The notes under the pieces were generated by a model. That model did not search any database and was not told the origin of the DNA. It saw nothing but the letters and a program-made list of their open reading frames with translations. A program made the translations under genes and the position numbers. Below, in pieces: positions 1-49,090 of a DNA stretch of 49,090 nucleotides. Positions within the stretch are counted from its first letter, which is position 1. Each line of letters begins with the position of its first letter. The stretch is from a virus: positions 1 to 49,090 of the IMG/VR virus record IMGVR_UViG_3300028597_000020; one strand, given 5' to 3'.

Positions 1-150
1 GCCCCATGCAATTTGCATCTTTGTCTCCTTTGCGCTGAGCGCAGCTTCTAAAGCGGCACGGGAACCATTTCCCCATTTGCCATCTACGTCGAGTTTGTAG
101 AAGCCCTCGTCTTTAAGGACTTGTTGCAACTTACGAATAACCTCTGTCAT
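1..150 (-). CDS. Peptidoglycan-binding lysin, N-terminal part (cut by window edge)
   Basis: This gene reads leftward off the window, so only the first 50 residues are visible. They begin MTEVIRKLQQVL and continue with the KLDVDGKWGNGSRAAL pattern. That is the helix, Asp-Gly-x-x-Gly turn and helix of a PG_binding_1 domain, which anchors hydrolases to peptidoglycan. Jumbo phage endolysins (the phiKZ gp144 type) carry this domain at the N-terminus and a catalytic domain after it, so an endolysin is the likely full product. The catalytic part is outside the window. The start is supported by a GGGGGTG ribosome site a few bases upstream. The gene is divergent from the one at 268. A stand-alone binding protein cannot be excluded. 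Confidence 0.8.
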   Translation of the reverse strand, partial: MTEVIRKLQQVLKDEGFYKLDVDGKWGNGSRAALEAALSAKETKMQIAWG

Positions 151-267
151 GAGCACCCCCTTAAAGAGTCAAAGGATAAGTCTTGATTATATAGGGAACA
201 CGACGCTAAAACCATTGGCGTGGATCAGTCGACACCCTACCTCCGTAACTAATCGAGAACACCACTC

Positions 268-1617
268 ATGACTCAAGTAAACATCGTCGTGTCCGAACAC
301 GCATTCAAGCCACTCATTCATATCAACGATTTGAAAACCGTGGAAACCGCTGTACATAAACTCCTGTGCATGGACAGTCTGCCGGAGCCGCAACAAAAAG
401 AACTGTCGAACGACATTCTCTACCACTGGGTAGAAGACACTGGCGAGAATGGTCGCCACTGTGTTGCCCCACTGGTACACGTGCTGGTAAGCGAGCGCTT
501 GACTGCCATCTTCGCCAGCATGATGGAAGAACCGTTTATGTGCCATGTAATGCCGGCTGAGTCTACGCCGCGTAGCATGGACTGGATTCTGGTTCTGCAC
601 TTCGATGCCTTTAAGCGCATCCAAGACATGGCCTTCACCGAGAGCCGCAAACTGCTGACCGCAGACGCGAGCATCGAGAAGTTCATCCACGATCGCGTTG
701 TCATCACCAAGGACTCTGTGCGTCCGAATGAATGCTACGCCATCACTCGTGACGTAGTGCGCGCCCCACTGACCTCGCCGAAGTGGAAGACCGCCCATGT
801 CTCCTACGACGGCGCCACCATCAATGTGTGGCAAGCCAACGCCCTGCAGAAGTACGCCACCAAGGCGGCTATCTCTGGTTGCGGGTCAGGTGGGGTTGAC
901 GAGGCCGTCCGTGAAGCCAACGCTGCTAGCGAACGCATTCGCAAGATTGGCGCTGGCGAGCGTCTGTTCATTGTCTATCCAGCCGATGACGATGAAAAGC
1001 GGATGAACGTTCTGCGCGGTACCGGTCGAGATGTACTGGAAGCCATGCGCATTGCCAAGTTCTCTGACCTGATCCTGTTCTTCTCCCAGGCAGGCGAACT
1101 GCGCTACGTCTGTGATCCAGAAGGTCATCTGATTGATACGTCGGTCGGTGCTGGTGCCGAAATCGCAGACGCCGCTGCCAGCGCAGGTAAGCACGTTGAT
1201 GGTAGTGGTATCATCGCTGTCCCAGGCAACAGGGTACATGTCACCCGCATTCATCCTGTGGGTTCCGAGCTGCGCGAAGAAGCTGCGGCATTGAAAGGTG
1301 CTATTGCCCACTATCGTGGGATGGTGGATGGCGACGACACAAACTCTACCCCAGTACCTGGCATGTGGCAGGGTACGCCCGTGACCTACGAGTACGCACC
1401 GTTTACTCAGACAGTGCGAGACAAGCTGGGAACCTACCTGACCGAGGCTGCCAAAGACCTTGGTATGGTCCTGATGTTCTACCGAGACTCTGGTCGATCG
1501 TTCCAGTTCATTCTGTGTACTGACCGCGAGGGTAATGAGATCAGTTCCACTCAGGGTATCGGCAACGATATCGCCAAAGCCTTCGGCGGTGTCTGTGGTC
1601 GACCTGCCCGTAAGTAA
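268..1617 (+). CDS. Unknown 449-residue protein
   Basis: A long open frame with the codon character of its neighbours encodes 449 residues with no signal peptide or membrane segment, so it is probably cytoplasmic. I recognise no family. Two halves can be described: an N-terminal part of about 210 residues ending in a Gly-rich turn (SGCGSGG), and a C-terminal part rich in alternating beta/alpha pattern. The start lacks a strong Shine-Dalgarno; GAGAACACCACTC precedes the ATG. It is the first rightward gene after a divergent intergenic region of 117 bases and is closed by the hairpin at 1638-1668. Confidence 0.85.
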   Translation: MTQVNIVVSEHAFKPLIHINDLKTVETAVHKLLCMDSLPEPQQKELSNDILYHWVEDTGENGRHCVAPLVHVLVSERLTAIFASMMEEPFMCHVMPAESTPRSMDWILVLHFDAFKRIQDMAFTESRKLLTADASIEKFIHDRVVITKDSVRPNECYAITRDVVRAPLTSPKWKTAHVSYDGATINVWQANALQKYATKAAISGCGSGGVDEAVREANAASERIRKIGAGERLFIVYPADDDEKRMNVLRGTGRDVLEAMRIAKFSDLILFFSQAGELRYVCDPEGHLIDTSVGAGAEIADAAASAGKHVDGSGIIAVPGNRVHVTRIHPVGSELREEAAALKGAIAHYRGMVDGDDTNSTPVPGMWQGTPVTYEYAPFTQTVRDKLGTYLTEAAKDLGMVLMFYRDSGRSFQFILCTDREGNEISSTQGIGNDIAKAFGGVCGRPARK

Positions 1618-1637
1618 GTAATACCACGCCAATGGCG

Positions 1638-1668
1638 CTCCCTAGCCTCCGAAAGGGGGCTAGGGGGT
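1638..1668 (+). terminator. GC hairpin terminator after the 449-residue gene
   Basis: The arms CCCTAGCCTCC and GGGGGCTAGGG close around a GAAA loop. An outer AATGGC/GCCATT stem and the tail TATGCC follow, the same layout as at many other gene ends in this window. There is no T run, so factor-independent termination is inferred from structure and position. Confidence 0.7.
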
Positions 1669-1684
1669 GTATGCCATTATACCG

Positions 1685-1741
1685 GATTTAACTATATTTG
1701 GAACCTATATTACTCACATGAAGAGAAGGAATAAGCCTTCT
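1685..1741 (+). promoter_or_regulatory. Candidate phage early promoter with leader hairpin
   Basis: The segment GATTTAACTA (1685) followed 21 bases later by TATATTAC (1706-1713) is repeated with the same spacing at 4919-4947. TATATTAC is, as I recall, the conserved core of phiKZ early promoters read by the virion RNA polymerase, whose genes lie in this window. Just downstream GAAGG/CCTTC (1725-1740) can form a hairpin around AATAAG, which would sit at the 5' end of the transcript. It would drive the small genes from 1768 onward. Confidence 0.65.
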
Positions 1742-1767
1742 TGACGTTACTATGAATGGAGTCTATC

Positions 1768-1911
1768 ATGCTTAAACATTTCACGGTTCCCGCTATCTTC
1801 TTGGCAGTCGGTGCTACTGTCTGCCTGTTCTTCGCAAGCCTTGAACCTGCTACTCAGGATCGGGTTGCATATGAGTCCCCACAGGCTGCAATCGCGGCTA
1901 GCTTTAAATAA
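1768..1911 (+). CDS. Small membrane protein, 47 residues
   Basis: The frame encodes MLKHFTVPAIFLAVGATVCL and then a short polar tail ending in SFK. The first 25 residues are one hydrophobic segment, so this is a single-pass membrane peptide or a secreted peptide with an uncleaved signal. GGAG lies seven bases before the ATG. The stop codon overlaps the AAGGAG ribosome site of the next gene, so the two are probably translated together. It is the first gene after the promoter at 1685. No family is recognised. Confidence 0.65.
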   Translation: MLKHFTVPAIFLAVGATVCLFFASLEPATQDRVAYESPQAAIAASFK

Positions 1912-1923
1912 GGAGCTGGTAAC

Positions 1924-2244
1924 ATGGATGATGTAGCAGTAACCATTATAGCCGGCATGAGCTGGCTGACTGTAATGGTCATGTTGTATTCGCGGGTTGT
2001 CCGATTGCTGGCAAAGATCGGCGCCCGCAGAGTTACTCAATCGAAAGAGGGTAACCTGAGTCTGGTGGTTTGGAATAACGTTCACAACCGTACCGAACGC
2101 ATCCAAGTCAACACCACCCTTCCGCTCAACAAGGACTCCCGCATCATTCGAGCTGTACGACTGTGGGGGATAGTAAGGCGGAAAAGCATTATTGAGATCG
2201 CAGAACAAGGTGGCGAAAACCGCGTTCTGTTCAAGACCTACTAA
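1924..2244 (+). CDS. Unknown small membrane protein, 106 residues
   Basis: Residues about 4-26 form a hydrophobic segment (VAVTIIAGMSWLTVMVMLY), followed by a basic stretch RLLAKIGARR, which predicts an N-out/C-in single-pass protein. The remaining 75 residues are a polar, beta-rich domain. AAGGAG precedes the ATG at good spacing, and the gene follows the 47-residue gene by 12 bases. The layout (membrane anchor plus small beta domain) resembles the genes at 5013 and 7022. Function unknown. Confidence 0.8.
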   Translation: MDDVAVTIIAGMSWLTVMVMLYSRVVRLLAKIGARRVTQSKEGNLSLVVWNNVHNRTERIQVNTTLPLNKDSRIIRAVRLWGIVRRKSIIEIAEQGGENRVLFKTY

Positions 2245-2254
2245 GGAGCAAAAA

Positions 2255-3010
2255 ATGAGAAGAGCAATGGGACTTCTGTTCGGAGTCATTGGTGGCGTGG
2301 TTATCTTTGCCATGATGGTTTCTGACACGCCGCGCCAGCAGGCCTTGGTAATTGCGTATGTCCTGGCATTCGGCTGCTTCATCGCCGGGATCTACATCAA
2401 CTCCTTGCAGAAGGCGTTGGACGATGCCTGGGAAGGTAGCGATGTACGGGACAAGCGTATCCAGAAGCTAGGCAAGCAGATGCAGGATCAGCTGGATGAG
2501 TCAGAGCGCCTGCATCGTGACCTGCGAATTGCCCGCGAGGATATCGCCGACGGTAAAACCGTACGAATCGCGCTGTCTCAGGAGGTCCGCGACAAGGCCC
2601 TCATCATCCGGCGCCTGAACATCATTCTGCAGGAGCATGGCATTGATACCACAGCTGCCAACATCCTGCCGTCTGCCGCTGGTGGAGACGCCCTGGCCAG
2701 TGCCCGCATGTCTCGTGGTAATCCGGTTCCACCGCCACCGATGCCTGCTCATCTTAGCACCCATCGTGTGAACATGGCAAGTTCTCGCCCGGCGTCTGCC
2801 CCGGTACACGACAACAGCGGTGACCTGTTGACTGGCGTGGCTCTGGGTATGCTGCTGGCAGATGATCCGGCGCCAGCGCCGGCGCCGGCTTACTGTGCAC
2901 CAGAACCAACCCGCAGTGAACCAGCCTGCTCGCCTTCCCGCGATACCGATTACGGTGGCAGCAGCGACAGCGGTAGCAGCAGCGATTCCGGCGGTAGTTC
3001 TGGCGACTAA
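2255..3010 (+). CDS. Two-pass membrane protein with coiled coil and Ser/Gly tail
   Basis: The ATG at 2255 has AAGGAG before it and gives 251 residues. Residues about 5-23 and 29-49 are hydrophobic, giving a membrane hairpin. Residues about 55-130 are a charged heptad-like coiled coil. A Pro-rich linker follows, with a PAPAPA stretch, and the protein ends in a low-complexity tail rich in Ser, Gly and Asp (YGGSSDSGSSSD and similar). I know no specific homologue. The topology suggests an inner-membrane protein whose coiled coil and tail face the cytoplasm. Confidence 0.85.
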   Translation: MRRAMGLLFGVIGGVVIFAMMVSDTPRQQALVIAYVLAFGCFIAGIYINSLQKALDDAWEGSDVRDKRIQKLGKQMQDQLDESERLHRDLRIAREDIADGKTVRIALSQEVRDKALIIRRLNIILQEHGIDTTAANILPSAAGGDALASARMSRGNPVPPPPMPAHLSTHRVNMASSRPASAPVHDNSGDLLTGVALGMLLADDPAPAPAPAYCAPEPTRSEPACSPSRDTDYGGSSDSGSSSDSGGSSGD

Positions 3011-3022
3011 CCCCACCCCCTC

Positions 3023-3046
3023 GGTCCACGGGATTTCCCGTGGACC
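3023..3046 (+). terminator. Hairpin terminator
   Basis: GGTCCACGGG pairs perfectly with CCCGTGGACC around a four-base loop and is followed by TTATGCC, the tail seen after many hairpins in this window. Confidence 0.75.
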
Positions 3047-3075
3047 TTATGCCCACAGCTCTAAGGAGAGTTATT

Positions 3076-3825
3076 ATGACCGCACCACTTCCAGGCCACG
3101 TACGTGAACTGCGTGCCGAAGACCAATGCCCTTGCCAGTACGATGAGTGCAAGGCCCACGCCACCCACGAGTATTGCACAGAGGCTGACTCGATGGGTGA
3201 AGAGTGGCTTCCCCTCTGCGAAACCCACATCGAGCAATTCCGCATCGATGCTGCACAGGATTGTATCGCCTCCTGTGATTGGTGTAAAGCAGAGAATGTA
3301 GTAGTGGCTCCTTTCCGCGACTTCGAAGAAGGTACCCACGGTCCCGTATACGACGTTTGTGAAGTATGTCGGGGTAAAGCCATTGACCGCGCTAACGAAG
3401 AGGCTAATCAGTCCTTTGACGGCGATGACGACTTTGCTGAGATGCCGGAGCTGGAGGACGACAGCATTCTCGACATGTGGGACGATGAACAGGCGGAACT
3501 CGAACGCGACCCAGAGTACCTCGCCGACATGCTTATCAAGGCCAGCACCTTGCCACTGAATCCAATTCTACCAGGTGACAACAGTGTCTGCAAGCACTTT
3601 AACCTGATCGGTCCACAACTGGTAGAAGGGCAGCTTGGCTTCTCTGCGCACTGGTCAGACGGTATCCAGGTCGTTATCGCACTGGACCTCGAACTGGGGG
3701 TTCTGTTCTGGCGCGTCCACTTCCCCTACGACTTTTACTTTGTCCACATCGCCCAACGCATGGAGCGTGTCACCCAGCGCATCGTTGCCATGGGTTTCTG
3801 CGTTAAAGAAATCGAAGAACTTTGA
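3076..3825 (+). CDS. Cys-rich putative zinc-binding protein, 249 residues
   Basis: The ATG at 3076 is chosen because AAGGAGAG precedes it; a longer frame has no ribosome site. The first 110 residues hold many paired cysteines and histidines: CPCQYDEC, H-x-x-H-x-x-C, LCETH, CDWC and CEVC. This suggests two small zinc-binding modules. A very acidic stretch (FDGDDDFAEMPELEDD) follows, then a beta-rich C-terminal domain. The pattern is compatible with a regulator or nucleic-acid-binding protein, but no family is assigned. It begins a three-gene unit that continues to 4906. Confidence 0.85.
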   Translation: MTAPLPGHVRELRAEDQCPCQYDECKAHATHEYCTEADSMGEEWLPLCETHIEQFRIDAAQDCIASCDWCKAENVVVAPFRDFEEGTHGPVYDVCEVCRGKAIDRANEEANQSFDGDDDFAEMPELEDDSILDMWDDEQAELERDPEYLADMLIKASTLPLNPILPGDNSVCKHFNLIGPQLVEGQLGFSAHWSDGIQVVIALDLELGVLFWRVHFPYDFYFVHIAQRMERVTQRIVAMGFCVKEIEEL

Positions 3826-3836
3826 GGAGTATACAC

Positions 3837-4622
3837 ATGCAAAACCAAGAATGCAAGCCTGACCTGCTGTTCACCCTCTGCATGCACTGCGACGTGGTTA
3901 ACATCGAAGCCAACCACCACCGCAACGTTTACGACACCGCAGAGAAACGCCTGACCGACCTACGCAAGGGCGGTCTGGAGATTACCGACGAGGCCTTCCA
4001 GCGCATCCTCACCGGTAAGGATCTGTTCGAGCTGGACTTCTACCCACAGAACGCCTGTGAGGGCCTGCAGCTGGTGGGGGAGGATCTGGAGTCCATCCTC
4101 AAGCAGGCCATTCTCATCGCCCGTCCTTGGGCCTTGGCGAATGACCCAGAAGAGTTGGCCGCTACCGCTGATGAGCCTTATGGTACCCCAACCACAGGGG
4201 AGAATGCAACCACTGATTTCTTGCGCATCGTGGAGCTTACCAAAGCTGGCGCTGGCTTCTCCATGAACCAGCACCGCACTGGCGAGGTTGGCGAACCTAT
4301 CGGCAAAGATGGTGGCTACGTCTACCGTCAACAAACCGCACGCGATGCTCTGGAGGTCAAGTCTTGGGCCGACGACGACATCGAACGGGGCATCGAGGAA
4401 GGCAAGTATGATGCCATGATCGAGGAGGATACAATCATCGACGCCTACTCCTACCTCAACACCCCCGTCGGTTCCTACGATGTATTCCATCTTAACATCA
4501 GGCCATGCCTGCGTCAACTGCGAGAGATAGTTGAAAACGCATCCGTCGAGGTGGTATACTCTGGCGGGTTGAATGTCCACATGGACAAGGTAGGTGAGTT
4601 CCTCGGTAAGGAGAAAGAATGA
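3837..4622 (+). CDS. Unknown 261-residue protein
   Basis: The ATG at 3837 follows GAGGAG. The protein is acidic and soluble. It starts with a Cys-rich segment (CKPDLLFTLCMHC) like its upstream neighbour, then a helical region and a central segment with FSMNQHRTGEVGEPIG. I recognise no family. It lies 11 bases after the Cys-rich gene, and its stop overlaps the start of the GIY-YIG gene by four bases, so the three are translationally coupled. Confidence 0.8.
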   Translation: MQNQECKPDLLFTLCMHCDVVNIEANHHRNVYDTAEKRLTDLRKGGLEITDEAFQRILTGKDLFELDFYPQNACEGLQLVGEDLESILKQAILIARPWALANDPEELAATADEPYGTPTTGENATTDFLRIVELTKAGAGFSMNQHRTGEVGEPIGKDGGYVYRQQTARDALEVKSWADDDIERGIEEGKYDAMIEEDTIIDAYSYLNTPVGSYDVFHLNIRPCLRQLREIVENASVEVVYSGGLNVHMDKVGEFLGKEKE

Positions 4623-4906
4623 GGCTAAAGCAGGAGGCGGGCTTTTACACACTTGTGCATAAGCCCACAGGTAAGGTATACTTCGGCTACTCCGCCAATG
4701 TGTGTAGACGGGTATATCACCACGCCCACGGTGTGCGCAATGGGGTTCACAGTAATCCCATCATGCGCCGTCTAGGGCGTAACTGGCGAGAGTACAAGGT
4801 CGTGGTTACTTACATGTCCTTGGAGGAGGCTCAAGCGTGGGCGCTCAAGTACAATACGCTTTTCCGTGAATCGGATCAGTGTATGAGTAAGCCAAAAAGA
4901 AGTTGA
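4619..4906 (+). CDS. GIY-YIG nuclease-domain protein, 95 residues
   Basis: The fold signature is visible: GFY at residues 8-10, VYFG at 20-23, the ANVCRRVYHH helix with the conserved Arg (R31) and His, and the NGVHSNPIM segment typical of phage GIY-YIG proteins. SLEEAQAWALKYN supplies the metal-binding Glu (E69 or E70). The family cleaves DNA with a divalent metal. The protein is little more than the catalytic domain, with no DNA-recognition module. It could be a small homing-type or host-DNA nuclease, or act with a partner. The start overlaps the upstream stop as ATGA. Confidence 0.8.
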   Translation: MRLKQEAGFYTLVHKPTGKVYFGYSANVCRRVYHHAHGVRNGVHSNPIMRRLGRNWREYKVVVTYMSLEEAQAWALKYNTLFRESDQCMSKPKRS

Positions 4907-4918
4907 TGCTGGGGGCTT

Positions 4919-4975
4919 GATTTAACTAGATTTCAGGCCTATAATACCCACGTGAATAAGGAAGAATAAACTTCT
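4919..4975 (+). promoter_or_regulatory. Candidate phage early promoter with leader hairpin
   Basis: This is the second copy of the element at 1685. GATTTAACTA starts at 4919 and TATAATAC lies at 4940-4947, again 21 bases on. CAC-TGAA and AATAA-C-TTCT are also kept. The leader pairs GAAG (4961-4964) with CTTC (4971-4974) around AATAAA; the stem bases differ from the first copy but still pair. It sits immediately before the run of small genes that starts at 5013. Confidence 0.65.
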
Positions 4976-4993
4976 CTGTTCACTTATAACCAA

Positions 4994-5006
4994 GTCCTAG
5001 GAGGAC
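4994..5006 (+). promoter_or_regulatory. Shine-Dalgarno palindrome (copy 1)
   Basis: GTCCT-AGG-AGGAC places the ribosome site AGGAGG inside a 5-bp hairpin, seven bases before the ATG at 5013. Five similar sites follow downstream. Confidence 0.6.
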
Positions 5007-5012
5007 AAAGAA

Positions 5013-5387
5013 ATGGATGCAAGCATCATGCTGGAAACTGCGAAACTGTTCGCAGCTGTGATTGGGGTCTTCGGGGCTACTTGGGGACTGGCCTATGTGG
5101 CTCGCTGGCTGCAAAGCCGAGGCACCAATTACAATGGCACCTTTGTTGGCACCACCTACGAGTACGGTCAAACGTGGGTCGAGGTGGCTAAGGGTGGCGG
5201 CTATCGCCGCTACAACCTTAAGGTCCAATACAAGATGATGCCTTTCGGTGATAAGTTCTGGCTGATGCAGGAAGTCTGGAATCAAGCTAGGTTGCAGGTG
5301 CTGGAAAAGAATCTGGGTGCGTTGGTTAACATCCAATTCGAAAACTGCAATTACCAGCTTGACATGGATCTGAAAGTCTCGCTATAA
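5013..5387 (+). CDS. Unknown small membrane protein, 124 residues
   Basis: Residues about 9-31 are hydrophobic (LFAAVIGVFGATWGLAYVA) and are followed by basic residues, so the protein should be anchored in the inner membrane with the rest on the cytoplasmic side. The C-terminal 85 residues are beta-rich and polar. It is the first gene after the promoter at 4919. The architecture matches the genes at 1924 and 7022. No family recognised. Confidence 0.8.
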   Translation: MDASIMLETAKLFAAVIGVFGATWGLAYVARWLQSRGTNYNGTFVGTTYEYGQTWVEVAKGGGYRRYNLKVQYKMMPFGDKFWLMQEVWNQARLQVLEKNLGALVNIQFENCNYQLDMDLKVSL

Positions 5388-5396
5388 TCGATACAC

Positions 5397-5424
5397 CCCA
5401 ACCCCCTAATCCTTGGGGGTTGGG
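5397..5424 (+). terminator. Hairpin terminator
   Basis: CCCAACCCCC pairs with GGGGGTTGGG around an eight-base loop and is followed by TATTCT. It lies directly after the 124-residue gene. Confidence 0.7.
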
Positions 5425-5433
5425 TATTCTCAA

Positions 5434-5446
5434 GTCCTAGGAGGAC
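5434..5446 (+). promoter_or_regulatory. Shine-Dalgarno palindrome (copy 2)
   Basis: GTCCT-AGG-AGGAC precedes the ATG at 5450 by three bases. The 17 bases around it are identical to copies 1 and 4. Confidence 0.6.
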
Positions 5447-5449
5447 AAC

Positions 5450-6028
5450 ATGCCTAAAGTTACCGTTCTGAATGCCGCAAAGAAACTCTTCCTCTACGAA
5501 TCCACCATTGCTGAGGAAATGGCAATGGTCCCCGGTGCGGATGAAGAGGCTACTCTGAATGCCTTGGCGGCTGTGTGTGGCTGTGCTATGATGCACGTCA
5601 CGGAGGAGCTGCTCGCAGTGGTTCGCGAGAAGACCCCAACCAGCCCGATCACTGAAGCTGGTAACTACATCATCCTCATTGAGGAGTTTGTAAGTGCCCT
5701 CAATGAAGAAGAGCGCCGCGCTGTAATCGCTCACGAGATTGGTCATCTGGACCACGCTCACCTGGAAGGCCAATCAGGTATCGTTCTGCAACTGCAGTTC
5801 GAACTGGAAGCCGATCAGGCTGCTGTAAAAGAAGTTGGCAAGGCTGCTATGGCTGGCGCTATCGTTAAGCTGATTAATCGCTCACACGACATCCAGCAAG
5901 AGTTCCTCGCCCAGCACGGCGCTAGTCGTGAAATGAATTTCTTCAAAGACGTTCACTTCATCGAGGAAAGTCGTCAGGCCTGCATGAACCACGAGATTGT
6001 TGTGGCTCGTCTGCAAGCTTTGCAGTAA
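5450..6028 (+). CDS. Minimal HEXXH zinc metallopeptidase (M48-like)
   Basis: The 192-residue protein has AHEIGH with H95, E96 and H99, and downstream ELEADQAAV, where E120 fits the third zinc ligand of the Glu-type gluzincins (M48-like EAD motif). There is no membrane segment or signal peptide, so it would act in the cytoplasm, unlike most M48 enzymes. The N-terminal 80 residues are the strand-helix part that precedes HEXXH in small peptidases. The catalytic residues are complete, so it is probably active. Substrate is unknown; processing a host or phage protein early in infection is an inference from its place among the small early genes. Confidence 0.8.
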   Translation: MPKVTVLNAAKKLFLYESTIAEEMAMVPGADEEATLNALAAVCGCAMMHVTEELLAVVREKTPTSPITEAGNYIILIEEFVSALNEEERRAVIAHEIGHLDHAHLEGQSGIVLQLQFELEADQAAVKEVGKAAMAGAIVKLINRSHDIQQEFLAQHGASREMNFFKDVHFIEESRQACMNHEIVVARLQALQ

Positions 6029-6034
6029 GCCCTA

Positions 6035-6054
6035 GGGCCTTCGCAAGAGGGCCC
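6035..6054 (+). terminator. Hairpin after the peptidase gene
   Basis: GGGCCT and AGGGCCC form a stem with one bulge around TCGCAAG, just after the stop codon. Confidence 0.5.
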
Positions 6055-6058
6055 GCTT

Positions 6059-6087
6059 CTATGCCGATTCATAGGGAGTCGGCATAG
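6059..6087 (+). repeat. TATGCC inverted repeat
   Basis: CTATGCCG and CGGCATAG form a perfect 8-bp stem around a 13-base loop. It uses the same TATGCC word that flanks hairpins elsewhere in the window, here as its own stem. Confidence 0.55.
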
Positions 6088-6100
6088 CAGTATTCCCTAC

Positions 6101-6114
6101 GTCCTAAGGAGGAC
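6101..6114 (+). promoter_or_regulatory. Shine-Dalgarno palindrome (copy 3)
   Basis: GTCCT-AAGG-AGGAC precedes the ATG at 6120. The loop is one base longer than in copies 1 and 2 but the stem is the same. Confidence 0.6.
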
Positions 6115-6119
6115 ACGTT

Positions 6120-6413
6120 ATGATCCGCAATTTCCTGAATGCCGCTTTCGCTACTGCGAAAGTGAAGAGTATCGCTCTGCGCCACGACGTGGCCGATGCG
6201 AAGACTTTCGTTGAGACCCGCATGCCTAACGGCGTGCTGCGTCGTCACCAGCTGGACCTCACCGTCCGCAAGTTCCTGAACCCAAGCGAGGGGCTGGAAC
6301 AAGTGGTGGTGTGGAAAGCCCTGCAAGCCATGCTTAAAAGCAATAGCTCGCTGGGTGAGTTGGCTTACGTCTGCTACAACGGCAATGTATTTGCTGTTGA
6401 CAGCGCCCGCTAA
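6120..6413 (+). CDS. Unknown 97-residue protein, possible paralogue of 7022
   Basis: A small soluble protein. Its C-terminal half (VRKFLNPSEGLEQ, then VCYNGNVFAV) resembles the C-terminal half of the gene at 7022 (VKLYKFHNAKALRQ, then VCYQGQIYSF), with the same spacing class, so the two may be paralogues. Here the N-terminal membrane anchor is absent. It is a single-gene unit between two hairpins. Function unknown. Confidence 0.75.
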   Translation: MIRNFLNAAFATAKVKSIALRHDVADAKTFVETRMPNGVLRRHQLDLTVRKFLNPSEGLEQVVVWKALQAMLKSNSSLGELAYVCYNGNVFAVDSAR

Positions 6414-6432
6414 CTAACGCATAATAGCGTCA

Positions 6433-6462
6433 CCCCAGCCAAGCAATCCCGCAAGGCTGGGG
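6433..6462 (+). terminator. Hairpin terminator
   Basis: CCCCAGCC and GGCTGGGG form a perfect 8-bp stem with a 14-base loop, followed by AATCTT. Confidence 0.65.
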
Positions 6463-6471
6463 AATCTTAAA

Positions 6472-6484
6472 GTCCTAGGAGGAC
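6472..6484 (+). promoter_or_regulatory. Shine-Dalgarno palindrome (copy 4)
   Basis: GTCCT-AGG-AGGAC precedes the ATG at 6488 by three bases. Confidence 0.6.
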
Positions 6485-6487
6485 AAC

Positions 6488-6961
6488 ATGAAAGTAACCG
6501 CTAAGTTTGCTGTACTGGGTGACCTGCGTGCCATTCGCAAGGTTGCATTCGAAGGCCCGATGGTGATGAACCTGTTCCCCATCAACCAAATCAACGATGG
6601 CTGGTTCGCTCCTATCGCTGCCATGTACAGCCAGTTCGAATCCTACGCCCTGCGCGTAGAGAAGATGTTCGACGAGCTGATCAAGTTGGGTGGCGCTGAT
6701 CTGGTGGTGGAGATGCTGAACATCGGCCAGGATCTGAGCGGCGATCTGGGCTGGGCCAATGGGCGCTATGCACACGGCCTGCAGCACACCTTCCGCGTAC
6801 ATGACCGTGGGGTCAACCTGTCCATGGCCGCTGTCCACTTCACCGACTGGGCTTTCCAGATGGCGATGGACGAAGGCGAGTTGGGTCAACTGGATTTCGA
6901 GCACAAAGAGTTTGACGAATTCATTCAATCTCTACGTGACAACCTCGCCAAACTGAAGTAA
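6488..6961 (+). CDS. Unknown 157-residue protein
   Basis: A soluble, mildly acidic and largely helical protein with no recognised motif. The SD palindrome gives an unambiguous start. It forms a single-gene unit between hairpins, like its neighbours. Function unknown; an early host-interaction role is only suggested by location. Confidence 0.8.
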   Translation: MKVTAKFAVLGDLRAIRKVAFEGPMVMNLFPINQINDGWFAPIAAMYSQFESYALRVEKMFDELIKLGGADLVVEMLNIGQDLSGDLGWANGRYAHGLQHTFRVHDRGVNLSMAAVHFTDWAFQMAMDEGELGQLDFEHKEFDEFIQSLRDNLAKLK

Positions 6962-6970
6962 ACTGCAACA

Positions 6971-6996
6971 CGCCAGCCACGATAGTGTGGCTGGCG
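6971..6996 (+). terminator. Hairpin terminator
   Basis: CGCCAGCCAC and GTGGCTGGCG form a perfect 10-bp stem with loop GATAGT, followed by ATTC. Confidence 0.7.
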
Positions 6997-7003
6997 ATTC
7001 CCA

Positions 7004-7019
7004 GATCCTAAGGAGGATC
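7004..7019 (+). promoter_or_regulatory. Shine-Dalgarno palindrome (copy 5, compensatory change)
   Basis: GATCCT-AAGG-AGGATC has both arms changed relative to the other copies, yet it forms a 6-bp perfect stem. The paired change argues for selection on the hairpin. Confidence 0.65.
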
Positions 7020-7021
7020 AC

Positions 7022-7327
7022 ATGCTTTATACGTTCTTGGTTGTACTGGCGTTCGTTGTACTGACCGCCATCGTTGCTCGGGTTATTCGCTACCGGGGCT
7101 ACACTGTCCACAAAGTCTCCATCTACCAATGCGCTGCATCGCGCGGTGAGGACTACGTGGAAATCACCGTAGGCGGTTGCCGCCTGCGCAAGCCTCTGGA
7201 AGTAGAGGTGAAGCTGTACAAGTTTCACAATGCCAAGGCCCTGCGTCAATCCATCTGGAACAGCGTGAAGCTGTATGACAAGCGTGTAAGCGCTGTCTGC
7301 TACCAGGGTCAGATCTACTCGTTCTAA
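7022..7327 (+). CDS. Unknown small membrane protein, 101 residues
   Basis: Residues 2-22 (LYTFLVVLAFVVLTAIVARVI) are a membrane segment followed by basic residues. The rest is a small polar domain ending VCYQGQIYSF, which resembles the end of the gene at 6120. Same anchor-plus-domain layout as the genes at 1924 and 5013. Function unknown. Confidence 0.8.
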   Translation: MLYTFLVVLAFVVLTAIVARVIRYRGYTVHKVSIYQCAASRGEDYVEITVGGCRLRKPLEVEVKLYKFHNAKALRQSIWNSVKLYDKRVSAVCYQGQIYSF

Positions 7328-7344
7328 TCAAGGAACGTAAACAG

Positions 7345-7370
7345 GCCTCCCACTGGAAACAGTGGGGGGC
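7345..7370 (+). terminator. Hairpin terminator with TTTATGCC tail
   Basis: GCCTCCCACTG and CAGTGGGGGGC close on a GAAA loop and are followed by TTTATGCC. Confidence 0.75.
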
Positions 7371-7395
7371 TTTATGCCGTTTAAGGAGAAAGAAA

Positions 7396-7665
7396 ATGGC
7401 TGCTGTAAAAGTAATCGTAAACCGTGTCAACCTGCTGGTCCTGCCTGAGTTCCGTCAAGTGCTCAAAGAGTGGGAGGACTTTGGCAAGACTGGTGATCGT
7501 CTCGTGGGTATCGTTGAAACCCGCTGGGACGGTAGCTACAACTTGGAAGAAGTCATGACTGCTTCCCGCTTCTCTACCCCTGGCTTGCAAGACGCAAAAC
7601 GGGACCTCATGGCGACTATCGCCGAATACGACAAGGTGTCTAACAATGAACATGAAACTGCTTGA
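7396..7665 (+). CDS. Unknown 89-residue protein
   Basis: AAGGAG precedes the ATG, here without the palindrome used by its neighbours. The product is small, soluble and helical with no recognised motif. Its last 20 bases overlap the next gene in another frame, so the two are probably coupled. Confidence 0.7.
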   Translation: MAAVKVIVNRVNLLVLPEFRQVLKEWEDFGKTGDRLVGIVETRWDGSYNLEEVMTASRFSTPGLQDAKRDLMATIAEYDKVSNNEHETA

Positions 7666-7828
7666 GATGAATAGCATGATCCTTATGCTCGGTGACCGCC
7701 TGCGTGAGCTGTCGAAACTGATGGCTCAATCGCAAGGCCACCAACATGCGCTCCTCGTTGCTGAACGCGATGAAGTCCTGCGCGAATATGAAACACTCTG
7801 CAAGGCCACTGCCACGCTGATCGCTTAA
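7646..7828 (+). CDS. Unknown 60-residue coiled-coil protein
   Basis: The frame starts MNMKLLEMNSMI; the ATG at 7646 or the one at 7652 may be used. The product is almost entirely helical with a Leu/Met heptad-like pattern (LGDRLRELSKLM). The small size and overlap with the previous gene suggest a partner or a regulator of it, which is inference only. Confidence 0.6.
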   Translation: MNMKLLEMNSMILMLGDRLRELSKLMAQSQGHQHALLVAERDEVLREYETLCKATATLIA

Positions 7829-7885
7829 GCCTAGACTTAAGTGCATTGACGTGACAGTGCTTTTAAGTGTATGCTTGTGACCTGT

Positions 7886-7899
7886 GTCCTAAGGAGGGC
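7886..7899 (+). promoter_or_regulatory. Shine-Dalgarno palindrome (copy 6)
   Basis: GTCCT-AAGG-AGGGC pairs with one G-T wobble and lies two bases before the ATG at 7902. Confidence 0.5.
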
Positions 7900-7901
7900 A
7901 A

Positions 7902-8249
7902 ATGCAATACGAACACATCCAGGACGGACTGTTCCGGGAATCTACCAAGACATCCGTAGCTGATACTCGCAGGCAATGGAATTGGCCAGGGTTGGTTTAC
8001 CTGGATCTGATTGAATGGGATTTGGTAAGACCTGAGCATCAACACCGCTTCATCAACTCCCCCACCATAACCGAAGCCCCGCCTATGATTGCCAGAGGCC
8101 TTGACAAGTGCGGGCGCATGGTGATAGTATTCAAGAATGATGGCGTGGGGGTGGTGGTCGCCGTACAGAACGGCCAGTACCTTACCACTGTCTACACCAG
8201 CAAAGACGCTGCAGAAGTTTTTAAGAACCCAGCCAAGATAGTCGGCTGA
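7902..8249 (+). CDS. Unknown 115-residue protein
   Basis: A soluble protein, beta-rich in its second half (MVIVFKNDGVGVVVAVQNG). No family recognised. It is the last rightward gene of the early-type region, and its TGA stop is immediately followed by the CGGCATA arm of a shared convergent terminator. Confidence 0.75.
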   Translation: MQYEHIQDGLFRESTKTSVADTRRQWNWPGLVYLDLIEWDLVRPEHQHRFINSPTITEAPPMIARGLDKCGRMVIVFKNDGVGVVVAVQNGQYLTTVYTSKDAAEVFKNPAKIVG

Positions 8250-8259
8250 CGGCATAACG

Positions 8260-8287
8260 CTCCCTCCCACCCGAAGGTGGGAGGGAG
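8260..8287. terminator. Bidirectional terminator at a convergent junction
   Basis: CTCCCTCCCACC and GGTGGGAGGGAG form a perfect 12-bp stem with a CGAA loop. Outer GGCA/TGCC arms extend it. On the minus strand it reads into TTATGCC. It separates the rightward gene at 7902 from the leftward block that ends at 8302. Confidence 0.8.
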
Positions 8288-8301
8288 ACACTGCCAACCA
8301 C

Positions 8302-8427
8302 TTATTTTTTTGCCTTGAGCCGTTCTACAATCTTGCCCAGCTGAATGCTGGTGACGATCTCGCGAATAGCTTGGCGACCTTGACGCATTTGCTGTGACGT
8401 CATTACAGGGACAGGCGCTGCTTGCAT
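8302..8427 (-). CDS. Small basic protein, 41 residues
   Basis: The minus strand encodes MQAAPVPVMTSQQMRQGRQA and continues to end in KAKK. AAGGA lies at proper spacing before the ATG, and the gene follows the SUKH gene by nine bases. The product is basic and helical. No family recognised. It is the last gene before the terminator at 8260. Confidence 0.6.
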   Translation of the reverse strand: MQAAPVPVMTSQQMRQGRQAIREIVTSIQLGKIVERLKAKK

Positions 8428-8436
8428 GCGGGTTCC

Positions 8437-8910
8437 TTACTTGATCTGTGAGAACACCATCGAGATGAACTCATCCAGAGACTTGGCGATGACTTGCCGT
8501 TTGGGTTTACCGGTGCGGAAAAGGATGATCTGACCACGACGCCCACCGGAACTTGGCGCCATGTCCACGCAGTAGTAGTCCGCCCCATTGATCTTGGCGA
8601 ACGGAGTCCAATCAGGGCTCCACCACTTTTGCTGAACGCCCGAGTCAGGCTTGGCCTTCTCGTCGTCTTTCTTGCCGTCAGTGTAGGACTCATTCAAACC
8701 AGCCCACAGCTTGAGGATCTTGGCGTGAGGCAGGAAGGTGATCTTTCCCGTCTCAGTCTTGATGGACATGCCGTTGGATTGCTCCAGGGCCTGGCGCAGT
8801 TCCTTAGGGACTTCCAACTTGGCCTTCTTCTCGTTCTCATCGGCTTTCGCCTTGTCGAGATCAGGACCCTTCTTTACGCCCTTAGGCAACTTGCTCAAAT
8901 CTGCAGCCAT
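8437..8910 (-). CDS. SUKH (SMI1/KNR4) domain protein
   Basis: The 157-residue product has the SUKH-1 pattern: a helix with VPKELRQALEQSNG, a central LPHAKILKLW, then the diagnostic W97-SPDWTPFA, G-x-DYYCVDMAP with SSGGRRGQII at about 120-129, and a closing SLDEFISMV helix. The N-terminal 30 residues are charged and probably flexible. SUKH proteins in bacteria are mostly immunity proteins that bind and block polymorphic toxins. In a phage this one could neutralise a host toxin or bind another protein. No toxin gene lies beside it. It ends a leftward block of unknown genes. Confidence 0.8.
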   Translation of the reverse strand: MAADLSKLPKGVKKGPDLDKAKADENEKKAKLEVPKELRQALEQSNGMSIKTETGKITFLPHAKILKLWAGLNESYTDGKKDDEKAKPDSGVQQKWWSPDWTPFAKINGADYYCVDMAPSSGGRRGQIILFRTGKPKRQVIAKSLDEFISMVFSQIK

Positions 8911-8913
8911 GTG

Positions 8914-9366
8914 TTACACTCCCTTAGTAGAAACGGCTTGTTCTATATAGTTCAGCCAGTTGCTCAGGAACTCACGCGCACTGCCTGCAGTTTGGCCAGA
9001 CTTGCCGGTTTGGCGACCATTGAGGAACGCCAGTTGATTGATGCCGTGGTAGGCTCGCTCGACTGCCAGAAACTTGCGGAAGTCAGGGTGCTTATCCAGC
9101 CCAAGGACACGGGCACGGATACCGAAGGTGATGAGATTGGCTCGGTAGCCCCCGGCTGGCTCTGGCATGAGTTCCGCCAGTTCCTTGTGCGCTTCGATGT
9201 TCTGGTAAGATTCACTGAGGCCCTTGTGCATGGCTTCATGTGCTTCATGACCACGGGACTCAAAGAAGGTGATGCCCTGCGCTGGATCTTGGTCGGCGCC
9301 CAGTGCCATGTCAACGTTACGTTTGAAATCGGCCATCAGGCCTTGGTTAAGCGAAGATGGACGCAT
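8914..9366 (-). CDS. Unknown 150-residue protein
   Basis: GGAG lies before the ATG at 9366. The protein is soluble and helical, with a His/Glu-rich segment (ESRGHEAHEAMHKG) that could bind metal but does not match a family I know. It is four bases upstream of the SUKH gene, so the two are almost certainly co-translated. Function unknown. Confidence 0.8.
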   Translation of the reverse strand: MRPSSLNQGLMADFKRNVDMALGADQDPAQGITFFESRGHEAHEAMHKGLSESYQNIEAHKELAELMPEPAGGYRANLITFGIRARVLGLDKHPDFRKFLAVERAYHGINQLAFLNGRQTGKSGQTAGSAREFLSNWLNYIEQAVSTKGV

Positions 9367-9542
9367 GTAAACTCCGATAAACGAGATGGAAAAGAAAGCA
9401 TGTCCTGAGCGTTACAGCGTGCCCTCCACTGCGACGCTAGGTAAATAAAGCTACGTTGGTCTTCAGGATTTGTAAACGGCTTACCATGGGCCACACAGAA
9501 GGCCAGAGGCAGTAGTAACCCGCCTACCTCATTCCTCATCAT
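9336..9542 (-). CDS. Unknown small protein, 68 residues (start uncertain)
   Basis: This frame fills the gap between two better-supported genes, overlapping the upstream gene by 14 bases and the downstream one by 31. Starts at 9572, 9542 and 9539 are possible; 9542 was chosen because it lies at the upstream stop. No clear ribosome site is seen. The product contains AFCVAHGKP and no known motif. It may be a real coupled gene or chance coding. Confidence 0.45.
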   Translation of the reverse strand: MMRNEVGGLLLPLAFCVAHGKPFTNPEDQRSFIYLASQWRARCNAQDMLSFPSRLSEFTCVHLRLTKA

Positions 9543-9936
9543 CTGCTGGCAGGGCTTCGGCAGATTCTTCATCTTTCAAATCCTCCAGCATCTGGTCGAT
9601 TGGATCAATTGGCTCTTGCTTCGGAGTGCGAAGCATGAGATACTCGCTACCACTTTGAGGGGCATTGGAATGATCAGTGCTCCCGACGAACAGGATGCGC
9701 TGATTGTCCTTGTACCCTGCCCGGTGTTGCAGCCAGCCTAACTGGTTAGGCCAGTAGACATCTTTGTCGCTGCCATCCATGTGGGACTGGATGGAGAACG
9801 CCAGTGGCGACTGTACAGGTTTAGCCACGACATTGGTGACGCCCTCACTGGCCAACGCAAGTGCCAATTGATCTAGCACCTTTTGGTTGTGTGCTTTTTC
9901 TTCAGCACGCTGTCTACGCTTTCTACGGTTGGCCAT
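9529..9936 (-). CDS. Unknown 135-residue protein, related to neighbours
   Basis: The N-terminus is strongly basic (MANRRKRRQRAEEKAH), the C-terminus acidic (DLKDEESAEALPADDEE). The middle holds NQRILFVGSTDHSNAP, which resembles NERILYYTGHTSWSNEP in the gene at 10364-10876, so the block probably arose by duplication. It also has DVYWPNQ, similar to DVYWQGN in the gene at 11855. Function unknown. Confidence 0.8.
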   Translation of the reverse strand: MANRRKRRQRAEEKAHNQKVLDQLALALASEGVTNVVAKPVQSPLAFSIQSHMDGSDKDVYWPNQLGWLQHRAGYKDNQRILFVGSTDHSNAPQSGSEYLMLRTPKQEPIDPIDQMLEDLKDEESAEALPADDEE

Positions 9937-9951
9937 TGTGAGTCCTTGACG

Positions 9952-10374
9952 TTATTGAGCCTTGTTAAATTGCCTCAACTTGTGGCAAATGAATTTGCTG
10001 GGCATTGGCTTGTTGCGGTTACGGCGCTTGACTACTCGCAGGTGATCGAGTACAATCATCTTCTCCAGACACTTGAAGGAGACGTCCTCGATGTCGCGCA
10101 GTTGGTCAGGGGAGAGGTTCTCCAGGACCTGAGCCAGATCAACCTGGACCTCTTCCTTACGCTTGCCCAGGTGGACAACTTGACCATGGAAGCCATCGCC
10201 GTAAGGCCAGACGCGGGAGATCAGCTCTGACTGTGCTGGGTCGAAGCCGACGGCAACAATGCCAAACTTGTCATTGCGGGTCATGTCTGCTGGCGCCGTG
10301 GCGGTAGCACCTTCCATGAAGTCGGCTGGCGGGTTGTGGAGGAAGCGGGCAATACCTTGTTTCTTATCGTCCAT
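9952..10374 (-). CDS. Unknown 140-residue protein
   Basis: A soluble protein with a beta-rich middle (FGIVAVGFDPAQSELISRVW) and a basic end (RVVKRRNRNKP). It overlaps its upstream neighbour by 11 bases. It may belong to the same loose family as the adjacent genes, but the similarity is weak by eye. Confidence 0.8.
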   Translation of the reverse strand: MDDKKQGIARFLHNPPADFMEGATATAPADMTRNDKFGIVAVGFDPAQSELISRVWPYGDGFHGQVVHLGKRKEEVQVDLAQVLENLSPDQLRDIEDVSFKCLEKMIVLDHLRVVKRRNRNKPMPSKFICHKLRQFNKAQ

Positions 10375-10876
10375 TGTTTACATCCCTGATAGCTTGTTGA
10401 AGTGGTGGGAGGACTTCTTTACGAGGCCCCATGTAATCGACGTGACCAATGGTACCGACATTGACGTATGCCTTGCGTTTTTTGGCCAGTCCATCGAGTG
10501 GGTCGCCGCCCCACGCCTTGTACGAAACAATGAGCTGGTCGCGCCAGCGGTCGATGTTGATAACATTGGCAGCGGTCATGTAGGCTGTCATTGCATGTTC
10601 GTCGCGCTTTTGTACAGCCAGGTCCTTGGTAGGGTCTGCCAATGGCCCGGCGAACATCGGTTCGTTACTCCAGCTAGTGTGTCCAGTGTAGTAGAGGATG
10701 CGCTCATTGGGATATGGTTCAGATACCAGGCGAATGGAGATGCCCATCCACTTCTCTATCCGCTCAGGGTCAGGGTCAATCAAATGACTGACCAGACGCT
10801 CTACCAACTTGCCCTTGTCGTCAAACTCGTATTGATACCAGTGACGGGAGAAGCCTGTGATATGTCCGATGTTCAT
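10364..10876 (-). CDS. Unknown 170-residue protein, related to neighbours
   Basis: The ATG at 10876 overlaps the upstream TGA (ATGA), with GGAAGA before it; a GTG at 10888 is possible but less likely. The segment GISIRLVSEPYP followed by ERILYYTGHTSWSNEP resembles both the gene at 10873 (GLSIRLVEHSKWP) and the gene at 9529 (NQRILFVGSTDHSNAP), linking the three as paralogues. No known family. Confidence 0.8.
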   Translation of the reverse strand: MNIGHITGFSRHWYQYEFDDKGKLVERLVSHLIDPDPERIEKWMGISIRLVSEPYPNERILYYTGHTSWSNEPMFAGPLADPTKDLAVQKRDEHAMTAYMTAANVINIDRWRDQLIVSYKAWGGDPLDGLAKKRKAYVNVGTIGHVDYMGPRKEVLPPLQQAIRDVNNGR

Positions 10877-11799
10877 AGCGTCTTCCACTGCCCATCGCGG
10901 TCGTGGTATTCAAAGCTCACTGCACCACGGGTCAGTACAGCGCGGATCATCTCGCGCCCGTAAGCCTCGCTAACGTGCTGGCCAAATTCGTACACTCGCT
11001 GGTCGTCGGTGGCGTGAGCGCTCATGGTGTCTTGCGACTTCTTCCACAGCTTGACTGCATTGTCAGCCATGTCGGCTACTTCCTGAATGGAGTAGAACCC
11101 GGACGTTGGCACCTTGACGGATGGGGTGTAGTTCAGCGTAAGCCAGTCGCCGTTGTGCTTGCGGTATTCGAAGTGAGGTTCGCTTGGCCACTTGGAATGC
11201 TCAACCAAACGAATCGACAACCCTTCTGGCAGACGCTCACGGGTAACGTTGTCGAACTGCTTGGAGATGGTCTCGAAACTTGGGGCCAGGACATGTACGA
11301 AGTGCATGCAGGTCATGTTCCAACAGAACCTGGCTTCACGCATCATGCCATTCTGGCTTGTGGGGAATGCTGGGGACACCGCGTCACGAATCTCCTCGCG
11401 ATGGAAGTCGCCCATGCGGCGCTGTGCAGTTGCGATGCCTGGCTCACACACAAAGCCATCCTTCAACCAGTCACCGTCGTGGTCGCCGCGTGGCTTGATC
11501 ACATGTTCCACATCAATGTAGCCCAGTTCCTCTTTGGGATAGGTCTGCAGAGTGCGGATCATGTCCCAGGTCATGCGACTGGCCTTGATGCCTAGCACCT
11601 TGTCGTAGAAGTACATGGGGTTAGCCTTGCACTCTTCAAGGATCGCTTCCTTCTGCTCCAGCGTGAGGCTGGGGGAGAAAGGATCGACCATCTTCAAATC
11701 TTTATTGATGAGTTGCATGCTGCCATCCTCCGGCGTTTGCGTAAGTTCTTTGATAATTTGCTCATGCTCTTCAGCGTTTACAACATGCACGTCTTCCAT
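10873..11799 (-). CDS. Unknown 308-residue protein
   Basis: The ATG at 11799 is chosen because GGAG lies before it. The protein is acidic at the N-terminus (MEDVHVVNAEEHEQII). Residues about 200-240 (GLSIRLVEHSKWPSEPHFEY) and the last 20 residues (VSFEYHDRDGQW) look like repeats of one beta-hairpin motif also present in the downstream gene. No enzyme motif is seen. Confidence 0.8.
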   Translation of the reverse strand: MEDVHVVNAEEHEQIIKELTQTPEDGSMQLINKDLKMVDPFSPSLTLEQKEAILEECKANPMYFYDKVLGIKASRMTWDMIRTLQTYPKEELGYIDVEHVIKPRGDHDGDWLKDGFVCEPGIATAQRRMGDFHREEIRDAVSPAFPTSQNGMMREARFCWNMTCMHFVHVLAPSFETISKQFDNVTRERLPEGLSIRLVEHSKWPSEPHFEYRKHNGDWLTLNYTPSVKVPTSGFYSIQEVADMADNAVKLWKKSQDTMSAHATDDQRVYEFGQHVSEAYGREMIRAVLTRGAVSFEYHDRDGQWKTL

Positions 11800-11825
11800 T
11801 ACTTTCTCCAAATTTTAGCATAAAG

Positions 11826-11846
11826 GCCCTGTCACCTGGACAGGGC
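11826..11846 (-). terminator. Hairpin with TTTATGC tail
   Basis: On the minus strand GCCCTGTC pairs perfectly with GACAGGGC and is followed by CTTTATGC. It lies between the genes ending at 11855 and starting at 11799. Confidence 0.75.
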
Positions 11847-11854
11847 GCAGGGGG

Positions 11855-12529
11855 TTACTGCTGCTCGGACTGTTCGCCCGACTGAGCCTTTTTGGCTTCT
11901 TCTTCAGCTGCCAGCTCTTCGGCAGTCTTTTCAGTCTGCTCGGATTGCTCGCCGGATTGCTGCTCTTCGGCAGGTGGCTGTTGCTCGCCGTCGCCTTTCG
12001 GTTCTTCCTGCTCAGGCGTCGGGGCATCGGCCGGTGGAATGACCGGCTCAGGCGGGGTCACTGGTTCGGGAGCTGGCGCTGGCGCCGGGGCAGGGGTTGG
12101 AGCTGGTTGCTCTTCTTCCTCTTCCTCCTCGACCAGTTCTGGCTTCTCGTCGGGCTCGGCTGACGCCTGCTCTTCGAAGCCGTTGCGGTGGCTACCTGGC
12201 TCCCAGCTGGCAATCACATTGCCCTGCCAGTAGACATCAACCTTGCGTGGCGCCTTGACACCATCGCTGGCTACCGCAGCTTCGAAGTTCATCGCCGGGT
12301 AGTAGTTCATGGAGGCCAGGTTGAAGCGACGTGCGAACACTGCAGCTTCCAGGAACTCTTTGTGAGTCTCGGCCACGCCCACGATCTCTTTGATCATGGT
12401 GGCGACTTTCGACTTGGCCAGGTTCAGGCTGTCATCCTGCTTGACCACTGGGGCCGGGGCTACCTGCTGCTGGCGCGCCGCAGCCTGCTCGGCTTGCTGG
12501 CGCTCACGGCGCTGTTGTTTCTTGGACAT
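11855..12529 (-). CDS. Acidic Pro/Glu-rich protein, 224 residues
   Basis: GGAGAAATCCC precedes the ATG at 12529. The N-terminus is basic and Gln-rich (MSKKQQRRERQQAEQAAARQ), then a compact domain of about 100 residues with KVDVYWQGNVIASWEPGSH, and then a long low-complexity tail. The tail has a run of seven Glu, repeated Pro-Ala pairs and two SGEQSEQ units at the end. The folded part resembles its downstream neighbours weakly. The tail suggests a flexible, highly charged linker. Function unknown. Confidence 0.8.
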   Translation of the reverse strand: MSKKQQRRERQQAEQAAARQQQVAPAPVVKQDDSLNLAKSKVATMIKEIVGVAETHKEFLEAAVFARRFNLASMNYYPAMNFEAAVASDGVKAPRKVDVYWQGNVIASWEPGSHRNGFEEQASAEPDEKPELVEEEEEEEQPAPTPAPAPAPAPEPVTPPEPVIPPADAPTPEQEEPKGDGEQQPPAEEQQSGEQSEQTEKTAEELAAEEEAKKAQSGEQSEQQ

Positions 12530-12552
12530 GGGATTTCTCCATTTTGAGGGAA

Positions 12553-12572
12553 GTGGGGAAATGAATCCCCAC
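12553..12572. terminator. GTGGGGA hairpin
   Basis: GTGGGGAA and TTCCCCAC type arms (minus strand GTGGGGA and TTCCCCAC) form a perfect stem around a short loop between the SbcC-like gene and the Pro/Glu-rich gene. It could end the SbcC transcript or shape the leader of the next gene. Confidence 0.45.
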
Positions 12573-12576
12573 ATAC

Positions 12577-12645
12577 TTATTCCGGGAACGGCGGGTACGG
12601 ATGACGCTTGCCGTAGTAAGGACAGTCTGGGTTATTACAATCCAT
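12577..12645 (-). CDS. Candidate 22-residue Cys/Pro peptide
   Basis: Directly coupled to the SbcC-like gene through TAATG, a short frame encodes MDCNNPDCPYYGKRHPYPPF and PE. Two cysteines and many Pro, Tyr and His make it unlike random coding. It is short enough to be chance; translational coupling is the only support. Confidence 0.35.
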   Translation of the reverse strand: MDCNNPDCPYYGKRHPYPPFPE

Positions 12646-15116
12646 TAAGCGATCTCCACATTACGGTTGGCATCTGCTGGTCGCGTGATATTCCTGTCAT
12701 CCAATACGACAAACTCGGCCTGGTTGAAGGAACCGTACACCGACGAGTAGTGGCTGACCATGAACAACATGCTGAACTTGCCCTGCTCCATCAATGCCTG
12801 AATGTAACTCACCAGACGCTCACGGTGCTCGTCGTCAAAGTCCTTACCGAACTCGTCAGCCAAGAGAGGGTAGTCAACCATCCCCATCAGTTCCATCAAC
12901 ACCAACTTGAACGTAAAGTCAATCATGGAGACTTGACCAGTCGAACCATCGGCAATGTCGCCATCCAAGTTCGGTTCGTTGTTGATCGAGATCGGTAGCT
13001 TACAAGTCAGCGTTGCGCCTGTCTCCAGAACCGCATCAATCTCCATCGGGTAGGTCCACACCATCGCGATGTGTTCATTGACCATACCAGTGAAGTGACG
13101 GATGAAGTTCTTGGTGGCCTCTGCAATGATGCCATGGGTGGGCGACAGTGCTTTAGCCAACAGCTTATACGAGTTGAACTTAGCCTCGACGTCAATCAGG
13201 TCGGAGCGAGCGTTCTCGTAACGAGCGGACAGGTCACGGTAACGCTGGGTCTGGGTGTGCAGGATACCCAGGCGAGTCATCACTTTACCACGCACCTGAT
13301 CCACGTGCTCATCGCGCAGTGCTTCCTCGACTTGCTGGCGCAGATCTGCAAACCGATAGATCTCGGCATTCATCTCTTCCATCAGCGTGTCGATCTTCTC
13401 CAAATGGTTCAGCTCTTCGGAGAGGTAAGCAATGTCTTTTAGCGACTGCTCGATGATCTGGTACTTGTCGTGCAGCTCGCCTTCCAACAGGTCGGCTCGC
13501 CCCAACAGGAACTTAGGATCGCCACTGTTCTTAATCAGCTCCAGACGCGATTTAAGATCGGCTTGCTCCTTACGGATACGTTGGGCGTGCTCAGTGTCCA
13601 TCAGCCTTCTAACGGCTTCTGCGAGCGCTACAGGGATCATCTGTGGGGCGTTCTTCACATACCCCTCTTCGGCCACCGTGTTCCAGAACGTGGACAATGC
13701 CTTGGAGCTTTCACGGATACGACTCAGCTCGCCCAGCTTGCGGCTGTAGTCTTCAAAGTCCCCGATATGGATAGCGATGGCGTCTATCTCACCTTGAACC
13801 TTCTCGACTTCATCATAGCGCTGCTGCAGGGTGGCGCGAGTATTCTCCACCAACCCATCAGGCCAGCCCGGTTTGAACTTGTGCTGGCACTTGGGGCAGT
13901 CGGTATCCTGCGTGTGGGTGGCGTGTTCGAGCGTAGCCTCCATCTTGGAGATCACATTGCGCTGATCAATCACCCACTGAGACAACTGCAGGTGACGGTC
14001 CTTGCAGCTCTGGTACTCGCCCCGAGTGAAGATGTTCTCAGCATTGGACGGGATAGTGGCGCAGAGTTCTGCCAACTGTCCTTCAATGCCCCGAGCAATG
14101 GTCAGCAGGGCCTCTGGGGAGCTGCCTGCGCAGTCGTATGGATCTGGTACAGTGGCAAGCTCAGCCTCGATCTCTGCAAGCCTTACAGTGAGCAGGGAAG
14201 GGTCGTCCAGTGATTCACGCCCCACGTGTCGAATGAGGGACTGAATACCTTCCAGCGCTTTCTCATGGCTGTCACACTCACCACGCGTCTGCAGCATGCG
14301 ATCACGCAGCTGGTTGATGGCCATGTCCACTTCAAAGCGATTACGACCACCGTACTTAGAGTTGTCACGAATGACAGTCTCAGCCACGATGGTTTGCGAA
14401 CGTTGCTGGATGGCCCGGTAAGCAGCCATCATCTGCTCAACCACGCCCTCACTGGAACGCACAGTCATTCGACCATTGAGCATTTGGTTCAGTTCGATGG
14501 ACAGTTGCTTGAGTTCCTGAATCTCTTTGTCCGTGTCTTGGTAGTCTTCCTCCATCGACCGGATCTCGTCGGCCATCTTGTGAGTAGTCTCCAAGAGGTA
14601 GCCCATGGTGCCTTGCAGGTCACGTGCCTTGACGCGGAACTGTTCAAACAATCCCATGACAAAGTCAAAGTCGGTGCCTGAGATACGCATCATCCATTCA
14701 CGGCGTTTGTTCGGCGACATCTGAGACAGACGCACACGGCCAGTGATAATGTCAGCGATCTCTTGAGTCAGGCCCACGTACTTTTCAGCCAGCTCTTTCT
14801 GAGTGGCTTGAGTATTGCCGTCGTTGAGTTGCTCGCCGTCCATGAAGAACTGGTGGTGGCCGGCTTTATTTTTATAGACGCTGATTAAATGGAACATGCG
14901 CCCTTGATGCTCGAAGCGGTATTCCTGCCCACCGCCTGGGTGGAAGCGGTTACCGTTAGGCACCAAAGACATGATCACATGCAGCAAAGAACTCTTACCC
15001 GCCCCGTTGCTACCTAGGATCACTTGCTCGTTTGATTCTGGGGTCCATCTGAACCGCCCAATGTTGGACAGGTTGAAACCCTTGTATCCAGTTAGGATGA
15101 TTTCGATAGGACGCAT
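12645..15116 (-). CDS. SbcC/Rad50-like recombination ATPase (T4 gp46 type)
   Basis: The 823-residue protein has an N-terminal Walker A GSNGAGKSS (residues 35-43), long coiled coils, a zinc-hook pair CPKC near residue 406, an ABC signature region DGSTGQVSM and a Walker B/D-loop LLADEFGKDFD near residue 753. This is the Rad50/SbcC architecture. With a gp47/Mre11-type nuclease partner it processes DNA ends for recombination and replication. The nuclease partner is not in this window. The ATG at 15116 is chosen because GGA lies upstream; an in-frame ATG at 15140 lacks a ribosome site. It is divergent from the spike gene. Confidence 0.9.
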   Translation of the reverse strand: MRPIEIILTGYKGFNLSNIGRFRWTPESNEQVILGSNGAGKSSLLHVIMSLVPNGNRFHPGGGQEYRFEHQGRMFHLISVYKNKAGHHQFFMDGEQLNDGNTQATQKELAEKYVGLTQEIADIITGRVRLSQMSPNKRREWMMRISGTDFDFVMGLFEQFRVKARDLQGTMGYLLETTHKMADEIRSMEEDYQDTDKEIQELKQLSIELNQMLNGRMTVRSSEGVVEQMMAAYRAIQQRSQTIVAETVIRDNSKYGGRNRFEVDMAINQLRDRMLQTRGECDSHEKALEGIQSLIRHVGRESLDDPSLLTVRLAEIEAELATVPDPYDCAGSSPEALLTIARGIEGQLAELCATIPSNAENIFTRGEYQSCKDRHLQLSQWVIDQRNVISKMEATLEHATHTQDTDCPKCQHKFKPGWPDGLVENTRATLQQRYDEVEKVQGEIDAIAIHIGDFEDYSRKLGELSRIRESSKALSTFWNTVAEEGYVKNAPQMIPVALAEAVRRLMDTEHAQRIRKEQADLKSRLELIKNSGDPKFLLGRADLLEGELHDKYQIIEQSLKDIAYLSEELNHLEKIDTLMEEMNAEIYRFADLRQQVEEALRDEHVDQVRGKVMTRLGILHTQTQRYRDLSARYENARSDLIDVEAKFNSYKLLAKALSPTHGIIAEATKNFIRHFTGMVNEHIAMVWTYPMEIDAVLETGATLTCKLPISINNEPNLDGDIADGSTGQVSMIDFTFKLVLMELMGMVDYPLLADEFGKDFDDEHRERLVSYIQALMEQGKFSMLFMVSHYSSVYGSFNQAEFVVLDDRNITRPADANRNVEIA

Positions 15117-15178
15117 GGTTGGTATTCCGTATTCTGGCATTCGCTAATAAGTGCCCCCATTCTGTTAGGAGATACACC

Positions 15179-16102
15179 ATGTCTGAAGATCAAGAATATG
15201 GCGACATGGAGAAGTCGCAGTGGAAACTGTACTCCTTGGGGACGGCAGCGGAAGCCAAAGTTAATGGCTACGACTGGAACTTGGAGGTATTTGCCAGTGA
15301 GATCTCCCAGTTTGCCAACGGTGCCATCACCAACCGAGGCGAGCGTCAAGAGACTAGCGGTACTGACAGCTCTGGCGTGGCGTACGTGTCCAGCGAGATC
15401 ACCTCGTCCACGATCAACGCAGTGTGGCGTTCTGGTGGCGAATCCAACCGTCGAACCTGTCCCAACGTGGAAGCAGGTGAGGAGGTCATCATCTACACCT
15501 ACGGCGACACGGGCAAGTTCTTCTGGGAACCTCGCAATACCAACTCCCACGCCCGTAAGGTTGAGACAGCGTGCTATGCTTACGCAGCTGACCCCAATGG
15601 CGATGAGAACACCCAGCGCACTCCAGAGAACAGCTACATCTTTGAAGTATCCGCCCACAAGAAGATCATTACCTTGTCTACCTCCGACAAGAACAATGAG
15701 ATGGCCAAGTTCACGTTCCAGTTGAACGGCGGTGAAGGCTACGCCACACTGCAGGACGACAACAACCAAGAGATCACCCTGAACCCCGTCGAGAACCGCA
15801 TCTCGATGATCAACGCAGAAGACGTTGAGGTTCATTTGATCGGGCAGGAGCTGATCGTTAACGTGCCGGCCAATGAGACGCATACGGTTGAAGGGGATGA
15901 AACCCACAACGTCACGGGCAACTTCACCATCACAGTAACCGGTGCAGCCTACATCAAGGCAGCGACTGCGACCATTGAGTCTGGGCAGAACAACATCATT
16001 GGCCCTACCAAGATCGATGGCCCATTGGAAGTAACCGGTGCCGCCAAGATGAACGGCATTGCCAGTCCCAACGCAAACATCACTGCTCCAAACATCCGTT
16101 GA
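15179..16102 (+). CDS. Baseplate central spike (membrane-piercing, gp5/VgrG-like)
   Basis: The ATG at 15179 follows TTAGGAGA and gives 307 residues. The C-terminal third has the short alternating strands of a triple-stranded beta-helix: HTVEGDETHNVTGNFTITV and IIGPTKIDGPLEVTGAAKM. The middle (HKKIITLSTS to EDVEVHLIG) has the pattern that precedes it in T4 gp5 and VgrG proteins. Such trimeric needles tip the tail tube and puncture the outer membrane. phiKZ and OBP encode spikes of this type. The end lacks the HxH iron-binding motif of P2 gpV-like tips. The last two codons lie inside the inverted repeat at 16096. Confidence 0.8.
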   Translation: MSEDQEYGDMEKSQWKLYSLGTAAEAKVNGYDWNLEVFASEISQFANGAITNRGERQETSGTDSSGVAYVSSEITSSTINAVWRSGGESNRRTCPNVEAGEEVIIYTYGDTGKFFWEPRNTNSHARKVETACYAYAADPNGDENTQRTPENSYIFEVSAHKKIITLSTSDKNNEMAKFTFQLNGGEGYATLQDDNNQEITLNPVENRISMINAEDVEVHLIGQELIVNVPANETHTVEGDETHNVTGNFTITVTGAAYIKAATATIESGQNNIIGPTKIDGPLEVTGAAKMNGIASPNANITAPNIR

Positions 16103-16144
16103 CGGCATAGCTGCCCCTGCCGCAAGGCAGGGGCAGTATGACGC
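16096..16144. repeat. 49-base inverted repeat, left copy; bidirectional terminator
   Basis: The 49 bases are identical to the reverse complement of 21985-22033. The core CTGCCCCTGCC/GGCAGGGGCAG hairpin with a GCAA loop is a strong two-way terminator between the convergent genes ending at 16102 and 16151. The repeat starts inside the last codons (CGT TGA) of the spike gene. Confidence 0.9.
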
Positions 16145-16150
16145 TGGCAC

Positions 16151-16855
16151 TTAGCCGATGGACTTCAGCTCAGTGGCGAGCTTGCCATGGCTGGTAAACA
16201 TGTGGTACAGCGGCTCTTTGAGCAGGCGGGTCCAGTTCTCGTAGACGGTGGTTTCGTCACGCACGAAATCGCGGATGGTCTTGCCCGGCTGCATGATCTG
16301 GTTCGGTTCGTTCGAGACGACCTTGCTACCATGTGGCAGGCGAGCCAGGAACACGCCGGCGAAGTGGATCTGACCGATCGGGTTGGAGTTGTCGTTGATC
16401 CAGCCGATGTGGGCGTAGGTCGGCTTGATGACGTTGCCGCCCTTGTCGGCTATGGTGATCTCTTCGCCGTCTTCACGTGCCTGGCTGGCGAGGAGGGTTT
16501 GCACGAAGTCAACATAGCCATGGTCGGTGAGGCGCTCGTCACGAGAACGATCAACATGACCACCAAAGCCTGCCGAGTGGTCGCCGTGGAGCAGCTCTTC
16601 GCCAACGGTCTTGGCACGCTGATAGACGACGATCTCGTCAGCGTCGTACTGACCTTCGCCTTCGATCACGTAGACGTTGTAGGCGATGGCCTGGGCGTCT
16701 TCACGCTTGGCCTTCAGTTCAGCACGGTCGCCCCAGATGACGTGGCCACGAATGGCATCGGCGAATGCGTTCAGCGAGAACATGTTGCTGAAACCTTCCG
16801 GCAGAAATTCATCGATGACAAAACGCGGTACAGCCAATACTACTTCAGCACCCAT
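16151..16855 (-). CDS. Nudix-like hydrolase (phosphoesterase)
   Basis: The 234-residue protein contains GFGGHVD at 96-102, AREDGEE at 126-132 and NDNSNPIGQIHFAGV at 154-168. These match the layout of a Nudix-like family in phages and bacteria with a GGH core, a REL-x-EE helix and a following N-D-x-S-N-x-x-G-x-x-H strand. The helix here is degenerate (REDGEE), so substrate use may differ. Such enzymes hydrolyse nucleoside diphosphate derivatives. TAGGAG precedes the ATG. It lies among virion genes but looks like a soluble enzyme. A structural protein is an alternative. Confidence 0.6.
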   Translation of the reverse strand: MGAEVVLAVPRFVIDEFLPEGFSNMFSLNAFADAIRGHVIWGDRAELKAKREDAQAIAYNVYVIEGEGQYDADEIVVYQRAKTVGEELLHGDHSAGFGGHVDRSRDERLTDHGYVDFVQTLLASQAREDGEEITIADKGGNVIKPTYAHIGWINDNSNPIGQIHFAGVFLARLPHGSKVVSNEPNQIMQPGKTIRDFVRDETTVYENWTRLLKEPLYHMFTSHGKLATELKSIG

Positions 16856-16921
16856 GGGGAATCTCCTAGATGGGTTTATGGGATTTGCACAAACTATCCC
16901 ACGAACCTGTACGGCATAACG

Positions 16922-16941
16922 GCCTCCCCGAAGGGAGACCG
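16922..16941 (-). terminator. Hairpin with TTATGCC tail
   Basis: On the minus strand GGTCTCCC pairs with GGGAGGCC (one wobble) around TTCG and is followed by GTTATGCC. It ends the two-gene leftward unit 16947-18934. Confidence 0.7.
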
Positions 16942-16946
16942 CTAGC

Positions 16947-17561
16947 CTAGCCTTTCAAACCAGCCGCAATGATGATCTGTTCGTAGCGGAGTTTAACCGC
17001 TTCGAGTTCAGCCACACGGGCCTGTAGCTTTTCGTTGGTGGCGTAGAAGGTTGCACGCTTCTCGATAGCCGCCAGTCGATTGGCTTCAAACGATGCCGCT
17101 TGCTCGGGTGTCATGGTGCCAGTGATAGGCGCCGTGTACATCGTCACTTCAACATCGGTCAAGCCCGTCAAAGCACTGAACAACGCCTTGATCTCTGCCG
17201 TGGTGTACGACAAGTCAACGCTGTCTGGCAGGACACCCACATCCAACCCCATCACCAGCCGACTGAAACCAGACGACACGGAAGTGGGGGCGGACTTGAT
17301 GTAGGTGGTGGGTACGATGATCTCACCGTGGTCATCCGAATGCAGCGTCACCAAAGAGGTAGCGTTGACTCGGTCGGTGTCGTACTTCTCCTGACTCAAC
17401 CCCTTGGGCTTGTAGTAAGCCTCGAAGATGTTGATACCTTCTGCCAGCACCTTTTGGAAGCTGTCGATGGCGATACACACGTAACTTGCATCGGCCACCA
17501 AATCAGCGGTCCAGGGTGCCAGCAACTCCCACTTACCGCGGGCATGCATAATGGGGGTCAT
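16947..17561 (-). CDS. Unknown virion-region protein, 204 residues
   Basis: AAGGAG precedes the ATG and overlaps the end region of the upstream gene, 11 bases away, so the two are coupled. Residues 1-150 are beta-rich; the last 55 residues are a coiled coil (RLAAIEKRATFYATNEKLQA). That shape suits a small trimeric structural or baseplate protein, or a chaperone. No family recognised. Confidence 0.75.
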   Translation of the reverse strand: MTPIMHARGKWELLAPWTADLVADASYVCIAIDSFQKVLAEGINIFEAYYKPKGLSQEKYDTDRVNATSLVTLHSDDHGEIIVPTTYIKSAPTSVSSGFSRLVMGLDVGVLPDSVDLSYTTAEIKALFSALTGLTDVEVTMYTAPITGTMTPEQAASFEANRLAAIEKRATFYATNEKLQARVAELEAVKLRYEQIIIAAGLKG

Positions 17562-17572
17562 GGGTTAACTCC

Positions 17573-18934
17573 TTACGCCGGAACTGGGGTAACGCCCTGA
17601 CCAACCTTGTACTTCTCCAGGACGGACTGACGGGACACGACGATCAGGCTGGTGCGCATGAAGGTGCAGGTCACGTACAGAATATCTTCCCGGATCAGTC
17701 GCATGAAACCACGAGGTACCGCAGAGGTCGCGGTCATGGTCTCGGCGATCTGGAACATCTTGTTCAGCGTCAGTACCAGGTCCATGGTCTCATCGGACAT
17801 ACGCTTGAAGTCGATGCTGGAGGTGGACACGTTAATGTAGTCCTTCCAACGATCACCGAACTGGTTCACGCCATCGCGGTTACGGTAGCCGCCGATGATC
17901 GCCACCGACAGCGACTTGTAGGGGAAGCCGTAGCGGTTCATGTTCGCCGTCATGTAGGCGCTGGTGTAACCATTGCCCTTAACGAACTTTACCGCAACAG
18001 CGTTGTCCTTGGTGATGTTGCCGCCCGGCGCGTAGACGCCACCGTTCACTGCGTCGTCTGGGAGGGCAACGTGGTGAAAGTTGGGAATGAAGATGAACTC
18101 AGTGCTGCCGAAAATGTCGGGAAACAACTTCTCCCATTCGGTTTGGCTGTACTGGGTGTTCTTCATGATCTCATCGGCGATGGCCTTGCGGATCGCATCG
18201 ATGTTCAGACCCGCCTCACCATGAACAATCACTGTCCACGGCACAGGGATCTTACGGGTGGCCAGCGTTGGGTCAACCCACTCGAACTCGGTCACCTCGA
18301 TGACGGTAGGCGGCTTGGTGCCGACGATGGCGTTGGCGCGCTGCATCTGGTTGACCAGCGTCATCTCGGTACTGACGATAGCCTGCACTTTGGTGGCGGT
18401 GTCGAAGAACCGATCGATGTTGTCGATTGGCAGAACGACCTTGATGATGTAATGGTCGTACTCGGAACGGAAGTTCTCGTCACTGAACCACAGCTGCACC
18501 TGGAACGGGGAGGTGGTGGAGGTGCCTTCAAAGATGATCGAAGACGGCAGCCACTGGCTACCATCGGTGACCATGGTGTTGACGACCACGTTCTGAATGG
18601 TACCCTGCCACTGGGTGAGCATGTACTCACGCACCGGCGCTTCCTGGCTATCGAAGTCACCATGGATGGCCTTGTCGTACAGGTTCTCCATGATGGTCAA
18701 GCACAGGTCGGCTACCGACGGAGGTACCGGGGCTTCTTCCGACAGAACGGAGGAGATCTCGTTCAGGGAAGAGAAGGTCACCAGCAAGCTGTTGGGCTTG
18801 GCGATGTCCTTGTAAATGCCGCGGTCTTCTGCGAACGTTTCAGAGTAAGTGTGCAGCTCACCCAACCGGTTTACTTTGTCTTTCTCGTTGTTGCTAAGTG
18901 GCGGAAATGCGCCAAACGCCTTAAGACGATACAT
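17573..18934 (-). CDS. Putative virion structural protein, 453 residues
   Basis: GAGGACA precedes the ATG at 18934. The product is beta-rich, with no membrane segments, Walker motifs or catalytic signatures. Position between the spike and other structural genes, and resemblance in size to phiKZ-type baseplate or tail proteins, suggest a tail component. Internal segments such as STSSIDFKRMSDETMDLVLTL recall baseplate proteins, but I cannot name the family. Confidence 0.75.
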   Translation of the reverse strand: MYRLKAFGAFPPLSNNEKDKVNRLGELHTYSETFAEDRGIYKDIAKPNSLLVTFSSLNEISSVLSEEAPVPPSVADLCLTIMENLYDKAIHGDFDSQEAPVREYMLTQWQGTIQNVVVNTMVTDGSQWLPSSIIFEGTSTTSPFQVQLWFSDENFRSEYDHYIIKVVLPIDNIDRFFDTATKVQAIVSTEMTLVNQMQRANAIVGTKPPTVIEVTEFEWVDPTLATRKIPVPWTVIVHGEAGLNIDAIRKAIADEIMKNTQYSQTEWEKLFPDIFGSTEFIFIPNFHHVALPDDAVNGGVYAPGGNITKDNAVAVKFVKGNGYTSAYMTANMNRYGFPYKSLSVAIIGGYRNRDGVNQFGDRWKDYINVSTSSIDFKRMSDETMDLVLTLNKMFQIAETMTATSAVPRGFMRLIREDILYVTCTFMRTSLIVVSRQSVLEKYKVGQGVTPVPA

Positions 18935-18965
18935 GGCTTGTCCTCAATTTAAACAGAACTACTCT

Positions 18966-19427
18966 ATGATAGCCTTGTTGGATGAGTACCCGAAAATGAC
19001 AGCACTATTACAAGCGATTCTTCGCCTGTTGTGGCCGCTTATCCGGGAATGGTGGAAGAAAAAGAACTGGTCTGCCCATAGCATCAAGAACCTGAAAGAG
19101 ATCCACTATATCTTTCTGATGTTTCTGGGGCAATTTGCCCTGTTCTTGTTCGCAGTGGACCACGGCCTAGGTTTGTATATCGCCTATTCGGAAAAGACCC
19201 ATGATTCGGCGATGGAGGCTAGTCGCAATGAGCAAACCAAAGCTGAAAACGTGCGACTGGTAACCCAGAACAAAAACTTGACGGACCAAGTAGACGCTGC
19301 AAATCGACTCATCCGTCAACTTATCGACAATAACCCAAGCCTTGCACCTAAGAAGACGGTAACGACTTCCCGTGGTTCGACCTTGGATAAGATCAACGGA
19401 CTTAAAAAGAAATACGGTGAAGAATGA
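18966..19427 (+). CDS. Membrane protein with coiled coil, 153 residues
   Basis: The ATG at 18966 starts MIALLDEYPK. About 45 residues of basic, Trp-rich N-terminus (LIREWWKKKNW) precede a hydrophobic segment of about 28 residues (IHYIFLMFLGQFALFLF). After it comes a coiled coil (NEQTKAENVRLVTQNKNLTD) and a basic tail. No strong ribosome site is seen; an internal ATG at 18996 is possible. The stop overlaps the next start as ATGA. The pair could be an inner-membrane complex; an inner-membrane spanin is one possibility, but the long N-terminal segment is unusual for that. Confidence 0.7.
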   Translation: MIALLDEYPKMTALLQAILRLLWPLIREWWKKKNWSAHSIKNLKEIHYIFLMFLGQFALFLFAVDHGLGLYIAYSEKTHDSAMEASRNEQTKAENVRLVTQNKNLTDQVDAANRLIRQLIDNNPSLAPKKTVTTSRGSTLDKINGLKKKYGEE

Positions 19428-19873
19428 TGTTCAGGAAATTTTTAATTGCCTCGGGCTTCCTTCTGGGTCTGTTGGTCTTGGGTTCTGTGTTCATGATGAA
19501 CAACAGACTGAACCTTTTGGCCAATCAGCCAGCCGCCCCCAAAGCACCCACGACTGTGCTTTCGGTGGGCGAATGCTCGACCGGCACCTACTGCATGCGT
19601 TTCAAACACGAAGCAGAGCTGGTGCTCCCGCAAGTCACCGCAGGGAACTGCGAACCTTACCGCATGCCAGAGTTTACCGACCTCCCCTCGGTGGGCGAAC
19701 TCCAGATCGATAAGGAAGCCTCGTCTGAGGAAGTGAGTGATACGTTGGTGAAGTATGTGGAGAAAGTGTTGGACGCAGACAAGGCCAGCAAGGCCCAGCT
19801 GCTCAAGCACTATCAAGACTACTTGGCGGGTTGCACGCAAACTGCACCTACCCCTTCGACTCCTACCAAGTAG
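19424..19873 (+). CDS. Membrane-anchored periplasmic protein, 149 residues
   Basis: A hydrophobic N-terminus (FLIASGFLLGLLVLGSVFMM) follows a positive MMFRK start, so the bulk should be periplasmic. Three cysteines lie outside (ECSTGTYC and GNC) and could form disulfides. No lipobox cysteine follows the segment, so it is not a typical Rz1 lipoprotein. Start and previous stop overlap by four bases. With its partner it may act at the envelope, for example in lysis. Function unproven. Confidence 0.75.
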   Translation: MMFRKFLIASGFLLGLLVLGSVFMMNNRLNLLANQPAAPKAPTTVLSVGECSTGTYCMRFKHEAELVLPQVTAGNCEPYRMPEFTDLPSVGELQIDKEASSEEVSDTLVKYVEKVLDADKASKAQLLKHYQDYLAGCTQTAPTPSTPTK

Positions 19874-19906
19874 CTATATCTGGTAGCCGAGTATAAGGAC
19901 CGAACC

Positions 19907-21613
19907 ATGAACGACCTTCCTTTTGACGTAGACGAACCTAAGGTTCAGCCACTTACCACTCACGTCGTCAACCTTCCCGTACTGGCCAAGATTGATGTAG
20001 CTGGTGCGGGCGATGCCGTGAAGAAAGCCAAAGGTAAGAAGGAAGCTGTTGCAGAAGAAGAGCCAGTGAATGAGTTCGCTGCCTTCTATGTGTCAGAATC
20101 CTCCTGGCCTGGGCAGAACCTCTTCGGTGTTGGTGTTCACGGGTATGTGGTCACCGACACGAAAGCCAAGCGTGGTTACGGTCTGAAGAAGGTCGTACCT
20201 ACGCCCAAGGGCTTTAAGGACGATGGGAAGATGGAGTTGCAGATCATCCGTGAGGTGATCGACATCCGTGCCCCGTTGTCCAAACCAGAACACACCCAGA
20301 CAGTGGCTAACTGCTTGCTGCGCGGTGTGGTGCTGGCGCTGGAATATACCGCCCAGTTGGAAGAGATGCCCAAGTCTGTCTGCGTGTTGATCCCACGTAA
20401 GAACCTTGCCCTCTTCATGACCAAAGGCTATCCCAAGGCTATCGCTGACGGATATGTAGATGGCAAAGGCAATCCCCTTGCCTTCAAGGAAGTCTTGGAC
20501 AGCTTCGTACGCGTTCAGGAACTGCTCACCTCAAAAGGGTGTAAGGTCTCCATCGAGTACGTCTCTCCCGACCAGGCGAAAGGTCTGCCGGTATCGAAGG
20601 CTAACGCCAACGACGCCGTCCTCGCTGCCCAAAAGGAAAAGGGCGAAGAGATGGAAGCGCACTGTATCGTGTCCCCTCCAGAAGGATACTGGAACCACGA
20701 CCACGGGCGCCATCCATTGCTGGGTAAGTCGCGCATGATCTTCAAGATGGCCGATAAAAAGGTTGTTGCGAACGATCATGTGTTCCTGATGGATTTCGAC
20801 AAGGCCAGCAAAAAGAAAGAACACTTACACAAACTAGAAATTGAGGTTGGGCAGTTGCTCCCTTCGGCTTCCTACTGCGTTGCGAAGATCAACTCACTCG
20901 ACCCTATCATCGCGGCTATCCAAGAGCAGCATACCAACTACCTGGATACGAAAGTAGAAAGGCTCGGTGTGTTGTTCCTAGACGCTGTGTTCAAGCCAGG
21001 TGCACACTCTGTGATGCAAAAGGTGGGTGCGGATTACCTGCACTCCACCACGTATGTGACCGACCTGCTCGACAGTTACGGGGCGATGTTTACCCACGAG
21101 CTGAACCCTGCGCGTCAAGCGCATCGAGCGTGGAATACCTATCTGGACATGCAATCGATCGTTCAGCACTTCTTGGCCGATCGTGACAAACGTCTCAAGG
21201 AAGGGACCGGTGACCAGATAAAGGGCAGCAGGGAGTTCTTCACTCCTTACGGTATCTTCATGTCCACAACCATCACCTCACAGTTCATTGACGTCACGGA
21301 AGACGCCAAAGGTCGACCTGTCTACAAAGCATCGAAGCAGGTGGAGACCCCTAACACAAGCCTTAAGGTGGATGCATTCTACCTGGACGAGGCGAGTGAG
21401 GAGGTCCGCCAAGCCAGCGTAACTCTTTCTATCGGCATCGACATGCCTAAGCGAAACGCAATCGCCGCAATGGCGAGTGGGGAATTCGAAGCGTACGTTC
21501 TGGTTCGCCAGGACACACCCTTCACGGTTAGGCATTACGTTGTCGTCACAAACGGGGATGAGTACGGCATCTGGGCAGCGCCCTTTGCCAATCGAACCTT
21601 TGTCAAGAAATAG
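19907..21613 (+). CDS. Putative RNase H-like fold protein, 568 residues
   Basis: Residues about 55-250 show the alternating order of an RNase H fold: three strands (EFAAFYVSESS, FGVGVHGYVV, AKRGYGL), a long helix with ANCLLRGVVLALEY, a strand KSVCVLIP, and a final helix near KANANDAV. I recall a similar assignment for a phiKZ gene beside its UvsX-like gene. The usual catalytic acids are not all obvious; D of NANDAV fits the last one. The C-terminal 300 residues are unassigned. The N-terminal 50 residues are Lys/Glu-rich. The fold call is tentative. Confidence 0.55.
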   Translation: MNDLPFDVDEPKVQPLTTHVVNLPVLAKIDVAGAGDAVKKAKGKKEAVAEEEPVNEFAAFYVSESSWPGQNLFGVGVHGYVVTDTKAKRGYGLKKVVPTPKGFKDDGKMELQIIREVIDIRAPLSKPEHTQTVANCLLRGVVLALEYTAQLEEMPKSVCVLIPRKNLALFMTKGYPKAIADGYVDGKGNPLAFKEVLDSFVRVQELLTSKGCKVSIEYVSPDQAKGLPVSKANANDAVLAAQKEKGEEMEAHCIVSPPEGYWNHDHGRHPLLGKSRMIFKMADKKVVANDHVFLMDFDKASKKKEHLHKLEIEVGQLLPSASYCVAKINSLDPIIAAIQEQHTNYLDTKVERLGVLFLDAVFKPGAHSVMQKVGADYLHSTTYVTDLLDSYGAMFTHELNPARQAHRAWNTYLDMQSIVQHFLADRDKRLKEGTGDQIKGSREFFTPYGIFMSTTITSQFIDVTEDAKGRPVYKASKQVETPNTSLKVDAFYLDEASEEVRQASVTLSIGIDMPKRNAIAAMASGEFEAYVLVRQDTPFTVRHYVVVTNGDEYGIWAAPFANRTFVKK

Positions 21614-21624
21614 CAGGTGACTCG

Positions 21625-21981
21625 ATGAATACAGAAAGCCTCTGGAGTAAAGTCTTAGGACGAGTGGTCCCGAAGAATGTGAAGCGCAACTTTGTGTTGG
21701 TTGCGGTGTTTGTCGAGTTGGAAAGGGAGCGGGGTGTGGATGAACCGCGCCTCTCCGACTTGAATGCACAGATGCACCTGGTCGAGGACGTAGATATCCT
21801 GAACCGTCTTGCCGATCTGGCCAAGGTGATGTTCCAGTTCAAGTCGTGCCCTGTGGACGCGCACTCTGTAACTGAGAACTGCTCCAAGGTCATGTCGTGG
21901 CTACCTGCGTGGCTGCGATACGGTGAACGTGACAAGATCTTTCACGACCTGGCCGAGATGACGGTGAGTCACATTCGCTAA
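21625..21981 (+). CDS. Unknown 118-residue protein
   Basis: AGGTGA precedes the ATG, 11 bases after the previous stop. The protein is helical with a basic start (VLGRVVPKNVKRNF) and no recognised motif. It is the last gene of the four-gene rightward unit 18966-21981 and ends just before the inverted repeat at 21985. Confidence 0.75.
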   Translation: MNTESLWSKVLGRVVPKNVKRNFVLVAVFVELERERGVDEPRLSDLNAQMHLVEDVDILNRLADLAKVMFQFKSCPVDAHSVTENCSKVMSWLPAWLRYGERDKIFHDLAEMTVSHIR

Positions 21982-21984
21982 ATG

Positions 21985-22033
21985 GCGTCATACTGCCCCT
22001 GCCTTGCGGCAGGGGCAGCTATGCCGTCAACGG
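21985..22033. repeat. 49-base inverted repeat, right copy; bidirectional terminator
   Basis: Exact reverse complement of 16096-16144. It covers the last two codons (CGT TGA) of the gene at 22027-23235 and separates it from the convergent gene ending at 21981. The core hairpin is the same CTGCCCCTGCC/GGCAGGGGCAG stem. Confidence 0.9.
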
Positions 22034-23235
22034 TAAGCGATGGAGTGGTTCTGGTTGGTGTAGTAGTTGATGATGCTCTCGGTGGTGGCCGACACTACTT
22101 GCACCGAAGTAACGCCGGATGCCTTTTGAGCAGCGAGCATTTCGATGTTGCCCACTGGATACAGGCGATCGCCCAGACGGATGGCCAGGACCACTTCTTC
22201 AGACCAGTCTCGTTCTTCACCACCGATCAGTGGATCGACTTCCAACACGTCCAATACCCAGGACACTTCATTGATGTCCGTGGCTTCGGACATGCCGAAG
22301 CGCAGGTAATCGTAGATAACTGCCTGAGGGATCTCGATACCGCCCAGCTTCAGGACAGGTTCGGACACAGTAACCATCGACTCCATCTTCATGGAGATCT
22401 TGCGCGATTCAGCCAGAGGCTTCTTCATCTCGATCACCTGATGGTTACAGGCAACCACCAGCTCGCGGATCAGAATACCCAGCTGACCGTAGAGGTCGAT
22501 GGCCTGAGACATGTTGGCGCAGATGCTGGAGAGGATGACAGCGGTCTGGGCAGACAGCTTCGGGTTGCCCTCGTCTTGGCCCGATTCCAGTACATCGATC
22601 ACGCGGTCGATCTTACCAGCGATCTCCTGCACCAGCTTGACGATCTTGGCTGGGTTGGTTTCGAGGTAACGGGTGGCCAGGGCATTGGCGTTGTCCCAGG
22701 TCGGCTTGATCTGCGACAGGTTCTCGTAAACCGATTGCAGGGGCAGCTTGTCCACACGACCCAGTGGATCAACGAACTTGGACAGGGCGATACGACTACC
22801 CTCGATGTCCTGTTCCTTGAAGTTCTTGAGGTCGGTGACAGTGGCGGACGATGCCAGGGTGTCGGGGGATGCCAGGCGCAGTGAGAGCCAGATGTTGAAA
22901 GGTTTCAGCATCTCCTCTTCCACGTTCTCCACCTTGACCAACACATCGAACAGGGATTCGGTGTACGGCAGCAGAGGGCCCTTGAGGCCACGTGGGGTGG
23001 TGATCTTGGAGGCAGACACATCAGAGTAACGCGAGCCAGCCAGATCCTTCACGACGGCGTTGTAAGCCACCAGCGGGATCTTCACTTCGGGACGGATCTT
23101 GCCACGGGCCCAGTCACCGAAAGCACCTGCGATGCCTTTGAGCTTGGCATTAACCGAGGAAGCGATGTTGCCGATCATCCCGGTGCCCAAGGCCTCCATG
23201 ACGATAATTTCGTGTTTGGTTTGAATCTCGTTCAT
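22027..23235 (-). CDS. Putative virion protein, 402 residues
   Basis: GAGGAAAAGAA precedes the ATG and overlaps the end of the small upstream gene (the stop TGA is within ATGA). The product is mixed helical with a helical middle (PAKIVKLVQEIAGKIDRVID) and no enzyme motif. Location next to the UvsX-like gene matches a phiKZ structural gene by memory. It probably belongs to the virion. Confidence 0.75.
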   Translation of the reverse strand: MNEIQTKHEIIVMEALGTGMIGNIASSVNAKLKGIAGAFGDWARGKIRPEVKIPLVAYNAVVKDLAGSRYSDVSASKITTPRGLKGPLLPYTESLFDVLVKVENVEEEMLKPFNIWLSLRLASPDTLASSATVTDLKNFKEQDIEGSRIALSKFVDPLGRVDKLPLQSVYENLSQIKPTWDNANALATRYLETNPAKIVKLVQEIAGKIDRVIDVLESGQDEGNPKLSAQTAVILSSICANMSQAIDLYGQLGILIRELVVACNHQVIEMKKPLAESRKISMKMESMVTVSEPVLKLGGIEIPQAVIYDYLRFGMSEATDINEVSWVLDVLEVDPLIGGEERDWSEEVVLAIRLGDRLYPVGNIEMLAAQKASGVTSVQVVSATTESIINYYTNQNHSIAYR

Positions 23236-23357
23236 TTCTTTTCCTCGGTGCGGGGATACACGGCAATCACACCAATGCCCCTTAGTTGGATACCTTTGGC
23301 AGCGGCCTGCTCACGTGCAAGCTTCGCGCGGCGATAGCGTAGGACGACTTCCATCAT
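23232..23357 (-). CDS. Small basic protein, 41 residues
   Basis: The minus strand encodes MMEVVLRYRRAKLAREQAAA and ends YPRTEEKK. AAGGGG lies before the start and its TGA overlaps the ATG of the 402-residue gene, so it is the head of a coupled pair. It is basic and helical. No family recognised. Confidence 0.6.
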   Translation of the reverse strand: MMEVVLRYRRAKLAREQAAAKGIQLRGIGVIAVYPRTEEKK

Positions 23358-23423
23358 GGTCAGACCCCTTTAGTTGAGTGGCTATAGTATTCCTTAAGGT
23401 CCCACGAGTTTGGGAAACTTATT

Positions 23424-23436
23424 GATTAGGATATTC
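23424..23436 (+). promoter_or_regulatory. Candidate promoter element GATTAGGATATTC
   Basis: This 13-base word lies 24 bases before the ATG at 23460 and matches GATTTGGATATTC at 28022-28034, which lies 30 bases before another rightward gene, in 12 of 13 positions. Both regions are divergent intergenic spaces. It may be a middle or late promoter element. Confidence 0.3.
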
Positions 23437-23459
23437 CGTTAAACTGGGGAACAACTCTC

Positions 23460-24926
23460 ATGGCTCGTCGTGGAAACTTTGTATCATCGCCTACCGTGAT
23501 GCCGATCCTGAACACGGGTCGATTTTGGGACGTCATCACAGGTAACCTTGTCACTGGTAAACATGGTGACACGATCTGTGTTGGCGGTCTTGCGTATCAA
23601 ACCGGCATTGCCGGCCCAGGCAACACCTTTAAGTCTCTGTTCATGTGGGACATGCTGCTGGCGATTCTGAACAACTACATCTGCAGTCAGGGTAACATGT
23701 ACGACACCGAGCTTTCGCAGCAGCGTAGCCGGCCGCGCAACCTGTCGAAGATGTATGCTCGTTTGAAAGAGCTGGTAGACATCATCTTCGACGAGCAGAT
23801 GAACGAGTCTGGTCAGCTGCAAATGACCAACGCCGCGCAGTACCTGGGCGACCAGTGGTACAGTCTCTTCGCCGAAGCCATGGACGACAAGTACGCCAAG
23901 GGCAAGAAAGAGATCGGCAAGAAGAACCCAGAGTACCTGCTGGAAACCCCATTCGTTAACGCCGACGGCACCCCAGTGTTCGCCATGGTGCCTGACGTCT
24001 ATGGTGTTGACTCCTTGTCCAACTTCCTGACCTCCTCGGTTGAGAAGCTGCAGGATGAGCACGACATCGGTGACAGCGGGCGTAACATGGAAGTGATGCG
24101 TGGTGGTATGGCCAAAACGCAGATGATGATGGAACTGCCGGTCAAGACTGCCCGTGGCGGTGGCTACATCATCCTGTCGGCGCATGTGGGTAAAGAGTTC
24201 CAGATGGACCCGCGCACTCCGCCTGCCAAACAGCTCGCTTTCATGAAGCAGGGCGTGAAGTTCAAGAACGTACCTGAGAAGTTCACCTTCCTTGTGAACA
24301 ACTGCTGGCTGTCCATGTCGGCGTCTCCGTACTTCAACAGCTCCAGTGACCGTACTCCGGCCTATCCTCGCAACAGCGAAGACAAGGTGCAGAACGACAC
24401 TGACCTGATGACCGTACTGATTGCCAACCTGCGTGGCAAGTCGGGTGGTTCGGGTACTCCGTTCGAAGTGGTAGTGCGTCAGTCCGAAGGCGTCATGCAC
24501 GCCCTGACCGAACTCGACTTCTGCAAGAAGTACAACCGTTTCGGTCTGGACCCCAACCCGCAGAACTACTTCCTGCACCTGCGGCCTGACGTGAAGCTGT
24601 CCCGTACCACCGTGGACAAGAAGTTCCGTGAAGATCCGAAGCTGGCGCGGGCGATGTTCATCACCTTCGAGATGTGCGCCGCACGCTACCTGCACCAGGA
24701 CTGGCCAGAACAGTACCGCAACGTCACGCCTGAGGAGCTGTACAAGGGCCTCAAAGACAAGGGCTACGACTGGGACGTTCTGCTGGACACGGTTCCGCAC
24801 TGGGACTTCGTGGACTTCGAGCGAGTGGCACCGAAACCACGTCTCACCACGTGGGACTTGATGAACATGTACCACGGCACCTATCACCCATTCTGGATGA
24901 AGGACAAACCAAAAGCGGCTGCCTAA
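23460..24926 (+). CDS. UvsX/RecA-like recombination ATPase
   Basis: The 488-residue product has a P-loop at 49-59 (GIAGPGNTFKS) directly after a strand ICVGGLAYQTG, the layout of RecA/UvsX/DnaB-type ATPases. The Walker B-like strand is MVPDVYGVDSLSNF, and a later strand GGGYIILSAHVGKE resembles the L-region of the RecA core. The Walker A is unusual, with Pro-Gly-Asn-Thr-Phe. phiKZ has a RecA-like protein (gp152, from memory) beside its virion polymerase beta C-terminal gene, and this window repeats that linkage. Role: strand exchange in phage recombination and repair. The weak point is the divergent Walker B. Confidence 0.7.
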   Translation: MARRGNFVSSPTVMPILNTGRFWDVITGNLVTGKHGDTICVGGLAYQTGIAGPGNTFKSLFMWDMLLAILNNYICSQGNMYDTELSQQRSRPRNLSKMYARLKELVDIIFDEQMNESGQLQMTNAAQYLGDQWYSLFAEAMDDKYAKGKKEIGKKNPEYLLETPFVNADGTPVFAMVPDVYGVDSLSNFLTSSVEKLQDEHDIGDSGRNMEVMRGGMAKTQMMMELPVKTARGGGYIILSAHVGKEFQMDPRTPPAKQLAFMKQGVKFKNVPEKFTFLVNNCWLSMSASPYFNSSSDRTPAYPRNSEDKVQNDTDLMTVLIANLRGKSGGSGTPFEVVVRQSEGVMHALTELDFCKKYNRFGLDPNPQNYFLHLRPDVKLSRTTVDKKFREDPKLARAMFITFEMCAARYLHQDWPEQYRNVTPEELYKGLKDKGYDWDVLLDTVPHWDFVDFERVAPKPRLTTWDLMNMYHGTYHPFWMKDKPKAAA

Positions 24927-24942
24927 GCTGCCTAGTTACAGG

Positions 24943-24963
24943 GGCGGCCCTAGCGGGTCGCCT
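24943..24963 (+). terminator. Hairpin after the UvsX-like gene
   Basis: GGCGGCCC and GGGTCGCC pair (one wobble) around TAGC. It lies between the UvsX-like stop and the ATG at 24979, partly beside the ribosome site AAGG. Confidence 0.45.
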
Positions 24964-24978
24964 CAAGGATTTTTGCCG

Positions 24979-25323
24979 ATGAAAAGTTTCCGAGATAATA
25001 TCTATGAAGCCCTTCAGAAACATTGCCCCCATGTAGCCCGTCAGTGGCGACAGGCGTATGTTTCCCCAGTTGCTTACGGCACAGAGCGCCAAGAGCTGGA
25101 TGGGGTAATTGACTATTTCTTCAATGCGTTTTCCGGCTTGTCAGGGAACTTCACGCACGAGTTGAATTGCATCGTTGGCAACAGTCTGCATAAAGACCGT
25201 TGGCTAACAGACTTCGACCGTGTGATTGCACCCAGCTTTGTCAGAAACGCTCAACGTATTTTTGCCCCACTCCGGGATCTGGACCAGAACGTAACTGAGT
25301 TCGGCAGACTGCTGGGGGCGTAA
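24979..25323 (+). CDS. Unknown 114-residue protein
   Basis: CAAGGA lies ahead of the ATG. The protein is helical and soluble, without recognised motif. It sits between the UvsX-like gene and the beta C-terminal gene, 17 bases before the latter. In phiKZ two small genes occupy this place. Function unknown. Confidence 0.75.
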   Translation: MKSFRDNIYEALQKHCPHVARQWRQAYVSPVAYGTERQELDGVIDYFFNAFSGLSGNFTHELNCIVGNSLHKDRWLTDFDRVIAPSFVRNAQRIFAPLRDLDQNVTEFGRLLGA

Positions 25324-25340
25324 CTCTATCGAGGTGTCCT

Positions 25341-26021
25341 GTGGCAGGTAACCGTAAAGCGGCTGAGAAAGTCATTCTGGCAGACCTCGCTTTGTACGAC
25401 AACTCTCCCAACAAGGAGAACGTCAAGAACTACGCTGCGTACTTTGCGTCAATGACCGACGCTCAGTTCGATGCATTCATTGATCGTCTGGATAAGCAAG
25501 CAGAGTTTATCCAGATGAAGGTGCCCAACTTCCAAGGCAAAGACCTGACCTTTGAAGAGATCCTGGAGATCGGGGACAAGGTCGGCTACAAGTTCTTCGA
25601 GCGCATCTGGCTGACAGACCGCGCTACAGGGATTACCACTTTGTCGGCGCACGAGTACATGATCTTGGTCTTGCCTCTGCGTCGTCAGTCTCAGTCGCTC
25701 ATGGGCAAAATGTCCACGGCTGAAGACAACAGCCACATCGATACTTTGACCGACCAGCCAACCGGCGAGTCAAAGACCAGCAGTCTCTCGTTCGTGGAGA
25801 CTCAGGTGGTAAGTAACCAGGGCATCCGTAAGCCCCTGGAAGAGTTTTTGCGAGTGCGTGGGGGTAACCTTAAAGCATTGGCGAGATTCGAACAGCAGTT
25901 CCTTGAGTACGGGGAGGGGTCATTGGATGCGCCCGGTATGGAACAAGGTAAAGTAAAGTCTGTCCAGAACGCGGCGATCTATCTGCGTGCCATGCACTTG
26001 GATAACAACTTCGATAAGTAA
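25341..26021 (+). CDS. RNA polymerase beta subunit, C-terminal fragment (virion RNAP)
   Basis: The gene starts with GTG after GAGGTG. The 226 residues follow the E. coli RpoB C-terminus closely: a helical stretch (MTDAQFDAFIDRLDKQ), a segment ending GYKFFERIWLTDRATGI (cf. SGQIRLYDGRTGE in RpoB), YMILVLPLRRQSQSLMGKMS (cf. MYMLKLNHLVDDKMHARS), then LTDQPTGES, and FVETQVVSNQGIRKPLEEFL (cf. [21 protein letters not shown]). It continues where the 41864-46219 protein ends, so two polypeptides make one beta. In the virion RNAP they would assemble with beta' fragments. It corresponds, I believe, to phiKZ gp149. Confidence 0.88.
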   Translation: MAGNRKAAEKVILADLALYDNSPNKENVKNYAAYFASMTDAQFDAFIDRLDKQAEFIQMKVPNFQGKDLTFEEILEIGDKVGYKFFERIWLTDRATGITTLSAHEYMILVLPLRRQSQSLMGKMSTAEDNSHIDTLTDQPTGESKTSSLSFVETQVVSNQGIRKPLEEFLRVRGGNLKALARFEQQFLEYGEGSLDAPGMEQGKVKSVQNAAIYLRAMHLDNNFDK

Positions 26022-26032
26022 ACGGTGAAATC

Positions 26033-26626
26033 ATGGATCGTACACAAGCCGCAATCCATTACGTGAGTCAGGCCGAGTTGGCCCTGCAGCAGGTGTTGGA
26101 GTGGTGCACTGCCACCTACGGACCTCAAGCAGGTGATCGACTGTCGCGCATGTTTGGCGACACTCTGTTCGGTCAGAACCTGACTGTCTACTGCGACATT
26201 GGCGAGGTGCTCTCCCTGTGGGGCGCTCTTAGCCGTGCCGCTATCACTGATAAGGTGTATGGTGGTGAGTTTATCGTCATGCTCCATAACCAGATCAGCA
26301 TGTACGTCGAACCTGCTGTAATCGCTCAGGGTCAGGAACTTAACTCGGTCAACAACCTGACCCCACTGGGCACCCACCTGGTGTCCACCATTGCCCGCGC
26401 TCACCCGCTGGCAGTGCTGCCGACCGCAGAGCTGCATGTAGATCTGGCCAACTACAATCAGTTCTTCATTGACGTACCCAAGCCAGAACAGGTGGTCACC
26501 ATCCTGTCCGCATTCCCGTGGATGGCGGTCATGTACCTGTTGACGTTCTCCAAACCCTCCACGCTCAAAGCTGTACTGAAGTCGTTCCAGATTGACCAAG
26601 GCGTGGCCAACCCAACAGGTGCATAA
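26033..26626 (+). CDS. Unknown 197-residue protein
   Basis: The gene follows the beta C-terminal gene by 11 bases, with a GGTGA ribosome site. The product is soluble and helical with no recognised motif. Its stop overlaps the next start by one base (TAATG). It probably belongs to the same operon as the polymerase fragment. It may be a virion protein, based only on the phiKZ-like order. Confidence 0.75.
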   Translation: MDRTQAAIHYVSQAELALQQVLEWCTATYGPQAGDRLSRMFGDTLFGQNLTVYCDIGEVLSLWGALSRAAITDKVYGGEFIVMLHNQISMYVEPAVIAQGQELNSVNNLTPLGTHLVSTIARAHPLAVLPTAELHVDLANYNQFFIDVPKPEQVVTILSAFPWMAVMYLLTFSKPSTLKAVLKSFQIDQGVANPTGA

Positions 26627-27411
26627 TGAGACATGTCGTACTGATCGAGCTGGACGCTTTGCTGGATACTCGCCTGGGTGCCATGCGCGTGTTCAACGAG
26701 CGTTGCTGGGCAAACGTCTGGCAAGACCCTGCATACTTCAACCGACTGATCGATGACTTTGAACACTTCGGTGCAGGGACCACGATGATGTGGCGCAACA
26801 TCTACAATCAGCGTGGTACCCTGCTGGATGAGGACGGTGTCTCGAAGGTACTTAAGGCATCGACCCTGTCTTGCATGGCCGGCATGATCGGTATGAACAT
26901 CCTCAAGACGTACTCGAAGAAAACCACTGACCCAGCTTTCGTGGGCACTGACGTCGTCATCAACACCTGGCCTTACCAGTTGTCGGAGATCGAGGAAGGT
27001 GAGCTGATTCTTGCACTGGAGCAGATGATGCTACCAGACGAGTCGAAGGCTGAGGTGGAGATCATCGACACTGACATCACCACCACTTGCATCCCTCATT
27101 CGGAGTTGACGTTGCAGAGCATCCATGGCAAGTACAGCCAGGTTGTGATGTACAACTTCACCGAGTGGTGGGACATTCAGGCCAAGGCGATCTTCGAGGC
27201 CGAACAAGGGGCAGTGCTGACCGAGTTCATTGTACCTGAGCTTCTGCGAGCAAGGCCTAAGAAACCTTTCAAGGACCACACAGGGGTGCCGTACAATCCC
27301 TTTGAGGAAACCAAACGCACGCTGTCTGTGTCAATGAAGTTGGTCTTCTGGAGTCCGGCCTATTTCTCGATTCCCAACCCTCGGGAACTGTTGGAAGAAC
27401 CGAAGGCATAA
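26626..27411 (+). CDS. Unknown 261-residue protein
   Basis: Coupled to the previous gene through TAATG. It starts MRHVVLIELDALLDTRLG, a hydrophobic strand with Asp-x-Leu-Asp that recalls the first strand of HAD-type folds. The canonical DxD is replaced by DALLD, and no further HAD motifs are seen, so no function is assigned. The last 60 residues are beta-rich (TLSVSMKLVFWSP). It ends the rightward unit at the convergent terminator 27416. Confidence 0.75.
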   Translation: MRHVVLIELDALLDTRLGAMRVFNERCWANVWQDPAYFNRLIDDFEHFGAGTTMMWRNIYNQRGTLLDEDGVSKVLKASTLSCMAGMIGMNILKTYSKKTTDPAFVGTDVVINTWPYQLSEIEEGELILALEQMMLPDESKAEVEIIDTDITTTCIPHSELTLQSIHGKYSQVVMYNFTEWWDIQAKAIFEAEQGAVLTEFIVPELLRARPKKPFKDHTGVPYNPFEETKRTLSVSMKLVFWSPAYFSIPNPRELLEEPKA

Positions 27412-27415
27412 CAGC

Positions 27416-27441
27416 CCTCCCTGCCTGTAAGGGCAGGGAGG
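27416..27441. terminator. Bidirectional terminator at a convergent junction
   Basis: CCTCCCTGCC and GGCAGGGAGG form a perfect 10-bp stem, extended by GCATAA/TTATGC. It lies between genes ending at 27411 and 27448. Confidence 0.8.
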
Positions 27442-27447
27442 TTATGC

Positions 27448-27957
27448 TCACTCTGGGTTATGCTCGATTCCAGGAGCCGCACCGTTACGTGCAAACCGAG
27501 AGGCCATCTCGTTGTACGTTATTGTGTGACCACCCTGGTCCAGTTCACCAGGCACAGTTTCAACGTCCGGCAGCTCACTGTCCAAAGGAATGGTTGCACG
27601 CTGCACAGGAGCCTCCACACGCATCGAAGAACCAGACCCCTGACGTTGGGCCATCATTGCAATGGCTCGCGCTACGAGGCGGTCTGCGGCGCCTGCGTTG
27701 TCATCGTTGTTCTGCTTCATCTTGCCCAGGGTTTGGGCGTCCATATCTTTCAGAGTGCCCAGCAGTAGCACCACGCCATCCTTGTCTGTCGGGATGCCGT
27801 GACTGGTCAATGCATCGACCACCTCGCTACGCAGCGACTGCGTATACTCCAGCCGCCCTTCCAAGTCCTCTGGCAAAGGCTTGGGCGTTTTGCGTGCGTA
27901 CTGGACTTCGCCTTCTACCGGGATGATTTCGCTTTCCACCAAACCTAGATCATTCAT
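27448..27957 (-). CDS. Unknown 169-residue protein
   Basis: CGAGGG precedes the ATG. Residues 20-120 are helical with the order LEYTQSLRSEVVDALTSHGI, LLLGTLKDMDAQTLG and AADRLVARAIAMMAQRQG. The rest is Pro-rich and probably flexible. The helical order recalls small packaging or decoration proteins of myophages, but this is only an impression. Divergent from the gene at 28064. Confidence 0.7.
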   Translation of the reverse strand: MNDLGLVESEIIPVEGEVQYARKTPKPLPEDLEGRLEYTQSLRSEVVDALTSHGIPTDKDGVVLLLGTLKDMDAQTLGKMKQNNDDNAGAADRLVARAIAMMAQRQGSGSSMRVEAPVQRATIPLDSELPDVETVPGELDQGGHTITYNEMASRFARNGAAPGIEHNPE

Positions 27958-28021
27958 GGTTCTGCCCTCGAATAACTCAAACTTAAACCTAAACTATCAT
28001 TGTGAATATCTACTCTATATG

Positions 28022-28034
28022 GATTTGGATATTC
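28022..28034 (+). promoter_or_regulatory. Candidate promoter element GATTTGGATATTC
   Basis: Twelve of 13 bases match the element at 23424. It lies in an AT-rich divergent space, 30 bases before the ATG at 28064. Confidence 0.3.
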
Positions 28035-28063
28035 TGCGATAGCACGACTCTGTGAGACATCAC

Positions 28064-28615
28064 ATGCAATCGGCAATCTATAGGCTACCAGCAGCTGGAT
28101 CGAAAACCATGCTTCAGAGATTTCTCAGCTGGATAGGATTTGGACAGGAGGACGCTCCTGCTCCAGATGAACGGTTGGACAAGATGCAATCCATGCTCAA
28201 CACCGTGGATCGCATGCGACGTCTGATCGGGCAAGGCACTTGGAAAGGACGCAGGGGAACCTGGCGCACCTCCAAGTTGGAAAGTGTTCATCCGAACATT
28301 TTCTATCTCATCAACACCGTACGGAGTACCACCGATGCAATTCTATCAAAAACAAGTCCACCCAAGGACGCCAAGCTGTCCCGCCGCTACATCGACAACC
28401 TGTATCCCGTAACCCTTGATCAATACCTGATCGACGAGCAAGGTCAAACTTGCCCGCCGGAAACGATCATGCGGGAGTTGCTTGAGGCCATCGCAGACAT
28501 GGTCAACAACATCTGCATGTTAGACCAAACAGATCCGAATAACTACGACTACTATCTGCGTGTGTGTTCGAATCTATTTGGCGAGTTGGAGATCATAACA
28601 AAAGCATACCTCTAA
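28064..28615 (+). CDS. Unknown 183-residue protein
   Basis: Two starts are possible. The ATG at 28064 follows GTGAG; the ATG at 28109 begins MLQRFLSWIGFGQE, a natural-looking amphipathic N-terminus, with GGA before it. The product is helical, with no motif recognised. It is coupled closely to the next gene, which has the same character, and both may be structural or tail-assembly proteins. Confidence 0.7.
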   Translation: MQSAIYRLPAAGSKTMLQRFLSWIGFGQEDAPAPDERLDKMQSMLNTVDRMRRLIGQGTWKGRRGTWRTSKLESVHPNIFYLINTVRSTTDAILSKTSPPKDAKLSRRYIDNLYPVTLDQYLIDEQGQTCPPETIMRELLEAIADMVNNICMLDQTDPNNYDYYLRVCSNLFGELEIITKAYL

Positions 28616-28645
28616 CTCGACCAAAGGTTACGAAGGACTTTTTGG

Positions 28646-29338
28646 ATGAGTGCTAAAGGTAATGACATCAATACGATGTTAGCCTCGCCTGACAAGCGAA
28701 TTCGGGAAGCCCATGGCATCCTGAGTCGGATGTATCGCTTAGTCTTGTTCGAGCTGGGCATTACCCCTTACAAGTGGAACCTGCTACTGATCAACTATTT
28801 GGACAGACTGACCGAGGCAAATAACCTGTCCCAAGATCGGGTAACCAATGAGCGGAACAACCTGCGCAAAGGGCTATCTGATCCCGACATGACCTTCGAG
28901 ATGTTGACGAGGGGATTGTCTGTGTTGAGTCCAATAGCAATGACGTTCGAAATAGAGCTGCTGTACGACAACGAGGTTCGCGTATTCTCCAGCGTTGACA
29001 TGCTGTCTGAGAATGAGGGGGACCTGGGCAAGTTGTCGTGGCTCTATCAGAACTTGTGCTCGCTAATGGGTAAGGACGTCAATAAGCTGGAACCAGACAT
29101 TGACGCCTACCTGTCGAACGAGTTGGTTCGTGAGAACACCAAGGGGCGTAAAAAGGGCAACGACAAGGGCAACCTTCGTCGAGAGTTACCAGGCAAGGCA
29201 ATCACGTGGGACGTGTTCAAGAAGGGCTTAAGGGTCTTGGCACCTTCCACGACGAGAATCAGTGTGCGACTTAAATGGAATCGCAATCGCGAAACCCGGC
29301 ACATGCTGAGCATCTCCCAGCCACGAAAGGCTGTGTAA
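28646..29338 (+). CDS. Unknown protein with internal duplication, 230 residues
   Basis: AAGGA precedes the ATG. Two halves have the same order. The first has RMYRLVLFELGITPYKWNLL, then NNLRKGLSDPDMTFEMLTRG and LSVLSPIAMTFEIEL. The second has WLYQNLCSLMGKDVNKLEPD, then GNLRRELPGKAITWDVFKKG and LRVLAPSTTRISVRL. The match of LRKxL-x-(8)-F-x-x-L/F-x-x-GL-x-VL-x-P is clear, so an ancestral domain was duplicated. A Lys-rich linker (KGRKKGNDKG) joins them. Function unknown. Confidence 0.8.
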   Translation: MSAKGNDINTMLASPDKRIREAHGILSRMYRLVLFELGITPYKWNLLLINYLDRLTEANNLSQDRVTNERNNLRKGLSDPDMTFEMLTRGLSVLSPIAMTFEIELLYDNEVRVFSSVDMLSENEGDLGKLSWLYQNLCSLMGKDVNKLEPDIDAYLSNELVRENTKGRKKGNDKGNLRRELPGKAITWDVFKKGLRVLAPSTTRISVRLKWNRNRETRHMLSISQPRKAV

Positions 29339-29345
29339 AGAAAAC

Positions 29346-29371
29346 CTCCTCCTCCCTTCGGGGAGGGGGAG
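29346..29371 (+). terminator. Hairpin terminator with TTTATGC tail and T tract
   Basis: CTCCTCCTCCC and GGGAGGGGGAG close on TTCG and are followed by TTTATGCACATTG and then a T tract from 29382. This is the clearest Rho-independent type terminator outside the polymerase operon. Confidence 0.8.
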
Positions 29372-29430
29372 TTTATGCACATTGTTTTTTTTTTGGCCAA
29401 TTCTATGAATCTTTATTTGAGACTGATGCC

Positions 29431-30441
29431 ATGCGTACTACTCTCGCCCCAACTACCTTGAGCATCGGCTCAACCGACGACATCAAAGTCAAAGAAGCGG
29501 CCACGGTAACCTCTACCGCCGACAACACCTCCGTCAAGGACATGTTGGTTGGCCTGAAAGATGAAACTGTAGACGCCCTGCGTAAGACACCTAAGCTTGC
29601 GCAGCAACTTACCAAGATGGCAGCAGACGCCAAATCGGGTAGGCTGAACTCCGCCAACATGCTGTCTCGACTGAACAGCGTGTTTGGTAACAAAGGTGGT
29701 ATCATCGACAAGCTGTCTACCAAGACAATCTCGGTGATGTCCGATACGCTTGGCATGGACCCCAAACTTGCCAAGCGTGTCATGATGACGGCCAAGGGTA
29801 TTGCAGGCGGTGCTACTTCCGTTCTGGGGTACGGGACCGACATCACTTCCGCACAGGGCCTTGTAGGCGTCCTGCAGCGGCTGTCAGGCGATAAGGACAT
29901 CTTGAAGTACGTCGACATGGAGGCAGAGGCTTCTCTGCTCTCAGGGCTGTTGGGAGAGGCTGTAAAGCTAGGCATCCCGCAGTCGGTTGACATCATCGTC
30001 CGGGAAGCTACCAGCGAGGAGACAAAAAGAAAAGTCATCAGCGAAAACATCTACGCCATTGTGTTCAGCGGTAATCTGGATACAGTGCAACGATTGACGC
30101 AATACATGACCCCGGAACAGATCCGCGCTAAGTACCCCAACTTCGCCAGGGACTTCTTGGCCCAATACACACTTACCCCCAACGACACCACCGACAAGTA
30201 CCCAGAACTTAAAACGAAGATCATCACGCTGTTCAACAGCATTGATCCAAACTGGGACAAGTCCTTGCGAGGTGCCACGTACATCCCATCGTTGGCACCC
30301 TTCACCAAGGCCTCGGACGACGCGACGAAGGTATTCAATACGTCGGCGAGCTACCGTAGTGCATTGGTCCTGGCAAAGAAGTTTACCTCGGTCGACCTTA
30401 GAAGCTGGATCAAGAAGCACTACCCGTATTTCCCCGCTTAA
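29431..30441 (+). CDS. Putative virion protein, 336 residues
   Basis: The ATG at 29431 begins MRTTLAPTTLSIGSTD; a longer open frame exists upstream but runs through the terminator at 29346. The product is helical with repeated Gly/Ala/Ser-rich helices (AKRVMMTAKGIAGGATSVLG), no enzyme motif and a basic end. Position in a phiKZ-like structural region suggests a virion component. The ribosome site is weak (GAG). Confidence 0.75.
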   Translation: MRTTLAPTTLSIGSTDDIKVKEAATVTSTADNTSVKDMLVGLKDETVDALRKTPKLAQQLTKMAADAKSGRLNSANMLSRLNSVFGNKGGIIDKLSTKTISVMSDTLGMDPKLAKRVMMTAKGIAGGATSVLGYGTDITSAQGLVGVLQRLSGDKDILKYVDMEAEASLLSGLLGEAVKLGIPQSVDIIVREATSEETKRKVISENIYAIVFSGNLDTVQRLTQYMTPEQIRAKYPNFARDFLAQYTLTPNDTTDKYPELKTKIITLFNSIDPNWDKSLRGATYIPSLAPFTKASDDATKVFNTSASYRSALVLAKKFTSVDLRSWIKKHYPYFPA

Positions 30442-30454
30442 AAGGCGCAGCACC

Positions 30455-31033
30455 ATGGAAGAGAAAGTTCTGATTGTACCGATCAGAAAGTTTGACTTGT
30501 ATAGCGTGTCGTATAACAAGGCGTTCACCGATGCGCTTGGCAAGCCTCACTGGCTGACAAATGAAAACTACGTCTACTACTTGGGGGAAAAGTATTCCAA
30601 CGAGTGGGTCGTAGTGCCTAAGGGTTACGCCACGGACGGTGCTACGGTACCTCCTGCATTCCAGAGCATTCTGCAGGTATTCGGCAAGCATGGATCTGCC
30701 GTTATCCTGCACGACTGGCTGTGTGAGTACGGCTACGTCTGGAGCAAGAACCCTATCTCTGGGATCATTGCTCGTCGCACCTTGACTCGTGAAGAGATTG
30801 ACGGTATCTTCATTGAAGCCCTCACCGTCATCGAAATGCCCGCCGACACCATCAACTGGGTACGCATTGGGTTTGCTGCGCACCGTGCAGTGGCTCGTCC
30901 GCCTGTACCTAACCTGGACGTTACCAAGCAGCGTCTGGAATTCAACTACGCACAAGCCCACGGTTTCACTCCATTCGATGGGGCCGCACTCTGGGATGTG
31001 GTCAATCACAAGCCCATTTGGGCAGTCGTGTAG
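30455..31033 (+). CDS. DUF1353 family protein, 192 residues
   Basis: The pattern VVVPKGYATDGATVPPAFQ (residues 52-70) followed by AVILHDWLC (82-90) is the signature of DUF1353, a family found in many phages and of unproven function; conserved Asp61 and His86-Asp87 suggest a catalytic or metal role. It follows the 336-residue gene by 13 bases and is probably co-transcribed. Its last 70 residues are outside the DUF core. The convergent terminator at 31040 ends it. Confidence 0.8.
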   Translation: MEEKVLIVPIRKFDLYSVSYNKAFTDALGKPHWLTNENYVYYLGEKYSNEWVVVPKGYATDGATVPPAFQSILQVFGKHGSAVILHDWLCEYGYVWSKNPISGIIARRTLTREEIDGIFIEALTVIEMPADTINWVRIGFAAHRAVARPPVPNLDVTKQRLEFNYAQAHGFTPFDGAALWDVVNHKPIWAVV

Positions 31034-31039
31034 CATAAG

Positions 31040-31067
31040 CTCCCTCCTCCTGCAAGGGAGGAGGGAG
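31040..31067. terminator. Bidirectional terminator at a convergent junction
   Basis: CTCCCTCCTCC and GGAGGAGGGAG form a perfect 11-bp stem, extended by GCATA/TATGC. The minus-strand gene ending at 31075 reads TGACGGCATA into it, the same word as at 8249, 16102 and 22027. Confidence 0.85.
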
Positions 31068-31074
31068 TATGCCG

Positions 31075-33207
31075 TCAGTTGTTGGAAACCGAACCTTTGG
31101 AGAAGATGTTCAACGCACGCGCTGGCATCCAACCACCAATCTTACTCTGCATTGCACCAATGCTGAACCAAGATTCGTAACTGGACATCATGCGAGTTTG
31201 AGCAATCTTGATCTTCTGCATGGAGTAGACCTGTTCCTGCAGTGTCAGGCCACCGTAGACCGCCATGACTTCCGTGAACTTGTTCGAGTCGTCCCACGTG
31301 GTTGGGTCAGTGAGAGTGGCAGCCCCTTGGAAGAAGCGGTTGTCACCCACAACAGCACTTGTCGCGGTGTCGACGATCTTACCTACCGTTTGCTTGATGC
31401 CGGACCAATAGCCGGCTTCGGTGCTGATTGGCATGGTAACGATGGACGACAAGTCAACGATCGAGAAGGTCACAGTTACACCCAGTGGATCGCCATCGGA
31501 GTTACGACCCATGGTACCCACACCACGGGTAATGGTCATGTCACGGATCATACCCAGCTTGATCGTGTGACGCGAACGGGAGTAGGCTTCACAGATGAAC
31601 GGGGATGCATACGACTGCTTACCCGTAGCCAGGGGCAGAACACCAGCCAGAAGCATCGAGACCGGAATCCAGATGTTCTTGAAGCGACTGATTGGATCAC
31701 CCGACCAACTACGCAGCTCGATGGTGTACGACGGTGCAGGTAGCGACGCAGCGGCGCTCTGCCAAGTCTGAGGGATGTCGACAAATGCGTTACCCATCAG
31801 CGCGGTGAGGTTGGACATACCGATCATGTCCAAGCCGCCTGCCATCATCGACTTGATCGAACCTGCTACAGCGTCGATCGCACCGATACCCGTTTGGAAT
31901 TGGGCAGCGTTGAACATAATCGAACGAGCCCGAGCAACGGTACCGTTCAGGTTCTGCGCAAGTTCAGACTCGCCCACCGTGTTACTGAACGACTCGGAGG
32001 TTGGGCCTGTGTGGTCCACGCGGAAGGTTACGAACTCAGAACCGTCGTTTGCAGAGGACCTCTCATGGTCGGCCATGGCGTCGCTGAAACTCCACTTTGC
32101 CATGGTGGTGTTGTCAGCAATCTTCTTGCCTTCAGAGTCCGTCTGGATGTTGGTCTCGTTCTCCATCTTGAACGCGTTGACCTGTCGCTCAAGTGCCTCG
32201 GTGGAGAGGTTCTCAAACTGATTACCGGTGGCGTTGAGATAACGAGAAACATAATCTCGAACGTTACCCACATTGGTGTCGGTCAATGCAGACAGATACG
32301 CAGAGTTGGTCCAGGAACGGAACGCGTCAAAGAACGCACCCTTGGACGTTGCCTGAATCGCCAGTTCGTTAACCGACTCCTGGAACTTCAGCGACAGTCG
32401 GTTGTAGCGGTTAGCCACGCCGAACAGATCGATACCCCCGTCTTTACGGAAGATGTCGGGCAACATGGCGTGATACTGCTTGATCTCCTCCGCCCGTGCA
32501 ATGGCTTCTTCTTTGGTCTCGTCTCGACCACCTACTCGGGGGATGATCCCCATGTTCACCGCAATGGAGTTGGCGATGTTGTTCGCCGCCGTCCAGTAGT
32601 TGTGCATGGTTGGATCGAGGTAGTAGAAGCGAGATACCGATTTACCCAGCAGGAAGCTGATAGCCTTACCTGCAAACATGATTGGGGCATAAGCAAAACC
32701 TACCACCCAACCCAATGCCTCACCTGCACGGTAAAACACGGAAGGACCAGCACCGGTACGCGCTGCTACCGAGGCCTCTGGATCGTAGAAGGTGAAGAAG
32801 AACGACAACAGGCTGTTGAACTTTGGTACGCCAAAGCGCATGGTGATGTACTCACCGGTGTCGTCGAACATCTCAGAGTATGCACGCCCCATACCCCGAG
32901 AGGCAGGAGCACCTGCCCGAACATCGTCGGCCATGTCATTCGCTGCAATGAGCGGTTTCATGATCGGGTTGTCGATCGAGTAGGACGCTGCGGTGTTCAA
33001 GCCGGCCACAGTCATGTCGGCATACACCGTGAACTGTGGGGGTGGGTTGATGCAGCGAGAACCACCCAAGGTTGTATCTGCGAACTTGATGCGTGCACCT
33101 GACTCCAAGCGTGCACGACGATCAGTGCTGGAACGGCCAGCACGCGCAATCAGAAAGCTGGAGCGTACCCAGCTGTCGTTGCGGATACCCGCAAGAGCCG
33201 TCGCCAT
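31075..33207 (-). CDS. Putative tail/virion protein, 710 residues
   Basis: AAGGAAG precedes the ATG. The product has a hydrophobic segment of about 30 residues (ALGWVVGFAYAPIMFAGKAI) near residue 170, a helical middle and a beta-rich C-terminus. It follows the transglycosylase gene in the same direction (33280-40179 is upstream), so the two may be made together and act near each other in the tail. phiKZ has a large structural gene next to its gp181. The exact role is unknown. Confidence 0.8.
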   Translation of the reverse strand: MATALAGIRNDSWVRSSFLIARAGRSSTDRRARLESGARIKFADTTLGGSRCINPPPQFTVYADMTVAGLNTAASYSIDNPIMKPLIAANDMADDVRAGAPASRGMGRAYSEMFDDTGEYITMRFGVPKFNSLLSFFFTFYDPEASVAARTGAGPSVFYRAGEALGWVVGFAYAPIMFAGKAISFLLGKSVSRFYYLDPTMHNYWTAANNIANSIAVNMGIIPRVGGRDETKEEAIARAEEIKQYHAMLPDIFRKDGGIDLFGVANRYNRLSLKFQESVNELAIQATSKGAFFDAFRSWTNSAYLSALTDTNVGNVRDYVSRYLNATGNQFENLSTEALERQVNAFKMENETNIQTDSEGKKIADNTTMAKWSFSDAMADHERSSANDGSEFVTFRVDHTGPTSESFSNTVGESELAQNLNGTVARARSIMFNAAQFQTGIGAIDAVAGSIKSMMAGGLDMIGMSNLTALMGNAFVDIPQTWQSAAASLPAPSYTIELRSWSGDPISRFKNIWIPVSMLLAGVLPLATGKQSYASPFICEAYSRSRHTIKLGMIRDMTITRGVGTMGRNSDGDPLGVTVTFSIVDLSSIVTMPISTEAGYWSGIKQTVGKIVDTATSAVVGDNRFFQGAATLTDPTTWDDSNKFTEVMAVYGGLTLQEQVYSMQKIKIAQTRMMSSYESWFSIGAMQSKIGGWMPARALNIFSKGSVSNN

Positions 33208-33248
33208 TGGATTCTTCCTTATGAAGGGATGAGGTCATAAAGTAGACA

Positions 33249-33270
33249 GGGCGCCCCCATAGGGACGCCC
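33249..33270 (-). terminator. Hairpin between two late minus-strand genes
   Basis: On the minus strand GGGCGTCCC and GGGGGCGCCC fold around TAT, then the sequence continues into the leader of the gene at 33207 with CTTTATGACC. A terminator or an RNA-processing site are both possible. Confidence 0.5.
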
Positions 33271-33279
33271 CATCCAAGG

Positions 33280-36200
33280 TTACACACGGGTTGGAGCTGC
33301 TACGCTCATGACACCAGGGCCACCGCCTTGCGCAGGCTTCTGTTGCAGGCTCTGGGCAATGACTTGCAGGAGCTGGACACCTTGCATCGAGACTTGCAGA
33401 TGCTTGTTGCCGATATCCACCAACTTGTCAATTGCACCTCCAGTGGTGTTGGCTGCCCCCGAGGTTTGTGCGCTAGCCTGAGCCGCCTTAGCCTCTGCCT
33501 GAGCTTTCGCCTGGCTTGGGGATGGAGCTGTAGTACCCGGCATTGGTCCAGACATGTCGATAGTCTCATCGCTGCTGGACTTACTGGAACCACCACCCGA
33601 TGGAGTAGACTGAGTGAGCGAAGCTTTCATCGCTTCAGGGACCGTTGCCGGACCTGCCGCAATGTCTGCACCACCAGAGTTAGCATCCCGCGCCATGGAC
33701 GCGACAGCTTCCTTAGGTTTCTCACCACTTGGAGCACCTGCCATTGGGCCGTCAGCCTTGGCTGCTGCGTCGGGGTTTGCACCACCTTTGTCAGCGACTT
33801 GCTGTTCGGCACCACTAGGCGTCCCAGTCATCACCTCAGTACCACCTGCTTGGAGCAGGCTTTCGTTAACCTTCTCGCCTTTGGCCTTCAAGTAGGAGTT
33901 CATCAGCGCACCGTACTTGTTCCGGTTGCCTACCTGCTTGCTCGCCATCAGTTCGATGATTTGACGGAAGGTACGAGGCTTGGTCTTGTCCCCACCCACC
34001 CAGAAGATCGGTTTGTTGTAGTTAGCCTCAGTCGGCATCACATCAGCGCCGTAGCGATCGATGTTCTTGAGCGCGGTCTTGTAGCCACCGCTACCCAGGA
34101 AGTGAGCCATGTACGCATCGACGTCCGTCAGTGGCCTGTTCAACGACTTCAGGTCATTCAGGTTGTCTTGCATGTACATCACGGTCATCAGGGCGTTGGC
34201 CCGTGGGTCGTTAGGATCGGTGCCTTCCTTGATACCGAACTTCTTACCGTGCTTCCTCACCATCGTCGCCCAAGTGGACTTGATGAACTGCCCAAGGCCT
34301 GTTGCAGAACCACCCATGCGGGATTTGACAGAGGAGTCAAACGCAGACTCACTGGCGAACAAACCTGCCAGCACGCCTGGGTCAACACCCGTCATCTTCG
34401 CAACAGCTGCAATCAGATCCTTGTGTGCGTCAAAGCCCTGACGGGCCGTCGGCATTGGCAGATCATTGACGTTCCCCTGCGTACCGCCTTTGGGGTCAAA
34501 CGTCATCCCTACGCCACCGCCTTGCTGGGCGTTATACTCACCACCTCCACCGTTGTACAGGTCGCCCTTGTCACCGCTGCGAATTTGGCCGAGGTTACCA
34601 CCGGCCTCCTTCTCGCCAGACTTGAACAGGTTGGTGAACCAGTTACCGGAGTCACTGGACTTGGTAGCGCCTGGGTCTTTATTCATGCCAAAGAAGTTCT
34701 TGACAGAATCGACCGCGTTACCGAAGAAGTCTTTAGTCTTAGACCACAGACCAGACTTCACCTTACCGCTTTCGCCAGCGATTTCATCGAGCTGCTGTTT
34801 CTCAACATCCTTGATGAGCGCCTTCATGTTCTCACGTACAGTCGAGGAATCCATGTTCGGCGTATCTCCGTAAAACGGAGACAGCGGCACTTTCCAGACA
34901 GCGATGAAGTTGTCCTTGTAGAGCGAGCCAGACGAGATGACAGCTTCCGCCAACTTGTACTGATCTTTCGCCTTGCATCGTACGTGGGCCAACAGTGGGT
35001 CGGTATTACCCGAGACTACCTTGAGGGTACCCACATAGGCTTTGTAGATTGGTAAGAAGCGATACTGCAGCCAGTCCTTAAAGTTGTTGTAACTATCAGA
35101 GCCCGGTTGACCTACCCCGAACTTGGCACCTGCCAGACTGATCAGTTCTTCCAGCGATCCACCGTAGTCAGCGGTACCGTCGGAACCTGCAGTCATCTTC
35201 TGTTGGGCTGCCCACTCCAGATACAGCAGAGCGTCAACCTTTTGGAAGTCCAGCGTCACCAAGCCATACGTGCGCACACGAATCGTACGCAGCGCATCCA
35301 GCAACCCGTTAGGGTGCAGGTTACTTGGGAACTCTGGTGGCTTACCACCCATGGTACCAACCGCAGAACCAGCGGCGCCTGCAAACACACCCGCCATGAC
35401 AGGACCTGCAGCGCCTTTAGCCACTGCCATGGAACCCTGCGCCACGACTTGCTGGGTTGTCTGAGCACCCACCACACCCATGCCGCTAGCAACAGCGGTT
35501 CCCGTACCAGCCAGGGCTGCAGCCTCAGCCAATTCCTTGGACTTAGCATTGCCCTCTACTGGCAGTGGCAGATCGGTCTTACCGTTGGATGGCTTATCTT
35601 TGTCAAAGGTTGCTCCAGCCGCTTTCGCAAAGCCTTCGATTACCTTGACATCGGTCAGCATGTCAATGCCTTCACTAGGACCCGCTGCCACAGACCAGCC
35701 AGCAGAACCTGCAGACTTCACCAGCTCCAACAGGGTCTTCTTGCTTTCGGCGTTGAGTTTGTCATCCAGCTCCGGCAGTTTCTCTTTGATCTGTGCCTTG
35801 TCCAACGCAAGCATCCAAGTGTCGAACACTGGACGGAAGCGCCGCTCGTACCACATCTCAAAGTTGCGGAACTTAAGATCCCGTGGTTTGTTTGGATCAA
35901 TGTCGAATTCCTTGAGCGCATCAGTCGCGTCATCCCCACCTGCTCCGATCTCCAGCTTACCGCCGGTTACCTTAGCGTGTTTGAGAATCTTCTCCTCGAA
36001 GGCCAGGATCTTCTTGGCATGGTCCGTATCTTTCCCGTCCCAGCCGTACTGAGCCAAACGCAGACGTTGCAGTGGACGATCCTTGGAGGAGTCATACCAC
36101 TTGTACGCAAGCCACGCCACAGTACCTACCGTCATCGCGATGCCGATAGCGGCTGCCACAGGTGCCGAAATGATACCTGCCGCTACAGCCCCTGCACCGA

Positions 36201-39200
36201 CAGCGCCACGCAGCGCCAAACCACCTGCCGCACGCAGACCAGCCCCCATAGCACCACGCACACCCATCGAGGCAATAGCCCCACGTGCAGCGCTTACGCC
36301 TGGGATCTTAGCCAGCTGTCGACCAGCCCAACCAACACCAGGGATTTTAGCAAGCTTACGCCCAGCCCAGCTAGCCATTTTACCGGCTCGTCGCTTGGCC
36401 TTGCCCAGCCACCCCTTCCCATGCTCAGCCAGATCAGCAGCTGCAGCAGCGTCTTCGAGGCCAAAGCCTTCACCTTCTTCCTCTCCTTTCTCTTTATCAC
36501 GTTTAGCAAACAGGCCCTTGAGCTTCTCGCCCAGTGCGCCCAGCAACCCTACACCGCCAGCGCCTTTGGCGGCAACGTCCGACTTGTTCATCTTCTCGTC
36601 GTTAGCTGCGCCGCGCTTCTTGAGCAGATCCTGCCAGCTACCCTCCACCACACCGTCACCATCACGATCGCCCACCTTACGACGTTTGTTCGCGGGGTTC
36701 AGTTGAGAGACTTGCTCCAGGATAGCTGTCTGGATTTCCAGCTGGGCAGACAGGATGCCATTGGTGCCCGAGTCTTCACTCAGCCAACGGTTAACCTTGC
36801 CGCCCACACCCGCCAGTGCACCCAGTGCCCAATTGCCGAAGCCCTTGGCCCGTTTGATAATCCCACTACCGAAGTTCTTAAGACCAGTCCAAAGCTTCTT
36901 GCCCTGTGCCCATGCTTTCTGACCGAACGCTTTGATACGCCCGACAGCAGTGAGCCAGTTGGCTTCCATCTTCTTGCCGAACTGATCGACCAGGCCCTTA
37001 CGCATGTCGTCCAGCGACAGCACAAGGTTACCGTTCAAGTCCACCACGTCGCCTTTGATGTCGCTAAGCTTGGTGATGACCTTACCGGTTGCCTTATCCA
37101 GATACCCGCCGTTCTGCAACACGAACTTCAGAAGACGCGGAGAGTCTTCACCGACGACGTAAACGTCATGCAGCTCAGTGAGTTTGCTCCACACCCAGTC
37201 CTTAGCCCGACCAAGTGCATCTTTGACCGTACCAGCCATGTTGCCCCATGCACCGGTTGCCCGAGTCCAGAGGTTCTTGCCGAGATCTTTGACGTTCTTG
37301 ATACCTGCCAGCAAAACACGCTTGCCGAGTTTATCGTGCAAACCTGCCTTGATGTCTTCGGCTGTCAGGACGATACGGGTGGTCCCGTCCTCCATCAGCT
37401 CCTCTACCTCGCCCTTGATGTCCGAGAGCTTGGAGATGATCTTGCCAGTCAGCACATCGCGGTACTTACCAGCTTCGATCTTGCGGGCTTCCAGTGCAGC
37501 ACGTTCCCAGCCCTTGACGTAGATGTCAACGACGTTACCCTTGAGGTTGTCCAGCGCATGGCTGACCTGGGAGATCTTGTCACGACCCCAACCCAGCGCA
37601 CCACCGACACGCTTACGGGCACCTGTGAGTCTACCGCCCACGAAGTTACGAGCTTTACCGAAGGCATCCATGACGGAGTTCTTGGCGCTGCCCAGACGCT
37701 TGTTCCAAACCGCGCGCTCAGTACCCAGCTGTTTACCGTTGACAATGAACAGGTCATCGGACACCACCACGTTGGCTTGTTGACGGCCGTCGGTGAGGAT
37801 ATCCATGATCTCTTCCAACACGAGCGTTTGATAGCCCGAGTTGTACGTGTCGTTCATCGACTTCAAAGCATCGACGATCGAGTCCATCTTCTCCAGGTAT
37901 TCATCTACCGGACCACAGCACTTGTCATCCACCCGATCCTTGTTGGCCTCGGCCATGGCACGGGCAACAGACTGACCCATGAGGTCATAGTTGACACCAC
38001 CACCCATGGGCAGGAATGGTTGATTGTTACGTCTGGCTGGTTCTGCCTTGCCCTGCTGGTTGGTGAACTGCTGCAGGCTGTTGGAGAGCTGCAGGATGGC
38101 CTTGTTGCCAGCACCACGTCCACCGCCGAGAGCGCGACCCTTAGGCGAGTACGCCTTGGCCCCGTAGTCAGAGCCGAGTGTGTTCTCACCCAGGCGCATG
38201 TCGTTGATCTTCTCCAGATCTACCGACAGCACACCGCCATTCTCCTTGATGATACCCGCCGCGATCAACTCTTCCTTATAGCCCGCGTCAATCAGGGTGC
38301 GAACCATAGGCATCGGATCTTGGAAGTTGTAGCGCATGCCTTGGACAAGATTACCGATGTCAGCTTCTTTACTGTTGATCTCTTCCGAGGTCGCGGTAAA
38401 GGTGTCATCCATCTGCAGACCGAAACGCTTGGACAGCAAGTCACGTACTTCCGACTTACCCTTCACGTTGGCTGGGCCAAACATCTGCCCACCACGAGCC
38501 AGGCCCTTGATGTCAAACTTGCGGTTACGCATGTTCAACTCAACTAAGTGGCGCTGCAAGGCTTTACGACCATCGGCACTCAGTTCCTCATCACCTTGGA
38601 TCTCTTTGATGATGCGGTCAATGCCTTCAACGTTGTACTTATCCTGACCCTCCGGCATGAACTGGTTGATCACCCGCTTGACCATCGTCTTAGAGTCCGT
38701 GAAGGTCCCCGAGGCAACGTCATAACGAATCATCGGCACATCTTCATCACCAGTACGGAACTTGACTACCTCGTGGTGAAGGCGTGCCAAGAGACCAGGG
38801 ATGATGTCAATGATGGAGCGATTGGTCATCTGGTTGAAGTTGTCGGGCATGTGGCCTTGTTGCAGGTCATTGCCTTTAACCGAGGTGTCAACGTTGGTGG
38901 TGTGCAGCAGAGAGCGACCCATGTCTTTCAGGAAGCCCTTGATGGTGCCATCATTGCTACGCTTACCAGCCTGCTCATCCAACCAGCGCCCACCGTTGGT
39001 CAGCACGTTGCGGAACAAGCCTTGCTTGGCATTGAACCCCTTGTGCTCACCGAAACGGGCTTTAACCCTATCACCGTACTTGTTGATTACCCAGTCGCCA
39101 CCGGCACCCAAACCGAGATCGAGCAGCGTGGCAAAGGTATCATCCTCGCCTCCGTTGTTCTTCATCTCGTTTTGCATTTGGATGACGTCGCCACCGGCAT

Positions 39201-40179
39201 CCGCAGCGTCACGGAAACCTTCGCGCACTGTACGCAGCTTGTCGTTCATGGTGCGCAGCAAGCGCCCTTTCACGTTGCCTGCGGTCTTGGCGAGGTAATC
39301 CCCCAAGTTACCCGACAACGCATTGGAGACCTGCCCCAGAATGCGTTGCTGAGTCAGTCGACCGAACTCTTCAGACTTGGTGATCTTCACAGCCTCTGGG
39401 AGCGCGGTGTTTTTAACGATCGAGTCCAAGCGAGTGATGGTGTCTGCTGCAGTCTTGGTCGCGTTGTCAACCAAGTCGGCCATCATGAAGTTGGCATTCA
39501 TCTGCAGCTCAAGCGTCTTGCGCTTCCAACGAGCATCGATGCCTTCGTTGTAGTCACGCAGCTGACGCAGGCTGGTATCCATCGAGGAGAACGCAGCCAT
39601 TTGCGTAGTGAAACGCTTACGGCCCTGTACCTCAGATGCCAGACGACGAGCTTCGGCGGTTTCTTTGTCCGCCATGTTCTGTTCGTTCTGTGCACCCATG
39701 ATCTCGTCGAGCTTGCCGGCGATCTCACTATCACGTTCTTCTTGCTTGGACCGCTGGGAGCTGTAATAGTCCTCTGCACCACCCAACTTCTCCAGCAGGT
39801 CCCCTAACTTATCAGGGAGACTCCCACGGATCTTAGGCAGAGTACGACGCAGGGTCTTTTGCATGTCCTGCTTGGTCTTTTGGACCTCGCCCATGCCAAC
39901 GTCGAAGATGTCCTTCATGTTGGATGCAGCGTCGAACGTCACGCCTACTGCATCGCTGTAAGCCCCTGGCATTGTTTTAGTCAGGGTCTTGCGGATTCGT
40001 GCGGGATCGGCAACCGTTTTGCCAACCGACTTCATTGCGGTGGTGGCGGCCTTGCGGACCGGACTGCGATCATCCTTCGGTTCTTCGAAGGCATCGTCAA
40101 AGTTAAAATCCGGCCAATCTAGATCGTCCATGTTGTCGATATCAAAATTGATATCTCCACCATCTTTCTCTTTGGCCAT
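33280..40179 (-). CDS. Giant virion protein with lytic transglycosylase domain (phiKZ gp181-like)
   Basis: The ATG at 40179 has GGGTGA before it and gives 2299 residues. Residues about 1-480 are acidic and helical. Two related units lie at 885-955 and 1004-1071. A Gly/Ala-rich hydrophobic region is at about 1325-1360. An SLT/lysozyme-like domain is at about 1915-2070, with catalytic Glu1944 in ASESAFDSSV and the following GLGQF. The end is Gln/Ala/Pro-rich. In phiKZ a protein of about the same size and domain type (gp181) is a virion-associated peptidoglycan hydrolase that opens the cell wall during injection. The catalytic Glu and GLGQ are present, so activity is likely. Confidence 0.9.
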   Translation of the reverse strand: MAKEKDGGDINFDIDNMDDLDWPDFNFDDAFEEPKDDRSPVRKAATTAMKSVGKTVADPARIRKTLTKTMPGAYSDAVGVTFDAASNMKDIFDVGMGEVQKTKQDMQKTLRRTLPKIRGSLPDKLGDLLEKLGGAEDYYSSQRSKQEERDSEIAGKLDEIMGAQNEQNMADKETAEARRLASEVQGRKRFTTQMAAFSSMDTSLRQLRDYNEGIDARWKRKTLELQMNANFMMADLVDNATKTAADTITRLDSIVKNTALPEAVKITKSEEFGRLTQQRILGQVSNALSGNLGDYLAKTAGNVKGRLLRTMNDKLRTVREGFRDAADAGGDVIQMQNEMKNNGGEDDTFATLLDLGLGAGGDWVINKYGDRVKARFGEHKGFNAKQGLFRNVLTNGGRWLDEQAGKRSNDGTIKGFLKDMGRSLLHTTNVDTSVKGNDLQQGHMPDNFNQMTNRSIIDIIPGLLARLHHEVVKFRTGDEDVPMIRYDVASGTFTDSKTMVKRVINQFMPEGQDKYNVEGIDRIIKEIQGDEELSADGRKALQRHLVELNMRNRKFDIKGLARGGQMFGPANVKGKSEVRDLLSKRFGLQMDDTFTATSEEINSKEADIGNLVQGMRYNFQDPMPMVRTLIDAGYKEELIAAGIIKENGGVLSVDLEKINDMRLGENTLGSDYGAKAYSPKGRALGGGRGAGNKAILQLSNSLQQFTNQQGKAEPARRNNQPFLPMGGGVNYDLMGQSVARAMAEANKDRVDDKCCGPVDEYLEKMDSIVDALKSMNDTYNSGYQTLVLEEIMDILTDGRQQANVVVSDDLFIVNGKQLGTERAVWNKRLGSAKNSVMDAFGKARNFVGGRLTGARKRVGGALGWGRDKISQVSHALDNLKGNVVDIYVKGWERAALEARKIEAGKYRDVLTGKIISKLSDIKGEVEELMEDGTTRIVLTAEDIKAGLHDKLGKRVLLAGIKNVKDLGKNLWTRATGAWGNMAGTVKDALGRAKDWVWSKLTELHDVYVVGEDSPRLLKFVLQNGGYLDKATGKVITKLSDIKGDVVDLNGNLVLSLDDMRKGLVDQFGKKMEANWLTAVGRIKAFGQKAWAQGKKLWTGLKNFGSGIIKRAKGFGNWALGALAGVGGKVNRWLSEDSGTNGILSAQLEIQTAILEQVSQLNPANKRRKVGDRDGDGVVEGSWQDLLKKRGAANDEKMNKSDVAAKGAGGVGLLGALGEKLKGLFAKRDKEKGEEEGEGFGLEDAAAAADLAEHGKGWLGKAKRRAGKMASWAGRKLAKIPGVGWAGRQLAKIPGVSAARGAIASMGVRGAMGAGLRAAGGLALRGAVGAGAVAAGIISAPVAAAIGIAMTVGTVAWLAYKWYDSSKDRPLQRLRLAQYGWDGKDTDHAKKILAFEEKILKHAKVTGGKLEIGAGGDDATDALKEFDIDPNKPRDLKFRNFEMWYERRFRPVFDTWMLALDKAQIKEKLPELDDKLNAESKKTLLELVKSAGSAGWSVAAGPSEGIDMLTDVKVIEGFAKAAGATFDKDKPSNGKTDLPLPVEGNAKSKELAEAAALAGTGTAVASGMGVVGAQTTQQVVAQGSMAVAKGAAGPVMAGVFAGAAGSAVGTMGGKPPEFPSNLHPNGLLDALRTIRVRTYGLVTLDFQKVDALLYLEWAAQQKMTAGSDGTADYGGSLEELISLAGAKFGVGQPGSDSYNNFKDWLQYRFLPIYKAYVGTLKVVSGNTDPLLAHVRCKAKDQYKLAEAVISSGSLYKDNFIAVWKVPLSPFYGDTPNMDSSTVRENMKALIKDVEKQQLDEIAGESGKVKSGLWSKTKDFFGNAVDSVKNFFGMNKDPGATKSSDSGNWFTNLFKSGEKEAGGNLGQIRSGDKGDLYNGGGGEYNAQQGGGVGMTFDPKGGTQGNVNDLPMPTARQGFDAHKDLIAAVAKMTGVDPGVLAGLFASESAFDSSVKSRMGGSATGLGQFIKSTWATMVRKHGKKFGIKEGTDPNDPRANALMTVMYMQDNLNDLKSLNRPLTDVDAYMAHFLGSGGYKTALKNIDRYGADVMPTEANYNKPIFWVGGDKTKPRTFRQIIELMASKQVGNRNKYGALMNSYLKAKGEKVNESLLQAGGTEVMTGTPSGAEQQVADKGGANPDAAAKADGPMAGAPSGEKPKEAVASMARDANSGGADIAAGPATVPEAMKASLTQSTPSGGGSSKSSSDETIDMSGPMPGTTAPSPSQAKAQAEAKAAQASAQTSGAANTTGGAIDKLVDIGNKHLQVSMQGVQLLQVIAQSLQQKPAQGGGPGVMSVAAPTRV
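36967..37170 (-). repeat. Protein repeat unit 2 in the giant virion protein
   Basis: Encodes HDVYVVGED, then TGKVITKLSDIKGDVVDLNG, LSLDDMRKGL and VDQFGKKM. It matches unit 1 at 37315-37527 in order and spacing. Confidence 0.7.
37315..37527 (-). repeat. Protein repeat unit 1 in the giant virion protein
   Basis: Encodes DIYVKGWE, then TGKIISKLSDIKGEVEELME, LTAEDIKAGL and HDKLGKRV. The shared core is TGK-(V/I)-I-x-KLSDIKG-(D/E)-V, then a strand, D-(M/I)-(R/K)-(K/A)-GL and GK. Confidence 0.7.
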
Positions 40180-40241
40180 AGTTTCACCCACTGGTCAAAT
40201 GTTTATCTTTCATACATTAACTCGAAACAGCGAAGGGCCTT

Positions 40242-41861
40242 ATGAAAAAAGCCATGTTGCCCGCCAATATCACGATTCTGGACGCGGGTAGTCAACGCGT
40301 TAAGAACCTTCGGACGGTGACCACTTTGGACATCTACGAGGGTGCGACTCGTGTGCTCCATCCAGAAGGGCTCTTCTCTACTCAGATCTTCGGGCGGGTA
40401 GGTTCTGAAGAGCGTGACACCACCTTCGGCAAGGTTGACATCGCGGTTCCCGTGATTGACCCAACCACCTTCGACTTGCTGATGTCGCTAAAGGGCTTGT
40501 ACGGGGCGATCATCAACGAGCAGAAGTACGCCAAGTTCGATGAGATCGAAAAGGACTTCGTACCGAGTGATGTCATCAATGGTGATACCGGCTACGACTT
40601 CTTCTTCCGTCATTGGAAAAAGATTCAGTTCACGCGCAACAATTCCGATCGCCGTAACATCAAGATTCAAATGATCGAGAAATATAAAGAGATTGCCGAC
40701 CTTTCATGTTTCGTGATTTTGCCGGCAGGCTTGCGTGAAATTGAAGTCAGTGATACGGGGCGTACGGAAGAGAACGAGATCAACGAGCTGTATCGTCGTG
40801 TGATCGCGTCTGCGCGTGTTTTGAACATTGGCAATACCAATGGCGACCTGCGCTCTCTGAACGCCCCTAGACGCTCCCTGCAGCGCGCTATCCAGGAAGT
40901 GTGGCAGTACCTGTTTGACCTGATTGGCGGTAAGCGCGGCTACATGGCCGTGAGGATGGCTAGTCGTCGTATCTTCGACGGCACCCGTAACGTGATCACT
41001 GCAATGGACCCAGTCCGTGCCGAGATTGGTGTGGGTGAACCGCTGGACATGAACCACACTCAGGTAGGTATCTTCCAGACTGCCAAGGGCACTCGTCCGC
41101 TGACTATCGGCATCATGCGTAAGGTGATGATGACCCATGTGTTTGATGATTCGCCTGAGACAACTCATGCGTGGCTCATCTCGCCCAAGGACCTCACTCG
41201 TCACCATGTCAATGTCGGTCACCAAGTCAAAGACCGTTGGACCACCAAAGACGGTCTGGGCAAGGTGATTGAATCGTTCCGTGAGGACAGTCTGCGTCAG
41301 CGGGCTATCACCATCAACGGGATGTACGTGGGCCTGGTCTACGAAACGGAAGAGCATTTCAAGATCTTCTACGACATGGCGGAATTCCCTGCGGACTTTG
41401 ATCGGTCCAAGGTGCGCCCCATGAACTTGACCGACTTCATCTACCTTAACTGCGTCGATGCATGGCTCAAGACGTTCGTGTTCCCAACCCGCTACCCCGT
41501 GGCAGGGGCTGGCTCCATTTATCCGTCGCGTCCTTCGTTGGTCTCGACTGTACCTGCTCGCCAATGCCGTGAGCTGGACGATAACTGGGAGCCATCGGAT
41601 CGTGTGATTGCAAGCTACCCAGTGGCCAACGCTGTGTACTACGACTCCATGTCGGTGCACATGTCGAGGCTGGTAGGTTTGTCTGCGGACCACGACGGTG
41701 ATATGACCTCCGCCAACTATGCGTTCTCCAAGGAATCGATCGATGAGCTGAACAAGCTCTTCGACTTGGCCGAAACTTATCTGAACCCGGACGGACAGTT
41801 GAAGTCCTCGATGGACTACTACACCCTGACGCTGGTTACGCACAACATGAGCCGGAGATAA
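40242..41861 (+). CDS. RNA polymerase beta' subunit, N-terminal fragment (virion RNAP)
   Basis: GAAGGGCC precedes the ATG; 539 residues. GLFSTQIFGRVG at 43-54 corresponds to GLFCARIFGPV near the N-terminus of bacterial beta', but the zinc-finger cysteines that follow there are absent. SADHDGDM at 481-488 is the catalytic NADFDGD motif, with the three magnesium-binding Asp kept (D483, D485, D487) and Phe changed to His. The chain stops about 50 residues after the catalytic loop, so bridge helix and trigger loop must come from another gene, which is not in this window (phiKZ gp80 by memory). Two bases separate it from the beta gene. Confidence 0.93.
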   Translation: MKKAMLPANITILDAGSQRVKNLRTVTTLDIYEGATRVLHPEGLFSTQIFGRVGSEERDTTFGKVDIAVPVIDPTTFDLLMSLKGLYGAIINEQKYAKFDEIEKDFVPSDVINGDTGYDFFFRHWKKIQFTRNNSDRRNIKIQMIEKYKEIADLSCFVILPAGLREIEVSDTGRTEENEINELYRRVIASARVLNIGNTNGDLRSLNAPRRSLQRAIQEVWQYLFDLIGGKRGYMAVRMASRRIFDGTRNVITAMDPVRAEIGVGEPLDMNHTQVGIFQTAKGTRPLTIGIMRKVMMTHVFDDSPETTHAWLISPKDLTRHHVNVGHQVKDRWTTKDGLGKVIESFREDSLRQRAITINGMYVGLVYETEEHFKIFYDMAEFPADFDRSKVRPMNLTDFIYLNCVDAWLKTFVFPTRYPVAGAGSIYPSRPSLVSTVPARQCRELDDNWEPSDRVIASYPVANAVYYDSMSVHMSRLVGLSADHDGDMTSANYAFSKESIDELNKLFDLAETYLNPDGQLKSSMDYYTLTLVTHNMSRR

Positions 41862-41863
41862 CC

Positions 41864-44800
41864 ATGGTTCGTTTTGAAGTATTCAACCGGAAGCACGGCT
41901 TGATCCGTCCCGAGTACCTGACAATGCCCAGGCTCTCGGACATGGTCAAGGTGGAGTTTCCGACGGGCTCTGTAATCCACTATCTGCCTGAAAGCGATGT
42001 GGACGAAGGGCCGGAACCTACTTGGTGGATGATTCGTCAAACTGCAGGCGATGTGTGGGTAGAGCACATCACTGAGTTCAAAGCCACCCACGGCAAGACC
42101 ACGCCTATCACTGGCAGTCCGCAGAACTTCATTCGCCGGTACCACCAGCGCTTCCCTTCTTTGAAGAAAGTGCTGAACCGCGATGCTGCGCTGCGCAACG
42201 CCACTTCCACTCTGGTGATCAACCATGCCTTGGCTCGACATTACGTCAAGTACCAGGGCACGCAGTTCATCGAGTACAGCCGCAACCGCAACGTACGTGA
42301 CAACGTATTTGCTGAAGTGGCCAAGATTGTGCAGGAAGTGGATCGCCAGCACTTCATCCCAATCCGCATGCCAACTTCGTTCCCTGTCCTGAACCAGATT
42401 CAGAAGGCTGAGGCCGAAGAGATCCTGACCATCGAATCGGTCAAGCGTTTCACCTCTCTGGAACGTTTGATGTTCCTGGAGCTGTGGCGCTGGCTGGGCG
42501 ACCCTGGTCCTCGCAAGGGGCCGGATGGTAAGGACGCACCGCGTGGCGTTCTGTCGTTGATCACTCAGATTCCAGAAGACAAGCTCAAACACGTTAACCT
42601 CGTGTTCACTGTGCGTGGCAACTGGATGGTGTTCAACCTGGCTGATCTGGGCGCACTGCGTAAGACCGAGGCTAACCCGAAAGGTAAGTACGACGGTCTG
42701 ATCATGCAGAAGCGTTTCCTCAATGGCTTGATTGCACTGGTGGAAGCCGGTGTGGTTGCAGAAGCAAAGCCAGACGGATTGCCCGATCAAGACGCGCCGG
42801 AGGAGCAGTCCGAAAAAACCAACCAGGAGATCCAGGCCCACAACGAGGTGGTTCTGACCCAGGTACCGGTGAGCAAGGAGATCTCCTCGAAGTACGAGAA
42901 GAACCAGCCCGCGAGTCTGTCGAGTATTGGGGTCGACAGCTCCCAAGCGACTACAACCCTTCCGCGCTCGGTGGAGGATCAGGTAGCAGCGAAGGAACAG
43001 GCGATAAAGGAGCAGGAGCGATCCGAAGCTTTGTCAGCCGCGTCCTTGGGCGGCAAGGTTTCAACTGAGCTGACCGATGAAGAGATCGACGCGAACCTTG
43101 AAGCACTGGAACGCGTTGAACAGATTCAGGAAGGCGGTGACTTTGCCCCGGTCAACCCAAACGCCAACCCACTGGAAGAGGGTATCCTGTCCCGTGGTCG
43201 TGCGCTGGCTAAAGACGGCGTTATCTCTGGTGCTGAGCTGCGCCGCATCGAAGCGCTGGCTGAAGGCTACAAGAAGATCAAGAACCCATGGGGTCCTGGT
43301 CTCTTGGTCGACTTCGCCAAGGTCACGCCTGAAGAGCTGAAGGTTGAGCCTGACACGTTTAACGTCAAAGGTCCGATCTTTGACCAGTCGATGTTGGTGT
43401 CTGCTAGCCGCAAGGTTAACCAGCAGTACATCGAAAAGACGATGAAGAAGGACATCGCCAACTCGATCCTGAACTTCCAGCGTGCAGGCCTTGCCATCAC
43501 CAGCATTGACTTGGAGAAATCCAAGACCGTGCTGGGCGAACAGGGTATCTTGTCTGTGCGCTGGCAACCGATCGGTGGTGCGCCTTCTACCAGCCGCATC
43601 ATCTATCCCGAGGTCAATGCGAAAGAAGGTACCTTCCGCTCCGGCGGTACCGAGTACCGCATGCGTACCCAGCGGGTGGACGTACCGATTCGTGTGGTAG
43701 CCCCTGGCCGTGTGTCGCTGACCAGCTACTATGGCAAGATCTCTGTCTCGTTGTCTGAGCGCGAGATTCACAACTATGGCCGCTGGCTGACCACTCAGCT
43801 GACCAACCTGTCGATGGAGAAAGGCGGGCTCCTCAAGGAGATCCACTTCACCAACGTATTTGACCGTTCGGCTAAAGTGCCTAAGGCGTACTCGCGTCTG
43901 GCGCACAGTGTGCACACCATGCAAGTGGCTGACATGCTGCTGAACTTCAAGTACGCTGACCGTGGCACGATCGTCAAGCCTGAGCAGTTGCCGCAGCTGG
44001 AGTTGGATGGTGGCGTGGTGGTGGGCAAGACCCTGCGTGGTCAAGTCATCGTCATGAATGCCAACAACGAGTTCGTGGTCAATGGCAAGTCCATGGGTAC
44101 CATTGAAGGTATTCTGGGCCTGGACGTATCGAGCGCCCCGCATCAGCTTGCCATGATCAAGCTGCGTGGTCAGTGGATTCCGTTGGGTGTGGCGCTGGCC
44201 AGTTACATGGGCCTGTCTGCTTTGATCACTCGTGTGAAGGCCACTGTGCGCCGTGTGCGTGCTGGCGAGCGCATGAATCTGGCCCCGCACGAATACGCTG
44301 TTCGCTTCAGTGACGAGTCCTTGATTCTGGATACCCGCGAGCAGCTGCCAATGTTGCTGCTGGCAGGTTTCCGTTTCTACCACAAGGAAATCCGTCAGAT
44401 CTCGGTCTACAGTTTTGACCATCATCCGGCCTACGGCATTCTGCTGGACGCCAAGTCCCGCAACGGGGCTTACACCACCGAGCTTTCCATGCTCAACGAC
44501 CTGTTCGTCGATCCAATGACGCGGGACGTGCTGGTGGAGATGAAGGAGCCAACCGAGTGGCAACCTCTACTGTTCCGCGCTGCAGAGCTGTTGATGCAGG
44601 ACTACGCGCCAGACGAGGTCGATGGTGCGTACATGTTGCTCAAGGGCTACGAGCGTGTCCCTGGCACCATGTATCGCGAGCTGGTGGCTGCAACGCGTCA
44701 GTACAAGCTGCGTAGCCGTGTGACCAAAGCCTCTGTTGACATGAAACCTACTGCGGTCTGGAATACCCTGACCTCTGACAGCTCTGTGTCGCCAATCAAC

Positions 44801-46219
44801 AACTGCAACCCGATTGCGGACATTCGCGCTGCCGAAGCTGTTACCTACATTGGTACCGGTGGCCGTAGCAAACGTTCCATGGTGGCGAAGACCCGTAAGT
44901 TCCACCCGAACGACATGGGCTCTATCTCCGAGCAAACCGTGGACAGTGGTGACGTGGCGATCAACGTCTACAAAACCGCTAACGCCCGCATCGTCTCCAC
45001 GCGTGGTATCACCGCGCCTGCTCCTAATGCAGACGTAGGTATCTCGTCGCTGGTCTCCACTGCCGCCCTGCTTTCGCCGGGTGCAGACATCGACGATCCA
45101 AAGCGTGTGAACTTTATCGGTATCCAGCACGGTTCGGGTATTGGTGCAGTTGGTTATCGCACCATGCCTTACTCCACTGGTTATGAGCAAGTCATTGCTC
45201 ACCGCTCGGGTAAGAAGTTTGCCTATGTGGCGACTGGTAAAGGGGAAGTAGTCAGCATCAAGAACGGCGTCCTCAAAGTGAAGTACGAGGATGGCTCAAC
45301 GGATGCTGTGGAGGTTGGGCGTGTGTTCACTAAGGGTGAGGGTCATACCTACCCTAACGACCTGATTGCAACTGTCAAGGTCGGTGACACGGTGGATGAC
45401 GGGGACGTGTTGGTTTACAACAGTTGGTTCTTTGAACCTTCTCCTTTCGCTGCTCGTCAAGTGACCTACAAGCACGGTGTACCAGTGCGCGTTGCGCTGT
45501 ACGAATCCGTGAACACCCTGGAAGACGCCTCGCGCATCACGCTTAAAACTTCGGCTGCAATGCGCGCATACGAGACCGAGGTACGGGACATCGTCATCGA
45601 CTTCAAAACCACCCTGCATACGCTGGTGGAAGTAGGAGAAGAGGTCCATCCAGACGATACTCTATGTACAATGGAAGACCCGTCTTCGACAGCTGCTGAT
45701 CTGTTCTCTGAGACAGGTGTAGGTTCCCTGCAACTGCTGGTGGACAAGGCCCCTCGTGCCAAACTGCATGGCGTGGTTGACCAGATCGAGGTCCTCTATA
45801 ACGGGGAACTTGAAGACATGTCGCCTTCGCTGCGCAAGATGGTCGAGGATTACGATCGCAAGCTGCGCAATAAGAACCGTGATTTGGGCGAGGATGTGTT
45901 CGAAGGGCGTGCTGACGAAAGTCTGCGCGTGAACAACAATCCGCTGCAGATCGACCAACTGGTTATCCGCATCAGCATTACCCATGGCCGCGATGCATTC
46001 GCAGGTGACAAGGGTGTGTACGGTAACCAGATGAAGTCGGTATTCAGTGCACCGATCTCGGGGGTCTTCGAGACTGAGTCCGGTATCCCACTGGACGCTG
46101 AGTTCTCGGATAAATCCATTGAGGACCGTATCGTTCGCTCCCCTCGCAAGGCGGGCATGATGAATGCCCTGCTGATACACACTGGCATGAGGGGCGTCAA
46201 AGCTTACCGGGGCGAGTAG
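41864..46219 (+). CDS. RNA polymerase beta subunit, main part (virion RNAP)
   Basis: CCGGAGA precedes the ATG; 1451 residues. Residues about 975-1040 match the RpoB fork/rifampicin region: VSPINNCNPIADI, TYIGTGGRSKRSM, VRKFHPND-like KTRKFHPNDMGS. The segment NTLEDASRITLKTSAAMRAY corresponds to YEDSILISERVV. GDKGVYGNQMKSVF at 1381-1394 has two Lys (K1383, K1391) eight residues apart, like RpoB K1065 and K1073. It ends shortly after, and the missing C-terminus is encoded at 25341-26021. Residues about 300-420 are a charged, Gln/Glu-rich insertion. No rifampicin contacts can be inferred with certainty. Confidence 0.93.
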   Translation: MVRFEVFNRKHGLIRPEYLTMPRLSDMVKVEFPTGSVIHYLPESDVDEGPEPTWWMIRQTAGDVWVEHITEFKATHGKTTPITGSPQNFIRRYHQRFPSLKKVLNRDAALRNATSTLVINHALARHYVKYQGTQFIEYSRNRNVRDNVFAEVAKIVQEVDRQHFIPIRMPTSFPVLNQIQKAEAEEILTIESVKRFTSLERLMFLELWRWLGDPGPRKGPDGKDAPRGVLSLITQIPEDKLKHVNLVFTVRGNWMVFNLADLGALRKTEANPKGKYDGLIMQKRFLNGLIALVEAGVVAEAKPDGLPDQDAPEEQSEKTNQEIQAHNEVVLTQVPVSKEISSKYEKNQPASLSSIGVDSSQATTTLPRSVEDQVAAKEQAIKEQERSEALSAASLGGKVSTELTDEEIDANLEALERVEQIQEGGDFAPVNPNANPLEEGILSRGRALAKDGVISGAELRRIEALAEGYKKIKNPWGPGLLVDFAKVTPEELKVEPDTFNVKGPIFDQSMLVSASRKVNQQYIEKTMKKDIANSILNFQRAGLAITSIDLEKSKTVLGEQGILSVRWQPIGGAPSTSRIIYPEVNAKEGTFRSGGTEYRMRTQRVDVPIRVVAPGRVSLTSYYGKISVSLSEREIHNYGRWLTTQLTNLSMEKGGLLKEIHFTNVFDRSAKVPKAYSRLAHSVHTMQVADMLLNFKYADRGTIVKPEQLPQLELDGGVVVGKTLRGQVIVMNANNEFVVNGKSMGTIEGILGLDVSSAPHQLAMIKLRGQWIPLGVALASYMGLSALITRVKATVRRVRAGERMNLAPHEYAVRFSDESLILDTREQLPMLLLAGFRFYHKEIRQISVYSFDHHPAYGILLDAKSRNGAYTTELSMLNDLFVDPMTRDVLVEMKEPTEWQPLLFRAAELLMQDYAPDEVDGAYMLLKGYERVPGTMYRELVAATRQYKLRSRVTKASVDMKPTAVWNTLTSDSSVSPINNCNPIADIRAAEAVTYIGTGGRSKRSMVAKTRKFHPNDMGSISEQTVDSGDVAINVYKTANARIVSTRGITAPAPNADVGISSLVSTAALLSPGADIDDPKRVNFIGIQHGSGIGAVGYRTMPYSTGYEQVIAHRSGKKFAYVATGKGEVVSIKNGVLKVKYEDGSTDAVEVGRVFTKGEGHTYPNDLIATVKVGDTVDDGDVLVYNSWFFEPSPFAARQVTYKHGVPVRVALYESVNTLEDASRITLKTSAAMRAYETEVRDIVIDFKTTLHTLVEVGEEVHPDDTLCTMEDPSSTAADLFSETGVGSLQLLVDKAPRAKLHGVVDQIEVLYNGELEDMSPSLRKMVEDYDRKLRNKNRDLGEDVFEGRADESLRVNNNPLQIDQLVIRISITHGRDAFAGDKGVYGNQMKSVFSAPISGVFETESGIPLDAEFSDKSIEDRIVRSPRKAGMMNALLIHTGMRGVKAYRGE

Positions 46220-46237
46220 CCCCGGTGTTTCTTTTTT
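46206..46237 (+). terminator. Intrinsic terminator overlapping the beta stop codon
   Basis: ACCGGGGC and GCCCCGGT form a perfect 8-bp stem around GAGTA, followed by GTTTCTTTTTT. The beta TAG stop lies inside the loop and 3' arm. This is a textbook Rho-independent terminator, unlike the TATGCC type elsewhere. Confidence 0.85.
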
Positions 46238-46254
46238 GTTAAACGGAGCACAAC

Positions 46255-46446
46255 ATGCAAACCAATCAAATCCAGCTGGTGGAGCATAACACGGTGGTCG
46301 TGGCCAACATTCTTAATGTGGTCGGTCTGGCACTGGGTCAGGTGTTGGGCAAGCAGGTGCAGCGCACGCTGGACGAAGAAACCGTCTCTGACGACGCCCT
46401 GGCCGCGCTGACTGCAGCTCGCCTCAAGAACAAACTGGCGCTTTAA
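46255..46446 (+). CDS. Unknown 63-residue protein
   Basis: GGAGCACAAC precedes the ATG. The product is a short helix-rich protein with a hydrophobic stretch VVVANILNVVGLALGQVLG that could be a weak membrane helix. It begins the structural unit after the polymerase operon, 12 bases before the 473-residue gene. No family known. Confidence 0.7.
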   Translation: MQTNQIQLVEHNTVVVANILNVVGLALGQVLGKQVQRTLDEETVSDDALAALTAARLKNKLAL

Positions 46447-46458
46447 GGAGCAGACCCC

Positions 46459-47880
46459 ATGTTTCCATCTTCCATTGCTAACGAAGCCATTGCTCTGGCA
46501 ACCGCTGCTGCTGAACGCGGCATCGCCATCAACAGCGCAGCCGACAGCTTCCTCGACAACCTGGTTGCCCTGAGTCACAACTCGGTGGACACCATGTGCC
46601 CGTCGATGGACGTTGAGGGTAATCGCCTGGACCGTACCAACGAGTACGCCAACCCAGAGAACGTCGACGCTGTACACCAGCAGTTCACCGACGAGGCCGC
46701 CATCGGTATTGGCGAAATCGTTTCCCGCAACATCATGGTCGCCCGTACCGACGCCCTGCCATTGATCAAGTCGGTCATGGAAGAGTTCGAACAGGTGATC
46801 AACCCGGACATCCCTTACGCCTACCGCAAGCGTTCGGTTGTGCCGGTGCCGTTCCACCCGATCTGGCAAAGTCCTTACGTCCTCGAAGCTGGCGACACCT
46901 ACGCCGACGGCGTAAACGCAGGTCAAGTGCCTCAGGGTCTGATCCTCTCCACCGAGGAAGAGCAGTTCACCAACTTCCTGGAGCTGACCAAGACCGGCCT
47001 GCCGCAAGTCGACAAGCTGCTCGATGAGCTGCTCAAGACCTACGACGAAGAGCGACTGAAAGACCTGTTCAAGTCGTGCTTCACCAGCGGCTACCTCGAC
47101 ACCGTTCGTGGTCCGGGCAGTCTGTCTGGTGCGTGGATCAATGACCAGGTCCTGTTGCACGTCTGGGCCCGCAACCTGATCGACAAGCAGCCGGAGAAAT
47201 CCGCTCACAACCTGTCGGCCTACCAGAACGGTATCAACATCGTTCTGCAGCGCACCGGTAACAACATCTGGAACATCAACAAGATCCGTCAGAACTGCGC
47301 CGACGGCAACGTGATGATCCTCGCCTACGAAGGCGATCAGGTGATGGTGCATTCGGACATCTACACCGAGTGGCTGAAGAAAGGCGGTTCGCCTGAGATC
47401 GTCCTGGGTGCTTCCCTGATGACCGGCCAACTGCGCCCATCGAACGGCGAAGAGCTGCTGGCCATGGCACCTGCTCTGCTGGCCAAGTGGAACGACTACG
47501 TGTCGGTCTCCAGCCGCACCGAGCAAGAGAGCCTGAACGCCCAAGCGCGTATCGAGCTGTTCCGCCTGATCCGCAACTATGTGGACAAGCGCAAGAACGA
47601 AGGCCTGGTTGCCGTCTATGAAGACGCCATGCTGCGTCTGAATGCCGGCATCGATCGTCTGCCAACCAACTTCATCAAAGAGCCGTACTGCTACATCCGT
47701 GACATCATCCTCGATACCTTCTACACCGGTACCGAAGTGGCGATGTTCGTGATGAACATGGACGAGATCTGCGAAGATGACGACGACCTGTCCGAAGACG
47801 AAGTGGCGTTCCTGGCCACCGTCAACTACGTGACCGACTGGGCCGCTGGCCTCTTGGTTACCAAAGGCGGTCAGCGTTAA
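46459..47880 (+). CDS. Putative virion structural protein, 473 residues
   Basis: AAGGAG precedes the ATG. The codon use is noticeably more C-ending and uniform than in its neighbours, typical of a highly expressed protein. The chain is helical with an acidic end region (EDDDDLSEDEVAF). There is no enzyme motif. The place matches a phiKZ structural gene between the polymerase and the protease; a portal- or head-related role is possible but not shown. Confidence 0.8.
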   Translation: MFPSSIANEAIALATAAAERGIAINSAADSFLDNLVALSHNSVDTMCPSMDVEGNRLDRTNEYANPENVDAVHQQFTDEAAIGIGEIVSRNIMVARTDALPLIKSVMEEFEQVINPDIPYAYRKRSVVPVPFHPIWQSPYVLEAGDTYADGVNAGQVPQGLILSTEEEQFTNFLELTKTGLPQVDKLLDELLKTYDEERLKDLFKSCFTSGYLDTVRGPGSLSGAWINDQVLLHVWARNLIDKQPEKSAHNLSAYQNGINIVLQRTGNNIWNINKIRQNCADGNVMILAYEGDQVMVHSDIYTEWLKKGGSPEIVLGASLMTGQLRPSNGEELLAMAPALLAKWNDYVSVSSRTEQESLNAQARIELFRLIRNYVDKRKNEGLVAVYEDAMLRLNAGIDRLPTNFIKEPYCYIRDIILDTFYTGTEVAMFVMNMDEICEDDDDLSEDEVAFLATVNYVTDWAAGLLVTKGGQR

Positions 47881-47891
47881 GGGGGTGGTAG

Positions 47892-48614
47892 ATGGACGTA
47901 AGTCGCCTGAAGCGTGATCCCGATAAGTGCAATGCGAATATCATTGTACGGGGTGACGAGATGGTTACTAAGGTCCCCTGCAAGATCATGGTCCCTGCTC
48001 GGTACATCGAGCAGGGGCTTGGCGTGCTGGAACCTGAGGTTTATGTCATTGCCATCTTTGCACTGATCATGGAGGACAGTTATTACACTGTCGTCAATGC
48101 TCCGTCGATGATGCGTTTGGCGCCGACCGACATCAACCATGTGACCATCGACGATGTGGAATACATCGAGTTGATCTTCCCCAAGGGCGCGGTGGTTTGC
48201 CCGCAGCTGAACTTGGTGATGCGAAACGAGTTGGTTTACTACGTCTACAACGAACTGACCTCCAAAGGCAACTACGGCTGGTGGTTCGAAGAAGACGACA
48301 TGGCCATGCCGTTTGAGAACGCTGACGAATTCTGTGGGGTGCGTGTGGGTTCGAACCATGCCATCATGCAGATGGTTTGCTCTTCGTGTACGCGGGTTGA
48401 AGGCGACAAGGCGGTTCAATATCGTCATGTTGCCAAGTCACCGGCTGACCTGAATAAGTTCAAGCCTACCATCATCCCACTGCGTTCCATTATCTGGGGC
48501 CCGACGAACACGTTTGCTCGGGCAATTGGTCCATACTTCAAGGAGGGTCTGACGACTGCGCTGGTGAACCCAGCGGAGCGTAGCGAGCCCATTGAGGAAA
48601 TGCTTAGAAGGTAG
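47892..48614 (+). CDS. Putative virion or head-assembly protein, 240 residues
   Basis: GGGGGTGG precedes the ATG, 11 bases after the structural gene. The chain is beta-rich at first, then helical, with a Cys pair (MVCSSC) and no known motif. It directly precedes the prohead protease gene, a place usually held by head-assembly genes. No family recognised. Confidence 0.75.
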   Translation: MDVSRLKRDPDKCNANIIVRGDEMVTKVPCKIMVPARYIEQGLGVLEPEVYVIAIFALIMEDSYYTVVNAPSMMRLAPTDINHVTIDDVEYIELIFPKGAVVCPQLNLVMRNELVYYVYNELTSKGNYGWWFEEDDMAMPFENADEFCGVRVGSNHAIMQMVCSSCTRVEGDKAVQYRHVAKSPADLNKFKPTIIPLRSIIWGPTNTFARAIGPYFKEGLTTALVNPAERSEPIEEMLRR

Positions 48615-48620
48615 ACGGTC

Positions 48621-49090
48621 ATGGCCGGCAAACAAATCAGCTACGGCTGTACGGCGCTCTTGGGCGTCAACAAGAAAGGTATCATCAAACCAGATGCCAA
48701 CGGGTACTTCCCGATCACTGTAGGCGGTTTCAACGTTCAGAACTACAGTGGTCAGTATTACCCGCTCGGTCAGGCTGCCAAGCTGTTCGAGGACTCTGGT
48801 GCGCTGATGCGTCGCGTTAAGGCGGGTGTATTGCGCGGTGAGTTGGGCCATCCTCGTCAGGAAGGTCTGTCTCCGACTGCGTACTTCAAGCGCCTGAACG
48901 AGATCCACGAAGACAAGGTGTGCTGCCACTTCAACTCGCTGAAGCTTGACTACGACAACTACAAGTCGAAGTCTGGTTTCCCGATGGTGGCGGTAGAAGC
49001 TGGTGTGAAGCCTTCTGGTCCTTTTGCAGATACGCTGGAGCGTTCCCTGCTCAACCCTGAAGAAGAAACCTGCTTCTCCATCCGTGCGGC
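48621..49090 (+). CDS. Prohead protease (S80 / T4 gp21-like), N-terminal part
   Basis: The gene starts six bases after the previous stop and runs out of the window; 156 residues are visible. GELGHP (residues 73-78) with catalytic His77 is the first signature of the S80 morphogenetic protease family, and TCFSIRA at the edge carries the nucleophile Ser153. The enzyme cleaves the scaffold and head proteins during maturation. phiKZ-type phages cleave many virion proteins with it. The rest of the domain is outside the window. Confidence 0.88.
   Translation, partial: MAGKQISYGCTALLGVNKKGIIKPDANGYFPITVGGFNVQNYSGQYYPLGQAAKLFEDSGALMRRVKAGVLRGELGHPRQEGLSPTAYFKRLNEIHEDKVCCHFNSLKLDYDNYKSKSGFPMVAVEAGVKPSGPFADTLERSLLNPEEETCFSIRA

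Follow-up and report, generated by a model that had tools for sequence, protein, structure and literature searches.

Candidate RNA hairpins enclosing early-gene ribosome sites in one lineage of phiKZ-like jumbo phages

Introduction

Hairpins that occlude the Shine-Dalgarno (SD) sequence usually occur singly, each regulating one gene. In the SD-sequestering RNA thermometers (cyanobacterial hsp17, fourU, ROSE), the 5' arm of a short hairpin pairs with the SD; in phage translational operators, such as those of T4 gp43 and the RNA-phage coat protein, a hairpin lies at the ribosome site of a phage mRNA. Sites of the CsrA/RsmA family, which requires ANGGA in the apical loop, present an apical GGA in a hairpin over the SD, and the early SD sites cleaved by RegB of phage T4 are GGAG sequences of early genes in which the last G is constrained while the GG stays unpaired. 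At ribosome standby sites, an unstructured leader lies beside a structured SD that is opened by the 30S subunit, and this route of initiation, standby followed by unfolding, has been established with other mRNAs (PMC9410914).

Apart from the ANGGA requirement, each of these systems resembles, in the traits just named, the set of SD hairpins described here, of which we found no account in the open literature searched. We consider the elements, with a confidence just short of even, to be RNA hairpins into which the ribosome site is packed at the early genes of one phiKZ-like jumbo-phage lineage.

Results

The window, that is, the whole stretch of 49,090 nucleotides analysed (IMG/VR record IMGVR_UViG_3300028597_000020), encodes homologues of the multisubunit phage RNA polymerase and of SbcC-like proteins and carries phiKZ-type early promoters. 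These sequence features identify it as 49 kb of the genome of a phiKZ-like jumbo phage that is uncultured; from kinship to phiKZ only, we infer that this phage and its relatives are of the nucleus-forming type. No direct DNA-level relative of the window was detected among cultured phages, searches for relatives with proteins 268 and 5450 yielded none, and no known RNA family in Rfam matched in the window.

Seven genes of the window have the SD inside a hairpin of 5-6 bp, consisting of a 5' arm, an NAGG loop and an AGNNN 3' arm, all on the + strand. Four of these share the exact form GTCCT-AGG/AAGG-AGGAC, namely, genes 5013 (hairpin at 4994..5006, loop AGG; this cistron comes first after the early promoter at 4919), 5450 (5434..5446, loop AGG; an M48-type metallopeptidase), 6120 (6101..6114, loop AAGG) and 6488 (6472..6484, loop AGG). 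At gene 7022 (7004..7019), both arms are altered together, as originally predicted, to give GATCCT-AAGG-AGGATC, and the predicted wobble at gene 7902 is a single G-U pair in TGTCCT-AAGG-AGGGCA (7885..7900). The original prediction counted six such genes; its palindromes are real and its sequences stand with small corrections, but a seventh gene, 3076, was overlooked. This gene had been listed with 1924, 2255 and 7396 as a neighbour with a plain SD, which holds for the latter three, whereas 3076 has the hairpin AGCTCT-AAGG-AGAGTT with one G-U pair (3057..3072). Genes 1768, 3837, 4619 and 7646 also have a plain SD without a hairpin. A 4-bp stem at gene 16855 was attributed to chance, as relatives do not keep it.

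The number of these hairpins exceeds the random expectation. A scan for paired arms of the form TCCT-N0-6-AGGA returned 12 matches against 4.6 expected, a count reached in none of 100 shuffles. When upstream arms were exchanged between genes, the stems of at least 5 bp at SD sites of the window proved significant (p=0.001), and in four phages pooled, 34 stems were seen compared to 6.1 with the 5' arms permuted among sites (maximum of 15 in 10,000 permutations). Arm exchange within single genomes gave p<=0.005 in ten phages, comprising the window, eight related metagenomic jumbo phages and the cultured Pseudomonas aeruginosa phage DT01, and detected no excess in phiKZ, FLC9 or LucasX. In a scan of IMG/VR, matched arms were found at least 120 times (a lower bound only) vs 71 for broken arms; the co-occurrence of other hairpins on the scanned contigs is more telling than these counts. 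Control contigs picked by a broken arm had a stem of 5 bp or longer at none of 33 sites.

Both halves of the stem co-vary between relatives. All 10 orthologues identified in three related phages keep the hairpin, each with a differing stem, so that the SD arm is not kept without its upstream partner in close orthologues. Pairwise comparison of the orthologues, with compensations counted by pairs, yielded 21 double-sided compensations, 4 single changes that preserve pairing and no breaks. The orthologues of gene 3076 have GTCCT/AGGAC, GTTCT/AGAAC and AGTCCT/AGGACT stems, those of gene 6488 have GATCT/AGATC and GTTCT/AGAAC, and those of gene 7022 have GTCCT/AGGAC (two phages) and GATTCT-AGG-AGAATC; the orthologue of gene 6120 in G003 has GTTCT/AGAAC, and that of gene 7902 in G001 has GATCCT/AGGATC. 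Among the homologues, only that of phage Eowyn, which is far more remote, has a plain SD. For the hairpin genes of DT01, there were no close cultured relatives usable for covariation. Across the set, 29 combinations of five-bp arms occur, with loops of 3-6 nt and variable sequence, which indicates that structure rather than sequence is what counts. Stem length also offsets low GC content, with stems of at least 6 bp in 24 of 48 GC-poor cases vs 7 of 38 GC-rich ones (p=0.003). The proposal that the hairpin itself matters is borne out by this co-variation and length adjustment: because both arms change together, the fold itself appears to be under selection, as a standard module for starting translation.

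The hairpins are associated with early promoters. Position-weight-matrix search located in the window a phiKZ-type early promoter of the TATATTAC sub-class (1685..1722, + strand), which leads the first operon, and a TATAATAC variant (4919..4956, + strand), which leads genes 5013 onward; TATATTAC is the literature consensus of this promoter type (PMC7058600). Hairpins follow 8 of 8 promoters of the TATATTAC class vs 4 of 45 others, where the classes were drawn by eye from the position-weight-matrix promoter sequences and the odds were computed afterwards. In G023, all seven genes directly behind early promoters carry a hairpin. Genes that overlap the preceding stop codon mostly lack one (p=0.0015). 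The suggestion that the hairpin is a device tying translation to coupling is therefore not sustained: hairpins are present at cistrons that come first after an early promoter, and so coupling is not the reason for them.

Upstream of gene 5013, the early transcript is predicted to begin with a 5'-terminal stem-loop (4952..4983, + strand; the fold of 4952-5015 has an energy of -18.1 kcal/mol and z -3.65). Between this stem-loop and the SD hairpin lies a leader identified from its sequence and base frequencies as free of G, TTATAACCAA (4984..4993, + strand). In general, the 8 nt upstream of the hairpins contain 5.9% G and 43% C. A TWATnCCCA block precedes the hairpin in G000-G003; in other cases, the spacing of the C-rich stretch varies. 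We considered this block as a promoter that would place the hairpin at the mRNA 5' end, and rejected this interpretation: copies also occur within early transcripts and beside stop codons and, given also the variable spacing elsewhere, the block is better read as leader.

The stems are 5-7 bp long, and the last two bases of the apical loop are the GG of the SD. Their predicted energy, with a mean of -4.2 kcal/mol, is marginal and apparently tuned for stability. They enclose the strongest SDs, with a match length of 6.7-7.6 nt vs 4.5 nt in other genes and a predicted SD:anti-SD energy of -10.4 vs -5.8 kcal/mol. The stem is predicted to add only about 1.1 kcal/mol to the opening cost. In 29 of 34 genes, the predicted opening cost falls when the 5' arm is shuffled, so that, in silico, the stem would slightly hinder initiation rather than aid it.

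A temperature-type switch, also suggested originally, is contradicted by the predicted folds: isolated, the seven elements are 88-100% paired at 20-42 C and SD accessibility stays flat over this range, so that the hairpins, folded throughout, are not thermometers. In many of them, UCCU pairs with AGGA of the SD; the fourU type was not found, the 5' arms ending in CT, mostly GTCCT or GTTCT. Unlike RNA thermometers, these hairpins have a perfect stem, expose the GG of the SD in the loop, and occur at many genes per genome with differing stems.

Discussion

The best reading of these data, tentative and held at slightly below even confidence, is an intrinsic, fast-folding, stability-tuned ribosome-entry hairpin for early genes. 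The unstructured leader would serve as a standby site on which the 30S subunit docks. Pairing to the 16S tail would be nucleated at the exposed AAGG loop, and the weak stem would then be opened by the SD:anti-SD duplex of roughly 10 kcal/mol. The local stem could guard the SD from distant pairing in mRNA folded before ribosomes arrive, which would be useful where phage transcription and translation are separated, and could tie initiation to complete pairing of the SD. A trans-acting factor might act in addition but would not be required. Unlike known standby sites, the module is repeated and conserved across the early operons of a phage lineage, and docking itself we infer.

Besides the slight hindrance predicted for the stem, two observations weigh against an entry module. 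The phages phiKZ, FLC9 and LucasX do without these hairpins, and only a subset of genes has one, a regulon-like pattern that could mean a dedicated regulator.

Such a regulator would be a phage or host protein that binds the hairpins of 5-15 early genes at once, as operators, and turns off (or on) the translation of these genes when early expression gives way to middle expression. This alternative is rather unlikely. It would account for the regulon-like spread within one promoter sub-class, for the conserved structure and for a stem by itself too weak for repression, and the conserved C-rich flank could belong to a binding site. However, loops that vary in length and sequence argue against a loop-specific protein, and the many arm combinations are likewise unusual for specific protein recognition. 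Unlike the T4 gp43 and coat operators, the hairpins are multi-copy, lack a conserved stem or loop sequence and have no known cognate protein. No candidate regulator was found; the sole conserved non-hairpin ORF tested, 7396, gave a low-confidence structural model (pLDDT 57).

It is improbable that the hairpins are substrates of an SD-cutting, RegB/RelE-like endoribonuclease that destroys early mRNAs. The sites do lie on early mRNAs, and the predicted fold, with GG unpaired in the loop, a weak closing A-U pair and the fourth G of GGAG paired, comes near the geometry that RegB is reported to prefer, with GGA unpaired and the fourth G constrained (PMC3014915), but the A of GGAG forms the closing pair. 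Moreover, secondary structure generally protects from RegB, no conserved stem is described for its T4 targets (PMC3014915), and a cut site would not need a tuned stem. Unlike in T4, no RegB/RelE homologue was found: RegB (PF10715) had no match in 10 records, in a search without a working positive control, as no control genome matched either, and ParE/RelE (PF05016) had none, whereas the controls did match.

We regard as very improbable a palindrome acting in DNA, whether as part of a promoter or as an operator bound by a dimeric protein, that overlaps the SD by chance. The DNA is near-palindromic and TWATnCCCA precedes the hairpin in G000-G003, but the arms vary freely yet stay complementary, the loops vary, single non-Watson-Crick pairs favour G-U over A-C (14 vs 6), and elements also lie within early transcripts, downstream of the promoter and the 5' stem-loop. 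There is equally little to recommend regulation by the host through CsrA/RsmA: nearly every element has GGA at the hairpin apex over the SD, but the A of this GGA is not in the loop but belongs to the closing pair, and about one loop in three (TAGG, CAGG, GAGG, AGG) lacks the first A of ANGGA, so that register and motif both fail in many phage copies. Chance pairing of a pyrimidine-rich stretch with the purine-rich SD can practically be dismissed: although the SD and site selection already dictate the two inner pairs (CT/AG), arm exchange, which holds composition, fails to yield the stems, GC-matched FLC9 and LucasX have no excess, and broken-arm contigs lack such stems.

Beyond the ribosome-entry hairpin as such, there is a low but real probability that the lineage adopted a shape-defined ribosome-entry signal, a tuned SD hairpin plus a C-rich standby leader selected for fold and not for sequence, which would set early phage mRNAs apart from other mRNAs at the ribosome and might be read by phage-modified ribosomes. 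A single fold, linked to early promoters, recurs at tens of genes in ten phages while its sequence changes freely. These genes offer a natural series of compensated variants in which the behaviour of ribosomes at structured start sites can be studied, and the set is open to testing because the cultured phage DT01 has hairpins. From sequence alone, SD hairpins also flag operons that are likely to be early, and their distribution suggests a translational layer in the early-gene control of phiKZ-like phages.

Hairpins enclosing Shine-Dalgarno sequences

The window represents an uncultured virus (IMGVR_UViG_3300028597_000020, 49,090 bp) whose SbcC-like protein and RNA polymerase subunit are 26-35% identical to those of phiKZ-like jumbo phages; no DNA-level match to the region was detected among cultured phages. 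The RNA polymerase subunits of the nearest uncultured relatives, contigs G001 and G002, are 80% identical to that of the window, and that of G003 is 62-64% identical. The comparison also included remoter phiKZ-like contigs (G004, G008, G013, G022 and G023; 34-39%) and a cultured member, Pseudomonas phage pPa_SNUABM_DT01 (DT01). In the 195-kb contig G017, the RNA polymerase homolog (138428-144016) lies in pieces interrupted by a gap and an in-frame TAG, and may be a split gene, an insertion or a case of recoding.

The positions originally noted for six palindromes around Shine-Dalgarno (SD) sequences proved exact, but the hairpin of gene 3076 (genes are named by start coordinate), AGCTCT-AAGG-AGAGTT, had been overlooked. 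All seven hairpins (genes 3076, 5013, 5450, 6120, 6488, 7022 and 7902) are predicted to fold within their native intergenic context, each preceded by a stronger predicted hairpin and an intervening unpaired stretch; for gene 5013, the stronger hairpin is the stem-loop predicted at the 5' end of its early transcript. By chance-expectation and arm-exchange tests, the palindromes are not explained by chance.

Orthologs were located by protein-based search, blind to the hairpin, and their start codons were picked with a preference for an AGGAG SD, without bias toward a matching upstream arm. In G001-G003, all 10 orthologs of the window hairpin genes retain stems of five or more pairs, and each of the 10 stems differs in sequence from that of its counterpart in the window. 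The clearest case is gene 3076, with AGCTCT/AGAGTT, GTCCT/AGGAC, GTTCT/AGAAC and AGTCCT/AGGACT in four phages. Pairwise comparison within ten ortholog groups yielded 21 double-sided and 4 single changes, all of them preserving the pairing; disruptive changes were absent. These counts describe a pattern rather than a probability because sequence pairs are not independent events. All 78 variable cells in these groups are paired, versus at most 73 with arms permuted; six groups either contain no window gene or started from a relative's hairpin gene, so that the seed hairpin is given and the test is its presence in the partner. Neighboring genes without the hairpin retain the SD and have no stem.

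Across 94 elements, the loop is AAGG (50), TAGG (16) or a 3-6-nt variant, and 29 distinct five-pair arm combinations occur, the only fixed features being the SD core and complementarity. Predicted stability averages -4.2 kcal/mol, and GC-poor stems are longer than GC-rich ones, which suggests selection on stability, the p-value for this trend being optimistic because related sequences were counted. The eight bases 5' of the hairpin are 43% C and 6% G. The SDs of hairpin genes are the longest in their genomes, a trend arising partly from the AGGAG requirement in hairpin calling.

Distribution among phages

Relative to upstream arms swapped between genes within one genome, native stems of at least 5 bp are in significant excess in ten phages (the window phage, G001-G004, G008, G013, G022, G023 and DT01; p = 0.0005 to 0.005), marginally in Noxifer (p = 0.018), and not in phiKZ, FLC9 or LucasX. 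Composition was rejected as the cause, given that FLC9, LucasX and Noxifer match the G+C content of the window. Among IMG/VR contigs retrieved via one hairpin, 37 of 208 other sites, some belonging to relatives already analyzed, carry further hairpins with different stems; contigs retrieved via a broken-arm control had none at 33 other sites. In phage Eowyn, the homolog of gene 3076 likewise follows a TATATTAC promoter and its SD is plain, so gain or loss of the element took place inside the wider family.

Promoters and gene context

Of the 53 early-promoter-like sites that a position-weight matrix detected in the window and G001-G003, 8 resemble the phiKZ consensus TATATTAC (PMC7058600) in that their -10 block ends with TTAC or ATAC. 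Hairpin genes lie within 4 kb of all 8 of these sites versus 4 of the 45 others, and all seven genes directly downstream of such promoters in G023 carry the hairpin. From these promoters, we infer that hairpin genes are early genes. The early promoters of the window and G001-G003 form two sub-classes, with -10 ends TTAC/ATAC versus TTATC and different downstream leaders. A predicted stem-loop, GTGAA...TTCAC, directly follows an early promoter in the window (4952-4983) and early promoters in G001, G002 and G023; early transcripts appear to open with this 5'-terminal stem-loop, followed by a C-rich leader and the SD hairpin.

Near-perfect sigma-70 promoters lie just upstream of hairpin genes 5450 (5359-5388, TTGACA-18-TATAAT, 12/12) and 6488 (6397-6425, TTGACA-17-CATAAT, 11/12). 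The plus strand of the window has 8 sites matching at least 10/12 (1.6 expected). Sigma-70-like promoters are strongly avoided in G001 and G002, whose whole contigs (231 kb each) contain one site apiece at this threshold versus about 22-25 expected.

Most hairpin genes have no assigned function; 5450 encodes an M48-type metallopeptidase. Within clusters, the ratio of genes with and without the hairpin, based on automatic gene calls, is 37:20 at starts apart from the preceding stop versus 3:13 at overlapping ones (p = 0.0015). The best conserved ORF of the cluster, 7396-7665 (80-87% in G001/G002; function unassigned), has an intergenic SD and no hairpin. Cluster gaps at 3011-3078, 5386-5452, 6029-6122, 6414-6490, 6962-7024 and 7328-7398 hold GC-rich hairpins without a T-run, which could be phage-polymerase terminators, processing sites or 3'-end stabilizers.

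Possible role of the hairpin

In an isolated-RNA energy model, from which all energies and folds derive, the stem raises the opening cost of the start region by only about 1.1 kcal/mol, and the SD:anti-SD duplex of hairpin genes exceeds the average in strength by about 4.5 kcal/mol. The prediction is thus not of a closed site but of a strong start site under a thin stem. Given the sequence variation of both loops and stems and the apparently tuned energy, we favor an intrinsic role in ribosome entry rather than binding of a specific protein, while giving all other readings together about the same weight. The proposed coupling device is disfavored by the hairpins at first cistrons, and a temperature switch is unlikely given that predicted folding is constant from 20 to 42 C. 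Our search, which covered open-licence papers, found no description of this element. By kinship to phiKZ, the hairpin that would serve ribosome entry may be linked to the separation of transcription and translation.
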